Shown: positions 1-64,000, counted from the first letter of the stretch. The stretch is DNA of 64,000 nucleotides from Deltaproteobacteria bacterium (GCA_947484175.1 CANKOI010000004.1:1-64000), one strand, 5' to 3'. Made by a program: numbers and translations. Notes: generated by a model from the sequence alone, not told the origin.

Positions 1-442
1 AACCCCATACCCGTCGGCCTTGCACCCGGAAGGAGCAAGGCGACACCGGCCCGAACCGCGTAAGCGGCGAGGTCCACAACTGTTTCTCACCGCGCGGGCA
101 ACCGCGCGTTGCTCTGGAGGGGATTCACCCCCAGCCCGACCCCGGGCGCCCACCCCCATCCCTCCGCAAGGAGGAGCAAGGGCACCCCCGCCGAGTTCGG
201 CGCCGCCTGTGCGAAAGCACAGCGACGCCGGGCCCGGCGGTCGGTGTTTTTGGCCTCGACGCCGCTCGCTCCGCCTCCGCCTCGACGTTGAGGCCGGACC
301 CCGGCTCAGGCCTGCCAGGTCGGGTCACTTGGGCTCGCTGTCGCTCTGCAACGCGACCCGCGCTCGTAAGTGACCTCAGACCTCAGGTCTACCCCGACTT
401 ACGAGCGCAGCCCGAAGGGCAGGCGAAGGTTAGCCGCCCCGC
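1..442. other. Gene-free, hairpin-rich region; candidate structured RNA
   Basis: No reading frame here has recognisable protein content. The stretch is full of short perfect hairpins. They include a GCCTTGC/GCAAGGC stem at 17-41 extended by GTC/GAC, and CGCGCG/CGCGCG at 91-108. CCTCC/GGAGG at 161-174 is closed by a GCAA tetraloop, and CTGTGC/GCACAG at 207-222 by a GAAA tetraloop. An 11-bp stem, CGCTCGTAAGT/ACTTACGAGCG, spans about 360-407. Two GNRA-type loops and serial stems suggest a folded RNA or a leader of the downstream aminotransferase gene. No RNase P, tmRNA or SRP signature was found. Strand is undecided because stems read equally both ways. Confidence 0.35.
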
Positions 443-1615
443 ATGTCTCACATCGAACTCGCGGAGCGGTACGGCGCCCACAACTACCACCCCCTCCCGG
501 TCACGTTGGTGCGCGGCGAGGGCGCCTTCGTATGGGACGACGCCGGCAACCGGTACCTCGACATGCTCTCGGCCTACTCGGCCGTAAACCACGGGCACCT
601 GCACCCACGCATCGTCGCGGCGGCCACCGCCCAGCTCGGCCGCGTGGCGCTCACCAGCCGCGCGTTCCACAACGACCAGCTCGGCCCCTTCCTGGCGCGG
701 CTGGCCGGCGTGTCGGGATTTGAGCGCGTGCTGCCCATGAACACCGGCGCGGAGGCCGTCGAAACGGCGCTGAAGGCCGCGCGGAAGTGGGCCTTCCTCG
801 TGAAGGGGGTGCCCGCCGACGAGGCCGAGATCCTCGTCGCCGAGGGCAACTTCCACGGCCGGACGACCACCATCGTGGGCTTTTCTACCGAGGAGCAGTA
901 CCGACTCGGTTTCGGTCCCTTCACCCCAGGCTTTTCCGCCGTCCCGTTCGGCGACGCCGATGCGCTCGAGGCCGCGATCACCCCGAGAACGGCCGCCGTG
1001 CTCTTGGAGCCCATCCAGGGCGAGGGCGGCGTGATCGTCCCGCCTCCCGGCTACTTTCGGCGGGTGCGCGAGCTGTGCACCCACCACAACGTGCTGTTGA
1101 TCCTCGACGAGATCCAGACCGGCCTCTGCCGCACCGGCCGCACGTGGGCGTTCGAACACGAAGGAGTCCGCCCCGACGCCTTGTGCGTGGGCAAGGCGCT
1201 GGGCGGTGGCATCTACCCGGTGAGCGCTTTTTGCGCGGACAGCGCCGTGATGGACGTCTTCACCCCCGGCGACCACGGCAGCACCTTCGGCGGCAACCCG
1301 GTGGCCGCCGCAATCGGGCTGGCGGCACTCGACGTGCTCGTGCAGGAACGCCTCGCGGAACGGGCCGCGGAGAACGGCGCGTGGCTGCTCGCCGAGCTGC
1401 GCAAGCTGCGCACCCCTGTGGCCGTTCGCGGCAGGGGCCTGCTCATCGGCGTGGAGTTGCCGGGCGATGCTCGGCCCGTGTGCGAGGCGCTCATGCGGCG
1501 GGGAATCCTGTGTAAGGACACCCACAGCACCGTGGTTCGGTTCGCGCCGCCGCTCGTGGTTGAACGGGAAGCGCTCCAGCACGCTATGGGCGTGATCGCC
1601 GAGGTGATGCCATAG
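443..1615 (+). CDS. rocD: Ornithine--oxo-acid transaminase (ornithine aminotransferase)
   Basis: A PLP-dependent class III aminotransferase of 390 residues, the usual length for the family. It converts ornithine and 2-oxoglutarate to glutamate-5-semialdehyde and glutamate in the cytoplasm, linking arginine breakdown to proline and glutamate. Visible features are the N-terminal block AHNYHPLPV, the cofactor-binding motif ILDEIQTG (Asp222), and the Schiff-base lysine in CVGKALGGG (Lys251). The block [17 protein letters not shown] is typical of ornithine rather than acetylornithine or GABA aminotransferases. Its stop lies against the next reading frame, so the two are probably cotranscribed. A biosynthetic arginine decarboxylase also lies in this window, at 50042-51940. 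Confidence 0.92.
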
Positions 1616-2388
1616 CCCGCGTCGAGTACGACTACCCCTACCGCCTAAAACTCATCCACGGCGACTATGCGGAGCTGCGCCTCGAACGGCGTGGCCGCAG
1701 CATCCTGTTCGACCCCGTCAGTCTGCCCGAGGAGGCCGACATCGTCGTGCTCACCGGGCCGTCGGCGCCGCGACTGCGCGGTACCGTGGCGGCGCTGAAG
1801 CAGGGCCGCACGCTCACAGTCGTGTCGACCGACTCCATCTTCGAGTTCCTTGGCCGGCACGGCAAGGTGGTCGGGGGCTCGGGCGCGCGTACGATCGACG
1901 ACGTCAAAGTGGATGGGATGCTGTATGCGCCTCCTCCCGGCAACGCGGGTCCGCTGGCCCCTTTCCAGCGCGCCAGCGTGGCCGCCGCCCGCCCCGCCGC
2001 CGCCCTCCGGCGCCTCACCGAGCAGGCCCGCGGCGCCGGCGGAGAACCGTGGATCGTGGAGGTCACGTTCCCCGACGGCGCCCGCCTCCTGCATCTTGAC
2101 CTCGCGCTCCATCAACGCGCCGACGAACAATGGATCAGCCGCGCGGCCGCACGCTTCGGCAACCCCGAGTGGATCCTCGTCGGTGCCGCCCACGGGGAAG
2201 GTCCTGGAATCGAGCGGTGGCTGCCCCGGTTCGGTCCGAATCGAGTGCTCGTCGTGGAGTTGGTGAACTCCGAGCGGCGGGAGCTCGGGCAGTCCACGGA
2301 GCTTGTGACCCCGTGGCGCGACCGCCTCGTAAAGAGCGGGGTCGACGCGCACGTCTTCGCCACCCAGACCAGCTTCCGCTTCGAGTAG
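1612..2388 (+). CDS. Divergent metallo-beta-lactamase-fold-like protein, unusual start
   Basis: This frame is open from 1564 to the stop at 2388 and looks coding well before its first conventional start (GTG at 1747). Residues such as YRLKLIHGDYAELRLERRG and ILFDPV, read from about 1630, resemble the opening strands of metallo-beta-lactamase-like hydrolases. In that family a metal-binding HxHxDH normally follows. Here the equivalent place reads LTGPSAPRL, so the metal site appears lost. No ATG, GTG or TTG lies in frame between 1564 and 1747. An ATA at 1612, four bases after a GAGGTGA sequence and overlapping the rocD stop, is the only plausible coupled start. The conservative model is 1747-2388 (213 residues). 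Fold assignment is inference, and no activity can be claimed. Confidence 0.6.
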   Translation: MARVEYDYPYRLKLIHGDYAELRLERRGRSILFDPVSLPEEADIVVLTGPSAPRLRGTVAALKQGRTLTVVSTDSIFEFLGRHGKVVGGSGARTIDDVKVDGMLYAPPPGNAGPLAPFQRASVAAARPAAALRRLTEQARGAGGEPWIVEVTFPDGARLLHLDLALHQRADEQWISRAAARFGNPEWILVGAAHGEGPGIERWLPRFGPNRVLVVELVNSERRELGQSTELVTPWRDRLVKSGVDAHVFATQTSFRFE

Positions 2389-2392
2389 GGCA

Positions 2393-3265
2393 GTGGAGCC
2401 CCAGGCCGCCTGGCGCTACTTGCGGGGGATCAGCCGCGGGCTTCGCCGCGGCACCACCTTTCCGCTGGAGAGCCGGGTGCCCGCCGCCGCCGCACCCGGC
2501 GGCAGCCGGGTGCTCGACCGCGCCCCCGCCGGAACGGCCGCCCTCGCCGCGTGGGAGCTCGTTGAACATCGCTGCCCCTTCCCCGGCCTCACATCGCCGC
2601 TCTCGGTCCTCCAGCTCAGCGACGTTCATGTGCGCGGCGTGGACGACGCCCTGCGGGCGCTCTGCGCCCGTATCAGCACCGTTCAGGCCGATCTCGTCGT
2701 CCTCACCGGCGACGTCGTCACCCGCGGCTGGACGCGCGCCGCCACCGACCTCCTCTTCTCCTCGCTGCCGCGCACGCCGCTCGGCACCTTCGCGATCATG
2801 GGCAACTGGGAGTACTGGGCGCAAGCGCCGCCCGACACGTGGCGCTTCGTCCTCGGCCGCCACGACATCCCGCTGCTCCTTGACGCCTCCGTAGCCCTCG
2901 GCCCCCTCCACCTCGTCGGCACCGACGATGCGCTCGCAGGCACCCCCGACATTGACCGCGCCTTCGCCGGGGTGCCCGAAGGCCACCCGGCGCTCGTCCT
3001 CACCCACTCGCCCGCGCTGTTCGACACCCTCGCGGGGCCGCGGGCGCCGGTCGTGCTGGCGGGGCATACGCACGGGGGGCAGGTGGTGTTGCCTAAACTG
3101 GGAAGCTTTTTCCTGCCTCGTGGGAGCGGTGGCTACCCGTGGGGCTGGTACCAGCGTGGGCCTTCGCACCTGTTCGTGAGTCGGGGGCTCGGGTGGTCCG
3201 TGGCGCCGCTGCGGGTGCGATGCCCGCCGGAGATTGCGCTGCTTCGGCTGGAGCCTGGGGGGTAG
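2393..3265 (+). CDS. Calcineurin-like metallophosphoesterase (YkuE-like)
   Basis: A 290-residue phosphoesterase starting at a GTG four bases after the previous stop, so probably the last gene of the rocD operon. The metal-binding motifs appear in order: LSDVHVRG, LTGDVV, GNWEYW (in place of the commoner GNHE), LTHSP and LAGHTHGGQ. The GNWEYW form and the overall layout match YkuE/LpxG-like membrane-associated phosphoesterases acting on lipid or nucleotide-sugar phosphates. The N-terminal 60 residues are Arg- and Ala-rich without a clear signal peptide. The substrate cannot be told from sequence. Confidence 0.85.
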   Translation: MEPQAAWRYLRGISRGLRRGTTFPLESRVPAAAAPGGSRVLDRAPAGTAALAAWELVEHRCPFPGLTSPLSVLQLSDVHVRGVDDALRALCARISTVQADLVVLTGDVVTRGWTRAATDLLFSSLPRTPLGTFAIMGNWEYWAQAPPDTWRFVLGRHDIPLLLDASVALGPLHLVGTDDALAGTPDIDRAFAGVPEGHPALVLTHSPALFDTLAGPRAPVVLAGHTHGGQVVLPKLGSFFLPRGSGGYPWGWYQRGPSHLFVSRGLGWSVAPLRVRCPPEIALLRLEPGG

Positions 3266-3347
3266 CGAGGGGTGGCGAGACGGACGGGAGTGGCGGGGAC
3301 GGGGGGTCAGCGTTGGGCCTGACGCCGCCGCTACCGGAGCCGCAGAC

Positions 3348-4472
3348 TCAGGCCGCGCCGGGGAGAACGATGTTCTTCTCGCGCTGCACCTTCACGTCGT
3401 AGCCGCGGCCCTCCCAGTCGGCCTGAACGTCCTTCAGCCACGCGTCGACCGCGCCCTTGTTGGCCACCGGGGCGGGTGTGTGCACCACGGGCCAGGGGTC
3501 TTCCATCGTGCAGCCCTTGAGCTTGGCTTTCGAGCCCCGGAGCTTCGGTTCGAGATCGCGGAGGATCGTCCAGCGGGTGCCCGGCTCCTCGACCGAGGCC
3601 ACGTGGAGGATCGCCTGCTTCTTGCCGGCGCAGTCGCCCGCTTCGACGGCAGCCGCGCCGTACGTGTACACGCCGCCCTTCGCCACGTCGCCATAGAGCA
3701 CCGGCAGCAGCTGGGCCGCCGCCGCCTCGGAACCACTGTTCGCGAGCTGGCTGGCCACGGACATCGCCAACTCCTTGTCGACCTTGCTGGCGACGTCGAC
3801 CATGGTGGCCTCGAAGCGGGCTTGGATTTCCGGGGTGTTGGTGGCGCCCATCTCGGGCTGCGCGGCCTCCCCGATCTTGAAGAGGATGGCGTCGAAGGGG
3901 CCGGCCTCGGCGGCGGCCACGGCCCCCTCGCTGAGCACGGGGAGCGAGTCGAGACCGAGCTTCTTCACGTAGATGGACATGAGGTTCACGAACTTCTCGT
4001 CGAACTTCTTCTTCGGCGGGCGGCGGATCTCCTTCTCGATCCACGCGGTGATCGCCGGGTCCTCACAGGCCACGAAGGCATCGTCCCACTGCTGGAACTC
4101 GATGTCGCGCAGCCCGCTGTAGGCTCCCTTGAGGAAGGTGACCACCAGCGGGCGTTCGGTGCAAGCGAGGCCGACGGCTTGCGCCACCTCGTCGCGCGCC
4201 TCATAGTTGCTGATCTTGCCGAGCGCGCCCCACATGGGCTTCCACATCTCGCCCTCGATCGCCACGAATGCGAGGCTGGTGAGGCCGTCCACGTCGGACG
4301 CTCGGGCCAACGCGTCGTTGAAGCTCGCTTCGGCGGTGGCCTTGTCGCACCGGGCAAGGTGGCCCCACGCCTCGGCGACGCTCTCGGAACTGGCCGCCTT
4401 CACCGCAGTGATCTGCTTGTCGCACGAAGCGGCGTGGGCGGTGGAGAGGGGCAGGAGCAGCGAGAGGAACAT
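3348..4472 (-). CDS. Secreted protein of unknown function with HEAT-like helical content
   Basis: 374 residues beginning with a clear signal peptide (MFLSLLLPLSTAHA, cleavage expected near Ala14). An in-frame extension to 4505 exists, but the start at 4472 places the signal sequence at the N-terminus and has GGAGA upstream. The mature part is largely alpha-helical, with evenly spaced helices and few cysteines, as in HEAT or TPR-type repeat proteins. No named family was recognised. It converges on the metallophosphoesterase gene with 82 bases between the stops. It is likely periplasmic. Confidence 0.7.
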   Translation of the reverse strand: MFLSLLLPLSTAHAASCDKQITAVKAASSESVAEAWGHLARCDKATAEASFNDALARASDVDGLTSLAFVAIEGEMWKPMWGALGKISNYEARDEVAQAVGLACTERPLVVTFLKGAYSGLRDIEFQQWDDAFVACEDPAITAWIEKEIRRPPKKKFDEKFVNLMSIYVKKLGLDSLPVLSEGAVAAAEAGPFDAILFKIGEAAQPEMGATNTPEIQARFEATMVDVASKVDKELAMSVASQLANSGSEAAAAQLLPVLYGDVAKGGVYTYGAAAVEAGDCAGKKQAILHVASVEEPGTRWTILRDLEPKLRGSKAKLKGCTMEDPWPVVHTPAPVANKGAVDAWLKDVQADWEGRGYDVKVQREKNIVLPGAA

Positions 4473-4586
4473 CGGGCGGGTCTCCGTTGGGCGCGTGGCT
4501 AACACCGGCGCAAGTCCCGCGCTGGTCTACCGCTTTCAACGGCTCCCGACGGAGGGGCGTTCCGGCGGCGCCGTCCTTTTTGGTCA

Positions 4587-4611
4587 CCCCGCGGTTGAAG
4601 CCAACGCGGGG
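4587..4611. repeat. Hairpin upstream of small secreted-peptide gene
   Basis: A 7-bp perfect stem CCCCGCG/CGCGGGG, with a further TTG/CAA pairing inside one bulge, lies between the divergent genes at 4472 and 4640. It has no trailing T-run on either strand, so it does not look like an intrinsic terminator. It could be a leader structure or an operator. Confidence 0.3.
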
Positions 4612-4639
4612 TTACCGTTCACGCTCCCGGAGCGCCCCG

Positions 4640-4915
4640 ATGTTCGTTGCCCTCGTCCTCGCCGCCTTCGCGGGGAACCCGCCCGCGCCGGTGTCACCCC
4701 CTGCCGCCGGGGCACCCGCGGCGCCTCCCGCGCCCGTCGTTGCCGAGCCGCCCGCCCCCTGCGGTTCCGTGGTGGTCGTCGCCCCCGCCGTGGTCACGGC
4801 GCCCACCGCGGTCGCTGCGTTCCCCGTCGCGGTGGTTCCCCTCCTCGAGTTACCAGGCGCTTCCAGCGAGAAGTGCTCCGTGCCGCCCCCTTCCCCCGCC
4901 ACGATCAAGCAGTAG
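4640..4915 (+). CDS. Small Ala/Pro/Val-rich secreted peptide, hypothetical
   Basis: 91 residues starting MFVALVLAAFAG, which resembles a short signal peptide. An Ala/Pro stretch and a Val/Ala-rich stretch follow. Two cysteines (in PAPCGS and EKCSV) could pair. The reading frame extends upstream to 4487, but the signal-like start at 4640 is more sensible. Low complexity and high GC mean this could be a chance open frame. It diverges from the secreted protein at 3348-4472. Confidence 0.35.
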   Translation: MFVALVLAAFAGNPPAPVSPPAAGAPAAPPAPVVAEPPAPCGSVVVVAPAVVTAPTAVAAFPVAVVPLLELPGASSEKCSVPPPSPATIKQ

Positions 4916-4937
4916 CCTCCGAGCCGGCCAGAGCCCC

Positions 4938-5033
4938 CTACTCGGCGCACAGCTTTCCGTTGAGGTAGATGCTCGAACTGCCGGCCGACAGGGTCGGCAC
5001 GCCGGCAACGGCCGATGCCGCCTGCCGCTGCAC
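4938..5033 (-). CDS. Tiny in-frame ORF just after the acyl-CoA dehydrogenase stop
   Basis: Reading past the TAA of the acyl-CoA dehydrogenase in the same frame gives a GTG and 31 codons ending in SIYLNGKLCAE and TAG. The ending looks more protein-like than random frames nearby. It may be a remnant of a longer C-terminus, a small independent peptide, or chance. No SD or homology supports it. Confidence 0.15.
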   Translation of the reverse strand: MQRQAASAVAGVPTLSAGSSSIYLNGKLCAE

Positions 5034-5042
5034 CCGCTTTCT

Positions 5043-6863
5043 TTACTCGAACAGCCCCTCTTCGAGGCAGCTCTCGTCGCCCGCCTGAATGCTTTTGGCG
5101 AGGGCGGTGGCCCCCGGCAGGATGTTCTTCATGTAGAAGCGAGCGTTGGCCAGCTTGCCCTTGTAGAACTTCAGGTCGTCGCCGCTGGCGCCGTTTTGGA
5201 TGGCCTCGTGGGCGATGCGCGCCTGCCATAGGCTGTGCAGGCCGATCACGACGGTGCCGAACAGTTCGAGGAAGGGGCTTGCTTGGAGCATGGCGCCGCG
5301 CAGGTTGCCCTGCTGCCCCACCATGCCGAGGTGCATCGCGGTCTGGCCGAGCTGATCGCGCGCGCGTTCCAACAACGCCACCTCATCGCCGAGGGCGGCC
5401 ACGGTGCGGCAGCGCTCCAGTTCGGTGTTGGCTTCGTTGAGCCACGCCATGAACAACATGCCGCTGCCCTTCCGCATCTTTCGCCCGAGCAGGTCCATCG
5501 CCTGGATGCCGTTGGTGCCTTCGTAGATCGAGGTGATCTTGGCGTCGCGAACGTACTGCTCCGCGGGGTACTCGCCGATGTAGCCGTAGCCGCCGAAGCA
5601 TTGCAGGGCGGTCACGCACACGTCGAAGCCGCGGTCGGAGATGTGGGACTTCACGATGGGCGTCATCAACTCCACGAGGCCGAGGAGGTACTCCTTGTCT
5701 GCGTCGTCGCCGTGGTGGGTGCGGTCGAAGCGGTTGGCCACGCTGTAGATGAGCGAGCGCATGCCCTCGACCTGGCACTTCATTTTGAGCAGCATCCGGC
5801 GCACGTCGGGGTGCTGGTTGATGGGGATGCGCGGGGGATCGGCCTCGCGGTAGGACTCCACCGCGGAGCCCTGGACACGATCGCGCGTGTAGGCGAGCGC
5901 ATTCTGGTAGGCGCCGCTCGCGAGCCCGAGGCTCTGCACGCCCACGCCGATGCGCGCTTCGTTCATCATCCGGAACATGATCTCCATGCCCTGGCCGGCG
6001 GCGCCCAAGAGGTAGCCGACGCAGGTGGACGAGGCGCCCAGCGCGAGGGTGCAGGTGGCGCTGCCGTTGATCCCCATCTTGTGCTCGATGCCCACCACCT
6101 TCGCGTCGTTACGGCCGAGCAGGGCGCCCGACGTGTCGAAGAGGAACTTCGGCACCACGAAGATGCTGAGGCCCTTGGTGCCGGGAGGCGCGTCGGGCAG
6201 GCGGGCGAGCACCAGGTGGAGGATGTTCGCTACGAGGTCCTGATCGCCGCCGGAGATGAACACCTTCTCGCCGGTGAGGTGGAACACGTTGGGGTCGGCC
6301 GTGGGTTCGGCGCGGGCGCGGTTGTCGCCCACCGCCGTGCCGGCGCCGGCCTCGGTGAGGCACATCGTGCCGCCCCATTGCCCGCCCAGCATCCGGTGTA
6401 CGGCGGTGTCACGAATCCACGCGGGCGTACCCTCCCAGGTGAGCAGGTTCGCCGCCGCGCGGGTGAGGCCCGGGTACATGTTGAAGGCGGTGGCCGCGCC
6501 CGAGATCATCTCGTGGGTGGCCACATCGATCACGTGCGGGATGCCCTGCCCACCGAACTCGGGATCCGTGGAGGCGGCGATGAGGCCGGCCTCGGCCACG
6601 GCCTTGTACACCGGCTTGAAGCAGTCTGGCGTGGTGACGTTGCCGTCCCCATCCAGCTTCACGCCCTCCCGGTCCCCCACCTTGTTGACGGGCGCCACGG
6701 TGTTCACCGCGAGGTCGGCCGCCATGTCGAGGATGGCCTCGTACATGTCCTTGTCGAAGGCCTCGTACCGCGGGATGTTGCCGAGCTCTTCGTGGACCTT
6801 CAGCTGCTCAAAGAGCACGAACTTGATGTCACGAAGGTCTACACGGTAGTCGGTGGCGCTCAA
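5043..6863 (-). CDS. Acyl-CoA dehydrogenase, long (about 600-residue) class
   Basis: 606 residues, the length of the DmdC/AcdA-like acyl-CoA dehydrogenases with an extra C-terminal domain rather than the usual 380. FAD-dependent alpha,beta-desaturation of an acyl-CoA is the family reaction. Visible blocks are MCLTEAGAGTAVGDN (flavin/substrate loop), GEKVFISGGDQD, and IYEGTNGIQAMDLLGRK, with Glu448 in the catalytic-base position for this subclass. The start is a TTG preceded by GAGG, with an in-frame stop a short way upstream. The chain length of the substrate cannot be judged. No electron-transfer flavoprotein gene lies beside it. Confidence 0.9.
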   Translation of the reverse strand: MSATDYRVDLRDIKFVLFEQLKVHEELGNIPRYEAFDKDMYEAILDMAADLAVNTVAPVNKVGDREGVKLDGDGNVTTPDCFKPVYKAVAEAGLIAASTDPEFGGQGIPHVIDVATHEMISGAATAFNMYPGLTRAAANLLTWEGTPAWIRDTAVHRMLGGQWGGTMCLTEAGAGTAVGDNRARAEPTADPNVFHLTGEKVFISGGDQDLVANILHLVLARLPDAPPGTKGLSIFVVPKFLFDTSGALLGRNDAKVVGIEHKMGINGSATCTLALGASSTCVGYLLGAAGQGMEIMFRMMNEARIGVGVQSLGLASGAYQNALAYTRDRVQGSAVESYREADPPRIPINQHPDVRRMLLKMKCQVEGMRSLIYSVANRFDRTHHGDDADKEYLLGLVELMTPIVKSHISDRGFDVCVTALQCFGGYGYIGEYPAEQYVRDAKITSIYEGTNGIQAMDLLGRKMRKGSGMLFMAWLNEANTELERCRTVAALGDEVALLERARDQLGQTAMHLGMVGQQGNLRGAMLQASPFLELFGTVVIGLHSLWQARIAHEAIQNGASGDDLKFYKGKLANARFYMKNILPGATALAKSIQAGDESCLEEGLFE

Positions 6864-6905
6864 GGGAACCTCGGAATGAATGAAGCCTCATTCACATAAC
6901 CAAGG

Positions 6906-7913
<1,008 letters not shown>

Positions 7914-7953
7914 GGCGGGAGTATGCCACGGCGGCGGGCGCCTCGCGCGGCCC

Positions 7954-9738
7954 TCAACGGTCGAGGTGCCCCACGTCGGAGTCGCCCATCTCCACCCCGC
8001 CGCTCGGGAAATACTCGCCCCAGCGCCGGCCTACGAGCGCGGCGGTGTCGGGGTCGCAGAACAGTTCGCGGGGGTAGGTGGGCTTCACCCGCGCGTCGAG
8101 GAGCACGGAGCCCTCGAAGACCACGTGGTTCCGCTGGATGCGTCGGCTGCCGTGCAGGTCGGCGGCCGGCTCCATGCGCGTGAACGCCGTCCACAGGAAG
8201 CGGCTGTCGGTGCGCGTGGCCTCGGCCGCCTTGTCCACCAGCACGACGAGTGGCCAACCGGGGAACGCGCCGGCGAGACGATCCGCGGCGCCCGCCTCCT
8301 GCGAGTAGCTCGGACCCTCCACCACGAGGCAACCCCCGCAGTACACCGAAACCGCCCGCACCCCCGACGGCAGCTCACCACGGTAGGCGCGCGGCAGCTC
8401 GCGCACCGGTTCGCCCACCCCCATCATCACGCCCTTGCTGCCTTCGTTGATGGCGGGGCCGGCGTAGTCGAGGGTGTCCATCGACAGGTTGCTGAACACG
8501 TAGAGGTCGGTTTCGGGGCGGAATCGGGCGAGGATGTGCTCGAGCACCGGCTTGAAGTCGCGGAGGTCCATCGGCTGATCCAGCAGCAGCAGGAACTTGG
8601 TGAGTGAGAGCTGTCCTTCTCCGAGGATGCGGAAGGCACTTGCCATCGCCTCCCGCCGGTAGCGCTCCTGCACCACTGCGGCAGACAGCGCGTGGTACCC
8701 GGTTTCGCCGTAGCTCCACAGGTCGCGCACCGCGGGCATCACCACCGGAAAGAGCGGGCTGAGCAGCTCTTGCAGCCAGTCGCCGAGGAAGAAATCTTCC
8801 TGGCGGGGCTTGCCCACGACGGTGGCCGGCCAGATGGCGCCCTTCCGGTGGCAGACCTTGGCCACGCGGAACACCGGGAAGTCGTGCTCCAGCGAGTAGT
8901 AGCCGTAGTGATCCCCGAACGGTCCCTCGGGTTCGCGCACGCCCGGCGGCACCTCGCCGACAATGGCGAACTCGCAGTCGGCGACCAGCGGGAGAGGTCC
9001 CGCGGGGTTGTCGCAGCGGCGGAGGCGCTCCCCGACGAGGAGCGAGGCGAGGAGCAACTCGGGCACGTTCTCCGGCAAAGGCGCGATGGCGCTGGCGATG
9101 AGCCCCGGCGGGCCGCCCACAAACAAGTTCACGGGCAGGGCGCGGCCAGCCTGCTCGGCCACATGGTGGTGAAAGCCGCCGCCCTTGCCGATCTGCCAGT
9201 GCATGCCGGTGCGATCGTCGGCTTTGCGGTGAATCCGGTACATGCCCAGATTGTGCGCCCCGGTGGTCGGATGCTCGGTGTACACCAGCGGCAGGGTGAC
9301 AAACGCTCCGCCATCCTCCGGCCAGCTCGTGAGCATGGGGAGCTGAGTGAGCATGGGGGGGGAGACAACTTCGGTGACGGGGCCCGAGGCGGAGTGGCTC
9401 AGGCCGAGGTCGAGGGCCTGCCAGCCGAAGTCGCGGAGCCCCCAGATTTTGCCCAACGACGGGGGCATCAGCTCGTGAGGCAGGCCCGCAGCGCGCTTCA
9501 CGAAGTCGTTGGCGCGCCGACCGAACGCCAGATCGACCCGACGCTTGCTGCCGAACAGGTTGGTCACCACCGGAAAGCGGCTGCCGGTGGGATTCTTGAA
9601 CAGGAGGGCCGGGCCGCCCGCCGCGATCACCCGACGATGCACCTCGGCGATCTCAAGGTGGGGGTTCACCTCGGCCTCGACCTCCACCAGCTCGCCCTCG
9701 CGCCGCAAAACGTCGAGAAGGGCTCGCAGATCACGCAT
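7954..9738 (-). CDS. UbiD-family prFMN-dependent decarboxylase
   Basis: 594 residues, longer than E. coli UbiD (about 500) and like the extended UbiD proteins of several deep bacterial lineages. UbiD enzymes use prenylated FMN for reversible decarboxylation of aromatic or alpha,beta-unsaturated acids. Examples are ubiquinone precursors and late steps of futalosine-type menaquinone synthesis. The start RDLRALLDVLRREGELVEV and the block PEGPFGDHYGYYS (with Glu271) are the family hallmarks. A MqnB-like hydrolase lies at 46268-46834, making a menaquinone role plausible but not proven. The UbiX flavin prenyltransferase it would need is not in the window. Confidence 0.85.
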   Translation of the reverse strand: MRDLRALLDVLRREGELVEVEAEVNPHLEIAEVHRRVIAAGGPALLFKNPTGSRFPVVTNLFGSKRRVDLAFGRRANDFVKRAAGLPHELMPPSLGKIWGLRDFGWQALDLGLSHSASGPVTEVVSPPMLTQLPMLTSWPEDGGAFVTLPLVYTEHPTTGAHNLGMYRIHRKADDRTGMHWQIGKGGGFHHHVAEQAGRALPVNLFVGGPPGLIASAIAPLPENVPELLLASLLVGERLRRCDNPAGPLPLVADCEFAIVGEVPPGVREPEGPFGDHYGYYSLEHDFPVFRVAKVCHRKGAIWPATVVGKPRQEDFFLGDWLQELLSPLFPVVMPAVRDLWSYGETGYHALSAAVVQERYRREAMASAFRILGEGQLSLTKFLLLLDQPMDLRDFKPVLEHILARFRPETDLYVFSNLSMDTLDYAGPAINEGSKGVMMGVGEPVRELPRAYRGELPSGVRAVSVYCGGCLVVEGPSYSQEAGAADRLAGAFPGWPLVVLVDKAAEATRTDSRFLWTAFTRMEPAADLHGSRRIQRNHVVFEGSVLLDARVKPTYPRELFCDPDTAALVGRRWGEYFPSGGVEMGDSDVGHLDR

Positions 9739-9796
9739 CGAGGTGCCAGAAGAAGGCGCGGGCTTAGCACGCCGGGCGCGCGCTTGGCGGGCAAGG

Positions 9797-9873
9797 TGGC
9801 GCTCTCGGCTGGGATCGAACCAGCAACCACGCGATTAGAAATCGCGTGCTCTGTCCAGTTGAGCTACGAGAGC
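9797..9873 (-). tRNA. tRNA-Arg (anticodon UCU), CCA encoded
   Basis: On the minus strand the sequence folds as a full cloverleaf. It has acceptor GCTCTCG/CGAGAGC, D-arm GCTC/GAGC, anticodon stem CGCGA/TCGCG with loop TTTCTAA (anticodon TCT), and T-arm GCTGG/CCAGC with TTCGATC. Discriminator G and an encoded CCA follow (9797-9799). It decodes AGA, a rare codon in this GC-rich DNA. Confidence 0.95.
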
Positions 9874-9926
9874 GTTTCGGCGACGTCGACGGCGCCGAGC
9901 ACGGGTAGACTAATCGCGGAGGCAGC

Positions 9927-10967
9927 ATGGGGCGAGTACACGGCTGGTTGGTGGTTCTGGCGGCGGGCGGGTGTGCGAGCGACATCGGCGTCACCCAGAC
10001 GGCGAAGTGCAACGGGCAGCTCGAAGCGGCCGAGGGCAAGGACGTCGACGCCCCCTTCGACGCCGACGAGGACGGTTTTTTCGCGGGTGACAACGCGGGC
10101 TGCGTAGCCACCTACCCGGCCGATCGCCTCGACTGCGACGATCGGAACGCCGACGTGAACCCCAACGGCGTGGAGGAGATCTGCAACGGGTCGGACGACG
10201 ACTGCAATCCCGACACCATCGACGACAGCGACGACGACGACGACGGCTACCCCGCGTGCGGCGACGACTGCGACGACCAGAACGCCGACGTGCACCCCAA
10301 CGCGGCCGAAACCGAGTGCGACCTCCTCGACAACGACTGCGACGCCGGCACGCCCGACGGCCTCGATCAGGACGCCGACGGCTACACCGAGTGCGACGAC
10401 TGCGCCGACCTCGCACCCGCCATCAACCCGGGCACCGCCGAGCTGGCCTGCAACAGCCTCGACGACGACTGCGACGCGGCGACCCTCGACGCCCTCGACG
10501 CGGACGGCGACGGCGTGAGCGTGTGCAGCGACGACTGCGATGACAGCGACCCCACGCGGTTTCCGGGCAACGAAGAGGTCTGCGACAACGGCATCGACGA
10601 CGACTGCAGCGGGAAGGCCGACGACGGCTGCGACTACGGCGGCACCTGGGACCTCGATGTCTCCGTGTCGTACAGCTGCGCGTGGGGCCTCGTGAGCTTC
10701 AACTTTGATCAGCTCGTGGTGACCGACCTCAATCCCACGATCAAGTTCGCGGCCGGCGGCACCCAGCCGGGCACGATGGTGGGGAGCGTCACGTCGTCAG
10801 CGGAGTTCGACGCCGACAACCAGCTCCCTGGCTCCTGCACGGAGACCTACGCCATCGAGGGCCAGTTCACGGACTACAACAACTTCGATGCCGTGTTCAC
10901 CGCCAGCTACGCGGGTAGTTGCTACGACTGCAACAATCAGAGCTACGACATCCACGGCGTGCGCTGA
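9927..10967 (+). CDS. MopE-like Asp/Cys-repeat lipoprotein (putative metal-binding)
   Basis: 346 residues with a lipobox-like LAAGGC near the N-terminus. The central part holds about four imperfect repeats of roughly 38-40 residues of the type DCDD.N.DV.P...E.CN..DDDCD. They are very rich in Asp with regularly spaced cysteines, as in MopE and the putative metal-binding motif found many times in myxobacterial surface proteins. After the repeats comes a beta-rich C-terminal domain of about 110 residues starting GTWDLDVSVSYS, of unknown family. Calcium or other divalent-metal binding on the cell surface is the usual inference. Confidence 0.8.
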   Translation: MGRVHGWLVVLAAGGCASDIGVTQTAKCNGQLEAAEGKDVDAPFDADEDGFFAGDNAGCVATYPADRLDCDDRNADVNPNGVEEICNGSDDDCNPDTIDDSDDDDDGYPACGDDCDDQNADVHPNAAETECDLLDNDCDAGTPDGLDQDADGYTECDDCADLAPAINPGTAELACNSLDDDCDAATLDALDADGDGVSVCSDDCDDSDPTRFPGNEEVCDNGIDDDCSGKADDGCDYGGTWDLDVSVSYSCAWGLVSFNFDQLVVTDLNPTIKFAAGGTQPGTMVGSVTSSAEFDADNQLPGSCTETYAIEGQFTDYNNFDAVFTASYAGSCYDCNNQSYDIHGVR

Positions 10968-10992
10968 GCGCCGCCTGCGATACTCGTAAAGA

Positions 10993-12933
10993 GTGACCGT
11001 CGCTCTCCTCCCGTTGTTGCTGGGTTTGCTGGCCTGTGTGCCGGCGGAGTCGGGAGACGAGACGGCCGGGGCGGACACGGCCGCGGACACGGCGTCGCCG
11101 CCGCTCGAACCCCCGGAGCTGATCTTCGTGGTGATGGGCGACGACCTCGCGGCGAACGTGCTCTGGGCCATGCCCACCGTACAAGCGCGCTTGGTGCCCG
11201 AGTGTGTTCGGTTTCTCCGGGCGTACACGACGGTGCCGCTCTGCTGCCCGGTGCGCGCCAGCCTTTTCGCCGGCGGGGAGTATCCCCGGAATACCGGCGT
11301 GCAGTCGAACGAGCTGCCGAACGGGGGCTTCGAGAGCTTTCACGACACGGACACCCTTCCCACGCGCCTGCAGGCGGCCGGGTTTCGTACTGCGCTCATG
11401 GGCAAGTACTTGAACGGCTACGAGCTCAACCCGCTGCTCTACATCCCGCCCGGCTGGGACCTCTTCGTGGGCTCGAGCGGGGCCGGCAACGGCTACGACA
11501 CCATCCTCGTGCAGGGATCATCCAGCCCCACGGCCCCAGGGGTTGGCGCACGCGCAGACACCGACGGTGCCTACAGCACCGACTGGTTCTTCGAGCGGGC
11601 ACGCGACTTCGTGGACGAGTCTGCGGGCGCGCCCACGGTCGTTTTCCTGACCCTCACCGCCCCGCACTACGACATGCCGCCCGCCACCGAGGACGTGGGC
11701 ACATGGGCCGACTACTCGTCGCGCCCGCCGTCGTTTCAAGAGGCTGACGTCAGCGACAAGCCGGGCTGGCTGCAGGACGTGGCCGCTGAGAGCGAAGCCG
11801 CGGCCACGGACTTCGACGCGACCGCTCGGTCGATGTTGGAGTCGCTGGCAGCGATCGACCGCGGAATCGGCGGCCTGCTCGACCACCTCGACGAGCGCGG
11901 GCTTCGCGAGCGCACGGCACTGGTGCTTGTGGGCGACAACGGCGTGCTGCACGGAGAGCACTGGCTCATGGGAAAGGGGGTGCCGTACGAGGAGTCGGTG
12001 ACGGTACCGCTGCTCGTGGCCCTGCCCGGCGTGGCCGCACGGGACGACCGCCGCCTCGTGGCGATGAACCTCGACCTACCGGCGACGATCGCCGATTTCG
12101 CGGGGCTGGAGGCATGGGGAGAGGGCGAGAGTCTCCGCTCCGCCCTCGCGGACCCCGAGGCGCAGGCGGGCCGCGATCACGTGTTCATCGAGTCGGCGGT
12201 CGGCAACCATCCGGTCTGGGCCGGTGTCGTGACGGAGCGGTGGAAGTACGTGGAGTGGGGCGACGGCGCGACGGAGTTGTACGACCTTGAGGCCGATCCC
12301 TACGAGATGGAAAGCCTGCACGATGCGGTGCCGGCGGCCGTCGACTTGGACTCGTTCGGCGCGTGGGTCGATGAACATCGTTCGCTGGCGGTCACCACGC
12401 TCGTGACCGCGCCGGCCCTCGTGGAGGTGCCTTTCTCCGAAACGCTCACCGCGTGGGGAGGCACCCCGCCGCTCCGGTGGATCCTCGAGACCGGGAGCCT
12501 GCCCGACGGGATCGTGCTCGGCGAGGAGGGGGTGCTGTCGGGGGTGGCCACGACGGCTGGAAGCGCGTGGGTGCGGGTGCGGGTGACGGATTCGGTGCTC
12601 TCGCCGCTCACGGGTGAGCCGGCTCACTTCACCGGAACGATCGAGATTCCGGTAGTGGCGGCGCAGGCCGTGGCCGCGGCCGAACCGCTGGTGCGGCGCC
12701 TGCCCGCGGCCGTGCCGACCTTCCGCGTGGTCGCACGCCCGGGCTTGCCCGTTCAGCTCCGTGCGAGCCGCGATGACACCGGCGATTCGCCCAGCGTGTG
12801 GTCGGCAGCAGGGCGCACGGACGCGCGGGGGCGGGCTGTCCTCGCCCTTCCCGGGCTCGCGGCGCCCGGCGGGTGGCACCTCTACGCGGTCGTAGACGGC
12901 GTGGAGGTGGCCGCAGGCAACGTGGCTCCCTGA
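10993..12933 (+). CDS. Lipoprotein sulfatase with C-terminal Ig-like domain
   Basis: 646 residues starting at GTG with a signal and lipobox (LLGLLACVP), so probably anchored in the outer membrane. A type I sulfatase domain follows. It has the metal-binding start FVVMGDDLAAN and the CxPxR sulfatase signature at CCPVRASLFAG (Cys84 to Arg88), whose Cys84 must be oxidised to formylglycine. Further blocks are MGKYLNGY and VGDNGVLHGEHWLMGKG. After about residue 470 a putative immunoglobulin-like (He_PIG) segment is seen (WGGTPPLRWILETGSLPDG). The substrate would be a sulfated glycan or other sulfate ester. No formylglycine-generating enzyme is in the window. Confidence 0.85.
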   Translation: MTVALLPLLLGLLACVPAESGDETAGADTAADTASPPLEPPELIFVVMGDDLAANVLWAMPTVQARLVPECVRFLRAYTTVPLCCPVRASLFAGGEYPRNTGVQSNELPNGGFESFHDTDTLPTRLQAAGFRTALMGKYLNGYELNPLLYIPPGWDLFVGSSGAGNGYDTILVQGSSSPTAPGVGARADTDGAYSTDWFFERARDFVDESAGAPTVVFLTLTAPHYDMPPATEDVGTWADYSSRPPSFQEADVSDKPGWLQDVAAESEAAATDFDATARSMLESLAAIDRGIGGLLDHLDERGLRERTALVLVGDNGVLHGEHWLMGKGVPYEESVTVPLLVALPGVAARDDRRLVAMNLDLPATIADFAGLEAWGEGESLRSALADPEAQAGRDHVFIESAVGNHPVWAGVVTERWKYVEWGDGATELYDLEADPYEMESLHDAVPAAVDLDSFGAWVDEHRSLAVTTLVTAPALVEVPFSETLTAWGGTPPLRWILETGSLPDGIVLGEEGVLSGVATTAGSAWVRVRVTDSVLSPLTGEPAHFTGTIEIPVVAAQAVAAAEPLVRRLPAAVPTFRVVARPGLPVQLRASRDDTGDSPSVWSAAGRTDARGRAVLALPGLAAPGGWHLYAVVDGVEVAAGNVAP

Positions 12934-12944
12934 GCGGCGGGGCC

Positions 12945-13556
12945 TCAGCCGACGATGCGGAGCACGTCGGCGGGGGCGAGCCGCGGCTTCCGCGGCGAGT
13001 TGCCAGCGGCGGCGCGGCCCACGACGATGACCATGAGCGGTGGGTGGTCTGCGTCGAGCCAGAGGATCTCGGAGAAGGCGGTGGGGTCGAACCCGATCAT
13101 CGGGCAGGAAGCGAGCCCCCGCTCCTGCGCGGCCAGCATCAGGCTCATGCCCGAGAGCCCCACGGAGCGCAGCGACTCCTCGCGCGCCCGGACGGGGTTG
13201 CTGTAGGCTTGGGTGGCCATGCCGACCATGCGCTCCATCACATCGGCGGGCACCTCGCCTGCGGCGGCGGCGGCCCGCATCCGGACGGCGTAGGCTTCGT
13301 GCGCCTTGAGGCTGCCGGTGAGCACAAACACCGCCGCCGCGGCACCGATCTTCGGCTGGTTCCACGCCGCCGCCATGAGCCGCTGCTTGGTGGCCGTGTC
13401 GGTAACGGCGACAAAGCGGGTGAACTGGATGTTGAAGCTGCTGGGGGCCTCTTGCGCGAGGGCGACGAGGGCGGTGATCTCGTCCCCGGACAGCGTGGCC
13501 TCCGCGTCGAAATTGTTGCTGGACACGCGGGTCTGGAGGGCTTCGGAAACGTTCAC
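12945..13556 (-). CDS. Nitroreductase-family flavoprotein
   Basis: 203 residues from a GTG at 13556. The N-terminus has a typical nitroreductase opening (SEALQTRVSSNNFD). Later come FNIQFTRFVAVTD and the mid-section LSGMSLMLAAQERGLASCPMIGFD, where FMN-dependent reductases contact the flavin phosphate and close the active site. It would be a soluble FMN and NAD(P)H-dependent oxidoreductase acting on nitro, quinone or similar compounds. It faces the sulfatase gene tail to tail with 11 bases between. The substrate is unknown. Confidence 0.8.
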   Translation of the reverse strand: MNVSEALQTRVSSNNFDAEATLSGDEITALVALAQEAPSSFNIQFTRFVAVTDTATKQRLMAAAWNQPKIGAAAAVFVLTGSLKAHEAYAVRMRAAAAAGEVPADVMERMVGMATQAYSNPVRAREESLRSVGLSGMSLMLAAQERGLASCPMIGFDPTAFSEILWLDADHPPLMVIVVGRAAAGNSPRKPRLAPADVLRIVG

Positions 13557-13652
13557 GGCGGCACCAGGGGATGAGCGCGCGTGGCTATCCGCGTACCGCC
13601 CGAGCCGAGGGGCCATTCCCAATCGGCGACCGGTGCGGTAGGCTGCGCCACC

Positions 13653-14006
13653 ATGTTCCTTGTGCTGCTTGCCCTCGCCTCCGCCGAACCTGAAGCCGAC
13701 GACGACGTGACCGACCTCGATGCCGAAGAGGGACACCTTCCCGACGGCGCGGTGGCTGGGGTGATGGCCAAGAACGAGTCCTCGGTAATGGACTGCTCGC
13801 GCCGCTTCGGCACGCGTGCCACCCACGGTCGCATCGAGTTTTCCTGGCAGATTGAGCTCGATGGCACCGTGAGCCACTTGAAGCTGGTGGAGTCCGCGCT
13901 CAAGAATCCGCTGCTCGAAGAGTGCCTCACCGGTGCCGTGCAGAAGCTGCAGTTCCCGAAGCCGCGTGGCGGCACCGTGCACGCCTCCCACGCCTTCAGT
14001 TTCTGA
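13653..14006 (+). CDS. Small secreted protein with AgmX/PglI (TonB-like) C-terminal domain
   Basis: 117 residues. The chosen start (MFLVLLALASAEP) gives a short signal peptide, and an upstream extension to 13581 lacks one. After an acidic stretch the last 75 residues contain a conserved cysteine (VMDCSRRF), FSWQIELDGTVSHLKL and LQFPKPRGG. This pattern matches the TonB-like C-terminal domain seen in myxobacterial AgmX/PglI proteins. It is likely periplasmic. It is followed after two bases by the next gene, so the two are probably cotranscribed. Confidence 0.7.
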   Translation: MFLVLLALASAEPEADDDVTDLDAEEGHLPDGAVAGVMAKNESSVMDCSRRFGTRATHGRIEFSWQIELDGTVSHLKLVESALKNPLLEECLTGAVQKLQFPKPRGGTVHASHAFSF

Positions 14007-14008
14007 AG

Positions 14009-14719
14009 GTGGACGGTGCGGCGCTCGCCGTGGTGTGGGCGAGTGTCTCGGGCGGGGTAGGGGCACACTCGGTGCTTCCGCCCGCTCCGCCGTCTTCCGC
14101 TGTGCTGGCGGAGGCGGCGGCCGGCAAGGTGGGGCGCGTGGCGCTTGACGAGGCGGGGGTGGCCGCATGGGGCGTTCTGCCCGTCTCCCAGCCCCTGCTC
14201 TGGCTCACGCTCACCGACGACCACCTCTCGGATTCGGTGGACGCGCTCGCCGAAACCGCGCTTGAGGGCCGCTGGTCCTCGCCGAAGTTGCTCTACCAGC
14301 GGATCGACCTGCCGTGGCCGTTCGCGGACCGCCACTGGGTGCTCCGGCTCGCGAACAACACGCCGTTGGCCCGCGCCTCGGGCGTGTGGGAGCGGTCGTG
14401 GTCGGTGGACGAAGGCTCCCTTTCGGGCGCCCGAGCCCGGACCGACGCGGAGCTCTTCGACTCAAGTACCGCCGTTGCCGTGAACCGCGGCGCGTGGCTG
14501 CTCGTGCCGGTCGACGGGGCGCACACCCTTGCCGTGTACCAGGCGTGGACGGACCTCGGCGGCAACATCCCCGCGGAGGCGGCGGAGTCGTGGGCTCGGT
14601 CGTCGCTGACGGGCCTGTACGCAGGGCTCACGAAGCATTCCCGAGTGGTGAGAGCGCGCTACGGGTCCGGATGTGAGGGCCAACTCGGCGGCGACGGCGT
14701 GCCGATCCCCTGCTTCTAA
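14009..14719 (+). CDS. START/SRPBCC-like secreted protein
   Basis: 236 residues from a GTG two bases after the previous stop, with a weak signal-like N-terminus (ALAVVWASVSGGVGAHS). Blocks such as YQRIDLPWPFADRHWVLRL, WERSWSV and the C-terminal helix region NIPAEAAESWARSSL are typical of START-domain and related lipid-binding SRPBCC proteins. These hold a hydrophobic ligand in a helix-grip fold. Its end overlaps by four bases the end of another SRPBCC-like gene on the opposite strand. The ligand is unknown. Confidence 0.6.
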   Translation: MDGAALAVVWASVSGGVGAHSVLPPAPPSSAVLAEAAAGKVGRVALDEAGVAAWGVLPVSQPLLWLTLTDDHLSDSVDALAETALEGRWSSPKLLYQRIDLPWPFADRHWVLRLANNTPLARASGVWERSWSVDEGSLSGARARTDAELFDSSTAVAVNRGAWLLVPVDGAHTLAVYQAWTDLGGNIPAEAAESWARSSLTGLYAGLTKHSRVVRARYGSGCEGQLGGDGVPIPCF

Positions 14720-15279
14720 CCTGCCTTACCTTCGGTGCGTTTCCGGAGTTTCTCCACGACGTTCACCATGCTGTCGTTGGCCAGCCAGCGCCTCACCCAG
14801 CCCGGCGACCACACTTCGCTGATGAACTGACTGTGAAACACGATCGCCGAGCCGCGGCCTTCCGGTCGAACGATGAGGTGGCCGACCTCTTCGCGTACAT
14901 CGCTCACTTTGGTGGGGTCCTGCACCCAGGTGCACGTGAACGCCTCAGGGAAGCAGGTCCAATGGTCGTGGATCACGACACGGATGCCGAAGATGCTGAG
15001 CTCGAAACGAACGAACCAGTCGTCCGGCGAGTTGCGGGCGTACTCGTCGAGCTTTTTGAGGGTGGGGTTCTCGGGTTTTTTGGCTTCGAAGTCGAGGGCC
15101 TCGCGCCACAGGAGCTCGGGGGGCGCCGCGACCTTCACGATGCCGGTGCTCACCGTCAGGTCGGTGGAGGTGTCGGAGCGAAGCACCAGCTCTCCCTTCT
15201 CGAACACGGCGAGCTCGGCCGTGGTCATGCTCGGCCAGGTGGGGAGCGCGAAGGCGAGGGAGAGGGCGAGGATCAGCAC
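14716..15279 (-). CDS. Second SRPBCC/START-like secreted protein
   Basis: 187 residues from a GTG, with a signal-like start (MLILALSLAFALPTWP). The sequence runs ELVLRSDTSTDLTVSTGIVKV, then WREALDF, VVIHDHWTCFPEAFTCTW and HLIVRPEGRGSAIVFHSQF. This is the strand order of a helix-grip lipid-binding fold like that of its convergent neighbour at 14009-14719. Two cysteines lie close together (FPEAFTCTW) and could bridge. No family is assigned with certainty. Confidence 0.6.
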   Translation of the reverse strand: MLILALSLAFALPTWPSMTTAELAVFEKGELVLRSDTSTDLTVSTGIVKVAAPPELLWREALDFEAKKPENPTLKKLDEYARNSPDDWFVRFELSIFGIRVVIHDHWTCFPEAFTCTWVQDPTKVSDVREEVGHLIVRPEGRGSAIVFHSQFISEVWSPGWVRRWLANDSMVNVVEKLRKRTEGKAG

Positions 15280-15288
15280 GGTACCGCG

Positions 15289-15867
15289 CTAACCCGCGAC
15301 TCGTCGATTTGGTCCCGCGGCGCCGCTGGGCACCACCGTGACGAGCCGGACATCGTGCGGCTCGGTGGGTAACGACGCCACAAGCTGATCGGCGAACCCG
15401 ACGCCCACCGTGATCACTCCGCTCGGAACGCAGGCGAGGAGCCGATCGTAGAAGCCTCCTCCTCGCCCTAGTCGCTCCCCGTTCGGGGTGAACGCCAGGC
15501 CGGGTACGAGCACCACGGAGAGCTCGTCGGGACGGACCAGAGGGAAGTCTGCCGCAGGCTCTCGGAGTCCGAACGGTCCAGGGAGCAGCGCGTCGAGAGA
15601 ATGGACGCGGTGCAGCACGAGGTCGGCGTCGACCACGCGGGGGAGAACGAGGCGCCCTTCGGCTGCGAGCGCGGCGAGCAGCGGGACGAGATCGACCTCT
15701 CCGGGCAGCGGGAAGAACGCCGCCACCGTGCCCGCGGCGACATGGGGGCGCAGCCACTCCCGGATCCCCAACGAAGCTTCCGCCGCCTCGGGCGCGGGTC
15801 GCAACCGCAGGCGCTCCCGCATCTCCCGCCGCAGGATCGCCTTCTCCGCTGCCCGCCCCCCGGTCAT
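15289..15867 (-). CDS. fau: 5-formyltetrahydrofolate cyclo-ligase
   Basis: 192 residues, normal for the family. The enzyme converts 5-formyl-THF to 5,10-methenyl-THF using ATP. It shows the N-terminal basic helix KAILRREMRERLR, the segment AAFFPLPGEVDL, and the ATP/Mg loop RLGRGGGFYDRLLA that defines the family. It lies ten bases downstream of the SRPBCC-like gene start and is divergent from the kinase at 15907, with only 39 bases between the two starts. Confidence 0.9.
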   Translation of the reverse strand: MTGGRAAEKAILRREMRERLRLRPAPEAAEASLGIREWLRPHVAAGTVAAFFPLPGEVDLVPLLAALAAEGRLVLPRVVDADLVLHRVHSLDALLPGPFGLREPAADFPLVRPDELSVVLVPGLAFTPNGERLGRGGGFYDRLLACVPSGVITVGVGFADQLVASLPTEPHDVRLVTVVPSGAAGPNRRVAG

Positions 15868-15906
15868 CGTTCCTCTGCGCCTGGGTACCCGGTAACGTCT
15901 GCGCGC

Positions 15907-17130
15907 GTGATAGCTGCGGGCGTGCGTCAGGTGACCTTCCAGCGCGTGATCGGTTCGGGAGCGTTCGGAACCGTATACCTGGCCGAGCTCGCCGGGCCCC
16001 GCGACTTCCGCCGCACCGTGGCCGTGAAGGTGCTGCTTCCCGGGCACAACGACAACGACTTGTTCGTGTCGAGGGTGCGTGACGAGGCGCGGCTCCTCGG
16101 TCTCCTGCACGACGAACACATCCTGAAGGTGCTGGAGCTGGTGCGGGTTGGGGAACGCGACGCTGTGGTGATGGAGTTCGTGGAGGGGGTGGACCTTGCA
16201 GGCTTGCTGGCTCCCGGGCAGCGCCCCCCCCCTCGCGCTCTCGCGGAGCTCGGTGCCGCCGTCGCAGGCGCGCTCCACGCCGCCCACACGGCAGTGCATC
16301 CCACCACCGGCGAGCCGCTCAACGTCGTGCACCGCGACGTGAAGCCGTCCAACGTGATGGTGAGCGATCGCGGCGGCATCAAGCTGCTCGACTTCGGCGT
16401 GGCACAGGCCCGTTTCGACGCCCGCGAGAGCCGCACGGGGCAATTTGTGCTCGGCACGCTCAACTACATGGCCCCGGAGTACGTGATCACGGGTGAGGTG
16501 AGTCCAGCTGCCGACGTGTACGGGCTGGCTCTCACGCTCTGGGAAGCGGCCGTGGGCGAAGTCTTCGGGCAGCCGAAGCTGAAGGAGGACTCTCACGCGA
16601 AGCGGCTGGTGCAGCGCTTGGAGCAACTCCCGCCGGCTCACGCCGAGCTGGCCGCGGTGCTGCGCCCGATGCTCGCTTGGGAGCCGGTGGCCCGCCCGGC
16701 CGCCAAGGTGGTCGAGCAGCAGCTGCTGGCGGCCGCAGACCGGCTCGCGGGCATTGGCCTGCGCAGCTGGGCCGACGCCCACGTGCCCCCGGCCATGCAG
16801 AAGCAGCAGCGCGAGGCCAAGGACCTCGTGGGCCTCGCGGGCCAAACCGTGCCGGTGGCCGACCCCTCGGCTGGCGTTGAGGCGCCGGCGGAGGAGTTCA
16901 CGATGCTGAACGCGTCCCCGCCTCCTTTCCTGAGCGGCGGGCGCAGCGTGCTCCCCGACGCGCCCCCTCGCGCTGCCGCCGCCCCGCGCCCCCCCCGTCC
17001 AGCGCGCCGTTCGGGCAACGCGGCGCTGGTCACCGTCGTCGTCCAGGGCCTCGTGGTGGGCGGCCTGTTCGGGCTGGCGCTGGTCGTTCTGCTGGGCGTG
17101 TACCTCTTCGTGACCCGAGCAGGAGGGTGA
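15907..17130 (+). CDS. Membrane-tethered Ser/Thr protein kinase (PknB-like)
   Basis: 407 residues from a GTG. The kinase domain covers about residues 8-275. It has the glycine loop GSGAFGTVYLAE, Lys41 in VAVKVLL, Glu60, the catalytic loop HRDVKPSNV (Asp144), and DFG at 162-164, followed by a shortened activation segment with APEYV. An Ala/Pro-rich linker leads to one C-terminal membrane helix near the end (VVVGGLFGLALVVLLGVYLF). No extracellular sensor domain follows. The stop overlaps the GTG of the M23 peptidase by four bases, so the two are translationally coupled and may act on the same envelope process. Confidence 0.9.
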   Translation: MIAAGVRQVTFQRVIGSGAFGTVYLAELAGPRDFRRTVAVKVLLPGHNDNDLFVSRVRDEARLLGLLHDEHILKVLELVRVGERDAVVMEFVEGVDLAGLLAPGQRPPPRALAELGAAVAGALHAAHTAVHPTTGEPLNVVHRDVKPSNVMVSDRGGIKLLDFGVAQARFDARESRTGQFVLGTLNYMAPEYVITGEVSPAADVYGLALTLWEAAVGEVFGQPKLKEDSHAKRLVQRLEQLPPAHAELAAVLRPMLAWEPVARPAAKVVEQQLLAAADRLAGIGLRSWADAHVPPAMQKQQREAKDLVGLAGQTVPVADPSAGVEAPAEEFTMLNASPPPFLSGGRSVLPDAPPRAAAAPRPPRPARRSGNAALVTVVVQGLVVGGLFGLALVVLLGVYLFVTRAGG

Positions 17131-18368
17131 GGGCCGCCCGGTGGCTCTCGGCTCTGGCGCTCCTGACCGTGGCGGGTGGGTCCGCAGCGGTGGTCGCTCG
17201 CCCCGAGCCGATCCTGCAGCCGGCCCCTGCCGCCGCAGACGCCGTCGTCGTCGCGCCTCCGCTCCGCTACGTCACGGAGTCTCGCGACGTGCGGGCGGGG
17301 GACACCGCGGGGAGCGTGCTGCGCTCCATGAACGGCCCGGTTGAGCTGCTCCTCTCCGGTGCCGGCAGCGCCTTGAACCGCGTTCGACCGGGTGACCGGT
17401 TCCATCTCGATTGGCGCCGCGGCGAGGCCCAGCCCTTTCGCCTCCGCCTCGATGCGGCCGCGGCGTACACGGCCGAGTTGGTGTGGGACGAGAGCCGCTA
17501 CGTGGCCCGACAGGTGCCGATTCCCTACGTCGTAGAAGAGCGTGCGCTGGCGCTGACTGTACGCTCGTCGTTGTGGGCGGCCGCCACGGCCGCGGGTTTT
17601 GCGCCGGCGCAGATCATGGGGCTCGCTACCATCTTCGAGTACGACGTGGACTTCAACACGGAGCTCTACGCCGGCGCCAGCTTCCGCCTCGTGCTCGACC
17701 AGCTCATCGCCGACGACGGTTCCCGGCGTGTGGGCGACATCCGCGCCGCTGTTCTCGAAAATGGCGGCAAGGAGTACGTGGCCATCCGGCACCGCTCTGC
17801 CGATGGCACAGCGAACTGGTACGACGCGAAGGGCGCCGCCCGGAAGAAGGCCTTCCTGCGCTCCCCGCTGGAGTTCTCTAGGGTGACGTCGGGGTTCACC
17901 ACCGGCCGGTACCACCCAATCCTCCACCGAATGCGAGCCCACAAGGGGGTGGACCTCGCGGCGCCCAGCGGTACGCCGATCCGCTCGGTAGCGGACGGCG
18001 TGGTGACGAAGGCCGGCTGGTCGGGCGGGCATGGCAATCACATCGAAGTGAAACACGAAGGCGGCTACTCCACGGGATTTTCGCACCTCAGCAAGATGCT
18101 GGTGAAGGGTGGCGACCGGGTGCGGCAGGGCCAAGTCATTGGGAAGGTGGGCAGTACCGGGATGTCTACGGGGCCGCACCTCCACTACGAGTTCATGGTG
18201 AAGGGAGTCCATCGCGACCCCATGAAGGCCATCGTTCCCGTCGCACGCCCGCTTGCCGACTCCGAGCGCCCCGCCTTCTTCGCCACCCGCGATTCCGTCC
18301 TGCCGCTTCTCGCTTCGGCGGAGGATGTGACCGCCGTCAAGGGAGAGCCCACGAAAGGCCAGCAATGA
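17127..18368 (+). CDS. M23-family (LytM-type) peptidoglycan endopeptidase
   Basis: 413 residues with an N-terminal signal or anchor segment (WLSALALLTVAGGSAAVV). An N-terminal OapA/LysM-like region (about 45-130) precedes a second domain and the LytM peptidase domain (about 240-375). The zinc-binding HxxxD is seen as HKGVD (His272, Asp276), and the catalytic HxH as HLHYE (His351, His353). All active-site residues are present, so it is probably an active D,D-endopeptidase rather than a degenerate activator. Its start overlaps the kinase stop. Confidence 0.9.
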   Translation: MRAARWLSALALLTVAGGSAAVVARPEPILQPAPAAADAVVVAPPLRYVTESRDVRAGDTAGSVLRSMNGPVELLLSGAGSALNRVRPGDRFHLDWRRGEAQPFRLRLDAAAAYTAELVWDESRYVARQVPIPYVVEERALALTVRSSLWAAATAAGFAPAQIMGLATIFEYDVDFNTELYAGASFRLVLDQLIADDGSRRVGDIRAAVLENGGKEYVAIRHRSADGTANWYDAKGAARKKAFLRSPLEFSRVTSGFTTGRYHPILHRMRAHKGVDLAAPSGTPIRSVADGVVTKAGWSGGHGNHIEVKHEGGYSTGFSHLSKMLVKGGDRVRQGQVIGKVGSTGMSTGPHLHYEFMVKGVHRDPMKAIVPVARPLADSERPAFFATRDSVLPLLASAEDVTAVKGEPTKGQQ

Positions 18369-18541
18369 GGCCCCAGAGAAATTGTTTCAAGAAAGTATCT
18401 CAACTTTTCAGGGGCCTAACCGATGGCCAAAAAGTAGGAACAATCAGACGTATTTTCATGTGCCCCCCCTAAAGTTGGGCTCTGGGTGTTCGAAGGAGGG
18501 GGAGCGGCTGTTCCCCCAGACGCATCCACCCAAGGCGACCG
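18369..18541 (+). promoter_or_regulatory. Low-GC intergenic leader with inverted repeats before sigma-factor gene
   Basis: This 173-base gap is clearly richer in A and T than its surroundings, especially at 18375-18465. AGGCCCC (18368-18374) and GGGGCCT (18411-18417) form a 7-bp inverted repeat around an AT-rich loop. GGGGGA/TCCCCC at 18498-18517 forms a hairpin about 25 bases before the start codon. The first may help end the M23 transcript and the second lies in the leader. No confident -35/-10 pair was assigned. Confidence 0.45.
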
Positions 18542-19324
18542 ATGCTCTCCCCGAACTCCCCAGTCCTTGAGCTCCTCTCCACCACCCCTTCGGCCGAGGT
18601 CGATGCTCCCAGCCGGGCTCGCCTCCTTGATCCGGCGGCGCGGCAGGCGATGCTGGCGGAGCACGTGCCCATGGTGCGGCGGATTGCCCTGCGCATGGCG
18701 AGTCGCTACCCGGCTTGCGTAGACGTGGGCGACTTGGTGAACATGGGCATGTTCGGCCTGATCGACGCGGTCGATCGCTTCGAGTCCGACCGCAGCCTGA
18801 GCTTTACGGCCTTCGCCCGCATCCGTGTGAAGGGTGCCATCGTCGACGAAATGCGCCGCACCGACTGGGTTCCGCGCTCGGTCCGGGACCGCGGCGATCG
18901 CATCCGCGAATCGCAGGAGAAGCTGCTGAAGGCCCTTGGCCGCGACGCCACGGAACGCGAGCTCGCCAAGGAGCTCGGTGTGAGCGAGGCCCGCCTCCAG
19001 GAACTCCAGTCGGGCAGCCGCATCCACAACGTGGTCTCGATGGAAGAGACCATCGGCGAAGACAACACCATCGGCGAGGCCATCGCCGGCGAGTGGGATG
19101 CTCCCGACGCGGCCACCGAGGCAGCCGACTTCCGGAACCTCGTCCGTGGCGCCATCGGAACGCTCCCCGAGCGCGACCGCATGATCGTCGAGCTGCACTA
19201 CTTCCGCGAGAAGGGCTTCAAGGAGATCGGCAGCATCCTCGGCGTGACCGAGAGCCGGGTGAGCCAGCTGCACACCCGCATCATGGAGCGCCTCCGCCCC
19301 AAGCTGGTCGAGCTCGACGCCTGA
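18542..19324 (+). CDS. RNA polymerase sigma factor, FliA/WhiG class (group 3 sigma-70)
   Basis: 260 residues. Region 2 is plain (VDVGDLVNMGMFGLIDAVDRFE, then FTAFARIRVKGAIVDEMRRTDWVPRS). Region 3 reads REKLLK/ELAKELGVSEARLQEL-like. Region 4 contains LPERDRMIVELHYFREKGFKEIGSILGV with the helix-turn-helix ending ESRVSQLHTRI. The DEMRRTDWVPRSVR block is characteristic of FliA, WhiG and SigD. Usual targets are flagellar or developmental genes, but none are in this window, so the regulon is open. It is preceded by an AT-rich leader and converges on the DUF507 gene with four bases between. Confidence 0.88.
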   Translation: MLSPNSPVLELLSTTPSAEVDAPSRARLLDPAARQAMLAEHVPMVRRIALRMASRYPACVDVGDLVNMGMFGLIDAVDRFESDRSLSFTAFARIRVKGAIVDEMRRTDWVPRSVRDRGDRIRESQEKLLKALGRDATERELAKELGVSEARLQELQSGSRIHNVVSMEETIGEDNTIGEAIAGEWDAPDAATEAADFRNLVRGAIGTLPERDRMIVELHYFREKGFKEIGSILGVTESRVSQLHTRIMERLRPKLVELDA

Positions 19325-19328
19325 GCGC

Positions 19329-19847
19329 TTAGCTGAGGCCGTGCTTCTTGCGCACTTCGCGCAAGGCCCGGTTCAGCGCTTCCTGCCGCTCGACGGAGCC
19401 CTCCTTCACGTTCTTGATGCGCTCCTCGGCCTCGGCCCGGAGCGCTCGCTCGTCGACGTCGAAGGACTTGACGAGTTCGAGGAGCTTCTTGTAGAGGTCG
19501 TGGTCGTCGGTGTACACCTCGCCGACGAAGTTCGAGATCATGAAGTTCTCGATGAACTGCCGCGACAAGAAACGGTCGACTTCGTCGCCGGTGGGGTGGC
19601 CCCAGCCGTCGGCGATGCCTCCCCTGACCTTCCCGTACTGGTCGAAGGGGATGTTCTTGCGGTCCATCTCATCACGAACGGCCTCACGAAGGTCGTTGTC
19701 GCGGCGAAGGTAGGACTCCATGATCGCCACCAGATCGCTCGCGGCCTCGTCGCGGTCGCTGCCAGCCACCTCGATGTCGCCGTCGGCGCAGAGCCGTTCG
19801 ATCACCGCCGTTGCGATCTGGGGAATACGGGTGCGGTACAGTTTCAC
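19329..19847 (-). CDS. DUF507 family protein
   Basis: 172 residues from a GTG with a strong SD (GGAGGGAGG) just upstream. The protein is charged and mostly helical. It starts KLYRTRIPQIATAVIERL and ends EALNRALREVRKKHGL, with a central YGKVRGGIADGWGHPTGDEV loop. This matches the conserved DUF507 family, whose function is not established. It is probably cytoplasmic. Confidence 0.75.
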   Translation of the reverse strand: MKLYRTRIPQIATAVIERLCADGDIEVAGSDRDEAASDLVAIMESYLRRDNDLREAVRDEMDRKNIPFDQYGKVRGGIADGWGHPTGDEVDRFLSRQFIENFMISNFVGEVYTDDHDLYKKLLELVKSFDVDERALRAEAEERIKNVKEGSVERQEALNRALREVRKKHGLS

Positions 19848-19908
19848 GGTCCTCCCTCCGGGGGCCGAGCGTATACCCCAGCCGGTCGGCCGTGGCGAGC
19901 GCGGCGCT

Positions 19909-22524
19909 TCAAGTGAGGGCGCGCCACGCTTGGGCGAGTCGGTCGTGGTCGAGCGGCATCACCGTTACGGTCCGGGGAAGTTCGCCGGCGAGCTCGGTCT
20001 GGGGGATGAAGCCTTCCCGGATTTTCGCATCCACGAAGCTCTGGTAGGCCGCGTCGAGGTCTCCTTCCGTCTCGTAGGCGTGCAGATCGACGATCCGCGT
20101 GCCGTAGGGACGGCCGAAGGTGACGCGACCCCCATCGACGTAGCAAGCGTAGCTTCTCAGGAGTTGGGTGAAGTCCACCATCGGGGCCTTCTTGGCCTTT
20201 CGCGGCGCCGGGCCTGGAGCGCTCAAGGCGGGGCCCTCCCCACCGGTACCGCTGGCATAGACCGGCAAGGAGAACCCGTCGTTCGGAACTTCGTCCTGAG
20301 GCGGAGGCGATTGGGCCGCATCTTCCACGATCAGACCGAACGCGCCGATCGCAGGGGGCGGGGCTTTCGGCGGGGGTGCCGCCGTGTCGCCGACGGGCAC
20401 CCCGAAGATGTCGCCGAGGTCGCCGGAGGGGGCGCCGGGGGGCTCCGAGGCGGGGGCCGAGGTGGGATGGGCGGTAGCAAAGGGGTCGCCGAGGAGGGGC
20501 GCGAAACCGCCGCCGGCGGGGGCGCCGGCGGCGGCACCGGCGAAGGGATCCGACGCGGCAAAGGGATCGGATACTGCCACGACAGGAGTGGACCCCGCGA
20601 ACGGGTTCTCCTGCGCAGGGGCGGGCTCCTCTGGCAGCGCGGCCCGCACGGGCGGGTCGGGCACGTGCGTCGGGTCCGGGGGGGCGGCCACCGTCGGCGC
20701 GGGCTCGCGGCGCGGGCGGCGGACCTCATGGCTGGCAGGGTTGGGGACCTTGCCGGCGGACTCGGGCATCACCACTGCGGGAGGCGGCGCCGCCGCCGGC
20801 TTCGCGGCCAGTTGCGGGTTGCCTCCCGCGCACACGGCCTCCCAGTCGGCCGCTGTGCAGCGGGCGAGCTCGCAGGCGTCGGCTAAGCCGTTCACGGGAA
20901 TCAGCGCGAGCACACCGAGTTCGTCGTCCCAGGCCTCTTGGGCCCAGGCGGGCCTCTCGCCGGGGAGCTGCTTCGGCCGGCGGGCGCGAAGCGCCTCAAG
21001 GGCCGAGGAGTGCGCCACCACCCCGTCTCCTCGCAGCGTTCCCTCGATCAGAGACACCTGAGAGAGCGCCGGGGCGCCGGAGGGGCGCATGTCCAGCGGC
21101 GCGTGGCACAAGAGACGAAGCGCATCCTGCACGGCGGGGCCGCTGAGGCGCACCGTGGCCCCATCTGTACCGCCGCCGACAGGGCCCGTGGCCATGGACA
21201 CTGCCGGAACCGGCAGCCCCACCGCCGGCCGTTCGCGCAACGAGAGCGCGAAGGCCAGGCCACGGGCCGCATCGGAGAACGCGAACAGCGCGACCGAACC
21301 GTCGTCGGACACCACCGCGCTCGAGCCAAGGGAGTCTCGCCAGTTCGAAACGGCCTCCCCCACCTCGCGCGAGAGCGCGACGGGCTCCGCCGCCGCAGTC
21401 CGCAGCATCCCCGTGGAAACGGCGACGATCGTGGCGACCGTTTCGCTCCCTCGCGGCACGAGCAGCTGCCGTTCGATGCTGTCCTCGCCCGTGGGCGCCA
21501 AGCAGGCTGTGACCCCGGCGAGCACGTCCCACACCTGGAGGGCACGCAGGCTGCCACGCAAGGTCGCCGCCACGGCAACGGCAACGTCGGGCCGGCACAG
21601 CTCGGCCGCGCGCGCGCGGTCGGCGCCGGCCTTGGCGAGGGAGCCGGTCGCGACAACGCTCGCGAGCTGCGGCAGGAGGTGAGCCCACGCATCGGGCTCG
21701 GCGCGCAGCACTGCGGCGGGGTTTCCCCCGCCGGCCCGAAGCTCCGCGAGGTTGAACCGAAGGGCGAAGCTGTGGTCGGCCGGCGTACCCTTGCGGGCCT
21801 GCAGCCGGTCCAGCGTTTCGCGCACGGCCGTGTCGAAACAAATTCCCGCATCCTGCGCCATGGCTTCGGGGATGGGAGCGCCCGTGACGCCAGCGAGGAA
21901 CGACACGTCCATCCCTTGGGGGAAGCCGCCATGAACGAACAAGAACACCAACGGGTTCGCCGCGATCGTGCTGAGCAGCGCTGGCGGTCGCAAGCCATCG
22001 GAAGCCAACTCGGTGATCGCCAGCGCCAGCCTTGCCTGCATCGCCGCCGCTACCCCCCCCAGAGCCGCACCTCGCTGCCCGACGGGCAGCGTGTTCACCG
22101 CGTTCACGCCTTCGCGCAGTAGCGGTCCCGGTGCGCTCAGAGCCGCCGCGCACAGGCGGGCGTAGTCCAGCGCAACCAAGCATGCCGCGCCGGCAGACAA
22201 CGAAGCCCCCTCCAAGAGGAGCCGCTGCAGCCCGCGCGCCAGCGGGTCGTCCCGGAGGGCCGCCGTGAGCTCGGTCACGGTAGGCACCCGCGCCCCGGAG
22301 CGCACGTCGTCGAGGGCCGTGCGAAGGGCCCGGTCTACGGGGTCGGAGAGCAGATCGGAGCATGCGACGGGGAACGTGGGGGTACGGCCGTCGGCGGGGA
22401 GTCGCACCCCGGGCAAGGCATCCACGAGGGCCGGAACGAGCGCGAGCGCCCGACCCGCGAGGTGAGGGCCGGGCGGCAGGTGACGCGCGTCGCGCACCAA
22501 GCGGGCAACGAGGTCGAGGTTCAC
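19909..22524 (-). CDS. Large multidomain protein with degenerate cyclase-homology-like domain
   Basis: 871 residues from a GTG. Residues about 1-370 are an Ala/Leu-rich helical region. Residues about 370-520 have the outline of a class III nucleotide cyclase domain. A VATIVAVSTGML strand takes the place of the metal-binding DISGF, then come DDGSVALFAFSDAARGLAFAL, VSMATGPVGGG and LSGPAVQDALRLL. The catalytic aspartates appear lost. A long Pro/Ala linker with repeated NPF, DPF and DIF tripeptides follows. The last 100 residues form a compact domain (VDFTQLLRSYACYVDGG to LAQAWRALT). Domain assignment is inference. It sits after a Crp/Fnr regulator and a lipoprotein on the same strand. Confidence 0.6.
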   Translation of the reverse strand: MNLDLVARLVRDARHLPPGPHLAGRALALVPALVDALPGVRLPADGRTPTFPVACSDLLSDPVDRALRTALDDVRSGARVPTVTELTAALRDDPLARGLQRLLLEGASLSAGAACLVALDYARLCAAALSAPGPLLREGVNAVNTLPVGQRGAALGGVAAAMQARLALAITELASDGLRPPALLSTIAANPLVFLFVHGGFPQGMDVSFLAGVTGAPIPEAMAQDAGICFDTAVRETLDRLQARKGTPADHSFALRFNLAELRAGGGNPAAVLRAEPDAWAHLLPQLASVVATGSLAKAGADRARAAELCRPDVAVAVAATLRGSLRALQVWDVLAGVTACLAPTGEDSIERQLLVPRGSETVATIVAVSTGMLRTAAAEPVALSREVGEAVSNWRDSLGSSAVVSDDGSVALFAFSDAARGLAFALSLRERPAVGLPVPAVSMATGPVGGGTDGATVRLSGPAVQDALRLLCHAPLDMRPSGAPALSQVSLIEGTLRGDGVVAHSSALEALRARRPKQLPGERPAWAQEAWDDELGVLALIPVNGLADACELARCTAADWEAVCAGGNPQLAAKPAAAPPPAVVMPESAGKVPNPASHEVRRPRREPAPTVAAPPDPTHVPDPPVRAALPEEPAPAQENPFAGSTPVVAVSDPFAASDPFAGAAAGAPAGGGFAPLLGDPFATAHPTSAPASEPPGAPSGDLGDIFGVPVGDTAAPPPKAPPPAIGAFGLIVEDAAQSPPPQDEVPNDGFSLPVYASGTGGEGPALSAPGPAPRKAKKAPMVDFTQLLRSYACYVDGGRVTFGRPYGTRIVDLHAYETEGDLDAAYQSFVDAKIREGFIPQTELAGELPRTVTVMPLDHDRLAQAWRALT

Positions 22525-22525
22525 G

Positions 22526-23278
22526 TCACGGCTCCGGGGGTAGGCTATCCGATAAGCCGAAGGTGAGTGCCCCGGCAGCGGCAGGGTGGTCGGCGATCGG
22601 AGTTCCGTCCATGAGGCAAAGCGGCGCCCGGGCGGGGTCCGGTGCGTTGGGGCAGGGGGCTACCGGTAGGGGAGCGGCGGTCTCGGAGAGCCGCGCGAGG
22701 CGACCGGAACGGTGGATCGACGTGCAACGCCCCCCCGCTGCGCAGCGCTCGTACCGCAATTCCCACGACGCCGCTTTCGTGCCGCCGCTGTCGATCTCCA
22801 CGCTGGCATCGAGCTCGCCCGCGTCGTAGCTCCCGCCCTCCCCGAGCGCCGCCCGCCACCGGAGCGCGCCGCCCTCCTGCCGCCATCCACCCTTCGCGCC
22901 GATCCGCACCTCCAGCCGACCGTCGTGCCCCAGCGGCCAGCTGCTCAGCAAGTCCACCGCCTCGCTCACCCGCGGAGACACTATCGGCCACACCGCGATC
23001 AGGTCGGCGCGAGCGGTCTCATCGAAGCGGTCGAGCCCCTCCAGCGTGAGCACGGTGCCATCCGCGAAGGCCCGGAGTTCGGCGCAGGACGCCGTGCCTT
23101 GGAGGCAGAAGAGCCACCCGTTGCTCCCATCACGAAAGCCGCGCACGAACTGCCGGCTGAGTACATGACGCCGCCCCTCCGTTTCGATGCTCCAGAGCGA
23201 CGGCGTCAGCGCATCCGAGCTCCCGAGGGCGCCGTGGGGCAGGCAGCCCATTCCGAGCATGGCCAAGAGGCCGACCAT
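22526..23278 (-). CDS. Lipoprotein of unknown function
   Basis: 250 residues. The start MVGLLAMLGMGC is a short signal ending in a lipobox cysteine at position 12. Four further cysteines occur in the body (CLQGTASC and ERCAAGGRC), suggesting disulfides. The protein ends in a short Ala/Pro region. No family was recognised. Its ATG shares one base with the TGA of the upstream Crp-like gene (TGATG), so translation is coupled. Its own stop lies one base before the GTG of the large cyclase-like gene. Confidence 0.65.
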   Translation of the reverse strand: MVGLLAMLGMGCLPHGALGSSDALTPSLWSIETEGRRHVLSRQFVRGFRDGSNGWLFCLQGTASCAELRAFADGTVLTLEGLDRFDETARADLIAVWPIVSPRVSEAVDLLSSWPLGHDGRLEVRIGAKGGWRQEGGALRWRAALGEGGSYDAGELDASVEIDSGGTKAASWELRYERCAAGGRCTSIHRSGRLARLSETAAPLPVAPCPNAPDPARAPLCLMDGTPIADHPAAAGALTFGLSDSLPPEP

Positions 23279-23970
23279 CAGCCGTCGCGCAGCGCCCGCA
23301 GCCGCTCTTCGTCGAGGAGGATTACGCGCTTGCCCTCGGTCAGGATGAGGCCTTCCTTCCGAAGGTCGAGGATCGCAAAACTCACGGTTTCGCGGGTGGC
23401 CCCGATGAGGCTGGCGATCTCCTTGTGCGTGAGCTTGAGATTCACGATGCGACCGCGACTGTCGCGCACGCCGAAGGTGTCGCCGAGGTCGAGGAACAGC
23501 GCGGCGAGCCGCGAGTGGGCGCTCTTGAAGAGCAGGCTCTCCACCCGGTTCTCGAGGCGTTGACGGCGCTCGCCCACCAGCCGAATCATGCGCATGGCCA
23601 ACGGCGGGTGCCGCATCATCACCCGCACGAAGTCGTCTTTGGGAATGGCGAGGAGCTGCGAGTCTTCGTAGGCCTCGCAGGTGGTGTCGTGCGGGGCTTC
23701 GTTCACGACTCCGAGTTCGCCTACCAGCGCGTCGCGGGTGTAGAACCCGAGGGTGAGCTCCCGCCCCTCGTCGTTCGTCTTGCTCAGCTTTACGATCCCT
23801 GCCCGAAGGATGTACATGGTGTTCGCTGCGTCTCGGGGCTCCCACACGAGCGCTCGGCGGCGGAGGTCGATCGACTCGCTCACCTGGTCGAGCAGTTCCA
23901 ACTCACGCTCGGGCAGGTCTGCCAGCATGGGCGTCTGTCGAAGGAACCAGGCCTTGGTCTTGGAGATCAC
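23278..23970 (-). CDS. Crp/Fnr family transcriptional regulator
   Basis: 230 residues from a GTG at 23970. The N-terminal cyclic-nucleotide-binding fold is visible (MLADLPERELELLDQV, MYILRAGIVKLSK, LGFYTRDALVGELGV). A dimerisation helix follows, then a winged helix-turn-helix: LKLTHKEIASLIGATRETVSFAILDLRKEGLI. No cysteine cluster for an Fnr iron-sulfur site is seen. Whether it binds cAMP is uncertain, since the pocket is not strictly conserved. A class III cyclase lies at 62613-63932. It diverges from the nucleotidyltransferase gene at 24037 with 66 bases between the starts. Confidence 0.88.
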   Translation of the reverse strand: MISKTKAWFLRQTPMLADLPERELELLDQVSESIDLRRRALVWEPRDAANTMYILRAGIVKLSKTNDEGRELTLGFYTRDALVGELGVVNEAPHDTTCEAYEDSQLLAIPKDDFVRVMMRHPPLAMRMIRLVGERRQRLENRVESLLFKSAHSRLAALFLDLGDTFGVRDSRGRIVNLKLTHKEIASLIGATRETVSFAILDLRKEGLILTEGKRVILLDEERLRALRDG

Positions 23971-24036
23971 GGACGCCCTCGTGCGCGCCGGGCTGGCGCA
24001 GGTACCATGTAACCGAAGCGTGCAGGGGAGGCGGAC

Positions 24037-24588
24037 GTGGAGAGCGCGGGACCAAAGCGGATAGAAGAAGCGGTGATCCTCGCGGCGGGGGCCAGCCGCC
24101 GCATGGGCGAGCCGAAGGCGCTCCTGTCTCTCGATGGCGAGCCGTTGGTGGTGGCCCATGTGCGGGCGTTTGAAGCGGTCGGTCTGCGGGTGACGGTGGT
24201 GGTCGGCGCCTGCGGAAACGACGTTGTGGCCGTGCTCCCCGCGAGTGTGCGGGTGGTGTGGAACGAGGCGTGGGCCAGCACCGGTCCGGCGGAGTCGGCC
24301 GCGCTGGGGCTGGCCGGGATGGGGCCCGCGCTCCTCACCCCGGTGGACGTTCCGCCGGCCTGTCGAGCCGACCTTCAGGCCCTGATCGCCGCGCGCGGCC
24401 CGGCCGTGCTCCAATTCGAGGGCGTCGACGGTCACCCCGTGCGCCTCGACCCGCCCCACGAGCCGATCCGCCTGGACGTCCGATTGCGGTCTGCTGGGCG
24501 GCTCGTGTCGGCCGACCCCGACCGGGTCCTGAACCTGAACTCCCCGCCGGAGTGGTCCGCGTGGCTCGGCGGTCGTGGTCGCGGATAG
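24037..24588 (+). CDS. MobA/MocA-like NTP transferase
   Basis: 183 residues from a GTG with a good SD (AGGGGAGG). The nucleotide-binding signature LAAGASRRMGEPKALLSLDGEPL is near the N-terminus, and TPVDVPP fills the place of the metal-binding LxDMP. The family transfers a nucleotide to molybdopterin or to small phosphorylated substrates. MocA (CTP:molybdopterin cytidylyltransferase) is the nearest type. No other molybdenum cofactor genes are near, so the substrate is open. It is followed after nine bases by the DUF455/ATP-grasp gene. Confidence 0.8.
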   Translation: MESAGPKRIEEAVILAAGASRRMGEPKALLSLDGEPLVVAHVRAFEAVGLRVTVVVGACGNDVVAVLPASVRVVWNEAWASTGPAESAALGLAGMGPALLTPVDVPPACRADLQALIAARGPAVLQFEGVDGHPVRLDPPHEPIRLDVRLRSAGRLVSADPDRVLNLNSPPEWSAWLGGRGRG

Positions 24589-24597
24589 CGGGGCACG

Positions 24598-26592
24598 ATG
24601 GAGCTGCGGGAGTTCGCTGAGCAGGTGTTGCACGGGGGCACGCTCGGGGAGAAGCTTGTCGCGCCGGGAACGCTGTTCGATGACGCCCGCGGGGCCGCGG
24701 CGCCGCTGCGCGAGCCCTCCCGGCCTCCCGCCCTGCGGTTCTCCACCGGCGACCGCGATCCTCTCCCCGCGCCGGCGGCCGTCGCCGATCCGCACGCGGC
24801 CGGTCGGCTCCTGCACCGGTTCGCCAACCACGAGCTCTTGGCCTTGGAGATCATGGCCAGCACGCTCCTGCGCTTCCCCGACGCGCCGGCCGGATTCCGC
24901 TTGGGCCTCGGCCGCACGATGATCGAGGAGCAGCGGCATCTCGCGGCCTACTTGCGGCGCATGGGGGAGTTGGGGGTGGAGCTCGGCGAAGTGCCGGTGA
25001 ACGACTTCTTTTGGCGCGCCACGGCTTCGAACGCAGGCCCGATGGACTACGTCCTCCGCGTGGCGCTCACGTTTGAGCAGGCCAACTTGGACTTCACGCG
25101 CACCTGGGGCGGGCACTTCGCCGCCGTGGGCGACGACGCCACCGCCGCGCTCCTCGACGAGGTGTACGCCGACGAGATCGGCCATGTGCGGGGGGGGCTC
25201 GCCCTGTTCCGCCGCTGGAAAGACCCGGCGCTCGGCGAGTGGGAGGCCTTCGAGCGCGGCCTCGAGATGCCGCTCAGCCCCGCGCGCGCTCGGGGGCAGG
25301 AGGTGGACCGGGCGGGACGCCTCGCGGCCGGCTTCACACTCGAGTGGATCGACCGCATCGAGTTGTTCACGCGCTCCCGCGGGCGCCCGCCGCGGGTTTT
25401 TCTGTTCAACCCCGACTCGGAGGCCGAGGCCGCTCGCGGCCGGCCGGGGCATCGCCCCGACCCGGCGACTGCGCTCCTCGCCGACGACCTGGCCCCGACG
25501 ATGGCGCTGCTGGCGGCCCGCGAGGACGTCGTGATCACCCCCGTGATGCCCTCGCCCGCGTGGCAACGCAGCCTCGCGGCGGCCGGCTTCGCGCTGCCGG
25601 AGTTCGTGCGCGACGTAGGCGCGCTCGCCGACCGGCAGGTCGGCGAGCTCCGCCCCTGGGCCCCCACCCCCGACGCCGCGGCGCGGCTCGCTCCGCTCGC
25701 GGGCGCCGCCTCGCTCTGGACGCCCCCGCGGCGCGCCGCCAGCAGCAAGCTGGTGGCGCTCGCGTGGCGCGCGGAGCTGCTCGGCCAGCTCGGCGACGCC
25801 GAGCTGGCGCCGCCCGAGGGCGAAGCCTGCGCAACGCTGGCTGCCTCAGAGGCCTGCGCCGGCCGTGGCTGGCTCCTGAAGGCTCCGTTCTCCACGGCGG
25901 GCCGCGCTCGCCGCCGCGGCCCCCTCGACGACGCCGGCCGCGCCTGGGCTGCCCGCGTGCTCCGCGAGCAGGGAGGCCTGCGGGCCGAGCCTTGGCGCGA
26001 GCGGGTGCTCGACTTCTCCTTTCACTTCGACGTCCTCCCCGGCGGAACGGCCCGCTTCGCTGGTCTGTGCCGGTTCTTCACCACGGCGGCCGGTCAGTTC
26101 ACCGGCACGAGGCCGGGGCGGTGGTTCGGAGACCTCGACTCGAGTCTGGCCAGGTTTCTCTCGCAAGACGGGCGCGCGCCGCGCCGCCTTCGTGAGTTGG
26201 GCGAGAGGGTGGCTGCGTTTCTTGCGCCCCGTCTGACCGCGCTCGATGTGCTTGGGCCGGTGGGGGTGGACGCCTTCGTGTACCGCGACGAGGGCGGATT
26301 CCGCCTCGACCCGCTGGTGGAGGTGAACCCGCGTGCCACGATGGGCCGAGTGTCGCTGGCCTTCGATCCGCGCATCCACCCGCTCACTCGGGCGCGGTGG
26401 GAGCTGCTGCCCGTGAAGAAGCTGGGCGCTTCGGCGGCGGAGTGGTTCGCGGCGCGGTCCGCGGAGGCGCCGCTGGAGCTGGAGCGCGGCCTCTTGCGGC
26501 GAGGAGTGCTCGCCACCAATGACCCCGGCACGGCCCGCGCGGTGCTGGGCGTGCTCACCCTCGAAGCGGAGCCGGCCCATGCCTCGAGCTGA
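24598..26592 (+). CDS. Fusion of ferritin-like DUF455 domain and ATP-grasp-like domain
   Basis: 664 residues. The N-terminal 270 have ferritin-like di-metal residues: NHELLALE and a first ExxH (EEQRHL), then TFEQANLDF and a second ExxH (DEIGHVR), as in DUF455 proteins. Residues about 275-640 look like an ATP-grasp ligase. A Rossmann-like pre-domain leads to GWLLKAPFSTAGRARRRG, VLDFSFHFDVLP, and LVEVNPRATMGRVSLAF as the metal-binding strand. The pairing suggests oxidation plus ATP-dependent ligation, possibly on tRNA or a peptide, but this is inference. Its end overlaps the YbaK-like gene by 14 bases. Confidence 0.75.
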   Translation: MELREFAEQVLHGGTLGEKLVAPGTLFDDARGAAAPLREPSRPPALRFSTGDRDPLPAPAAVADPHAAGRLLHRFANHELLALEIMASTLLRFPDAPAGFRLGLGRTMIEEQRHLAAYLRRMGELGVELGEVPVNDFFWRATASNAGPMDYVLRVALTFEQANLDFTRTWGGHFAAVGDDATAALLDEVYADEIGHVRGGLALFRRWKDPALGEWEAFERGLEMPLSPARARGQEVDRAGRLAAGFTLEWIDRIELFTRSRGRPPRVFLFNPDSEAEAARGRPGHRPDPATALLADDLAPTMALLAAREDVVITPVMPSPAWQRSLAAAGFALPEFVRDVGALADRQVGELRPWAPTPDAAARLAPLAGAASLWTPPRRAASSKLVALAWRAELLGQLGDAELAPPEGEACATLAASEACAGRGWLLKAPFSTAGRARRRGPLDDAGRAWAARVLREQGGLRAEPWRERVLDFSFHFDVLPGGTARFAGLCRFFTTAAGQFTGTRPGRWFGDLDSSLARFLSQDGRAPRRLRELGERVAAFLAPRLTALDVLGPVGVDAFVYRDEGGFRLDPLVEVNPRATMGRVSLAFDPRIHPLTRARWELLPVKKLGASAAEWFAARSAEAPLELERGLLRRGVLATNDPGTARAVLGVLTLEAEPAHASS

Positions 26593-27055
26593 AGAGTTGC
26601 TGACGATTCTGACGTCGAGCGGGCGCCCGTTTCGGGTGCTGGAGCACGTGGAGGCGCGTACCGCTGTGGAGGCGGCGGAGGCACGCGGCACGCCCTTGGC
26701 GCACGGCGCCAAGTCGCTGCTCCTTCGCGCCGAGCGGGTGGGGAACGTGGTGATCGTGGTCGGGAGCGACCGGCGCATCGAGGGGCGGCTCTTGCGCCGG
26801 GCGCTGCGCATCCAGCGGTACCGCTTCCTCTCTGCCGAGGAGCTCTACGAGGTGGCAGGGCTGCACCACGGAGAGCTGCCCGCGTTCGCCCGGCCGCTCT
26901 TCGATGCGGAGCTGGTGGTGGGCGAAGACTTCCTCGAACGAGGGGAGGTGGTGTTCGCGGCGGCGAGCGCCGCTCGCTCGGTCGGGATGGCGGTAGCGGA
27001 CTGGCTGGCGGTGGCGCAGCCGCGGGTGGTGCCCACCTTTACGGTGGCGGGCTGA
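26579..27055 (+). CDS. YbaK/ProX-type aminoacyl-tRNA deacylase
   Basis: 158 residues. The editing domain fold is clear: RVLEHVEARTAVEAAEARG, the catalytic-lysine strand HGAKSLLLRAE, VVGSDRRIEGRLLRRAL, and the late Gly-rich segment. Family members hydrolyse misacylated tRNAs (Cys-tRNA-Pro, Ala-tRNA-Pro) or act in trans on other tRNAs. The start overlaps the end of the DUF455/ATP-grasp gene, so the two are translationally coupled. This gives weak support for a tRNA-related role of that fusion protein. Confidence 0.82.
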   Translation: MPRAEELLTILTSSGRPFRVLEHVEARTAVEAAEARGTPLAHGAKSLLLRAERVGNVVIVVGSDRRIEGRLLRRALRIQRYRFLSAEELYEVAGLHHGELPAFARPLFDAELVVGEDFLERGEVVFAAASAARSVGMAVADWLAVAQPRVVPTFTVAG

Positions 27056-27355
27056 ACCTGCGTGGCCTCGATAAGGCTCGCCGCGCAGGACGCGGCGCCG
27101 GTGGCGCGCAGGTCCTTGCCAGCCTGCGGAGGCCGGGCTGGGCGCGTGAGGAAAGACAGGGTTGGCGCGGGGTCCTGCCGCAGCCGACCGTCCCTCCGCT
27201 CGCCCCGCAACGGGGCTCGGTCGGGACGGTCGACCGCGTCACCCAGCCCGTCACCGCCCGGTCGAACCGCGGTGCCCAACGAGTAGGGGCCGGGCTGTCA
27301 AGAGACTCCGCTGGGCTTGCTGCTGCGGCTCGGACGGCGCCGCTACGAGCGAACC
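27056..27355. other. Gene-free, hairpin-rich region; candidate structured RNA
   Basis: 300 bases lie between convergent genes with no credible protein. Stems are dense. ACCTGCG/CGCAGGT closes 27056-27113 and contains CGCCGCG/CGCGGCG. CCAGCC/GGCTGG follows at about 27119-27141. A long hairpin at about 27187-27233 has a 10-bp perfect stem CGACCGTCCC/GGGACGGTCG with an inner CCCCG/CGGGG. An arrangement of closed domains argues for RNA rather than a simple terminator. A GAGGAAAG string at 27147-27154 recalls RNase P, but the other conserved RNase P blocks are missing. Confidence 0.35.
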
Positions 27356-29140
27356 CTACTGCGGTGCCCGGCTAGGCGGAGCCGGCATGGAGAACGCCAG
27401 CGACGGCGGGAGCTGCGACTGGCTGGGGAGGGTGGGGCCACCGCGCCGGATCCCGGCCGGCCATTCGTAGGGCTCGAGGGCCACCTCGGTGGCTCCCGTC
27501 CAGTGGTCGAGGTTCCAGGCCATCGCGCGGTTGCCCTCCACGGCCGGAGGGCCGAACAGCGTGGTGAAGACGGCCTGGTAGGCGTTGGTGACCACGAAGA
27601 GTTTGGCGGGGAACAGCTCGCGGTTGAGGGTGGCGGTGCGGAGGCCGGCGGTGCGCAGGGCTTCGAGGTCGGCGGCGTCGAAGCGGAAGCCGTCGGTGAG
27701 GCGGGCGCGCTCCAGATCGCGGCAGGCGGCGAGGAAGCTGTTGCTGTCCATGGCGGCGTCCCAGCCCGGGGGGCGCACCCGTTCCACCCAGAGGGCGTGG
27801 CCGCCCAGGAGGGTCTTCTGGTGGTCGAGTTGGTAGAGCAGCGGTGCCTGCGAGACCGCGACGTCGGGCGTGAGCGGCGGCTCGAGCAGGAGCGTTCCGG
27901 GAAGCTCCCGCACGGCTTCGTAGAAGGGCGTCGGCACCGACGCGTTGGAGAACAGGGCGTGGTAGGGCGCACGGAGCAGCTCCAGTTGGAGCGGCACGGA
28001 GAGCGCGAGCACGACGCCCGCTGCGGTGCGCCGACGGCCGGCAAGAACGTGGTCGAGCGCGAGGCTGGCCAGCGTGATCCACACGAAGTTCAGCACCACT
28101 ACGTGCCGGTAGGGCCACCAGAAGCGGCGCAACGGGCCGGCGAGCCCGTACAGCCACTCGTAGGGGCCGTGCGGGAGGAGCGGACCGGCCATGAGCGCGG
28201 CAAAACCGACGCCGACGGCCAAGAGGCCGAGCGTGACCCGATCGCGGCGGTAGTAGAGCGTGACGAGGGCCAGCAGAACGGTGGTGAAGGGCAGGGCGCG
28301 CCCCGCGTGGCGGCCACTCTGGGCGAGGAAGGGCACGGTGGGCCAGCAACTGTCGCCAAAGGCTTCGGGGTGGGGGAACTGGGTGACCTCCGCGGTGCCG
28401 GGGATGGCGCTCCAGTTGAGCAGGAACACGGCGAGCAGTGGAGCGATCAGTGCGAGAAATGCGGGCGCGAACACGGCGAGCGCGCGAAGAACGGGAGCGC
28501 TGAAGGCGGCGCGGCCCCGGAAGGCGAGGAGGATCGCGCCCGCGACCACGGCGAAGAGGCCGTAGTACCAGTACAGCGCGCTGGTGGCGGCGAGGAGCGC
28601 AGCGGAGACCAAGGCGCGACGCACCGAAGGGGCGTCGAGGAGCCGGAGCCAGCTCGCGAGGAAAAAGGCGAGAAAGCCCATGTCGGCCTGCGAGAAGCGC
28701 CCGGCACCCAGCTCGAAGCCGGCGTAGACCGACATCGCAGCGGTGGGGGCCGCCGCGAGCGCCGCGGCGGGCGAGGCGCCCGCGGCCCGCGCCAGCGACC
28801 ACGCGCCCAGCCCGTTGAGCGTGAGGATCGTGAGGGTGTGCGCCGTGCTGGCCATCGGCCAGCCCAAAAGTACGTGCCAAGGGAGGTACAAAAAGCCGTC
28901 GCTGCCGTTGCCCGCCAGCCAGGGCGCATCGCCGATCGGCCAGTAGTACCGATCGTTGTGAACGAGGCTTTGCCCGTGGAGCACCTGCTCGGCCACCCAC
29001 GTGAGGAGCCAGTGATTGCCGAGGCAGTCCGGGTGCACCCAGCCGCACACGATGGTGTCGCCGGGGGAGAGCACCACGGGCGCGATCACGAGCGCGGCGC
29101 CCACGAGCGAGAGGGCGAAGGCGGCGAAGGACCAGCGCAC
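27356..29140 (-). CDS. Multi-pass membrane protein, GT-C glycosyltransferase-like
   Basis: 594 residues from a GTG at 29140, eight bases after the preceding SGNH gene; an earlier start would run into that gene. About 10-12 membrane helices fill residues 1-420 (for example FAAFALSLVGAALVIAPVVL). The first outside loop carries GWVHPDCLGNHW and NGSDGFLYLPWHVLLG, where GT-C enzymes keep a catalytic acidic residue. A soluble C-terminal part of 150 residues follows. Family members move sugars from polyprenyl-phosphate carriers on the periplasmic side. Assignment is by layout rather than a firm motif. It is the last gene of the MBOAT/SGNH operon. Confidence 0.65.
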   Translation of the reverse strand: MRWSFAAFALSLVGAALVIAPVVLSPGDTIVCGWVHPDCLGNHWLLTWVAEQVLHGQSLVHNDRYYWPIGDAPWLAGNGSDGFLYLPWHVLLGWPMASTAHTLTILTLNGLGAWSLARAAGASPAAALAAAPTAAMSVYAGFELGAGRFSQADMGFLAFFLASWLRLLDAPSVRRALVSAALLAATSALYWYYGLFAVVAGAILLAFRGRAAFSAPVLRALAVFAPAFLALIAPLLAVFLLNWSAIPGTAEVTQFPHPEAFGDSCWPTVPFLAQSGRHAGRALPFTTVLLALVTLYYRRDRVTLGLLAVGVGFAALMAGPLLPHGPYEWLYGLAGPLRRFWWPYRHVVVLNFVWITLASLALDHVLAGRRRTAAGVVLALSVPLQLELLRAPYHALFSNASVPTPFYEAVRELPGTLLLEPPLTPDVAVSQAPLLYQLDHQKTLLGGHALWVERVRPPGWDAAMDSNSFLAACRDLERARLTDGFRFDAADLEALRTAGLRTATLNRELFPAKLFVVTNAYQAVFTTLFGPPAVEGNRAMAWNLDHWTGATEVALEPYEWPAGIRRGGPTLPSQSQLPPSLAFSMPAPPSRAPQ

Positions 29141-29148
29141 CGGGGAGC

Positions 29149-30528
29149 CTATACCGGCGGCTCCCCCGTGAGCGCCGCCACGAATCGACTGCCCAGCTCC
29201 TTGTAGCCCTCGGCGCTGAAGTGGATGAGGTCGCCCGCCGCGAGCTTCGGTTCGGCGTTGAAGTACCACTGAAGCATCGAGCCTTCGCCTCCGGAGGCGG
29301 CTTGCAGGTCCCAGGTGGCGCAGCCGAAGGCCGGTCCCACCTCGCGCTGTACGCGAGCGACCCAGGCGGTGGGCGCCCAGATCGCGTAACGGTTGCGCTT
29401 CACCTTCTTGCCGCGGTCGCTCGGACCCACGAGTACGCAGGCCGCATCGGGCAACAGCGAGCGCATCCGTTCGAGGGTCAGCCGGAGGGAGGTGGCATAT
29501 TTTTCGGGGTCGAGGGATTTTTCGTTCGCTTCGTTCGTGCCGTAGGCCAGCACCACGAGGTCGGGCCGGCGGCGCTCGAGGTAGGGGCGCATCAGGGACG
29601 CGTCCCAGCTCTGCCAGCTCGATGCGGTGCGGCCCGACACCCCCTGCGCGTCCACAACCACCCCCGGCTCGTCACGCTCCAGCCACGTTCCGTAGATGCG
29701 CACCGGGCCCTCGGCGCTGACCGTGAGGCGGTGCGGGCCGTCCTCGACCTTGAGCACCGCCAAGGCCGGGCCGGTCTGGCTGGCCTCGCCGGCCGCGGAC
29801 ACCTCGACGGGATCGGTGTCGTCGACCTGAAGGCGGAGCACGCCGGCACCGGGCTCCCGGAGGTAAGCCACCTCAAAGCGGCTCACGCTGCGGCCTTGCG
29901 GATTGGTTTTCGTGGTCTGCACCCACCCCACCGCCCCCTCCGTGGGAGACAGGTCGAAGCCCGCGGGGCCGTACCGCCCGTCGCTGCGCCCGCCGCGCCG
30001 ATCGATGTAGTCGCCCATCCAGGTGCCATTGGCGCAGAGGTTTACGTCGCTGGCGCGGTAGCCCTTCCATGGTGGGCCGGGCATCACGAAGCCGTGCCCG
30101 CCATCGCCCCAGCGCTCTTGGAGGAGGCGGCGCACTTGGCCGGTGAAGAACTCGCCCGCCACATGCGAGGCCCCCCAGAAGGAGATGCGTGTGGTCGTGC
30201 GGCGCGCCGCGGCGTGCATGAACACTTCGCGGACGCGGGCGATGTCGGCGTCGTTGCCGCGTAGCGGTTCCAGCGGGAGCGCGGCGAGGTCGACAGGTGG
30301 CCCGAGCGTGGACATGTCCACCTCCGGCATCGGCTCGGTCACGGGCGTTTCTGGCTTGGCGGAGGTGGAGGTGCTCGGGGGGGTGTCGTCGGGAACGGGG
30401 TCGCGCGGGGCGACCACCTTCGCCCGGCCTTCGCACTCGTCGGTGGGCGGTCCGCCGGTGCTCGGGATGGTGAAGGTCTGCACCCAAGCGGGTTCAGCGG
30501 CGAGGGCGGCGGCGACGAGGAGCATCAT
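29149..30528 (-). CDS. SGNH/GDSL hydrolase-like secreted protein (first of tandem pair)
   Basis: 459 residues with a signal peptide (MMLLVAAALAAEP), a Pro/Thr-rich linker, and a SGNH hydrolase domain from about residue 110. The nucleophile block reads ISFWGASHVAGEF (Ser in GAS). The oxyanion Gly and Asn appear as AYGTNEANE, and the Asp-His pair as DLIHFSAEGY. Such proteins act with MBOAT transferases to add or remove acetyl groups on polysaccharides (AlgX, PatB, DltD-like roles). Its ATG overlaps the stop of the second SGNH gene by four bases. Confidence 0.78.
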   Translation of the reverse strand: MMLLVAAALAAEPAWVQTFTIPSTGGPPTDECEGRAKVVAPRDPVPDDTPPSTSTSAKPETPVTEPMPEVDMSTLGPPVDLAALPLEPLRGNDADIARVREVFMHAAARRTTTRISFWGASHVAGEFFTGQVRRLLQERWGDGGHGFVMPGPPWKGYRASDVNLCANGTWMGDYIDRRGGRSDGRYGPAGFDLSPTEGAVGWVQTTKTNPQGRSVSRFEVAYLREPGAGVLRLQVDDTDPVEVSAAGEASQTGPALAVLKVEDGPHRLTVSAEGPVRIYGTWLERDEPGVVVDAQGVSGRTASSWQSWDASLMRPYLERRRPDLVVLAYGTNEANEKSLDPEKYATSLRLTLERMRSLLPDAACVLVGPSDRGKKVKRNRYAIWAPTAWVARVQREVGPAFGCATWDLQAASGGEGSMLQWYFNAEPKLAAGDLIHFSAEGYKELGSRFVAALTGEPPV

Positions 30529-32102
30529 GGGGGGGGCTCCGACGGCGGGACAGTCGCCGGTGCGGGTTCGGCGGGTAGCACCGGCGCACTCCGGTCGGGG
30601 CCACCGTTGGCCACCCAGTCATCGAAGCCGAGCTCGATCGCGTCGGCGAGGGTTTGGCCGATGAGGTCTTGGCCGGCGGTGCTCAGGTGCAAGAGGTCGG
30701 TCCAGGCGAGGGGGGGCTTGCGGCGTGTCCACGCTACGATCGAGCCCTCGCCTCCCATGGCGGCGTAGCCGCTCCAGAAGGCGCAGCCCTCCGCCTCCGC
30801 TACCCGCGAGAGCGACGTGACCAGCCGCTTGAGCGAAGGTTTGGTGCCTGGCGAGCCGCCCTCGCGGGTGCCCTGGTCGAGCGGGGTGACGACGAGGCAG
30901 CCCGCGGTGGGAGCGCCCTTCCGGAGCCTACGCAGCGTTTCGGCGTAGAGCGGGTCGTAGGCGCTTGCGCTTCCGTGTTGGAGCACGGGCAGGCCCAGCT
31001 CGTTGCCGCCCAGCATCAACACCACGAGGTCGGGATTTCGTTGGGCCACCTGCGCTGCGAGGTGGTTCTCGCCGAAGTAGTTGAACGAGCGGTTGCCGAC
31101 GCCCACCACCCCGAGGGCGTCGAGCACCACGCCCGGGCCGGTGGTCTCCATCACCACGCCGTAGAAGGGGACCGGTCCGCCGCGGGCGCCGATGGTGAGC
31201 CGATCGTAGCCGGTAGGGACCTCGAGAATGGCGCGGTGGTCCGTGCGCCCGGCGCCGGCGGCGCTGCCCCCGCGCTCGTTCCCGCCGCCCGTAGACATCC
31301 ACCACGCGCCGGCGCCTTCGTGGGCCTGGTACCACAGCTCGGCGTGGTGGAGCGGCCGCGCGGCGCCTCCGGGCCCGAGGGGCGCTCGCAGGGAGAGGCT
31401 GCCGCCGTCGGGCGAGGCGCTCACCACCCCGCCGAACCCGTAGAGGCCGCGGGCGCCGCCGAGGAGGAGCGACTGGGTGTCCCATTCGCCCTTCCGGTGG
31501 GGCTTGAGGTCGGGGCGGGCGCTCCACTGGGGGTCGAGGCCGGCCACCACGAAGCCCGGCCCACCGTAGCCGAAGCGGGCCTGAAGGCGGGCGCGCACCG
31601 TGCCGGTGATGCCGTCGGCGGCGATGGTGGAATCGCCCCACCAGGAGGCGCGCGCGAGGCCGGTGCCGCGGTGGAGCGCGCGGTAGAAGGGCGCCATGCC
31701 CTGATCGTCGGGGTCGTCGAGAGGGGTGGGGACGGCGGGCGCACGGACCGGAAGGCGGGCCGCGGCCGGCTGGGTGGGGGCGGCGCTCGGGGCCCCCCCG
31801 GGGCCGGGGACCGCGACCTCAAGCACGGCCGCGGGCTCGGGGAGTGAGGCGGCGACGGGCTCCTCGACGGCGGCCACCACGAGGCCCGTGCGTTCGTCCT
31901 CGACCACGCGAGGGCCGGCGCGCGGCTGAAGGGTCCGCGCCAGCGGCAGGGGTTCGCCGGGGGCCCAGGGTGCGGCGTCGGCGATGGGCTTTGTCCACGC
32001 CGGCGCGGTCGACACCTTCACCCCGATCGCGCCGAGCGCGAACAGGCCCGCCGTGCCGAAGGCGGCGAGGAGGTGGCGGAGGCCGGGGAGGTCAGAACGC
32101 AT
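30525..32102 (-). CDS. SGNH/GDSL hydrolase-like membrane-anchored protein (second of pair)
   Basis: 525 residues. The start at 32102 places a membrane anchor at about residues 8-28 (LLAAFGTAGLFALGAIGV). A Pro/Ala-rich spacer leads to the SGNH domain. The nucleophile block reads ARASWWGDSTIAADG, the Asn block VLMLGGNELG, and the Asp-His pair DLLHLSTAGQ. Layout is the same as its downstream neighbour, so the two are probably an ancient duplication. It overlaps the end of the MBOAT gene by 11 bases, which points to tight coupling with the acyl-transfer step. Confidence 0.78.
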   Translation of the reverse strand: MRSDLPGLRHLLAAFGTAGLFALGAIGVKVSTAPAWTKPIADAAPWAPGEPLPLARTLQPRAGPRVVEDERTGLVVAAVEEPVAASLPEPAAVLEVAVPGPGGAPSAAPTQPAAARLPVRAPAVPTPLDDPDDQGMAPFYRALHRGTGLARASWWGDSTIAADGITGTVRARLQARFGYGGPGFVVAGLDPQWSARPDLKPHRKGEWDTQSLLLGGARGLYGFGGVVSASPDGGSLSLRAPLGPGGAARPLHHAELWYQAHEGAGAWWMSTGGGNERGGSAAGAGRTDHRAILEVPTGYDRLTIGARGGPVPFYGVVMETTGPGVVLDALGVVGVGNRSFNYFGENHLAAQVAQRNPDLVVLMLGGNELGLPVLQHGSASAYDPLYAETLRRLRKGAPTAGCLVVTPLDQGTREGGSPGTKPSLKRLVTSLSRVAEAEGCAFWSGYAAMGGEGSIVAWTRRKPPLAWTDLLHLSTAGQDLIGQTLADAIELGFDDWVANGGPDRSAPVLPAEPAPATVPPSEPPP

Positions 32103-33495
32103 AGTAGATGAACGCGAGGCTGTCGCCGACGCCGAAGCGCACGCAGAGGAGCCCGACGGCGGCGAGGAAGACGCCCCAAATCGGGGACGGCAGGGCCACG
32201 AAGCGGTCACGCACGCGCGCGGCCCAGCTTCGGGGGGTGAAGTGCACCGCGTAGCCGACGACGAGGACGATCCACGCGTGCAGCGACCACCTCGGGAGCG
32301 AAACGCTCTCCCAGCGCTCGGTGAGCGCCACGGCCACGGTTGCGGCGTGGTCGAGGTCTTCGGCCCGGAAGAGGATGCGGGCGAGCACGACGAACTGCAG
32401 GGTGAGGAACCAACGCCAGCCGAGCGCGGGGAGGCCCACCGGAGCGCGCCAGGCGGGTCGTTTTCGCCACCATCGGTTGAGCGACACGGCGAGGCCGTGG
32501 AGGATTCCGTACACCACGAAGGTCCAGTTTGCGCCGTGCCACACGCCGAGGATCAGGAGCGTGAGCAGGGTGTTGCGGTAGGGCGCAAACCCGCTGCCAC
32601 GGCTGCCGCCGAGGGGGTAGTACACGTAGTCGCGCACCCAGTTTGAGAGCGTCTGGTGCCAGCGCCGCCAATAGTCGCCCACCGAGGTGGCTTGGTAGGG
32701 GCGGTCGAAGTTCTCGGGAATCTGGAACCCGAGCAGGCGCGAGCTGCCCACGGCGAAGTCGGTGTAGCCGGAGAAGTCGGCGTACATCTGGAGGGAGTAG
32801 GCGTAGAGGGCGGTGAGCACCTCGATGCCGGTGAACGCCGTGGGGTCGGTGAACACACTCTCGACCACGCCTTGCACCAGCACGTCGGCCACGAGGAGCT
32901 TTTTGGCGAGGCCCACTCCCAATCGCCAGAGGGCGTGCCCCACGTCTTCGCGGGTGAGTGTGCGGTCGCGGGAGAGCTGGTCGAGCAGGGTGTGGGAGCG
33001 CAGGATCGGGCCGGCCACGAGGTGCGGGAAGAAACAGAGGAAGGTGGCGTACCGCACGGCGTTTCGTTCGGGCGCTTGGCCACGATGCACGTCGATCAGG
33101 TAGGCCAGCGCCTGAAAGCTGTAGAAGCTGATGCCGATGGGGAGATGGCCCTTGGGCTTCACCCACGGGGTGAACGCCGGCACCACCGCCGCCACGTTTT
33201 CGCCCAGGAAGTGGGCGTACTTGTAGAAGATCAGCGGCCCCAGCATCAACACGGCGGCGGCCCAGAGCGCGGGCACCCGACCCCCCGGCTTCAGGCGGCC
33301 GAGGAGGTGGGACACGCCGAAGCCCACGGCCCCCACCCACACGAGGATCAGGGCGTCGACCGGGTTCCACGCGAGGTAGAAACACGCGCTCGCCACGAGG
33401 AGCAGCGTGGCCCGCGCCCCCTTGCCGCCAAGCAGCCAGTGGGCGAGCGCCACTACCGGCAGGAACACGAAGTAGTCGAAGGTGGAGAACAGCAT
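32092..33495 (-). CDS. MBOAT-family O-acyltransferase (AlgI-like)
   Basis: 467 residues with about 10-12 membrane helices. The signature blocks of AlgI-type enzymes are all seen: ISFYSFQALAYLIDVHRG, FFPHLVAGPI, ADFSGYTDFAVGSSRLLGF, DYWRRWHQTLSNWVRDYVY, and the catalytic histidine in LGVWHGANWTF. The enzyme moves acyl (usually acetyl) groups across the membrane for attachment to exopolysaccharide, peptidoglycan or other glycans. It heads an operon with two SGNH proteins and a GT-C-like protein. This suggests a dedicated glycan O-acetylation pathway. Confidence 0.92.
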   Translation of the reverse strand: MLFSTFDYFVFLPVVALAHWLLGGKGARATLLLVASACFYLAWNPVDALILVWVGAVGFGVSHLLGRLKPGGRVPALWAAAVLMLGPLIFYKYAHFLGENVAAVVPAFTPWVKPKGHLPIGISFYSFQALAYLIDVHRGQAPERNAVRYATFLCFFPHLVAGPILRSHTLLDQLSRDRTLTREDVGHALWRLGVGLAKKLLVADVLVQGVVESVFTDPTAFTGIEVLTALYAYSLQMYADFSGYTDFAVGSSRLLGFQIPENFDRPYQATSVGDYWRRWHQTLSNWVRDYVYYPLGGSRGSGFAPYRNTLLTLLILGVWHGANWTFVVYGILHGLAVSLNRWWRKRPAWRAPVGLPALGWRWFLTLQFVVLARILFRAEDLDHAATVAVALTERWESVSLPRWSLHAWIVLVVGYAVHFTPRSWAARVRDRFVALPSPIWGVFLAAVGLLCVRFGVGDSLAFIYYAF

Positions 33496-33519
33496 CCGGC
33501 CTCAGCGTCTTTCCCTGCC

Positions 33520-34104
33520 ATGCTTGACGTGTCAAGCGCGATACGGGCGCGTGTGCCCTCGCCGATCGCTCACTTCGCTGTTGCGGCGTTGCCGCCGATC
33601 TTGGCGAGTGCGGGGAGCGCGTTGCGGTCGCCGCGCACACTCGCCCTTCTCGCGCTGGCCAGCGTGCTTCCGGACGCGGACCTGCTCCTGGTGATGCTGC
33701 TCCCGGGTGGCATCGCCTGGCACCACGGGCCCACGCACTCTCTGCTCGGCTCGCTGGGGCTGGGCGTGGCGCTGGGACTGGCGGGCGGGCTGCGGGGACG
33801 TGCGTTGCTGGCCGTGGGGTTCGCCGGCGTGACGCACCCGCTCCTCGACGCGCTCGTGGGGGAGCCCGGCGGCTCCGCGGAGTTCGGGGTGCCGCTGTTC
33901 TGGCCCGTGTCGTCGGAGAGGTTCGTGTCGCCGTGGCCGCTCTTTGTTCCCTACCGCATCGACGAGCCGGGATTTCTGCGGAACATGGTGAGCCCGGGCG
34001 CGATGGGGGCGTATGTGCGCGAGGTGGCGGTGGCGGTGGCGGTTTTGGGGGTGGGCGCGGGGGTGCGGCGGGGGTGGCACCGGGCCGCGACTGAGACTCG
34101 ATGA
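33520..34104 (+). CDS. Membrane-bound metal-dependent hydrolase (DUF457/YdjM-like)
   Basis: 194 residues. Histidine and aspartate motifs typical of the family are present: PIAHFAVAAL, ASVLPDADLLL, HHGPTHSLLGSL and GVTHPLLDALVG. They are spread over about four membrane helices. The C-terminal part (PLFWPVSSERF, WPLFVPY) also matches the family. Members are inner-membrane proteins of unclear substrate. It diverges from the MBOAT gene with 24 bases between starts. Its TGA ends on the first base of the repeat element that follows. Confidence 0.72.
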   Translation: MLDVSSAIRARVPSPIAHFAVAALPPILASAGSALRSPRTLALLALASVLPDADLLLVMLLPGGIAWHHGPTHSLLGSLGLGVALGLAGGLRGRALLAVGFAGVTHPLLDALVGEPGGSAEFGVPLFWPVSSERFVSPWPLFVPYRIDEPGFLRNMVSPGAMGAYVREVAVAVAVLGVGAGVRRGWHRAATETR

Positions 34105-34313
34105 CCCATCCCCCCTCCAGTGCGACAGCCCGGGCACCCATCCCCTCTCCAGTGCGACATCGAGGGCGCTGCCGGCCGATCGTCACTGTCCACACATCGA
34201 AATAGCCTGCCTTCGTCCGTGTTGAGCCGATGGCGGCGCCTCGCGACGGCCGCCCACTGTCGCATGCGAAGGGGGATGGGTCGGGGAGGTGTCGCATTCG
34301 GAGGGGGATGGGT
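34104..34313. repeat. Four-copy 24-nt repeat element forming a large inverted repeat
   Basis: Two direct copies of a 24-nt unit (ACCCATCCCC...TGCGACA) lie at 34104-34127 and 34136-34159. Two inverted copies lie at 34258-34281 and 34290-34313. Within each pair the gap is exactly 8 bases, and the first gap is the palindrome GCCCGGGC. The whole forms two arms of 56 bases around a 98-base centre with no gene. Copies differ mainly at positions 11-17. This could be a regulator-binding array, a MITE-like remnant, or a folded transcript. Confidence 0.85.
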
Positions 34314-34349
34314 TTTGGATCGGAGCGGCGGTCGCGTTAGTTCCTGACC

Positions 34350-34814
34350 GTGGCGGCCTCGTTCGATCCCTACGCCGAGCTTCTGACGTTGGGCCGGGCC
34401 TTGGATGCGGCCGGTCTTGAGTACGCGCTGTGCGGTGGGTTGGCGCTGGCCGTGTACGGCGCGCCGCGAGCCACGCGCGACATCGATCTGCTCGTCTCCC
34501 GCGAGCAGGTCGACGCCGTTCGGGCCCTTGCGCGCGAGCAGGGCTACACCTTCACCGCGCTGCCGATGACGCTGTCGAGCGGGATTCAGTTGTGGCGCGT
34601 GACCCGCCTTGTGGGTGCCCACCCGCTGATGCTGGACCTCCTCGTGCTTCCCGAGGGGCTTACCGAGGTGTTCGACCAGCGGGTGCGGCTGCCTGTGGAG
34701 GGCGGGAGCCTGCAGGTGGTCACGCTCGAGGGGTTGGTCGTGCTGAAGACCACGTCCGGTCGACCGCAGGACCTCGTCGATATTCAACGGTTGATGGAGT
34801 TGGAGCGTGGTTGA
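34350..34814 (+). CDS. MNT-type nucleotidyltransferase (DUF6036-like)
   Basis: 154 residues from a GTG. The minimal nucleotidyltransferase signature is clear: YALCGGLALAVYGAPRATRDIDLLVS, with Gly-Gly and the DxD metal pair, and a later LKTTSGRPQDLVDI. Family members include antitoxin or toxin partners such as those in AbiE and MNT/HEPN modules, which add nucleotides to tRNA or to their partner. Its stop overlaps by eight bases a 62-residue frame, giving a two-gene cassette. It lies beside the four-copy repeat element. Confidence 0.8.
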   Translation: MAASFDPYAELLTLGRALDAAGLEYALCGGLALAVYGAPRATRDIDLLVSREQVDAVRALAREQGYTFTALPMTLSSGIQLWRVTRLVGAHPLMLDLLVLPEGLTEVFDQRVRLPVEGGSLQVVTLEGLVVLKTTSGRPQDLVDIQRLMELERG

Positions 34815-34995
34815 GCTGAGCGCCACGGCGGTAACGGCGCGCCTGCGGGAAGCCTGCGCTCTGTTGGCCGCGCCCGTGGTCCCGCCCGACCGGGGCGCCC
34901 CCACCGAGGCCGAGGTCACCGCGAGGCTGCGCGAAGCCTGTGGGTTGTGGGTTGCGTGCGCCGAGCTGGCCAAGCTGGGGCGCTCGGCGGGGTGA
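34807..34995 (+). CDS. Small helical protein with internal duplication, partner of nucleotidyltransferase
   Basis: 62 residues from a GTG inside the end of the upstream gene. Two copies of VTARLREAC (residues about 9-17 and 37-45), each followed by a hydrophobic helix, show an internal duplication. The link between them is Pro-rich (PVVPPDRGAP). It has no known family. Coupled tiny partners like this are common in toxin-antitoxin pairs with MNT nucleotidyltransferases, but the usual HEPN RxxxxxH motif is not seen. Confidence 0.5.
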   Translation: MVELSATAVTARLREACALLAAPVVPPDRGAPTEAEVTARLREACGLWVACAELAKLGRSAG

Positions 34996-35011
34996 GCGCG
35001 GGGCGGAGCCC

Positions 35012-36520
35012 CTACTTCACCTCCACAAACTCCTGCCCGAGCGCCTTCAAACCGGCCACGACGTCGACCGTCTTCTTGCCGCCCCCCTCCACGTCGACCT
35101 CGATCGTGCGCGGGCCGACGACGACCACGAGCAGCTTCCCCGAACCGAGCAGGGCGCGCGAGGCGTCCGCGACAGCCGCGGCGTCCACGCCCGCGACGTT
35201 GGCGCCGTAGCTGCGCCAGGCGTCGGCCGGCAGACCGAACCGCGGGACTTGGATGAACGCGCGGGCGGTCGACCCGCTGGTCTCGAAGTTGCCCGGCAGC
35301 GACTTCACCAGCGAGTCGGCAGTGAGCTTCATTTCCGCCGCCGTGGGGGCACGCGCGGCCTGGGCGTTGAGCTCGTCGAAGATCACCTGCACGGACTCGG
35401 CGGTCTTGTCGGCCTGCACGCTGGTGCGGGCCTGAAACACGCCGTAGTCGCGGCTATCGCCGATGCCGGCGAAGGCGCCGTAGCTCCAGCCCTTCTCTTC
35501 GCGCAGCGCCATGTTCAGGCGCGAGCCGAACATGCCGCCGAAGAGCGTGGTGGCCAGTTGGGCCTTCCAGTAGTCGGGGGCGTTGCGGGCGGGCGCCAGC
35601 GAGCCGACGCGGAGCACGCTCTGCACCGCGCCGGGCTGTTCTTGAAACACGATGCGGGTGTTGGGCGCGGGGGGCGGTGGCGCCACGGCGGCGCGCGTGC
35701 CCTTCCCGGCCTTCCACGTGCCGAAGCGAGCCTCGAGTTCGGCTTTCAGCGTGGCCTCGTCGATCTTGCCTGCCACCACGAACGTGGCGTTTCCAGCGTG
35801 GAACTGGTCGGCGTAGGCGCGTGTTGCGTCGGCCACCTTGAGCGACTCTACGCTCTTTTCGGTGCCGATCGACGCGAGACCGTACGGGTGGGAGGCGCCC
35901 CAGAGTTGTTCGCCGAAGAGGCGGCGGGCCACTTCGTTGGGCTCGGACTTTGCCGCGAGAATGCCGGCCACCACGTCGCTCTTCACGCGCGCAAACACCT
36001 TCTTGTCGAAGGCCGGGCGCAAGACCACGTCGGCGAGCAGGTCGAGGGAGGGGGCGAAGGTGGGGCCCGTGAGGGCATCCAGCGACACCACCACATTTTC
36101 GTCGCCCGCTTGGATGCCGAGCTCGGCGCCGAGCTTGGCGGCGTCGGCCGCGATGGTGGCGCCGTCGCGGGTCTTGGTGCCCTCATCCAGCATCGAGGCG
36201 GTGAGCGACAAGAGCCCCGCCTTGCCCACCGGGTTGGCTTCGCGCCCCACGCCGAGCACCAACTGCACGCTCACCAGGGGCAGGTCGCCCTGCTCCACGA
36301 GGTACACGGGAATGCCGTTCTTCAGCTCAAAACGACTGGCGACGGGCGCGGACCAAGGCTTCTCCGCGCCGGGGGCGGGCTGGGTGGCACGCCAGGCTTC
36401 GGGGTCGGGCGGCGGCACCGGGGCCTCCACGACCACAGGCGCCTTCTTGGGGCCGCACGCCGCCAGCCCTGGCGCGAACAGCACGAGGGCCGCGAGGCCC
36501 GGCAGGAAACCCCGACTCAT
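35012..36520 (-). CDS. M16-family peptidase-like lipoprotein lacking the zinc motif
   Basis: 502 residues beginning with a lipoprotein signal (FLPGLAALVLFAPGLAACGPKK, cysteine in LAAC). The fold of M16 (insulinase) subunits is apparent: FELKNGIPVYLVEQGDLPLVSVQL, then two-domain repeats including the FVVAGKIDEATLKAELEARFG strand. The HxxEH motif is absent; the place reads LTASMLDEGTKTRDG. It is therefore the regulatory or substrate-holding partner. It overlaps by four bases the stop of the catalytic M16 gene upstream, and the pair would work as a heterodimer in the periplasm. Confidence 0.85.
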   Translation of the reverse strand: MSRGFLPGLAALVLFAPGLAACGPKKAPVVVEAPVPPPDPEAWRATQPAPGAEKPWSAPVASRFELKNGIPVYLVEQGDLPLVSVQLVLGVGREANPVGKAGLLSLTASMLDEGTKTRDGATIAADAAKLGAELGIQAGDENVVVSLDALTGPTFAPSLDLLADVVLRPAFDKKVFARVKSDVVAGILAAKSEPNEVARRLFGEQLWGASHPYGLASIGTEKSVESLKVADATRAYADQFHAGNATFVVAGKIDEATLKAELEARFGTWKAGKGTRAAVAPPPPAPNTRIVFQEQPGAVQSVLRVGSLAPARNAPDYWKAQLATTLFGGMFGSRLNMALREEKGWSYGAFAGIGDSRDYGVFQARTSVQADKTAESVQVIFDELNAQAARAPTAAEMKLTADSLVKSLPGNFETSGSTARAFIQVPRFGLPADAWRSYGANVAGVDAAAVADASRALLGSGKLLVVVVGPRTIEVDVEGGGKKTVDVVAGLKALGQEFVEVK

Positions 36521-37851
36521 TTGGCACCCCCTTCCGACTTGGGGGCAGGTACGACAGCAACCACCACCCGATTGTCTTTGCGGACCGCATCGACGAAGGC
36601 CTTTTGGACGCCCTCGGGCGTGGCCGTTTCGTACCGTTCAAAGTCTTTGGCGAGGTAGCCCGGGTCGCCCACGTGGTGGTTGTAGTAGTCCAACGTGTCG
36701 GCCTTGCCGCCGAATCCGCCCAGCTCTTCGAGGCCGCGGAGCACCTTCGCTTTGGTGGACGTCCACGCCCGGTCGAGCTCGTCTTGCGCCGGGGGCGCCG
36801 CTCGGAGCCCCTCGATCACCTGCCATGCCTCGGCTTCGAGCTTGGCGGGCGCCTGGCCGGGCTTGCCGATGACTTCCACCGCGAACACCGAGCCGTAGGT
36901 GAGCGGGTACTGGTACGCGTTCACCGACTGCGCGATCTGCTTCTTCTCCACCAGCTCGCGGTACAGTCGGCTTGACTTCCCGTCGGCCAGAACCATCGCG
37001 GCCAGCTGGAGCTCGGCGTCGCCCTCCTTGAACACGGCGGGCGTCACCCAGCCCATGTACAGCTTGGGAAGCTCCACGTCGTCGGTGAGGTCGGCCCGCT
37101 TCTCCGCGGTGATCGGCGGGGCCATCTGGGTCGTCACCACGGGCTCGGCGCCCTTGGGGATGCTGGCGAAGTATTTGGCGACCGTGGCCTTCACCGTGCT
37201 CGTGTCGAAGTCGCCGCAGACCACCAGCGTGGCGTTGTTCGGCACGTACCAGGTGCGGAAGAAGGTCTTTACGTCGTCGAGGCTTGCGGCCTGCAGGTCT
37301 TCGTGCGTGCCGATCACGACCCCGTTGTAGGGGTGCGGTGCTGGAAAGAGAAGCTTAAAGAATTGTTCTTCGGCCACACCATAGGGCACGTTCTCGGTGC
37401 TCTGCTGGCGCTCCTTCCGCACCACGTCTTTCTGGTTGTCGAGCCGCTCCTGCGTGAGGGTGTCGAGCAGAAAGCCCATGCGGTCGCTCTCGAGCCACAG
37501 GGCGAGGTCGAGCTGGTTGCTGGGCACGGTTTCGAGGTAGTTCGTGCGGTCGAAGTCGGTGGTGCCGTTCACGAAGGTGGCGCCGGCCCCTTCGAGGATG
37601 GGGAAGAACTGGTCTTCGGGAACGTTGCGGCTGCCCTGGAACATGATGTGCTCGAAGAGGTGCGCAAACCCGCTGCGGCCGGGCAGCTCGTAGCCCCCGC
37701 CCACGTGGTACCAGATGTCGGTGGCCACCAGCGGCAGCCGCGGGTCGGGCGAGAGGATCACCTCCAGGCCGTTGTCGAGCGTGTACTTCTCGAAGGGGAT
37801 CGAGGGCGGGGCTTCGGCTGCGAGCACCACGCCGAGGAGACTGAGGAACAA
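36517..37851 (-). CDS. M16-family zinc peptidase (catalytic subunit)
   Basis: 444 residues with a short signal (MFLSLLGVVLAAEA). The inverted zinc motif HxxEH is present as AHLFEHIMFQ (His64, Glu67, His68), with the third ligand Glu147 in VVRKERQQ. N-terminal strands KYTLDNGLEVILSPDPRLPLV are standard for M16B. It probably degrades peptides in the periplasm with its inactive partner downstream (35012-36520). Confidence 0.9.
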   Translation of the reverse strand: MFLSLLGVVLAAEAPPSIPFEKYTLDNGLEVILSPDPRLPLVATDIWYHVGGGYELPGRSGFAHLFEHIMFQGSRNVPEDQFFPILEGAGATFVNGTTDFDRTNYLETVPSNQLDLALWLESDRMGFLLDTLTQERLDNQKDVVRKERQQSTENVPYGVAEEQFFKLLFPAPHPYNGVVIGTHEDLQAASLDDVKTFFRTWYVPNNATLVVCGDFDTSTVKATVAKYFASIPKGAEPVVTTQMAPPITAEKRADLTDDVELPKLYMGWVTPAVFKEGDAELQLAAMVLADGKSSRLYRELVEKKQIAQSVNAYQYPLTYGSVFAVEVIGKPGQAPAKLEAEAWQVIEGLRAAPPAQDELDRAWTSTKAKVLRGLEELGGFGGKADTLDYYNHHVGDPGYLAKDFERYETATPEGVQKAFVDAVRKDNRVVVAVVPAPKSEGGAK

Positions 37852-37931
37852 CGGACCTCCGGGGGAAGTTGGCAGGTATCGCCACGTTGCGGGCGCGTCG
37901 TGTTAAAACTGCTCCGCAGAGGGAACCTGCG

Positions 37932-38846
37932 ATGCTGCTCCTCGCCGTCGCTTTCGCCTTTGATACGGCCGACCCCTACGATCGGCTGCGCGGTTTCCCC
38001 AACGAAAACGACGACGGACCGGCCGACGTGGCACCGGTTGCGTATCGGCACGGCCAACCGGAGTCGGGCCGCGCGGCCCCGCGTCTGCAGATCGAGCGCG
38101 ACACCGGCTGGACCGATCTCGCTGAGCCCGCCGAGGTCATCGACGCGGGCAGCTTCGGCGTCGTACGATTCGACCCGGTGTGCGCGGACGAGCCCACGGC
38201 CCGCTACCGCATCACCTGGGGGTCGAGCGGGGATGAGCGCGACCGGGTCGAGTTCGGCGTGGACGAGCGGGTGGACGCTCTGGAGCCGCCGGCCCTCGTC
38301 GCGGCGGCGGCGTTCACCTGGACAGCGGCTTCGGACACCGGCGGGGTGTCGCCGCTGTGCGGGATCGACTTCCAGTTCGCGGGCGAGGCCGAGGCCGACT
38401 CCTATTGGGAGTGGACCAACGCCGAGCTGAGCGCTGCCGGCTGGGTGTTGTTCGCCCTCGATGCCGCGGGCGGCACCGTGTTCATGGAGGCCGACCGCAC
38501 CTACATCGCCAACTACAACGGCATGGTCGAGCCGAACCAGTCCTACGCTTTCGACGTGTACTGGGTCAGCCCGCAGGGTGCGTGGCTTGCCGCCGGGCAT
38601 GTGGAGGGCGAGTCTGGCGACTGCGACGCGGTGGAGTTGCCGGTTGAGGAGATCGTCGACTCGGGCGAGCCCGCGCTCGACGAGTCCGGCACGGAAGCCA
38701 CCGACGGCGAGGGCTGCGCCGCGGCAGCGGGCTGCGGGGGCGCAGGGGCTGCGGCGCTGGGCATGTTGCTCGCGGTGGGTGCGCGAATCGGGGGGAGCCG
38801 CGTGCGACGAGGAGCCGGTCGCGTCGATTCGCCCTACGTCCCCTGA
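37932..38846 (+). CDS. Secreted protein with MYXO-CTERM-like tail, unknown function
   Basis: 304 residues. Start MLLLAVAFAFDTADP provides a short signal. The body is beta-rich with a WG/WT pattern and two cysteine pairs (VCADE, LCGID, GDCDAVEL). The tail has an acidic run, then GCAAAAGCGGAGAAALGMLLAVGA as a short hydrophobic helix, and a basic end (RIGGSRVRRG). This order (Cys, helix, Arg) recalls the MYXO-CTERM sorting signal, though it is not a perfect match. Its last 13 bases overlap the convergent membrane-protein gene. Confidence 0.6.
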   Translation: MLLLAVAFAFDTADPYDRLRGFPNENDDGPADVAPVAYRHGQPESGRAAPRLQIERDTGWTDLAEPAEVIDAGSFGVVRFDPVCADEPTARYRITWGSSGDERDRVEFGVDERVDALEPPALVAAAAFTWTAASDTGGVSPLCGIDFQFAGEAEADSYWEWTNAELSAAGWVLFALDAAGGTVFMEADRTYIANYNGMVEPNQSYAFDVYWVSPQGAWLAAGHVEGESGDCDAVELPVEEIVDSGEPALDESGTEATDGEGCAAAAGCGGAGAAALGMLLAVGARIGGSRVRRGAGRVDSPYVP

Positions 38847-39478
38847 GGACGCTCCACCCACCGCGCCAGCGCAGGCAACCCAAAATAAATGAACAGGCCG
38901 AGGAGCGCGGTGACGGCGATGTCTGTCGGCTGGGGGCCGTAGTAGCCGGCGACGCACAGGACGCCGAGCACGCCCGCGAGTACCCCTCGGCGCGCGCGCG
39001 AGACGTTGACTCCACCGCCGCGCGACCACAGCCAACCGCCGAGGACGAGCAACCCTGCTTCGAGAAGGAACGAGAGTTCTCGGTACTGCCAGAGTCCGAA
39101 GCCGAACTTTGGGCTGAAGTTGTTGGAGTAGGGGAGGTCGGCCATGTGCATCGGGAGGTCGAGGAACCAATGGGAAGCCACGGCCAGGCCGGTGGCGACC
39201 GAAACCGCCGGACGCTGCAACAGGAGTTGCACGAGGAGACCCAAACCCACGCTCCAGGCGAGTGACGCGAGGAGCGAATGGCTGAAGACCACTTGTTCGA
39301 GGACGAGGCCGTTGCTGGCGGTGAAGCCCGGTTCGATGTGCGCGCTTTCGATGCCCGTGAGGACGAAGACTCCCCAGGCAATATCGATGGCCTGCACACC
39401 GGCGAAGAGGATCCACAGCGGGGTGCGTGGAAAGAGCGCCTTGATCGCGAGCGCGGGTGCGTAGTGACCGGCGAGCAT
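38834..39478 (-). CDS. Multi-pass membrane protein with conserved His/Asp, DUF457-like
   Basis: 214 residues with about six membrane helices. Residues GHYAPALAIKAL, AGVQAIDIAWG, FSHSLLASLAWS and ASHWFLDLPMH place histidines and aspartates in the pattern of membrane-bound metal-dependent hydrolases. This is like the better match at 33520-34104. No substrate is known. Confidence 0.6.
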   Translation of the reverse strand: MLAGHYAPALAIKALFPRTPLWILFAGVQAIDIAWGVFVLTGIESAHIEPGFTASNGLVLEQVVFSHSLLASLAWSVGLGLLVQLLLQRPAVSVATGLAVASHWFLDLPMHMADLPYSNNFSPKFGFGLWQYRELSFLLEAGLLVLGGWLWSRGGGVNVSRARRGVLAGVLGVLCVAGYYGPQPTDIAVTALLGLFIYFGLPALARWVERPQGT

Positions 39479-39520
39479 GGCGGAACGGTACCACGATGCG
39501 GGCGCCGTCTCGCAGGTGGA

Positions 39521-40530
<1,010 letters not shown>

Positions 40531-40534
<4 letters not shown>

Positions 40535-40863
40535 ATCCCCGCCTTCTTGGCCGACTCACGCATCTGCATCCCGTGCACCAGCGAGGCTCCGCCCCGGATG
40601 GCCACGGCCACGTGCAACGCCTCCGTCATCTGCTCCAAGTCGGCCCCCTTGGCGAGCGACTCCGAGGTGTAGGCATCGATGCAGTAGGGGCATTGCACGG
40701 TGTGGGCCACGGCCAGGGCGATGAGGCACTTCTCGCGCTCGGTGAGCGCCCCTTCGGCGAACACCGCGTTGTAGTAGTCGAAGAACTTCTTGCCGAGCTC
40801 GGGGGAGGCGCTGCTCACCGAGCCAAAGCCTTCGAGGTGTTCGTGTTTGTAGTAGTCGGCCAT
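40531..40863 (-). CDS. AhpD/CMD-like peroxidase-related protein (arsenosugar-associated)
   Basis: 110 residues. It carries the CxxC motif (VQCPYCIDAY, Cys58 and Cys61) of the carboxymuconolactone decarboxylase/AhpD family, with ALTEREKCLIALAVAHT before it and AIRGGASLVHG after. Members paired with arsS are annotated as arsenosugar biosynthesis-associated peroxidase-like proteins. The four-base overlap with arsS supports one transcript and one pathway. Confidence 0.85.
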
Positions 40864-40916
40864 GGGGGCGAGTGTAGGGCGGGGGGCGGGGGGCGGCAAG
40901 GGGGGATTTCCCCGGC

Positions 40917-42584
40917 CTACTTCACCCGATACCCGCCCATCTCGTTATTAAAGATCCACGCCACCAGCTCGCCGATCTCGAAGTCGGTGGCCATGAAGCT
41001 CTTGATGCTGGCGGCGGCGGAGCCTTCGTCTCGCAAGGTTGCACGGGCCGCGAGCATCTTCTCGCACCGTAGGCGCCAGCGTTCCATGTTCGGCGGACGC
41101 AGGTCGATCCACCCCTTGTCGGCCCAGACATCCACCTTCACCGGATCGTCCAACCGTACGCTTTGTTTGTGTCCCTCCAACTCGGGGACATTGATCCGCG
41201 GCCCGCGGAGCAGGCGTTTTCCACCGGGGAGCAAAATCGGAATGCCGATCGAAGGCGCCGTACGCAGTGTCCCGGAGGGCTCGATGGCAGCTGCGCAGCG
41301 TGCGGAGAGCTCGGCCGCGTCGGCTGCCGCTACGGCCTCCAGCGAGCCGAACGCGGAGCGCAGCAGCTCGGCCTCGAACAACAACTTCGACAGCTCTGGC
41401 GGCCCAAGCCTCCCGAGCGCCACCGACGGGATGCCCGCCTCTTTCTCGGCGGCGGCGAGGTCGCGAATCGCCACGTTCCGCACGAGCCCGGCCTTGTACG
41501 ATGGCGTCATCACCGCCCCGTCCATCGCGCTGATCGCGTCGTTGCCGGTGTTCGCGCCTCGGATTTCGAGCACCACCGTCATCGCGATCTCTTCGGGGGT
41601 GATGTACTCCATCTGCCCGAGCGCGGTGATCGCCGCGAACTCGCCGCGGGTGAAGACGCCGTTCTCGCCTGTGTCCACCACCGGCACCCGCAACTTGCCC
41701 GCGCGCGTGTAGGCCTTGGTGTCCTCCCGCAGGCTCAGTTCGCCGGAGCAGTCCACCTCGTGCGCCTCGTAGAGATCGCTGTTGTCGTGTTTGTCGCGGG
41801 CCTCCATCACTTGCACGGCGCGGTACCCGATCATCGCGGCCGGTTTGACCTCCTTCACGATGGGCGCATGGGGGGTGCGTGCCAGCAAGAACAGCAGTCC
41901 GGTGTGTCCGAACGCGGCTTCGTTCTTGGCGAGCAGCTTCTTGCTCGGGCGGTCTTCGCTGTGGGTGTAGGGGATGTTCAGCCCCATGCCACCGGTGCCG
42001 GTCGTGCCCACCTTGAGGTACACGCGGGTGGCGTACTCGGTGGTGGCCTGGTGCAGGAACCGCACGTGCCGGATGAGCTGCGGCACGCTCTGCGAGAGCA
42101 GGAACGTCTCGAGGTCCTCGATGCCCTTGCTGTCGAAGCCCCCCTCCTTGCCGATCCACGAACGAACTTTGGCCGCCCCGTCGAACACGTCCTGGTACGA
42201 GAAGCCGGTGGCGGTGTTCACGCAGTCAACGATCACCTCCGGGCGGTGGCGACGGATGAGGCTGACCAGATGGTTGTCCGCGTAGGCCACGTCGTAGTCG
42301 TCGTAGACGGCGTTCAGGAGCGTGCGGCGGAGGTTCACGTCGCTGAGGATCGCGCCGCGCGTGAGCTGGGCCATGTCGCGCGGCACGAAAAGGTTGCCCC
42401 ACGCCGGCACGAAGGCCACGCTGTCGCCAAATTCCCGCTCGAGGCGTTTGCAGGCGGCGACCGACTCGGTCTCCAAAAGCGAGGCCACCACGATTCGCCG
42501 GGGCGAGAGGTTCGCCACGATCTGCCGGCATACTTGGAGCCCGACCAGGCCCGCGCCGCCGAGGATGAGGAAGTCGTGGTACAC
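40917..42584 (-). CDS. NAD(P)-binding Rossmann-fold protein of unknown function
   Basis: 555 residues from a GTG. The N-terminus is a dinucleotide-binding fold (FLILGGAGLVGLQVCRQIV), and further blocks VDCVNTATGFSYQDV and KVGTTGTGGMGLNIPYTHS follow. A central part with IRGANTGNDAISAMDGAVMTP and a C-terminal 120-residue region are not recognised. It may be an oxidoreductase or epimerase relative. It diverges from the aconitase-family gene across 131 bases, suggesting a shared pathway. That gap holds a CCGGGG/CCCCGG hairpin. Confidence 0.6.
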   Translation of the reverse strand: MYHDFLILGGAGLVGLQVCRQIVANLSPRRIVVASLLETESVAACKRLEREFGDSVAFVPAWGNLFVPRDMAQLTRGAILSDVNLRRTLLNAVYDDYDVAYADNHLVSLIRRHRPEVIVDCVNTATGFSYQDVFDGAAKVRSWIGKEGGFDSKGIEDLETFLLSQSVPQLIRHVRFLHQATTEYATRVYLKVGTTGTGGMGLNIPYTHSEDRPSKKLLAKNEAAFGHTGLLFLLARTPHAPIVKEVKPAAMIGYRAVQVMEARDKHDNSDLYEAHEVDCSGELSLREDTKAYTRAGKLRVPVVDTGENGVFTRGEFAAITALGQMEYITPEEIAMTVVLEIRGANTGNDAISAMDGAVMTPSYKAGLVRNVAIRDLAAAEKEAGIPSVALGRLGPPELSKLLFEAELLRSAFGSLEAVAAADAAELSARCAAAIEPSGTLRTAPSIGIPILLPGGKRLLRGPRINVPELEGHKQSVRLDDPVKVDVWADKGWIDLRPPNMERWRLRCEKMLAARATLRDEGSAAASIKSFMATDFEIGELVAWIFNNEMGGYRVK

Positions 42585-42715
42585 GGTCGCTCCGGGAGGG
42601 GGCGCCAGCCTATCCGGCAGCCGGGGTGTGGGCGATGCCCCGGGCCCGGCGACTCATCGAGCGTGGGCAGGTGGGCATCGCAGCGCCGTGGCGGGGCACC
42701 GGTTAGGACGGGCGA

Positions 42716-44629
42716 ATGAAGCTTACCGGGCGCGTCCTGTACCTCACCGACGAAGCTTCGCTTCTTGCGAGCCAGCTGGGGGGGGCCGACCTTCCGTGGT
42801 CGGGGCAGAGCCTTCACTACGGCGTGAACACCGACCTGATGATCAGCGGCGCGGCGTGCACGCTGGGCTACACCGGCGAGGTACTGGGCCCCTACTTCCT
42901 CGAAAACTTTAAGGAACTGGTGCAGAAGGGCTCGGTTCAGTCGGGAGGGTTTCAGGTCATCGTGGGGGGCGATGCCTACGGGTCGGGCTCGTCGCGCGAG
43001 GTGGCGGTGGTGGCCCATCAGGGCGCGGGCATCGAGCTGGTCGTGGCGCGGAGCTTCCAGCGCATCTTCCAGGAGAACATGGTCTACGGCGGCATGCCCT
43101 TCACGACCGACCTCGGCGTGGTGGAGCGGCTCCGCGGCGGCGAAGACGTAGACACCCGGCGCTTCTTCGAAGACTTGCCCCTGTTCTTCCGCTCGGTGGC
43201 CGAAGGCGGCGGGCTCTTGGAGTACGGCAAGCGGCTGCTATCGGGCGCGGTGCAGCCCACCTACGACGTGAACGTGCCGCCCCGCGCGCTCAACAGCGTG
43301 GAGAAGATCATCGCCCGCCGCACATGGACGGGGGCTGGCGCCGACGGCATCGCCGACGTGAAGCCCGGCGACCAGGTGCTGTGTCGCACCGCGTTTCGCG
43401 GTGTGCACGAGTACACGGCGGGCATGGTGGTGGCGCTCTACCGCGAGGCTTTTGGCGCCGCGCCGATGTACGCGCCGGAGCTCGTGGCTGCTTTCGAGGA
43501 CCACTTCGTCCTCATCGACGAAGCCACGGTCCCGGAGAACGTGAAGAACGCCCGACTCGCGCCTGCCCGGCAGCTCACGATCGAGATGGTCGATGCCTGT
43601 GAGGAGTACGGCATCCGGCTGCACGGCCCCGGCCGCCCCTTCAAGGCCGGCGTGTGCCACCGCCTCGTCGTCGAGGACTACGCGAGCCCCGGCGACATCA
43701 TCGTCCTCACCGACAGCCACACGCCCACCGCCGGAGTGCTCAACGCTTTTGCGTTCGGCGTGGGCAGCACCGCGATGGCCTTCGCCTTCCGCACCGGGCT
43801 CATCCCCGTCACCGTGCCCAAGGTGGTGCGCGTGGTGGTCGAAGGGGAGCCGCGCGGCGTGCTCTCGCCGAAGGACTTGATCCTCCACATCATCGGCGAC
43901 CCCTACTTCCGCGAAGAACACTGGCGCTCGGCGCCTACCGACACCTGCGTGATCCAGTTCGGCGGCCCCAGTCTTGAGCACTGGAACGTCGACGAGCTCT
44001 CGGTGCTCACCAACATGACGGTGGAGGGCGGCCTGATGACGGGCGTGGTGGAGCCTTGCCAGCCCATCGTCGACTTCTTGCGGTCGCGCCGCGGGGTGGA
44101 CTGCACGGCCGACCTCGTGCATGCCGATCCGGGCGCCCAGTACGAGCGCGTGATTCACGTGAACCTCGACGACGTCCCGCTCACCGTGGCCACCCCCGGC
44201 GACAGTCGCAACCGCGCCCGCCTCGACAGCGTGGAGAGCGTGGCCATCCACAACATCGTGATCGCCTCGTGTACGGGCGGCTCCCTCTCCGATCTGCGCG
44301 CCGCCGCCGACGTTCTGCGCGGCCAGCGCATGGCGCCGGGCGTTCGCATGACGGTCACCCCCTCGAGCGCCGACGTGGCCGCGTCGGCCGAGGCTGAAGG
44401 GCTGCTCGACCTGTTCCGAAGCGTGGGGGCGGTGGTGTCGCCGCCCGGCTGCGGCAGCTGCATCGGCAACGGTCCCGGGATTCCGCTCCCCGGCGAAACC
44501 ACCGCCAGCACGACGAACCGCAACTTCGACCGGCGCATGGGCTCGGCGGGGCCGGTGTACCTCGTGAGCCCCGCGGTGGCTGCAGCCTCCGCCATCACCG
44601 GCAAGCTCACCGACCCGCGGCGGCTCTGA
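42716..44629 (+). CDS. Aconitase-superfamily hydratase with swivel domain first (LeuD-LeuC type fusion)
   Basis: 637 residues. The small-subunit-like swivel domain comes first (YGSGSSREVAVVAHQGAG, Ser/Arg substrate loop at 88-95), then a LeuC/aconitase catalytic part from about residue 195. This carries VLTDSHTPTAGVLNAFAFGVG and the three cluster cysteines, Cys519 (ASCTGGSLSD) and Cys579/Cys582 (GCGSCIGNGPG). All [4Fe-4S] ligands are present, so it is likely active. Order is reversed compared with ordinary aconitase A. Possible substrates are isopropylmalate, homoaconitate or methylcitrate. Confidence 0.85.
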   Translation: MKLTGRVLYLTDEASLLASQLGGADLPWSGQSLHYGVNTDLMISGAACTLGYTGEVLGPYFLENFKELVQKGSVQSGGFQVIVGGDAYGSGSSREVAVVAHQGAGIELVVARSFQRIFQENMVYGGMPFTTDLGVVERLRGGEDVDTRRFFEDLPLFFRSVAEGGGLLEYGKRLLSGAVQPTYDVNVPPRALNSVEKIIARRTWTGAGADGIADVKPGDQVLCRTAFRGVHEYTAGMVVALYREAFGAAPMYAPELVAAFEDHFVLIDEATVPENVKNARLAPARQLTIEMVDACEEYGIRLHGPGRPFKAGVCHRLVVEDYASPGDIIVLTDSHTPTAGVLNAFAFGVGSTAMAFAFRTGLIPVTVPKVVRVVVEGEPRGVLSPKDLILHIIGDPYFREEHWRSAPTDTCVIQFGGPSLEHWNVDELSVLTNMTVEGGLMTGVVEPCQPIVDFLRSRRGVDCTADLVHADPGAQYERVIHVNLDDVPLTVATPGDSRNRARLDSVESVAIHNIVIASCTGGSLSDLRAAADVLRGQRMAPGVRMTVTPSSADVAASAEAEGLLDLFRSVGAVVSPPGCGSCIGNGPGIPLPGETTASTTNRNFDRRMGSAGPVYLVSPAVAAASAITGKLTDPRRL

Positions 44630-44642
44630 ACGATGCGCTGGC

Positions 44643-44789
44643 TCGGCCTACCGCCTGCGTGCGGATGTGCGCTACCGTTTCGGCGAGTTGGGCCTCGCCC
44701 GCGACGACGCGGCGCGGGCCTGCGACCTCGGCGATGCTGATGGTTGCGTACTCAAAGCGAGAATGAAGGACGCGAAGCGGAAGAGGTAG
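44643..44789 (+). pseudogene. Orphan C-terminal fragment, Sel1/TPR-like
   Basis: An open frame without any usable start ends at a TAG at 44787. It reads YRLRADVRYRFGELGLARDD, then ACDLGDADGCVLKARM, like the last repeats of a Sel1 or TPR protein. Upstream it runs into the aconitase-family gene in another frame, so the N-terminal part is missing. It may be the end of a gene cut by rearrangement. Confidence 0.35.
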
Positions 44790-44796
44790 GGCCGCC

Positions 44797-45162
44797 CTAA
44801 AACGCCTCCCTCAAGTAGTCCACGATCAGCTGCGCTTCCTCTTCGCTCACCGCGATGGCAGGCATCTCGTTGCGGCCCTGGCCGTTGAGGATGATGTCGA
44901 TGAGCTGGTCATCGCTCTTCCGGTCGAGCTCGGCGGTGATGTCCGGGCCTTTGCCGGTCAGCCCCTTCCCGTCGTCGCCGTGGCAGCCGGAGCAGAACAT
45001 GGTGTAGAGGCCAGCGCCGTCCGTGGGGCGGGCGGGGCCGGTGTCGGTGTCTTCGGCAGAGTCGATCTGCGCGCCGGTGACGGTATCGGCGGAGTCGGTG
45101 GAGGTGGCGCAGGCGAGGAGCAGGAGGAGGAGCGGCAACGGGGTTCCGGGGAGCGCCCGCAC
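44797..45162 (-). CDS. Lipoprotein cytochrome c (single heme)
   Basis: 121 residues from a GTG at 45162. A leucine-rich signal ends in a lipobox (PLLLLLLACAT). An acidic Ser/Thr/Asp linker precedes a class I cytochrome c domain with CSGCH for covalent heme attachment, GKGPDI, and the distal methionine region NEMPAIAVSEEEAQLIVDYL. It probably carries electrons at the periplasmic face. It lies 40 bases after the TPR-like gene on the same strand. Confidence 0.85.
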   Translation of the reverse strand: MRALPGTPLPLLLLLLACATSTDSADTVTGAQIDSAEDTDTGPARPTDGAGLYTMFCSGCHGDDGKGLTGKGPDITAELDRKSDDQLIDIILNGQGRNEMPAIAVSEEEAQLIVDYLREAF

Positions 45163-45202
45163 CGTAGCCGCGGCGCCGCGCCTCCGCACCGCCAAAGGTC
45201 GG

Positions 45203-46243
45203 TCAGGTCGGTAGCACCTGCATGAGGCGCTCGGCGCGTGCCCGCCATGGGAGGTCGTTTCGCAGCTCGTGGAGCGCCAGCGGCAGGTCGAAGCGGGCGC
45301 CCAGCTCGCCTGCGAGGACGCGGGCGCGGCCGCGGGAAAGCGGCGTCTGGCGCGCGAGACGAACGGCGTCGAGGGCGTCGTCGGCGACCCGGAGGGTGGC
45401 CGCACGCAGGCAACGCATCTCGACGGACATGCCCGCGAGCCCCTGGCGATCGGCGTAGGCCAAGGCGGTGTCTACGGTGCCGGTCGGAGATGCACGCAGC
45501 CGGCCGCGCCACGCCTCGGCGCGCAGGAAGCCGCCCTTTCGACCCACGCTGGCCCAGGCGGCGGACGCTTGCGCAAAACACGCGTCCGCTTCCGCTACCT
45601 CCACGGCTTCGTCCTGCCCGTGGGGAAACCAAGGCACCCCTCGCAACGAGAGTTGGAGTACGTGGGTTTCGCCCAGCTCCATCCAGGTGGCGGCGAGGGC
45701 CCCCGCTGCGGCGGGGTGGGGGCGCAAGAGCGCCGCGAGGCTGCGCCACTGCGCGGTGGCTTGCCGAAGGTCGCCCTCGAGCCGCGCGAGCTGCCCCTGC
45801 CGGAAGCGAGCCGCCAGACGGGCCGAGTCGCTGTCCGTAGCGGCCAATTCCTCGAGGGGCTCCTTGGCCTCAACCACCAGGCCTGCCGCGAGCATGCAGC
45901 TCACCAGTACGTCGAGGGACAGAGCCCGCGGGGCGCCGTCCTCGGCGGCGTCGGCAGCGGACGCGGCCACTCCGAGCGCGGCGTGCACCTCGCCGCAGTC
46001 GAGCAGGGCGCCCGTGAGGAGGATGGCGTCGTGGACCGTGGCGGGGCGGTGGCGGAGCGCCAACCGGATCGCCTCGACAGCGTCTTTGGGTTCATCGGCT
46101 CGCCGATGCGCGTCGCACGACCGCGAAGCGTACTCCGCTGCTCGTTCGCCGATCGCTTCGGCCTGTGCCAGCTGCATCCACGCGGCGCCGGCGGCTGACC
46201 AGTCGCCGGCCTGTTCGAGTGCCTCGACGGCGGCGGGTAGCAT
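45203..46243 (-). CDS. TPR-like helical protein, hypothetical
   Basis: 346 residues, almost all helical and rich in Ala and Leu, with regular helix pairs about 34 residues apart (AVEALEQAGDWSAAGAAWMQLA, then AVEAIRLALRHRPATVHDAI). This fits a TPR superhelix. No signal or other domain is seen. It would serve as a protein-binding scaffold. It diverges from the MqnB-like gene by 24 bases. Confidence 0.6.
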   Translation of the reverse strand: MLPAAVEALEQAGDWSAAGAAWMQLAQAEAIGERAAEYASRSCDAHRRADEPKDAVEAIRLALRHRPATVHDAILLTGALLDCGEVHAALGVAASAADAAEDGAPRALSLDVLVSCMLAAGLVVEAKEPLEELAATDSDSARLAARFRQGQLARLEGDLRQATAQWRSLAALLRPHPAAAGALAATWMELGETHVLQLSLRGVPWFPHGQDEAVEVAEADACFAQASAAWASVGRKGGFLRAEAWRGRLRASPTGTVDTALAYADRQGLAGMSVEMRCLRAATLRVADDALDAVRLARQTPLSRGRARVLAGELGARFDLPLALHELRNDLPWRARAERLMQVLPT

Positions 46244-46267
46244 CCCGAGAGCGTAGCCCGTTACGGC

Positions 46268-46834
46268 GTGGGGATGGTGGTGGCGTTCTGCGCGGCGGTG
46301 CGGTCGGAGCTGGGGGCGCTCCCCGGCGAGGCCTTAGGGGTGGGGCCCGTGGCGGCTGGCGTGGCGGCAGGCGCGTGGCTGTCGCGGGCACGGCCCGAGG
46401 CCGTTTTGTTGTTGGGAACTTGCGGAGCGTACCCGGGGGGACCGGCCGTAGGCGCGGTCGTGGCCAGCGCGCGACTGGGGCTGGGCTCGGCCGCGTCCGC
46501 CCTCGGCGCCGGGTACGTGCCCATGCCGCCGCCGCCCCTTTCGGGCGACCCCCTCGTGCTCGGCGACCTTGACCTCCCGGCCGTGAGAGTGCTCACCGTC
46601 CAGGCCGTAAGCACCTCGCCTGCGCTGGTCGCCGCCTTCGGCGCCGACTGGGACGTGGAGCACATGGAGGCCTACGCAGTGGCCCGGGCTTGCGCCGATC
46701 ACGGGGTTCCCTTCGTCGCTCTGCTCGGCGTCGCCAATGTCGTAGGACCGGATGCGCACGCAGAATGGCGGCGCAACCGCGCGGCGATGGAGGCCGCTGT
46801 GCAGGCGGTCGCGGCCCGCGTGCGGGTCGGTTAG
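46268..46834 (+). CDS. Nucleoside phosphorylase-family protein, futalosine hydrolase-like
   Basis: 188 residues. The family signature is seen in LLLGTCGAYPGGPAVGAVV and DVEHMEAYAVARACADHGVPFVAL, with the catalytic Glu/Asp region and GVANVVG. It resembles MqnB futalosine hydrolase, which removes hypoxanthine from futalosine in menaquinone synthesis, more than phosphorylases that need phosphate. The start is a GTG at 46268; an ATG two codons later is possible. No other Mqn genes lie nearby. Confidence 0.6.
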   Translation: MGMVVAFCAAVRSELGALPGEALGVGPVAAGVAAGAWLSRARPEAVLLLGTCGAYPGGPAVGAVVASARLGLGSAASALGAGYVPMPPPPLSGDPLVLGDLDLPAVRVLTVQAVSTSPALVAAFGADWDVEHMEAYAVARACADHGVPFVALLGVANVVGPDAHAEWRRNRAAMEAAVQAVAARVRVG

Positions 46835-46845
46835 CCGGCGTGACC

Positions 46846-47367
46846 ATGAACCCCCAACTCCCTCGCGAAGCCGTGCACAAGTGGTCGGAAGATTGCGCTG
46901 CCGAAGGCCTCGCGTTTCAGTCCGTCGCCCGGCGAATCCTCGAAGATCAGGGCCGCTTGGCGCGCTTCTTCAAGTCCAACGTGCCCCAGATGCCGGGTCA
47001 GTCGGGGGAGGTTGCCCTCTACCTGCTTGCGGTGGTCGTGCGCATCTTCGAACGCGCCGGGGGCAAGCTCGGCCGGATCACGCACAAGGAGATCGGTGAG
47101 GCCACCCGCCGCATTCAGGCGCACGCCGCGCTGCTCCTTCCCGGCGACGCCGGCTTCCCCAACCGCGTTCGCGCAGTGGAGAGCCGCGCCCAGCCGCACA
47201 TCCTCGACGAAGCGCTGCACGCGCTCTTCGAACGCGAGGAGAAGAAGGACGAAGAGGTCGACATGCCGCCCGACCACGCGGCGCTGGTGTTCTTGATGCT
47301 CTGGGCCGCGACCGAGGCGTGCGAGCTGGCGTGGACCGCGCCTGAGAGCCCGGAGTGGTCGGCGTAG
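46846..47367 (+). CDS. Hypothetical protein
   Basis: 173 residues from an ATG at 46846. It is mainly helical and charged, with MNPQLPREAVHKWSED at the N-terminus and a long acidic helix (LFEREEKKDEEVDMPPDHAA) near the end. No domain was recognised. The gene is followed directly by the Rieske gene, whose ATG begins at the base after its stop. The two and the next gene are probably one transcript. Confidence 0.55.
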   Translation: MNPQLPREAVHKWSEDCAAEGLAFQSVARRILEDQGRLARFFKSNVPQMPGQSGEVALYLLAVVVRIFERAGGKLGRITHKEIGEATRRIQAHAALLLPGDAGFPNRVRAVESRAQPHILDEALHALFEREEKKDEEVDMPPDHAALVFLMLWAATEACELAWTAPESPEWSA

Positions 47368-47895
47368 ATGGGGCTGCGGAGCGCGATCAAGGCGCGGGTC
47401 AAGGCGGCGCTCGGAGGGAGCGGCGGCGCGGCGGCTCCCGCGACGGTCGCGGCCCCTGCTCCTGCGCCCGCGGCGGCCCCCCCGGCGGCGCTGCCTGCCG
47501 CCCCCCCCTCTGCCGTGGCCAAGCCGGTCGAGCTATCCGCCGTGGCTCAGGCCGCTGCCGTGCGCGAGGGCAAGGCCGGCACCTTTGCGCACATCGGGTA
47601 CAACGTGGCCGTGTTCCGGCATGCCGGGCGGCTCTACGCCATCGACAACGCCTGCGCCCACGAAGACGGCCCCATCGGCGAGGGCGAGATCGAGGGCACC
47701 TGCGTGCGCTGCCCGTACCACGATTGGCAGTACGATTTCACCACCGGCGCCTGCATCACCGACCCCGACCGCGGCCGTGCTACCTTCGAGGTGGTGGAGC
47801 GCGACGGGCAGATTTGGCTGGGCGCCCAGCTAACGGCCGGCAGCGAAGCACGCGGCGGCGACCACGACGACGGCTTGGAGGTCATCATCAAATGA
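47368..47895 (+). CDS. Rieske [2Fe-2S] ferredoxin
   Basis: 175 residues. An N-terminal Ala/Pro-rich stretch of about 55 residues precedes a Rieske domain. The iron-sulfur ligands are seen in CAHEDGPIGEG (Cys-x-His) and CPYHDWQYDF (Cys-x-x-His). It resembles the small ferredoxins of nitrite reductase (NirD) and dioxygenase systems. No oxygenase partner is near. The basic N-terminus (RSAIKARVKAAL) may bind a partner or membrane. It overlaps the next gene by four bases. Confidence 0.88.
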   Translation: MGLRSAIKARVKAALGGSGGAAAPATVAAPAPAPAAAPPAALPAAPPSAVAKPVELSAVAQAAAVREGKAGTFAHIGYNVAVFRHAGRLYAIDNACAHEDGPIGEGEIEGTCVRCPYHDWQYDFTTGACITDPDRGRATFEVVERDGQIWLGAQLTAGSEARGGDHDDGLEVIIK

Positions 47896-48242
47896 GTGAA
47901 GCACTCGGTTCCTTGCTCTGCAAGGGCGTCTCGTTCACGCAACTGCTGCCTCGGCTCGGCGCTGCCGCCGAAGCAGGCCGCACGCTCACCCTCACGGTCG
48001 AAGACCGCGCGCGGCCGTACGTGGATCACGTGGTCGAGGGCTGGACGGACGGCCCGCCTTCGAGCGCCGTGGCCTTCGTACTCTCCGGCAAGGACCCGGC
48101 CGGCGACCACAAGTGGCGCCGGTTCACGCTCAGCCGCGTGGCTCCCTGGACTTACGAGCTCGGCGTTTTCCCGACGCCGTTCAACAACGGGCAGGACCCA
48201 CTGGCGCCCGGCGTGCCGCCGTCGAGCTCGCGGAGGCGGTAG
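47892..48242 (+). CDS. Hypothetical protein coupled to the Rieske gene
   Basis: 116 residues starting at an ATG that overlaps the Rieske stop by four bases. Strands such as GRTLTLTVEDRARPYVDHVV and HKWRRFTLSRVAPWTYELGVF suggest a small beta-rich domain. No family was recognised. Coupling suggests it works with the Rieske protein. Confidence 0.55.
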   Translation: MSEALGSLLCKGVSFTQLLPRLGAAAEAGRTLTLTVEDRARPYVDHVVEGWTDGPPSSAVAFVLSGKDPAGDHKWRRFTLSRVAPWTYELGVFPTPFNNGQDPLAPGVPPSSSRRR

Positions 48243-48254
48243 TCGCCCCCTCGC

Positions 48255-50045
48255 TCAGCTCCCCAGCACGGCCGCTTCGTAGTCCGCCACGTCGCGGGCG
48301 ATGCCCTGAATGGCTCGCCGCCACGTAGCCACGTCGCCGAGATCGAGGCCAAGCTCCTCGCGGGCGATGGTCTCGGCGTCGTCGTCGCCGGTGCGGGCGA
48401 GCAGGCGACGGTAGGCCGCTTCGGCCGCGGCGCCCTGCGGCCGAAAGGCTTCGTACACCAGGTTGGCGAAGAGGAAACCGAAGGTGTAGGGGTAGTTGTA
48501 GAACGCGATGCCGGGGATGAAGAAGTGAAGCTTCCTCGCCCAGAAGAGCTGGTCTACACTGGCAAGTTGCCCGCCGTACCACTCGGAGTAGATGCGCACG
48601 GTGGCGGCGTCGAGCGCGTCGGTGCTGAGCGGGCCATCTCGCCGCATTGCGTAGAAGGACCGTTCCAGCTCGAAGCGAGCCGGGATGTTGCAGAGGAAGG
48701 CGGCGGCGTCTTGCAGGGAGTTGTCGAGGAGGCGCAGGCGCGCTTCGGGGGTGGTGGACTGCGTGCGGGTCGCTTCCCGCACCAGAGCCTCGGCGAAGGT
48801 GCTGGCGGTCTCCGCGAGGGTCATCGGCAAACGGCGCTGGCTCACCGGCCGTTCAAAGAGCACCTCGGCGTGGAAGGCGTGGCCCAGCTCGTGGGCGAGG
48901 GTGGCGGGCGCCTTGTCGTTCTTTGACCACGTCATGAAGATGCGGGTCTCGTTCGTTGCGGCCACCTCCGTGCAGAAGCCGCCGCCGCGCTTTCCGGGCC
49001 GGTCTTCCACCTCGATCCAGCTCTCGCGCAGCGCCCGCTCCGCGAACGCCGCCATTCCGGGGGCGAACTCGCCGAACTGGCGAACGATGAGGTCCTGGGC
49101 GGCGGGGTAGCTCACGCCGGGGCCCGATTCGCCCACGGGGGCGCCGAGGTCGTACCACTCGAGCTTCTCCACGCCGAGCGCGTGCGCCTTCGCTTTGAAG
49201 TAACGAACCATCAAGGGGCGCGCCTCGCGGCAGGCTTCGAGGATGGCGTCGAGGGTGGAGCGGGCGATGCGCGACTGCACGAGCGGCTCGTCGAGCTCGT
49301 CGAGGCCGCGCCGATCGTTCAGCGTGAGGCGCGTGCCCGTGATGTGCGTGAGCGCGGTGGCGCAGCGGCGGTCGATGCCGCGCCACGTGGCCTGCACGGC
49401 CTCGAACGCGCGTGCGCGCACGGCCCGGTCCTCGTGGTACATCGTCATCTCCGCCTGACCGGCCGAGAGCGACTCCGGCCCGTTCCCGCGGTCGAGGGTG
49501 ACGGTGAGGGCGCCGGCTTCTACGTCGTAGAGTTGGCCCCAGGCCACGATCCCGTCCTGCGAGAGCCCGGCGAGCAGGGATTCTTCGGCCTCAGAGAGGC
49601 GCAGGCGACCCTGGGCGCGGTCGGAGAGCAGCATGTTCCGCATGTGCGAGATCGCGGGCTCGGCGAGGAGCGCGTCGAAATCGGCTTGGGGCATCCGGGC
49701 CACGCGGTCGCGGGGCGCAACCCAGCTCTGGGCGCTGAGCGCGCCCAGGGCGGCCATGCGCGACTCGGCCCGAATCGCCCCCTCGTCGCGCGCGGCGGCC
49801 GCCGCGTGGCAGCAGGTGAAGGCGAACAGCGTGTCTACGCGCGGCGAGATGCGTTCGAGATCGAGCAACAGCCCCGCGAGCACGGCGGCAGCCGGGCGCT
49901 CGGGCAGCGCGGCTGCACGTCGGCCCAGCTCGCGCAGGCTCCCTTCCAGCGCGGCGTACTCCGCCTCGAAAGCATCGCCCGTGGGGCCGCCCGGCAGGAT
50001 GGAGTCGAGGTTCCAGGTGTCGGAAGGGGCAATGGACATGGTCAT
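48255..50045 (-). CDS. pepF: M3-family oligoendopeptidase F
   Basis: 596 residues, the normal length of PepF enzymes. The zinc motif HExxH is at LAHELGHAFHAE (His385, Glu386, His389), with a downstream glutamate region (LAETASTFAEALV). The C-terminal FFIPGIAFYNYPYTFGFLFA block is typical. The enzyme cuts short peptides in the cytoplasm. The start ATG at 50045 overlaps the speA stop (ATGA); a second ATG at 50039 is possible. Confidence 0.92.
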   Translation of the reverse strand: MTMSIAPSDTWNLDSILPGGPTGDAFEAEYAALEGSLRELGRRAAALPERPAAAVLAGLLLDLERISPRVDTLFAFTCCHAAAAARDEGAIRAESRMAALGALSAQSWVAPRDRVARMPQADFDALLAEPAISHMRNMLLSDRAQGRLRLSEAEESLLAGLSQDGIVAWGQLYDVEAGALTVTLDRGNGPESLSAGQAEMTMYHEDRAVRARAFEAVQATWRGIDRRCATALTHITGTRLTLNDRRGLDELDEPLVQSRIARSTLDAILEACREARPLMVRYFKAKAHALGVEKLEWYDLGAPVGESGPGVSYPAAQDLIVRQFGEFAPGMAAFAERALRESWIEVEDRPGKRGGGFCTEVAATNETRIFMTWSKNDKAPATLAHELGHAFHAEVLFERPVSQRRLPMTLAETASTFAEALVREATRTQSTTPEARLRLLDNSLQDAAAFLCNIPARFELERSFYAMRRDGPLSTDALDAATVRIYSEWYGGQLASVDQLFWARKLHFFIPGIAFYNYPYTFGFLFANLVYEAFRPQGAAAEAAYRRLLARTGDDDAETIAREELGLDLGDVATWRRAIQGIARDVADYEAAVLGS

Positions 50046-51940
50046 TCCTCGAGGTAGGTGTAGCCGTCGAGCCCCGACTGGAACGCGGCGACCATCTTGG
50101 CGGCTTCGGTCACGGTCATCCGACCTTCCTTCATCGCCTTCTCGGTGGCCCGCCGCACCCGCCGCACGAGGTCGGCGCGCCCGAACTGGACGTAGCTGAG
50201 CACCTCGGTGACGGTGTCGCCTTCGATCACGTGGTCGATGGCGTAGCCGCCGTCTTCGTCGAGCGACACATGCACCGCGTGGGTGTCGCCGAACAGGTTG
50301 TGCAGGTCGCCGAGGATTTCCTGGTAGGCGCCCACCATGAAGATCGCGAGGTAGTAGGGCTCCGCTTCGCGCAACGGATGCAGGTCGAGCACATCTTTTA
50401 CGTCGCGCAGGTCGATGAAGCGGTCGATCTTGCCATCGCTGTCGCAGGTGATGTCGGCGAGGATGGCCTGACGGGTGGGCTGCTCTCCGAGCCGATGGAT
50501 CGGCATCACCGGAAAGAGCTGTTGGACGGCCCAACTGTCGGGCGCGCTCTGAAACACCGAGAAGTTGCAGAAGTACGTGTCGGCGAGCGATTTTTCGAGA
50601 CCTTCGAGCTCGTCGGGAACGTACGACTGCTGCCGCGACACGTGAAGGATTCGCTGGCAGGCCTGCCAGAACAGTTTTTCGGCGCGGGCCCGCTGCTCCA
50701 ACGAGAGGTTGCCCACGTTGAAGAGCGTGAGGGCCTCTTCTTTGGCCGCGAGGGCGTCGTGGTAGGCCTCCTGGAAGGTCTTGCGCCCGATGCCGTCGCA
50801 CACCTGGTGCAGCTCCTGCAGGCACTCCGGGTCGTCTTCCGTGACCGGGTCGATCACCGCGGCGTCGGGGAATTCGGTGACCCCCAGCACGTTGAACACG
50901 AGCACGCTGTGATGCGCGGCCAGAGCGCGGCCCGACTCGGTCACGATGGTGGGGTGGGGCAGCTCGGCGTCGTCGCACGCGCCCTGCACGGCGGCCACGA
51001 CGTCGGCCGCATACTCGTCGATCGTGTAGTTCATGCTCGACTCAAAGTTGGTGCGGCTGCCGTCGTAGTCGACCCCGAGCCCGCCACCGACGTCGAAGTA
51101 GCGCATCGGCGCGCCCAACTGGCAGAGGCCCGTGTACACCCGCGAGGCCTCGCGCAGCGCGTTCTTCACGCTGCGGATCGCGCTCACCTGCGAGCCGATG
51201 TGGAAGTGGAGGAGCTGCATGGAATCGAGCCGGCCACGCGAGGTGAGGTAGCTCACGCCCTCGACCATCTCGCCCACGGTGAGCCCGAACTTCGCCCGAT
51301 CGCCAGCGCTGCCCTCCCAGCGGCCGGCCCCCTTGGTGGCGAGTTTGGCCCTCATCCCAATTACCGGGGAGACCCCCACGCGGTCGGCCACGTCGCACAC
51401 CAGCTTGAACTCGCTGAACTTCTCCACCACAATGATGGGGTTGCGCCCGAGCCGCTGCGCCATCAGCGCCGTCTCGATGAGCTCCACGTCCTTGTAGCCG
51501 TTGCAGATGATGAGGGCCTCGGGGTCGTCCATCAGCGCGAGCACGATGAGCAACTCGGGCTTGGAGCCGCATTCGAGGCCCATGTGGTACTGCGCCGCCA
51601 CCTTCACGTAGTCCTCGACGAGGTGGCGCTGCTGGTTCACCTTGATCGGGAAAACGCCCCGGTACTTGCCGGTGTACTCGTACTCGCGCATCGCATGCTT
51701 GAAGGCGGTGGCCATCGTGCGAACGCGGTGCTCAAGGATGTCGGTGAAGCGGATCAGGAGGGGCGGCTGCAGGTCGCGGCCCACCAGATCGTCGACCAGC
51801 TGCTTGAGGTCGATCGAGTCGCCGCGGGGGCCGGCGGGGGTGACCTCGACGTTGCCCGCGTCGTTGATTCGGAAGTAGTCGCGCCCCCAATTGCGGACGT
51901 TGTAGCGCTCGACGCTGTCCTGGATCGACCAATTCCGCAT
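50042..51940 (-). CDS. speA: Biosynthetic arginine decarboxylase
   Basis: 632 residues from an ATG with GGAAGG upstream. The enzyme converts arginine to agmatine, the first step of one route to putrescine and spermidine. PLP and metal sites of the fold III family are clear: GVFPIKVNQQ (Lys100), the segment ECGSKPELL, LLHFHIGSQ, FDVGGGLGVDYDG, and the later TFCNFSVFQS-like block (DTYFCNFSVFQS). It is cotranslated with the peptidase gene by a four-base overlap. Confidence 0.93.
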   Translation of the reverse strand: MRNWSIQDSVERYNVRNWGRDYFRINDAGNVEVTPAGPRGDSIDLKQLVDDLVGRDLQPPLLIRFTDILEHRVRTMATAFKHAMREYEYTGKYRGVFPIKVNQQRHLVEDYVKVAAQYHMGLECGSKPELLIVLALMDDPEALIICNGYKDVELIETALMAQRLGRNPIIVVEKFSEFKLVCDVADRVGVSPVIGMRAKLATKGAGRWEGSAGDRAKFGLTVGEMVEGVSYLTSRGRLDSMQLLHFHIGSQVSAIRSVKNALREASRVYTGLCQLGAPMRYFDVGGGLGVDYDGSRTNFESSMNYTIDEYAADVVAAVQGACDDAELPHPTIVTESGRALAAHHSVLVFNVLGVTEFPDAAVIDPVTEDDPECLQELHQVCDGIGRKTFQEAYHDALAAKEEALTLFNVGNLSLEQRARAEKLFWQACQRILHVSRQQSYVPDELEGLEKSLADTYFCNFSVFQSAPDSWAVQQLFPVMPIHRLGEQPTRQAILADITCDSDGKIDRFIDLRDVKDVLDLHPLREAEPYYLAIFMVGAYQEILGDLHNLFGDTHAVHVSLDEDGGYAIDHVIEGDTVTEVLSYVQFGRADLVRRVRRATEKAMKEGRMTVTEAAKMVAAFQSGLDGYTYLEE

Positions 51941-52033
51941 GGCGCCTTCCGGGGGGTGGCGCGCGGCTAACACGGTGGGGGGGGGGCGCTGGGGGTTGGG
52001 GCAGGGCGGTCGCAAAGTGCGCGGGCCCGCCGG

Positions 52034-52152
52034 TCGATGAACGATGCGCGATCACCGATGCTCGGTGGGCGAGATTCGACAACCGAGGGTCGACGGACGA
52101 AACTCGATTTTTCGACTGCCGAAACTCGACCCGTCGATGATCAAGGTTCGAT
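52034..52152. repeat. TCGA-rich intergenic stretch with short repeats
   Basis: Eight TCGA tetranucleotides fall in about 120 bases before a small gene, within short recurring words such as TCGATGAACGA (twice) and CGAAACTCGA (twice). The stretch lies in a region upstream of speA and of a short four-helix-like gene. It may be a leftover of a small mobile element or a binding site cluster. Confidence 0.4.
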
Positions 52153-52202
52153 GAACGAACTCTCCGTGTGACTCCTTCAACCCGCGGCCCGCCGGAGTCA
52201 AT

Positions 52203-52457
52203 GTGGAATACGCCTTCGACAACGAGAATCTCGATGTCTACCGCCTCGCGTTGGAGGTCGCGCGCGCCTGTCCGTCGCTGAGAATCGCCACCGGGCGGTC
52301 CCGCGGCGGGGATGCCGGGCGCAACCACTACAGGATCGCGGCGGGCTCGGCCGCGGAAGCCTGCGCGGCTCTGGATCTGGTCGGTACGCCCGAGGGGATA
52401 GCGCTCCAGCCGAAGCTGCGGCGGGTTGGGGCGTTGCTGCGGGGCCTCGTTCGATAG
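52203..52457 (+). CDS. Shortened four-helix-bundle protein (S23/IVP-like), possibly degenerate
   Basis: 84 residues from a GTG. The start FDNENLDVYRLALEVARA and the later HYRIAAGSAAEACAALDL match the first and third helices of four-helix-bundle proteins found in 23S rRNA intervening sequences and near retroelements. These usually have about 120 residues. The middle stretch, where members keep SIPSNIAEG, is missing and replaced by TGRSRGGDAGR. It may be a truncated remnant. Confidence 0.5.
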   Translation: MEYAFDNENLDVYRLALEVARACPSLRIATGRSRGGDAGRNHYRIAAGSAAEACAALDLVGTPEGIALQPKLRRVGALLRGLVR

Positions 52458-52563
52458 CCGCGTTCGCGGCCGGATCCGGTGGCGCCGACTTTGCGACCGC
52501 CCTGGGCCCTGCCGGGGCCCCTTCCGCGATTGCTGTTAGACTCCCCGTCCGACTCTGAGCTCG

Positions 52564-55500
52564 ATGCCGATCCGCCCGCCGAATCTGGACGACCGCCGCT
52601 ACGAAGACCTCCTTCGCGAAGCCCGCGCCCTGATCCCCCAATACACGCCGGAGTGGACCAACCTCTCCGATGCCGACCCCGGCATGACCCTCGTCCAGCT
52701 GTTCGCGTGGATGACCGAGATGGTCATCTTCCGGCTGAATCAGGTGCCGGACAAGACCTACATCCACTTCCTCAACTTCATCGGTGAGGAGCGGAAACCG
52801 GCCCGCCCGGCTGCGGCGCCGCTCACCCTGACCCTCCGGGGAGAAGGCGGCATCGATCTTCCTCCCTATGCCCGGTGCGCCACCCGCCAACGCGAAGACA
52901 GCACCGCAGTGGACTTCGTCACGGTCGACGGCTTGTCGGTGCACGGCGCCACGATCACCCGCGTGATGGCCGTGCGCGGGGGTCAACGTCCCGCCGTTCG
53001 CGAGATCCCCTACACCTACCTGCGCGACAATCCGTCGGCGCTCCTCTTCGGCGGGGGCCGCGGTGTCGACGTCTTCGATCTCGATCCGGTGGATTACGGT
53101 CCCGAGGCGTACACTCCCGACCAGTTCCTGTACGTCAGTCACGAGGACCTGCGGCTCATGGACATTGAGGCCGACGGCGAGCGCCCGCTGGGTCGGCTCC
53201 GGCTGAGGCGCGGGGGCACTAGCGGCGACAACTTGAGCGTGGCCGCCTTCTTCCAGTGGGAGTACCCATCCGCCGAGGGCTGGTTGCCGGTGGCGATGGA
53301 CTTGGACCCGGAGGAGAGTCCCGGGTTGCCGGAAAACACGATCGTGACGGCGCTCCCGGGCATCCTCCCCCTAGACCACTTCGGCAACAACGCCGCCTTC
53401 GGGCTGCCCGAGCCCGTCGCGACCGCGAAGTGGTGGCTCCGCGGGCGGCTGGATTTTGAGCGTTGGCTGGCGGGCCGAATGCTTCAGGACCTCGAGATCA
53501 CCTGGCGGGACGACCGCGGCGGCGAGGAGCGCTCGATCAACAACTGGGAAGTCCGAGCCACAGGCCGCACCTTGGAGTTCTTCCTCCAGGACGTGCCACC
53601 GATCCGGGGCGGCTGGGTGTTGCGATTCGCCCTCGTGGATCGCGGCGTACCTTCTGGGCGTACGAGCTACCTTCCTCGCTATCGCTGGTACTACCGAAGG
53701 GGCGAGGGCTGGGAGGAGGTTCCCAAGGAGAGGGTGCGTACGGACGGCACGGTGGTTCTCCTGACTGGCCCGCTCACCGACATGGCCACCGACGGCTACA
53801 ACCTCCGCGCGGAGCGCATCGAGACGGTGTTCCTTCAGGGTTTCATCCCCGAACTGGAGCTAGATCTCACCTGGGTGCGTCCCATCGAGTTGGCCATGTT
53901 CTGCGGGGACGACCCCCGCCGACTCGAGCCGCTGTTGGTGGACGAAGGGCCGTGGAGCCCCTTCCAGCTCGCCACGATGATGCCGCCCACCATCGGGCGA
54001 AAGTGGTACGTGGGCAGCGACCTCTTCGAGAATCGGAAGCAGGAACCCGTGGTCGTCGAGCTGGACGTCGTGTTCGACATGAACGGTACGGCGATTCCCG
54101 AACCGAGTGAGCTCTACTTGCTGCAGCTCACCTACCGGGCCGAGGACAACTGGCGCGTGGTGTGGTCGGAGAACAAGATCTTCACCAGCTTCACCTTCGC
54201 AGACCTCGATGGCACCAAGGAGCTCGACAAGAAGGCCCGCCCCGTTGGGCCCCGCACCATCACCGTCCTGCTCGACCCAAAAACCCAGCTTAAGGGCCTG
54301 GCCCGGCACGACATCGACGGACGCGAGAGCACCTGGCTCCGCTTCGAGTTGGTGAAGTCCTCCCTCACCGGTCAGGACGAGAAGAAGGAGCAGCACCCAA
54401 TCGTGCCGCGCATCCTCGCCGTCCGACTCGGAGTGCAGAACGGTGTGGGCGCCAAGAGCTACGACCAGCCGCTCCCGGGGCCCCGCATGGCCCAGGTCGA
54501 CGATCGGGCCGAAAACCCCCGCCTGACCCGAGCGATCACCCGAGCCGTGGGGCGCCTCGGAGAGTTCTACCCCTTCTTCCCCTTTGTGGAGCTGAAGGAC
54601 GAGAACCAAGCCCTCTACCTCCAGTTCAGCAAGCCGCTCCCGGCTGGCCGGCGCCACGTGGTGCATGTTCGCACCCGAGGCGAGTCCTTCCTTCCTGAAG
54701 GGGTGGAGGTGCACTGGGAGATGTTGGAAGCTCAGGCCTTCGGTCGTCACGTGTGGCGCCGCCTGCACGGGCCCGGCGAGGGAGCGGCACGCCCCTACCA
54801 ACTCACGCGCACGGGAACCCTCGAGTTCCCCTTGCCCGACCCCCCCGAGGCGGGGCCGGACGGACTCTGGCTCCGTGCCCGCTTCGCCTTGCCGGTGGGC
54901 GCCACCCTCGACATCCTGCCGCAGATGGCGCCCATCACCCACGTGCTGCTGAACACGGTGGAGGTGGTCAACCTGATCACGGTGCGAACGGAACGTTTCT
55001 CGGGCTTGGGCGTGCCGAACCAGACCGTGCAGCTCCGAAACGCACCGGTGTTTCTCCACGACCTCGAGCACGAGCGCAGCCTCTTTGCCCGGCCCGAAAC
55101 CTTTCCCGACATCGTGGTGTACGTGGAAGAGCCCGACGGCGCCGTGGAACCTTGGAGTCGGGTGCCCGACGGGGCGCTGTTGACCGCCAGCAAGGACGAC
55201 CGCATCTTCGTGGTCGATGCCACGGAGGGCACGCTCACGTTCGGCAACGGCATCCGTGGAAGAATGCTGCCCGTGGGCTCCGCGAACGTGGTGGTGGACG
55301 TGTACCGAGCCGTTCCCGGTGCTCGCGGCAACGTGGCGGCGGGCGACATCAACGTGATGGAGGGGTACGCCGACTCGGTAAAGGCGGAGAACCTGCTGCC
55401 GGCCAGCGGGGGGCGCGATGCCGAATCGATCGACGAGATCATCCGCCGCGCGCCGAGCCTGCTCACCAGCCGCGACCGGGCCGTAACGCAGACCGACTTT

Positions 55501-56079
55501 GCGATCATCGCTCAGGAGGCCAGCGGCGAAGTGGCGCGCGCAGCGTGCGACGGCCGGATGGGGCCCGACGGCAAGGTGGTGGTGGTGGTGCTGCCGCGCC
55601 GCCGGGACGGGGAGTCGCTCCCCGACGCGCTGCTCGGCACCGGTCTACGGGACCACGTCCAAGGCTACCTGAAGCGGCGCTGTCTGATCAACGTCACGCC
55701 CGTGGTGCGACTGGCCAGCTTCATGCCGATCGACATCAGCGTGACGTTGCGGCTGCGCCCCAACGCAAACCTGCTGGCGGTGCGCGAGGCGGCCCAGCGG
55801 TGGGTAGAAGCGTTCCTCGACCCCTATGTGGGCGGCTTCGACGGCAGCGGGTGGCCCTTCAAAGGCACCGTGTACAGTCAGGACTTCGCCAGGATGGTAG
55901 CTGACATCCCCGACGTTCGGCACGTCATCGAAGTCCAACTCTTCGACGTGTCGGGGGAGAAGCGGCAACGGGGCGCCCCGGGTTGGGAGGAAGGCGAAGG
56001 GGTGCGCGAGATCGTGCTCACCGAGGCCGACCTGCTCAACGTGCGCCGCGTCCGGGTGAGAACCGAGGACGCCGAATGA
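52564..56079 (+). CDS. Putative baseplate assembly protein (contractile injection system)
   Basis: 1171 residues, matching the TIGR02243-type large baseplate proteins. The N-terminus opens with PNLDDRRYEDLLREARALIPQYTPEWT and GMTLVQLFAWMTEMVIFRLNQ, as in members of extracellular contractile particle clusters. The C-terminal third contains a gpJ-like domain (TFGNGIRGRMLPVGS, then VYRAVPGARGNVAAGDI and SRDRAVTQTDFAIIAQEASG). It would form part of the baseplate wedge. It overlaps the next gene by four bases. No sheath, tube, spike or ATPase gene is in this window. Confidence 0.85.
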   Translation: MPIRPPNLDDRRYEDLLREARALIPQYTPEWTNLSDADPGMTLVQLFAWMTEMVIFRLNQVPDKTYIHFLNFIGEERKPARPAAAPLTLTLRGEGGIDLPPYARCATRQREDSTAVDFVTVDGLSVHGATITRVMAVRGGQRPAVREIPYTYLRDNPSALLFGGGRGVDVFDLDPVDYGPEAYTPDQFLYVSHEDLRLMDIEADGERPLGRLRLRRGGTSGDNLSVAAFFQWEYPSAEGWLPVAMDLDPEESPGLPENTIVTALPGILPLDHFGNNAAFGLPEPVATAKWWLRGRLDFERWLAGRMLQDLEITWRDDRGGEERSINNWEVRATGRTLEFFLQDVPPIRGGWVLRFALVDRGVPSGRTSYLPRYRWYYRRGEGWEEVPKERVRTDGTVVLLTGPLTDMATDGYNLRAERIETVFLQGFIPELELDLTWVRPIELAMFCGDDPRRLEPLLVDEGPWSPFQLATMMPPTIGRKWYVGSDLFENRKQEPVVVELDVVFDMNGTAIPEPSELYLLQLTYRAEDNWRVVWSENKIFTSFTFADLDGTKELDKKARPVGPRTITVLLDPKTQLKGLARHDIDGRESTWLRFELVKSSLTGQDEKKEQHPIVPRILAVRLGVQNGVGAKSYDQPLPGPRMAQVDDRAENPRLTRAITRAVGRLGEFYPFFPFVELKDENQALYLQFSKPLPAGRRHVVHVRTRGESFLPEGVEVHWEMLEAQAFGRHVWRRLHGPGEGAARPYQLTRTGTLEFPLPDPPEAGPDGLWLRARFALPVGATLDILPQMAPITHVLLNTVEVVNLITVRTERFSGLGVPNQTVQLRNAPVFLHDLEHERSLFARPETFPDIVVYVEEPDGAVEPWSRVPDGALLTASKDDRIFVVDATEGTLTFGNGIRGRMLPVGSANVVVDVYRAVPGARGNVAAGDINVMEGYADSVKAENLLPASGGRDAESIDEIIRRAPSLLTSRDRAVTQTDFAIIAQEASGEVARAACDGRMGPDGKVVVVVLPRRRDGESLPDALLGTGLRDHVQGYLKRRCLINVTPVVRLASFMPIDISVTLRLRPNANLLAVREAAQRWVEAFLDPYVGGFDGSGWPFKGTVYSQDFARMVADIPDVRHVIEVQLFDVSGEKRQRGAPGWEEGEGVREIVLTEADLLNVRRVRVRTEDAE

Positions 56080-57164
56080 CCCTCGCGCTCGTGCGTCAGT
56101 CTGGCCCCCGCGGCAGCTCCGACTTCCGTTACCTCGAGGATGTCGTGCGGATCGGGTACCCCGTGCGCGAGGCCCAGACGTACCTGAACCGGCACCTCGG
56201 CAACCCGGTCGGGTATCGGCTCGTCGAAGCGTTGCGGGGCGAGCGGGTCGGCTGTGTGCGGTCCATCGAGGTGCAGACGGCAGCCGGCGGCGAGCCTCTC
56301 TTCGTGCGCTCCACACGGCGCCTTCCCGACGGTTCGCCCGCCAGCCACTACACGCCCGATGAGCTGGTGACGGTGAGCGCGGAGGTGGTGACGCCCGACG
56401 GTCGCCCGCCCGGCGGGCTGGGCGCGCGCGACCGGGTGGTGCTCCATGTGCCGGTGCGCGGGTACCTGCGCTTCCTGCCAGGGCTGTACCAAGGCGCCGT
56501 TCCTGCCCAACGCCGCGACATCGTGCGGGCGGACGAAGCCTCCGCGCGGAACTGGGGGGCCCCGGTGGCCGTGCACTCCACCGAGGTGCAGGCCTTCAAC
56601 GCCGAGGCGCTCCGTCGGTTCCTCGCCATCTTCCAGCACGTGATGACGACCATCACCGACCGGATCGACGGCCTTCCGCAGCTCATCGACCCCATCGCCA
56701 CCGATCCCCGCTTCTTGCCGTGGATCGCTAGCTGGGTGAGCTTTCCGCTCGACAGCTCCCTGCCGATCCACCAACAGCGGGAACTGGTACGGCGAGCGAT
56801 CCGCCTGTACCGCACGCGCGGCACCGTGGCGGGCGTGGAGGAGATGATCCGGGTGCTCACGGCTGCGCCCGTCCGCGTGGCCGAGACCCGGCACCCCAAT
56901 CCCTTCACCCTTGGCCGCAGCACCCTCGCTGGGGGCCGAACCGTCGATGCCCGCTACCTGCGCGGGGAGCCCGCAGGGCACTTCGTAGCCGAACCCGGCC
57001 GGGCGGCCACGTCGTTCTTCGCCTTGGTGCTGGAGCCGGCCAACCAATTCAAGAAACGTTTCGGCGAGCGGGCGCCCGGCGTGCTCCGGCGCATCTCCCA
57101 GATCGTGTCCAGCGAAAAGCCCGGCCACGTGTCCTTCACCATCCTGTTTGACGAGGGTCGGTAG
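56076..57164 (+). CDS. Phage tail protein I-like baseplate protein
   Basis: 362 residues, similar to the TIGR02242 tail-protein domain that commonly follows the large baseplate gene. The core is RGYLRFLPGLYQ, FLAIFQHVMTTITDRIDGLPQLIDP, and WIASWVSFPLD followed by IRLYRTRGTVAGVEEMIRV. These segments are typical of gpI relatives. It overlaps the previous gene by four bases and ends two bases before the next, so all three form one transcript. Confidence 0.82.
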   Translation: MTLALVRQSGPRGSSDFRYLEDVVRIGYPVREAQTYLNRHLGNPVGYRLVEALRGERVGCVRSIEVQTAAGGEPLFVRSTRRLPDGSPASHYTPDELVTVSAEVVTPDGRPPGGLGARDRVVLHVPVRGYLRFLPGLYQGAVPAQRRDIVRADEASARNWGAPVAVHSTEVQAFNAEALRRFLAIFQHVMTTITDRIDGLPQLIDPIATDPRFLPWIASWVSFPLDSSLPIHQQRELVRRAIRLYRTRGTVAGVEEMIRVLTAAPVRVAETRHPNPFTLGRSTLAGGRTVDARYLRGEPAGHFVAEPGRAATSFFALVLEPANQFKKRFGERAPGVLRRISQIVSSEKPGHVSFTILFDEGR

Positions 57165-57166
57165 CC

Positions 57167-58108
57167 GTGCAGCCCAAGAACTTCTTCCAGCTCAGCCGCC
57201 TGCGCGCCTTCGAGGGCCTCTGCCTTACGGCCCGCGACCTCGAGGACGAACAATCCTACCACCGCCGCAACCTGCAGCGACACGTGCTCTACATGCACGG
57301 GCACGGCATCGTGCAGGGCCTCCAGGTGGAGATCGAACAGCGCAAGGACAAATACGTGGCCGTGATCCAGGGCGGCTACGGGGTGACCCGCATCGGTCAG
57401 GGCGTTCTGCTCGCGGACGCGGTGGCCGTTCCGCTGGAGGTGCCCCGTCAGGACGGCGAGTACATGCTGTGGCTCTTCCACGTTGAAGGCGCGGATGAGG
57501 CGGAGCTGCGGGCCATTTTCGACACGGCCGAGCAATCCGCGGCGAGGGTGAAAGAGTCCTGCGCGCCCCGCCTTCACGGAATCGACGAAGATCAGCCCGA
57601 CGCGATCGCGCTCACCCGCATCAACGTGCGCCTCGGTCGCATGGTGCAGGTCCTCTTGCCCGTGCCGCGCGCGGGGCGACAGGCCCGGGCGGCCGAGAGT
57701 TACCTCAAACCACGGGTTTCGGACTTCATCCGCCTGAACAAGAGCGTGGTGCAAAACCTCTTCCGTACCGCCCAGCTCTCAGAGCTCGACTTGGGCGCAC
57801 TGGGGTTCTTCGGCTCCTTGGTGGCCAGCGAATTCCTGCTCATCGAAGAAGGTACCAGCGACCGCGTACTCTACCGCAGCGCGGGCTCCCTGATCGCCTA
57901 CGCCCACGACTTCTACAACCCGCTTCCCCGCTCGCTCGAACGGGTGGAAAAATTCAAGGAGTTCGTGCGCCGGGTGAACGCCGAGGTGCCCGGCGCCGAT
58001 CAGGGCGACGAGATCTGGCTGCGCTGGTTCGACAAGTTTGAGCGCCTGCTGCAGCCGCTCACCAAGATCGCGGAAGAGCTCGAGAAGACGGTGGAAGCGC
58101 AACGATAG
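57167..58108 (+). CDS. Accessory protein of baseplate module
   Basis: 313 residues from a GTG. The first 70 residues show FFQLSRLRAFEGLCLTARDL and HVLYMHGHGIVQGLQVEI, a pattern seen in proteins beside contractile-tail baseplate genes, though their function is unknown. A helical part of about 120 residues follows, then a leucine-rich end (LLQPLTKIAEELEKTVEAQ). It has no signal peptide. Its place after two baseplate genes implies a structural or assembly role. Confidence 0.6.
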   Translation: MQPKNFFQLSRLRAFEGLCLTARDLEDEQSYHRRNLQRHVLYMHGHGIVQGLQVEIEQRKDKYVAVIQGGYGVTRIGQGVLLADAVAVPLEVPRQDGEYMLWLFHVEGADEAELRAIFDTAEQSAARVKESCAPRLHGIDEDQPDAIALTRINVRLGRMVQVLLPVPRAGRQARAAESYLKPRVSDFIRLNKSVVQNLFRTAQLSELDLGALGFFGSLVASEFLLIEEGTSDRVLYRSAGSLIAYAHDFYNPLPRSLERVEKFKEFVRRVNAEVPGADQGDEIWLRWFDKFERLLQPLTKIAEELEKTVEAQR

Positions 58109-58136
58109 GGGCGCAAACCGCATCCTGCACCCGGTG

Positions 58137-58988
58137 CTACCCGTACCTGGCGCAGAGAGCCCGCGCCGCCGCGCCATATTCGGGATGCCGCGTGCTGTAG
58201 TGGAGTTGGGCTTCGAGGAGCCCGACAGGGTTGCCCGTGTCGAAGTGCGCACCCGAAAAGACGTGACCGTGCGCGAGCGGAAGGCGAGCCAAGGCGTCGG
58301 TGAGCTGGATTTCTCCCCCTGCACCGGGCGGCGTGGTGCGGAGGAGCTCGAAGATCGTTGGCGGGAGCACATAGCGGCCCACGATCGACAAGGTGCTGGG
58401 CGCATCGGCGGGCGCCGGCTTCTCAACCATTCGTTCGATGCGCATGCGGTCGGGGCGCACCATCGGTCCCGCACAGATGCCGTACCGGTTGGTGCGCTCC
58501 CGGGGCACGTTCTTCAGCGCCACCACCGCCCCGCCCTCTTCCGCGTGGACCCGCAGCAGCTGACCCACCACCGGCTCCTCCGCATCGACGATGTCGTCGG
58601 CGAGGATCACCACGAAATCCTCGTCACCCACGGCGTGCTCCGCACACAGCACCGCATGCCCGAGACCCCGCATGTGGTCCTGCCGCACGCAGACCACCCT
58701 CGCGAGCGACGCGACCCTACGCACTTCGCCCAGCAACGCCAGCTTGCCGGCCGCTTCAAGCGTGGCCTCCAACGCTGGAGCACGATCGAAGTAGTCCTCC
58801 ACGGCACCCTTGCCGCGAGAGGTGACCAAGACAACGTCGGTGATGCCCGCCGCCACCGCCTCGGCGATCACGTACTCCAAGCAGGGCCGGTCCACGATCG
58901 GCAACAACTCCTTCGGCACCGCCTTGGTGAGCGGCAGAAAGCGCGTGCCCAGACCTGCCACCGGCAGCACCGCCCGGGTGACAGGCAC
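58137..58988 (-). CDS. galU: UTP--glucose-1-phosphate uridylyltransferase
   Basis: 283 residues from a GTG, normal for GalU. Nucleotide-binding motif VLPVAGLGTRFLPLTKAVPKE and the blocks ADDIVDAEEPVV, GHAVLCAEHAV, and FSGAHFDTGNPVGLLEAQL fit the family. It makes UDP-glucose for glycan, LPS and capsule synthesis in the cytoplasm. Its start lies three bases after the stop of the upstream dksA-like gene. Confidence 0.92.
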   Translation of the reverse strand: MPVTRAVLPVAGLGTRFLPLTKAVPKELLPIVDRPCLEYVIAEAVAAGITDVVLVTSRGKGAVEDYFDRAPALEATLEAAGKLALLGEVRRVASLARVVCVRQDHMRGLGHAVLCAEHAVGDEDFVVILADDIVDAEEPVVGQLLRVHAEEGGAVVALKNVPRERTNRYGICAGPMVRPDRMRIERMVEKPAPADAPSTLSIVGRYVLPPTIFELLRTTPPGAGGEIQLTDALARLPLAHGHVFSGAHFDTGNPVGLLEAQLHYSTRHPEYGAAARALCARYG

Positions 58989-58991
58989 CGG

Positions 58992-59357
58992 CTACATGTC
59001 CCGAGTGGAACGCTCGAGCTGCTCGAGTTCGGTCTTGCAGTCGATGCAGTGCGTGGCCACCGGACGGGCCATCAGGCGTTTCTCAGCGATCTCGTTGCCA
59101 CAGCTCAGACAGGTGCCGTAGTCGCCCACGTCGAGCCGCACGATGGCTTCTTTGATCTTGTGGATGAGCACCCGCTCCCGATCGCGGATGCGCAGCTGGA
59201 AGTCGCGATTCGACTCCATCGAGGCGAGATCGATCGCGTCGGCGAGGTTTTCCTTTTCGACGGTAAGGTCGCCCAGCGTGGCGCCGGCCTCACTCAGCAG
59301 CGCCCGCAGGCGCTCGTTGAGGAGATTGCGGAAGAACTCGAGACGATCCGGCTCCAT
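58992..59357 (-). CDS. DksA/TraR-type zinc-finger protein
   Basis: 121 residues. A coiled-coil N-terminal half (FFRNLLNERLRALLSEAG) leads to a four-cysteine zinc finger (CLSCG ... CIDCK) and the late helix. The acidic tip contains ENLADAIDLASMESNR, as in DksA-like regulators that enter the RNA polymerase secondary channel. It diverges from the outer-membrane barrel gene across 81 bases. Confidence 0.9.
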   Translation of the reverse strand: MEPDRLEFFRNLLNERLRALLSEAGATLGDLTVEKENLADAIDLASMESNRDFQLRIRDRERVLIHKIKEAIVRLDVGDYGTCLSCGNEIAEKRLMARPVATHCIDCKTELEQLERSTRDM

Positions 59358-59438
59358 GACGACTCCAGTGACACCGTGAACAACCGTTGCAGCCCGGGAG
59401 GTTGCCCGCGGATCACAAGTTCTTTACTACTGCCCGCC

Positions 59439-60332
59439 ATGCCACTCCGCAAGCTCCAGCCGCTCCTGATCGGTGCTTTGTTCGTCGCCGTCGTGTCGCC
59501 GGCCCACGCCGACGAACGGAGTGGAGCGCGTTCGGCCGGTCGCGGAGGCGTGGGACTGGCGAACGGCAGCGACGTCGGGGACATCGCTCGCAATGTGGCT
59601 GCTGTCTCGCTGAGCGAACGCTACGATCTCGTGGCGGGGGGAGTTGCCGGGCCCGACGACACCTGGCTCGGGAGAATTTCGGCCGCCGACTCGCGCACCA
59701 GCGCCGTGACCCTCGGCGCTTCGTACAGCTACCGGGTGGACAACGTGGCGGCGCCTTTGAGCGCGCTGCCGGGTTGGGTGCTGGCCGACGACGAACTCAC
59801 CAACACCACCTCGCACCAGGGCGTGGCCGTCAGCATGGCCTACCCCTTCCTCGGCCGAAAGATGTCGGTGGCGGCCACCGGGCGCTACGACTGGCGCGAC
59901 TCCGAGCAGGAGGGCGAGTCCGACGGATTCAATTTCGGGATCAGCGGCGCCGCCAAACCTTGGGAGCCCGTGACGGTGGCGGTGAGCGTGAACAATGCGC
60001 TCGACCTCGGCTACCCGGACACGGAGCGCACCGTGGACGTCGGCGCGAGGTGGGAGCCCGGCCCCTACCTCGGCCTCGAAGTCGAGCTCCGCACCGAGTG
60101 GATGGGCGACCCCTTCGAAGAGTCGCTGGCGGAGCACGCCGGCGCCGACGTGGGACTCACCGAGTGGCTCAGGCTGAGCGGGGGATGGCAACACGAGGAC
60201 GGCCTGCATGTCGTGGGAGGCGGACTGAGCCTGATGAGCGATAAGGCCGACCTCGACTACTCGATCCAAGGGGAGCTCGACAGCGAGCCCACCCGGCTTT
60301 GGCACTCGTTGGATCTGCGGGTTCACTTCTAG
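59439..60332 (+). CDS. Outer-membrane beta-barrel protein
   Basis: 297 residues with a signal peptide (LLIGALFVAVVSPAHADE). The rest is alternating strands with aromatic ends (WLGRISAAD, SYSYRVDNV, ALDLGYPDTERTVDVGARW), ending in HSLDLRVHF with a C-terminal phenylalanine typical of barrels. The start RSAGRGGVGLANGSDVGDIARN resembles FadL or PorV-like barrels. A TTGCCC-17-TACTAC promoter-like pair lies at 59402-59430. The cargo is unknown. Confidence 0.7.
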   Translation: MPLRKLQPLLIGALFVAVVSPAHADERSGARSAGRGGVGLANGSDVGDIARNVAAVSLSERYDLVAGGVAGPDDTWLGRISAADSRTSAVTLGASYSYRVDNVAAPLSALPGWVLADDELTNTTSHQGVAVSMAYPFLGRKMSVAATGRYDWRDSEQEGESDGFNFGISGAAKPWEPVTVAVSVNNALDLGYPDTERTVDVGARWEPGPYLGLEVELRTEWMGDPFEESLAEHAGADVGLTEWLRLSGGWQHEDGLHVVGGGLSLMSDKADLDYSIQGELDSEPTRLWHSLDLRVHF

Positions 60333-60338
60333 GCCGCC

Positions 60339-61385
60339 TCACGAACGAAGAAAGAAGATCACCGCCGGCGCCAGCACCGTGAACACGCAGCCGAGCAGGT
60401 AGACCAGGTGAACGGGACGGACAGCTCCGGTCCGGAGCGCTGTCCACGTCGCAGCACGCGGGTGAGGGGTGCGGGTGAGGTCGCCCAGCGCGCGCGCGCC
60501 GTCATTGTCGAACAGGAAGGGCCACCCCGTGAACCAGGCCACGCCGATGCCAACGTGCACGAAGGCGCGGGGCAGGGCCACGCTCTCGGCGGACACCGCA
60601 GACGCTACCACCGCCGCTACGGCCGCCACGAGCAGGCTCACGGCTGGGCCGGCGAGGGCCACGGCGGCGTGCTGGGCACGCGACCCCAAGTACATGTCGG
60701 TGGTGTCGACATACACCCCACGCAGCCCTACCGCCACGCCGCGCACCTTGCGGCCGAAACCGACGACCGCCACGGCATGCCCCAGCTCATGCAAGACGAG
60801 GTGGACCACGAAGGCGAGGGCGAGGAGCGGCAGCCGGGTAGCGAGCGGCGTGGCATCCACGCGCTGGTCGGCCACTATCGCGTACGCCCCCATCCCCAAG
60901 ATGCCGAGGGGCACCGGCGACTGGTACCAGCTCACAAAGGGGGACAACCCCTTCCAGACGAACGCGGCCACCGCATGCGCGCCCGTCCAAGTGAGCTCCC
61001 GCCTCAGCCACGCCACGTGCGCGAAACGGCGCCGCAGGAAGCCTGCAGGCTCCACCTCCACCAGCCCCGCCTCGCGGAGCGCCTGAATGAAGCCCGAAAC
61101 CCGAGAAACCGGCAAGGAGCCAAAGGTGACGAAGTAGGAAGTGGCGATCTCCGCCACCGTCGCGCGCCCGTCGATCAGGCCCCAGAGGTGCATCTCCTCG
61201 GCCCCGAGCCGCAGGTACACCTTGCCATCGGCGCTGGTGAGCACCCAAGCGCCGTCCACCTCCGTCAGCGACGCGGGCGCCGGCCGAGGCCGCATCTGCA
61301 GCCACGTTTCGCCCGAGTCCAAGCGGCGGACCTCAAAACGGCCGTCCGCGCCGCGCACGACCAATTCGAGAGGTCCCGGCGGCAC
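60339..61385 (-). CDS. PqqD-like domain fused to M50 (site-2) zinc metalloprotease
   Basis: 348 residues from a GTG. Residues about 38-112 have the PqqD/RRE layout: GKVYLRLGAEEMHLWGLIDG, then TVAEIATSYFVTFG and IQALREAGLVEVEP. Such domains hold RiPP leader peptides. The rest has several membrane helices with the M50 motif LVLHELGHAVAVVGFG (His199, Glu200, His203) and DNDGARALGD (293-302) as the second metal site. It is likely an inner-membrane peptidase for the peptide encoded three bases upstream. Confidence 0.82.
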   Translation of the reverse strand: MPPGPLELVVRGADGRFEVRRLDSGETWLQMRPRPAPASLTEVDGAWVLTSADGKVYLRLGAEEMHLWGLIDGRATVAEIATSYFVTFGSLPVSRVSGFIQALREAGLVEVEPAGFLRRRFAHVAWLRRELTWTGAHAVAAFVWKGLSPFVSWYQSPVPLGILGMGAYAIVADQRVDATPLATRLPLLALAFVVHLVLHELGHAVAVVGFGRKVRGVAVGLRGVYVDTTDMYLGSRAQHAAVALAGPAVSLLVAAVAAVVASAVSAESVALPRAFVHVGIGVAWFTGWPFLFDNDGARALGDLTRTPHPRAATWTALRTGAVRPVHLVYLLGCVFTVLAPAVIFFLRS

Positions 61386-61388
61386 GAA

Positions 61389-61622
61389 TCAGGCCAAGTA
61401 CTCGCCGCGAGCAAGAAACTCCGCGTTGAACGCCGCCGAGAACGAGCGAACGCGCTCGGGATCGCCGGTGGCCGACTCGATCGCGGCAACAGTCTCCTCG
61501 TCGAGCTCGTAGCCCTCGGCGAGCAGCGTGCCGCGCACATCGGCCACAAGCGCCGAGCGGAATTCCGCGTCGATAAGCGCGCGGCCAACGATGGTCTGGA
61601 GAACAGAAGGGACAGCGGACAT
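61389..61622 (-). CDS. RiPP-precursor-like peptide (NHLP/Os1348 clan)
   Basis: 77 residues from an ATG with GGAG in a good SD position. The middle (LIDAEFRSALVADVRGTLLA, then EGYELDEETVAAIESA) matches the leader of nitrile-hydratase-like peptide families such as Os1348, in which the leader ends near an EL/EA helix. The tail (RSFSAAFNAEFLARGEYLA) has no cysteine but has Ser, Tyr, Asn and Phe. It lies immediately before the PqqD/M50 gene and after the terpenoid-synthase-fold gene, supporting a maturation locus. Confidence 0.65.
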   Translation of the reverse strand: MSAVPSVLQTIVGRALIDAEFRSALVADVRGTLLAEGYELDEETVAAIESATGDPERVRSFSAAFNAEFLARGEYLA

Positions 61623-61697
61623 CAGCACTCCGGGTTCACAAGGAAGGATCGGCACCCACTATCCCGAGCATAAGGGCTGCGGCCGTCAATTCGCGGA

Positions 61698-62603
61698 TCA
61701 GGACGCAGTGACCGCCGCCAGACGCACCAGCGACACCCGAATCGTCAGGGCTCGGAGTCGGGCCCCGCGCTCCTCAAGGAAGCGGTCGAACTCACGGAGG
61801 CGCAGCTCGGCTGCAGGTGCGCGACAGTCTTCGAGCGCGCGCTCCGCCTCCGCCAGCATGGTTTCGAGGAGTGGGGAAAAGAGCAGCGCCCGCCGCACCT
61901 CCCCCGCTAGGCCCGAAGGCCCGGCCAGAGCTCGCGCGGCAGAAAGCAGGTAGGTGTTGGCGCCGCTGGACAGGTCACGTTCCCACCCGAGTACGTCGTT
62001 GACGCAACCGTAGGAGCGAGCCAGACCGTGCACCAGCGGCCGCACCGCGGCGGCTCCCGTCCAATCCCCGGAGGCCGACATCACCGCGTAGAGCGGGAGC
62101 TCCGCCAGCGCACACTTCCTCGCATGAGCTTCGAAGTCCGCCGCGCTGTATCCGTCCGTGCGAAGCAACTGCCGTCGTTCGGCCTCTGTCTGTTCCGAGA
62201 ACTCCACCCAAGCCCGGCGCGCCTCCTGCGCGAAGCGTCCTTCGGTGTGGCGGTGCCAGAGCGCCATGGCATCCCACAACAGGGCGTTGCCCACTAGGAG
62301 CATCGGCGGGTTTCCGCGTGTTCCGGGCTCGTCGATCACGTTGTCCTGAATGCGCACGTACGCGTACGCCAGCGCAGTGGCATCCAACACATCGGCCATC
62401 ACCTCCGGGGCGACCGGCTGCGGCATCCACAACGGGAGGTGGAGGAGCGGCGCCGCGTCGGCCTGGGTGAAGTACCCGGGACCGGCCCAGGTGAGGAACG
62501 CCGCGCCCTGCTCGCGGAGATGCGGAGGCAGGGAGGCAACCCTCGTCTCTAGGCGACTGAACACCGCTTGCAACGCCGGCCCGTTCTCCTCGTACGTCTT
62601 CAC
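61698..62603 (-). CDS. Class I terpenoid-synthase-fold enzyme, possible prenyltransferase
   Basis: 301 residues from a GTG. It is helical, with two acidic motifs at the positions of a class I terpenoid synthase: RIQDNVID (Asp87, Asp91) and NDVLGWERDLSSGANTYLL (Asn202, Asp203, Glu208, Asp210). The second fits the NSE/DTE or late polyprenyl-synthase site. It has no signal. It sits between a cyclase gene and a RiPP-like precursor. The reaction may be terpene synthesis or prenyl transfer, which the sequence alone does not decide. Confidence 0.6.
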   Translation of the reverse strand: MKTYEENGPALQAVFSRLETRVASLPPHLREQGAAFLTWAGPGYFTQADAAPLLHLPLWMPQPVAPEVMADVLDATALAYAYVRIQDNVIDEPGTRGNPPMLLVGNALLWDAMALWHRHTEGRFAQEARRAWVEFSEQTEAERRQLLRTDGYSAADFEAHARKCALAELPLYAVMSASGDWTGAAAVRPLVHGLARSYGCVNDVLGWERDLSSGANTYLLSAARALAGPSGLAGEVRRALLFSPLLETMLAEAERALEDCRAPAAELRLREFDRFLEERGARLRALTIRVSLVRLAAVTAS

Positions 62604-62612
62604 GGTGTCCCG

Positions 62613-63932
62613 CTAACGCGGGGCCCTGCCTTCGCCGGGCCGCACCACCGCCCAGATCGTGGGAGTGCCGCTCTTGCCCTTCACCTTGACCGGCGGCATG
62701 CGGGCGCAAGGGAACTCGGCCTCAACGGCCGCATGCACCTCGTCGCTGATCACCAAGGAACGGCCGAGGTCGCGGCAAAGGCCTTGCAACCTCGCGGCAA
62801 AGTTCACGGTGTCGCCGATCACGGTGAACTCAATGCGCTCAGCGGTGCCGACGTTTCCGGCGATGACGTCGCCATAGGCGATGCCGATGCCGATACGCAG
62901 CCCCAGCTCCCCGCCCACACCGGCCGCATCCAACTCGCGGACCTTGTCAAGGATCGCCGCGGCAGATCGGACTGCGTCGCCACAGGCGTCAGGGAGCTGG
63001 CGAGGAACACCAAACACGGCCATCAACCCATCGCCAAGGAACTTGTCGAGGGTGCCGCCGTGCGCGAAAACGAGCGGCACGATCGCGCCGAACACGGTGT
63101 TCAGAAAGTCCACCACCGCCTCGGGCCTCTCGGCCTCCGAGCGGCGTGTGAAGTCGCGGATGTCCACGAACATCACGGCGGCACGGCGGCGTCGGCCCCC
63201 CAGCCCCATCGCCTCCGGGTTGTCCGCCACGTACTGCGCCGTAGCGGCCGAGAGGTACTTCCGAAAGTGCTGCTGCTGGCGCTGGGCCTCCTGTTTCTGC
63301 AACGTTTCGGTGGCCGACTGCGTCCACTGCAGCCGAAGGAGTCGGCCGAGCCCGCCGTACACCAGCCCCAGCACGAACAAGAAGCCCACAATGGTGTACT
63401 GGTCAGGGAGCGACACCATCTCCTTCCCGTACACGGCGTCGTCGGACGGGACGACATCCCCGCGGTCGACGGCGAGCCGTAGGAGAAAGAGCCGTTGCGC
63501 GGCGGCAAGCGCCCCCGCGAGCACGCTCACGCCGAAGTTCCCACCGAGGGCCGCGAGGAACATCACCATCGGGTAGAGCGCCACGAGAAGCGGCGCCAAC
63601 AGCATCTCGTAGGCGCCGCTATAGTTGAGGTAGCTGCCTGCCGCGAACGCAGTGACGAACGAAACGTCCACCACCGCGCTCACCCACTTCGACCAGCGTG
63701 GCGCCGCCCCGGCGCGAGTGCGAAAGAAGACAAACGCCGCCCACGCGGTGAAGACCGCAGTGGTCGCCGAGACGAACGTGAGATTCGCGCTGCTGTTGCT
63801 CTCCCAGTTGCCCGCGATCGTCAGCATGCCCAGCACGCAGAACACCAGCCGTAGCTGGGAGGCGATGTGTTCGAATCGGGCCGCGTCGGCCGCCACCAGC
63901 TCGACGATACGCTCGGGGGCGGGGGGCTTCAT
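62613..63932 (-). CDS. Membrane class III adenylate/guanylate cyclase
   Basis: 439 residues. The N-terminal 225 have about six membrane helices. The C-terminal cyclase domain (from about 250) has FVDIRDFTRRS with the metal aspartate, KFLGDGLMAVFG, GIGIAYGDVIAGNVG, and VIGDTVNFAARLQGL. All catalytic residues appear present, so it should make cAMP or cGMP. It is first in the operon with the terpenoid-synthase-fold gene (9 bases after). A Crp/Fnr regulator lies at 23278-23970. Confidence 0.9.
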   Translation of the reverse strand: MKPPAPERIVELVAADAARFEHIASQLRLVFCVLGMLTIAGNWESNSSANLTFVSATTAVFTAWAAFVFFRTRAGAAPRWSKWVSAVVDVSFVTAFAAGSYLNYSGAYEMLLAPLLVALYPMVMFLAALGGNFGVSVLAGALAAAQRLFLLRLAVDRGDVVPSDDAVYGKEMVSLPDQYTIVGFLFVLGLVYGGLGRLLRLQWTQSATETLQKQEAQRQQQHFRKYLSAATAQYVADNPEAMGLGGRRRRAAVMFVDIRDFTRRSEAERPEAVVDFLNTVFGAIVPLVFAHGGTLDKFLGDGLMAVFGVPRQLPDACGDAVRSAAAILDKVRELDAAGVGGELGLRIGIGIAYGDVIAGNVGTAERIEFTVIGDTVNFAARLQGLCRDLGRSLVISDEVHAAVEAEFPCARMPPVKVKGKSGTPTIWAVVRPGEGRAPR

Positions 63933-64000
63933 TCGGCCGATGGTACCGCACCGCGAATCTGGTTTGCCAGCGACGTGAATCCTGCCCCCTCGACCTCTGC

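Follow-up and report, generated by a model that had tools for sequence, protein, structure and literature searches.

On balance, the minus-strand locus at 60339-62603 of the window (by which we mean the whole stretch of 64,000 nt that was analysed, Deltaproteobacteria bacterium GCA_947484175.1 CANKOI010000004.1:1-64000) is best explained as a RiPP pathway in which a peptide receives an isoprenoid and is then trimmed by an RRE-M50 protease. The RiPP-like reading of this locus, put forward in a first-pass annotation, survives the computational tests that we ran and is partly supported by them. A precursor, a synthase-like enzyme and, usually, an RRE-M50 protein occur together in several myxobacterial and related lineages, in which an isoprenoid is probably attached and the peptide then trimmed, by a set of parts that has probably not been described before.

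Organization of the locus

The order of transcription, on the minus strand, is nucleotidyl cyclase, isoprenoid-synthase-fold protein, 77-aa peptide and RRE-M50 fusion (Table 1). The last three had been recognized from the start as adjacent genes, with three bases between peptide and protease, and their coordinates are confirmed; nine bases separate the cyclase from the synthase. The supposed three-gene unit has, however, to be enlarged to a run of five genes at the window copy, including the membrane nucleotidyl cyclase and a gene for a 1337-aa kinase/cyclase/AAA/TPR protein (G000:C4:63929-67942; L036:7930-11943) that overlaps the start of the cyclase, and the whole run reads as one operon. 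The first-pass annotation had also named the 'middle gene' as the possible prenyltransferase, whereas the synthase gene lies upstream of the other two. Values of dN/dS were below 0.5 for the peptide, M50 and synthase in every pair tested; all three are genuine genes, kept together as a unit and subject to purifying selection. Elsewhere in the window, positions 52564-58108 hold phage-tail/injection-system-like genes, among them those for a 1171-aa baseplate-wedge-like protein (PHROG 6, E 8.5e-22) and a Tail_P2_I protein (PF09684, 1.5e-12).

Table 1. Features of the locus, in window coordinates.
Feature	Position	Strand	Basis
RRE(PqqD-like)-M50 site-2-protease fusion (predicted), 348 aa, GTG start	60339..61385	-	PF02163, Foldseek
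DNDG motif with distal zinc ligand (D295 invariant)	60498..60509	-	Sequence, alignment of 14 homologues
HELGH zinc motif	60777..60791	-	Sequence; H, E, H invariant in 14 homologues
RRE/PqqD-like domain (predicted), residues about 38-112, LIDGxxTVAEIA	61050..61274	-	AlphaFold, Foldseek, alignment
77-aa Os1348/NHLP-clan precursor peptide (by sequence), ATG start	61389..61622	-	NF038399 E 3.1e-13, 6lk7, dN/dS
C-terminal tail FSAAFNAEFLARGEYLA, residues 61-77, probable core, no Trp/Cys	61392..61442	-	Alignments
Os1348-type leader domain, residues 8-66	61425..61601	-	NF038399 match
GGAG box, 5 nt upstream of peptide ATG	61628-61631	-	Sequence
Class I isoprenoid-synthase-fold protein (probable peptide prenyltransferase), 301 aa, GTG start	61698..62603	-	AlphaFold, Foldseek, profiles
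Second, modified Asp motif NDVLGWERD, residues 202-210	61974..62000	-	D203, D210 invariant in 17 homologues
First Asp-rich motif DNVIDE, residues 87-92	62328..62345	-	D87, D91 invariant in 17 homologues
Membrane class III nucleotidyl cyclase, 439 aa, adjoins synthase upstream	62613..63932	-	PF00211 E 9.2e-22
Ser/Thr kinase-cyclase-AAA-TPR gene, 3' end only in window	63929..64000	-	Continues to G000:C4:67942

The precursor peptide

By sequence comparison, the 77-aa peptide is a precursor of the Os1348/NHLP clan. It scored 49.6 bits against the NCBIfam model NF038399 (NH_RiPP_Os17), above the curated cut-off of 40, and 46.5 bits against PF14407, under the cut-off of 48, while a profile of 17 relatives matched an NHLP leader peptide (8tb1, E 3e-7) as well as the crystal structure of Os1348 (6lk7, E 1.3e-7). 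The Os1348/NHLP-like leader originally read into the 77 residues is borne out by NF038399 and by 6lk7; an HMM match to the leader or RRE families had been made a requirement of that reading, and the match above cut-off was found for the leader. The gene is the sole Os1348-type gene detected in the window's genome.

Between close species, the peptide showed dN/dS values of 0.15-0.45, and the tail is under purifying selection too. The tails are conserved but lineage-specific, following SFSxAFxxxFLxRG[ED]Yxx in most of the window's lineage (f1; the f-labels denote bacterial families, f15 being Polyangium) and terminating in R[KR]AA[SATF] in f4 and f15. Tails that are conserved rather than variable are unusual for the core of a natural product, and count against the explanation that we prefer. 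Trp is absent from 23 of the 24 aligned precursors, the exception being L044, and Cys is confined to three f1 peptides, each of which ends in Cys and one of which has a further, internal Cys; the core-like tail of the window peptide had been described as lacking cysteine, and residues 61-77 indeed contain none. Peptides without Trp, and mostly without Cys, count against prenylation as regards the acceptor. The genes adjoining the precursor encode the synthase-fold and RRE-M50 proteins and, in other lineages, also a squalene-hopene-cyclase-like protein and a methyltransferase.

The RRE-M50 protease

As judged from its model, the protease is an RRE(PqqD-like) domain fused to an M50 site-2 protease. 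Residues H199, E200, H203 and D295 are invariant in 14 homologues, and the HELGH and DNDG motifs are intact and sit in hydrophobic helices. The match to PF02163 (E 1.1e-5) is just under the cut-off for the window copy and above it in the homologue L048. The nearest NCBIfam models are those of the RiPP proteases daptide_HExxH and YydH/LiaK (1.8e-31 for the L048 homologue), and the window protein matched the former (NF041824) with an E value of 2.2e-14 and 53.4 bits, without reaching the curated cut-off of 300. In the AlphaFold model (mean pLDDT 78), the N-terminal domain consists of three strands followed by three helices. The best Foldseek match of the model was the site-2 protease 3b4r from M. 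jannaschii, and further matches comprised the leader-bound RREs TbiB1, PbtF and 6jx3 (a lasso B1 protein) and PqqD (5sxy), whose winged-helix fold the N-terminal domain resembles, with prob 1.0, TM values reaching 0.72 across some 85 residues and E values of 0.02-0.13; across all matches of the model, E ranged from 0.007 to 0.13 and the hits were mutually consistent. The N-terminal domain includes LWxLIDGxxTVAEIA, which we take to be a typical RRE stretch. In the PqqD-M50 fusion first proposed, the intact protease motifs and, through the Foldseek matches, the RRE are upheld, but the HMM for the PqqD-like domain (PF05402) gave only E 0.02 and 15.7 bits, under its cut-off of 23.4.

The isoprenoid-synthase-fold protein

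The synthase gave no convincing match in Pfam or NCBIfam, with none to PF00348, and a single-sequence search of the PDB returned nothing, so that a family profile and a predicted model were needed. The best Foldseek matches of the AlphaFold model (pLDDT 92.9) were GGPP, hexaprenyl and octaprenyl synthases (E down to 5.5e-6, TM up to 0.75); the Trp farnesyltransferase Ord1 was also among the structural matches, and the family profile aligned both Asp motifs with those of polyprenyl synthases. From this modelling we are confident that the protein has the class I isoprenoid-synthase fold. Residues R84, D87, D91, D203 and D210 are invariant in 17 homologues from several bacterial families. Both acidic motifs had been claimed for this protein, and their positions and the fold hold good, but their letters, DNVIDE and NDVLGWERD, are non-canonical. 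The first motif is DN..DE in f1, where the second Asp is replaced by Asn, and DD..D[ED] in the other families; the f1/f15 clade has a second motif like NDVLGWERD, and f4/f7/f13 have one like HQLFTDAIDAERD.

The Asn in place of the second Asp of DDxxD, and the degraded second motif of the window's clade, would suit a non-catalytic, peptide-binding scaffold, with the modification made elsewhere or with proteolysis as the only processing. We consider this very improbable, because D87, D91, D203 and D210 are nevertheless invariant in all 17 homologues, drawn from several families, and because ComQ is active without a regular second motif (PMC10853753).

A chain-elongating polyprenyl diphosphate synthase is not favoured, given the lack of a PF00348 match and of any GGKRxRP-type IPP site among the conserved columns of the synthase alignments. 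In addition, the host genome carries three separate ordinary polyprenyl synthases (PF00348), which make a housekeeping role for the synthase-fold protein unnecessary and, taken with the missing IPP site, favour prenyl transfer to a different acceptor over chain elongation; we regard it as a probable peptide prenyltransferase. Trans-IDS-like peptide prenyltransferases share a Gln ahead of the second Asp motif (PMC13290415). This residue is Gln in f4, f7 and f13 and Gly in f1/f15, the window's clade, where the replacement counts against a trans-IDS-like prenyltransferase.

The same enzyme might instead make a free terpenoid, working as a terpene synthase or as a chain-elongating synthase, the Os1348-type protein acting as a carrier, scaffold or regulator that the M50 protease removes or activates. 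The fold and the first Asp motif are those of diphosphate-using synthases, a class-II-cyclase-like gene is present in f4/f15, where the two enzymes together could produce a free polycyclic terpene, related synthases are found where no peptide was recognized, for example in f17 (rpmH-rnpA-yidC) and f13, and Os1348 itself was crystallized as a dimeric small protein (PMC7726476). We nonetheless think a free terpenoid unlikely, because an RRE fused to the protease suggests that a leader is recognized, as happens in RiPP pathways, because the tail of the peptide is conserved yet varies between lineages, and because a conserved IPP site is lacking.

Conservation of the gene set in the Myxococcota

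Among 379 Myxococcota genomes, many of them drafts with short contigs, 31 were found to carry the synthase family, at 36 places in all, and 48 to carry Os1348-type genes, at 55 places. An Os1348-type peptide adjoins the synthase at 22 of the 36 places (f1 eleven, f4 four, f15 four and f7 three), and an RRE-M50 gene, whole or in part, is present at 19 of these 22, although such counts are not phylogenetically independent. The conservation of the gene neighbourhood across genomes, which had been suggested as a check, is in this way strong. It had also been asked whether homologues of the peptide lie mostly away from M50/PqqD genes; this is true only for the broad family (19 of 55 beside an M50 gene, 22 of 55 beside a synthase), and close relatives of the peptide are nearly all beside the M50 or synthase gene. 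In f7, the peptide and synthase occur without the M50 protease, which counts against the explanation that we prefer.

Four arrangements were seen: in f1 the genes are collinear; in f4 the M50 gene is divergent; in f15 the peptide and cyclase-like genes face the synthase and the M50 gene is divergent; and in f7 the order is synthase-peptide-methyltransferase. Synthase, peptide and M50 protease are linked in three families, in three arrangements; because the counts are not independent, repeated retention is better gauged from the four arrangements. That the genes are unrelated neighbours without a functional unit, for which only the general possibility of shared operons speaks, is scarcely credible in view of a linkage kept through rearrangement at 22 of the 36 synthase places in the 379 genomes. 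The M50 gene is present in 16 of 94 near relatives, and lies beside the peptide except for a decayed copy in G001 and a contig-edge fragment (G037:C214). In the synthase tree, f1 and f15 are placed apart from f4, f7 and f13, the deepest fork being weakly supported; both groups are found with the peptide and protease.

A number of individual loci deserve mention. The decaying copy (L049, G001:C1), in the window's own genus, has kept the kinase and an M50 remnant with two in-frame TAG codons, and has neither synthase nor peptide. At two further synthase places, which gave no Os1348 HMM match, divergent NHLP-like ORFs, below or at HMM thresholds, lie directly downstream of the synthase (L094:6809-7096(+) and L095:6912-7289(-)). 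The distant f17 synthase homologues (L098 and L099) adjoin rpmH-rnpA-yidC-type genes and have no Os1348-type peptide nearby. A scan of genome contigs beyond the Myxococcota, with one pattern only, gave just Myxococcota-type records; the synthase-bearing L156 (CAMAWH010000023.1) is titled Klebsiella pneumoniae, a title that looks wrong, the record apparently being G012:C23, from the window's own family.

Accompanying genes

The 1337-aa protein has Pkinase (3e-32), AAA_16 (6.1e-14) and TPR domains, and matched TIGR03903 TOMM_kin_cyc with an E value of 3.5e-74 and 250 bits, under the curated cut-off of 705.75. A homologue of the nucleotidyl cyclase is found within the cluster in three families (f1, f4 and f15), and a cyclic-nucleotide-binding protein is encoded next to the M50 protease in f4, f15 and two f1 genera. 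A match to encapsulin was rejected, as it reflected only the shared cyclic-nucleotide domain. Membrane or secreted proteins of 541 and 420 aa that follow the M50 protease in some f1 genomes are lineage-specific and were set aside. No exporter was seen in the cluster, which also counts against the preferred explanation.

With the cyclase and the cyclic-nucleotide-binding protein distributed in this way, a large kinase/cyclase preceding the cluster in f1, a peptide strongly conserved throughout and no exporter, the locus could be a signalling device without a secreted product, in which the M50 protease cuts a small regulator by regulated intramembrane proteolysis, the synthase lipidates that regulator and so brings it to the membrane, and the cyclase, cyclic-nucleotide-binding protein and kinase exert control. 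We judge this quite unlikely, since leaders of the NHLP clan, like RREs, are hallmarks of the biosynthesis of RiPPs, and since annotation places TIGR03903-type kinase/cyclase fusions among the partners of RiPP clusters. The signalling and RiPP readings nevertheless overlap, in that a lipidated peptide signal such as ComX would, by analogy, satisfy both.

In f4 and f15, a protein of 570-670 aa encoded beside the peptide (C6) resembles squalene-hopene cyclase (2sqc, E 1.2e-8) and has the conserved motif GIxPDxDxLGLxLQ; the gene is found in no f1 genome. Relatives of C6 in f24 adjoin ORFs of 40-45 aa ending RTVTL(F/Y)(A)G, and their position beside short ORFs with conserved tails independently suggests that C6 acts on peptides. 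These ORFs, whose tails are nearly identical, are at L169:5740-5865, L170:5894-6130, L172:4535-4741 and, as a duplicate pair, L173:4454-4576 and 4685-4807; a histidine kinase is encoded close by in L169 and L172 at least, and the ORFs may belong to a second, different peptide/terpene-cyclase-like system. The Polyangium copies (L087-L092) are flanked by genes for an Rce1-like CAAX-type protease and a GNAT protein, which is suggestive; since synteny extends over the entire Polyangium flank in all four, we did not count these genes as evidence.

Comparison with known systems

The first-pass annotation knew of no described system with such a set, and that statement needs qualifying by the precedent of PalQ/PalX from Paenibacillus alvei, in which an NHLP precursor with the core DNVRRFFW is modified by a Trp prenyltransferase of the IDS superfamily and a histidine kinase is encoded (PMC10853753). 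The PalQ/PalX/PalP system and the present one share an NHLP-type precursor, a short C-terminal core, an isoprenoid-synthase-superfamily enzyme and a kinase gene. However, PalX ends in the prenylated Trp, whereas the Myxococcota tails lack Trp; no RRE-M50 protein is described for the PalQ cluster, and PalP is a histidine kinase rather than a nucleotidyl cyclase/kinase-cyclase module (PMC10853753). The full combination of Os1348-type peptide, RRE-M50 protein and synthase-fold gene was not found in our literature search, which covered few subscription papers.

Other systems are alike in part. In ComQ/ComX of Bacillus, a class I isoprenoid-synthase-fold enzyme with a degenerate second Asp motif likewise acts on a small ribosomal peptide, but the residue modified is an internal Trp, and neither an NHLP-type leader nor an RRE-M50 protein is reported (PMC10853753, PMC5331326); the protease that processes ComX is unknown (PMC10853753). 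All characterized trans-IDS-like peptide prenyltransferases target Trp, according to a 2026 review (PMC13290415). As outlined in the same review, ChrPC and NctPC (Hubrich et al. 2024) combine prenyltransferase and terpene-cyclase domains, the P domain of ChrPC being trans-IDS-like, and give polycyclic isoprenoid RiPPs. The f4/f15 clusters, with a synthase-fold gene and a squalene-hopene-cyclase-like gene, parallel this pairing of functions on a ribosomal peptide; in that outline, however, the two functions are fused and act on Trp, whereas here they lie in separate genes with peptides lacking Trp, and the window's lineage has no terpene-cyclase gene. Since the fold and precursor type are shared, while the Gln is missing in the window's clade and the Trp nearly everywhere, we describe the system as working like PalQ, ComQ and the ChrPC P domain rather than as a member of their group.

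The Os1348 cluster of Pseudomonas sp. Os17 has the same precursor family (NF038399, structure 6lk7), but the genes around the precursor encode an acetyltransferase, an HEXXH protein and a SagB-type dehydrogenase, and include neither a synthase-fold gene nor an RRE-M50 gene (PMC7726476). The daptide and YydH/LiaK epipeptide proteases (NF041824 and NF058609) are, similarly, intramembrane M50 proteins encoded with a RiPP precursor; the window protein falls far below the cut-offs of these models, and the precursors and modifying enzymes are different.

Proposed mechanism and significance

In the pathway that we favour, the folded helical leader of the 77-aa peptide would bind both the RRE and the synthase, leaving the tail as the probable core. 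The synthase would act as a trans-IDS-like prenyltransferase, taking an allylic diphosphate made by the host's ordinary polyprenyl synthases and modifying a putative acceptor residue in the tail; in f4 and f15, the separate C6 protein would probably then cyclize the attached chain. The lipid may draw the precursor to the membrane, where the RRE of the M50 protein would dock the leader and the site-2-protease domain would cut the membrane-associated precursor, freeing the modified tail as the presumed product. The membrane nucleotidyl cyclase and the cyclic-nucleotide-binding protein may control or sense the system.

More tentatively, we suggest that these clusters could represent an undescribed class of terpenoid RiPP in the Myxococcota, characterized by prenylation at a site that is neither Trp nor Cys, a separately encoded class II cyclase in some lineages, an RRE-guided intramembrane protease and control by cyclic nucleotides. 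If this is true, the chemistry of peptide prenylation by the IDS fold would extend beyond Trp, and the fusion of a leader-docking domain to an intramembrane protease would explain how a lipid-bearing precursor is trimmed within the membrane. The presence of the full set in named Polyangium genomes makes mass spectrometry and gene removals possible in an isolate.
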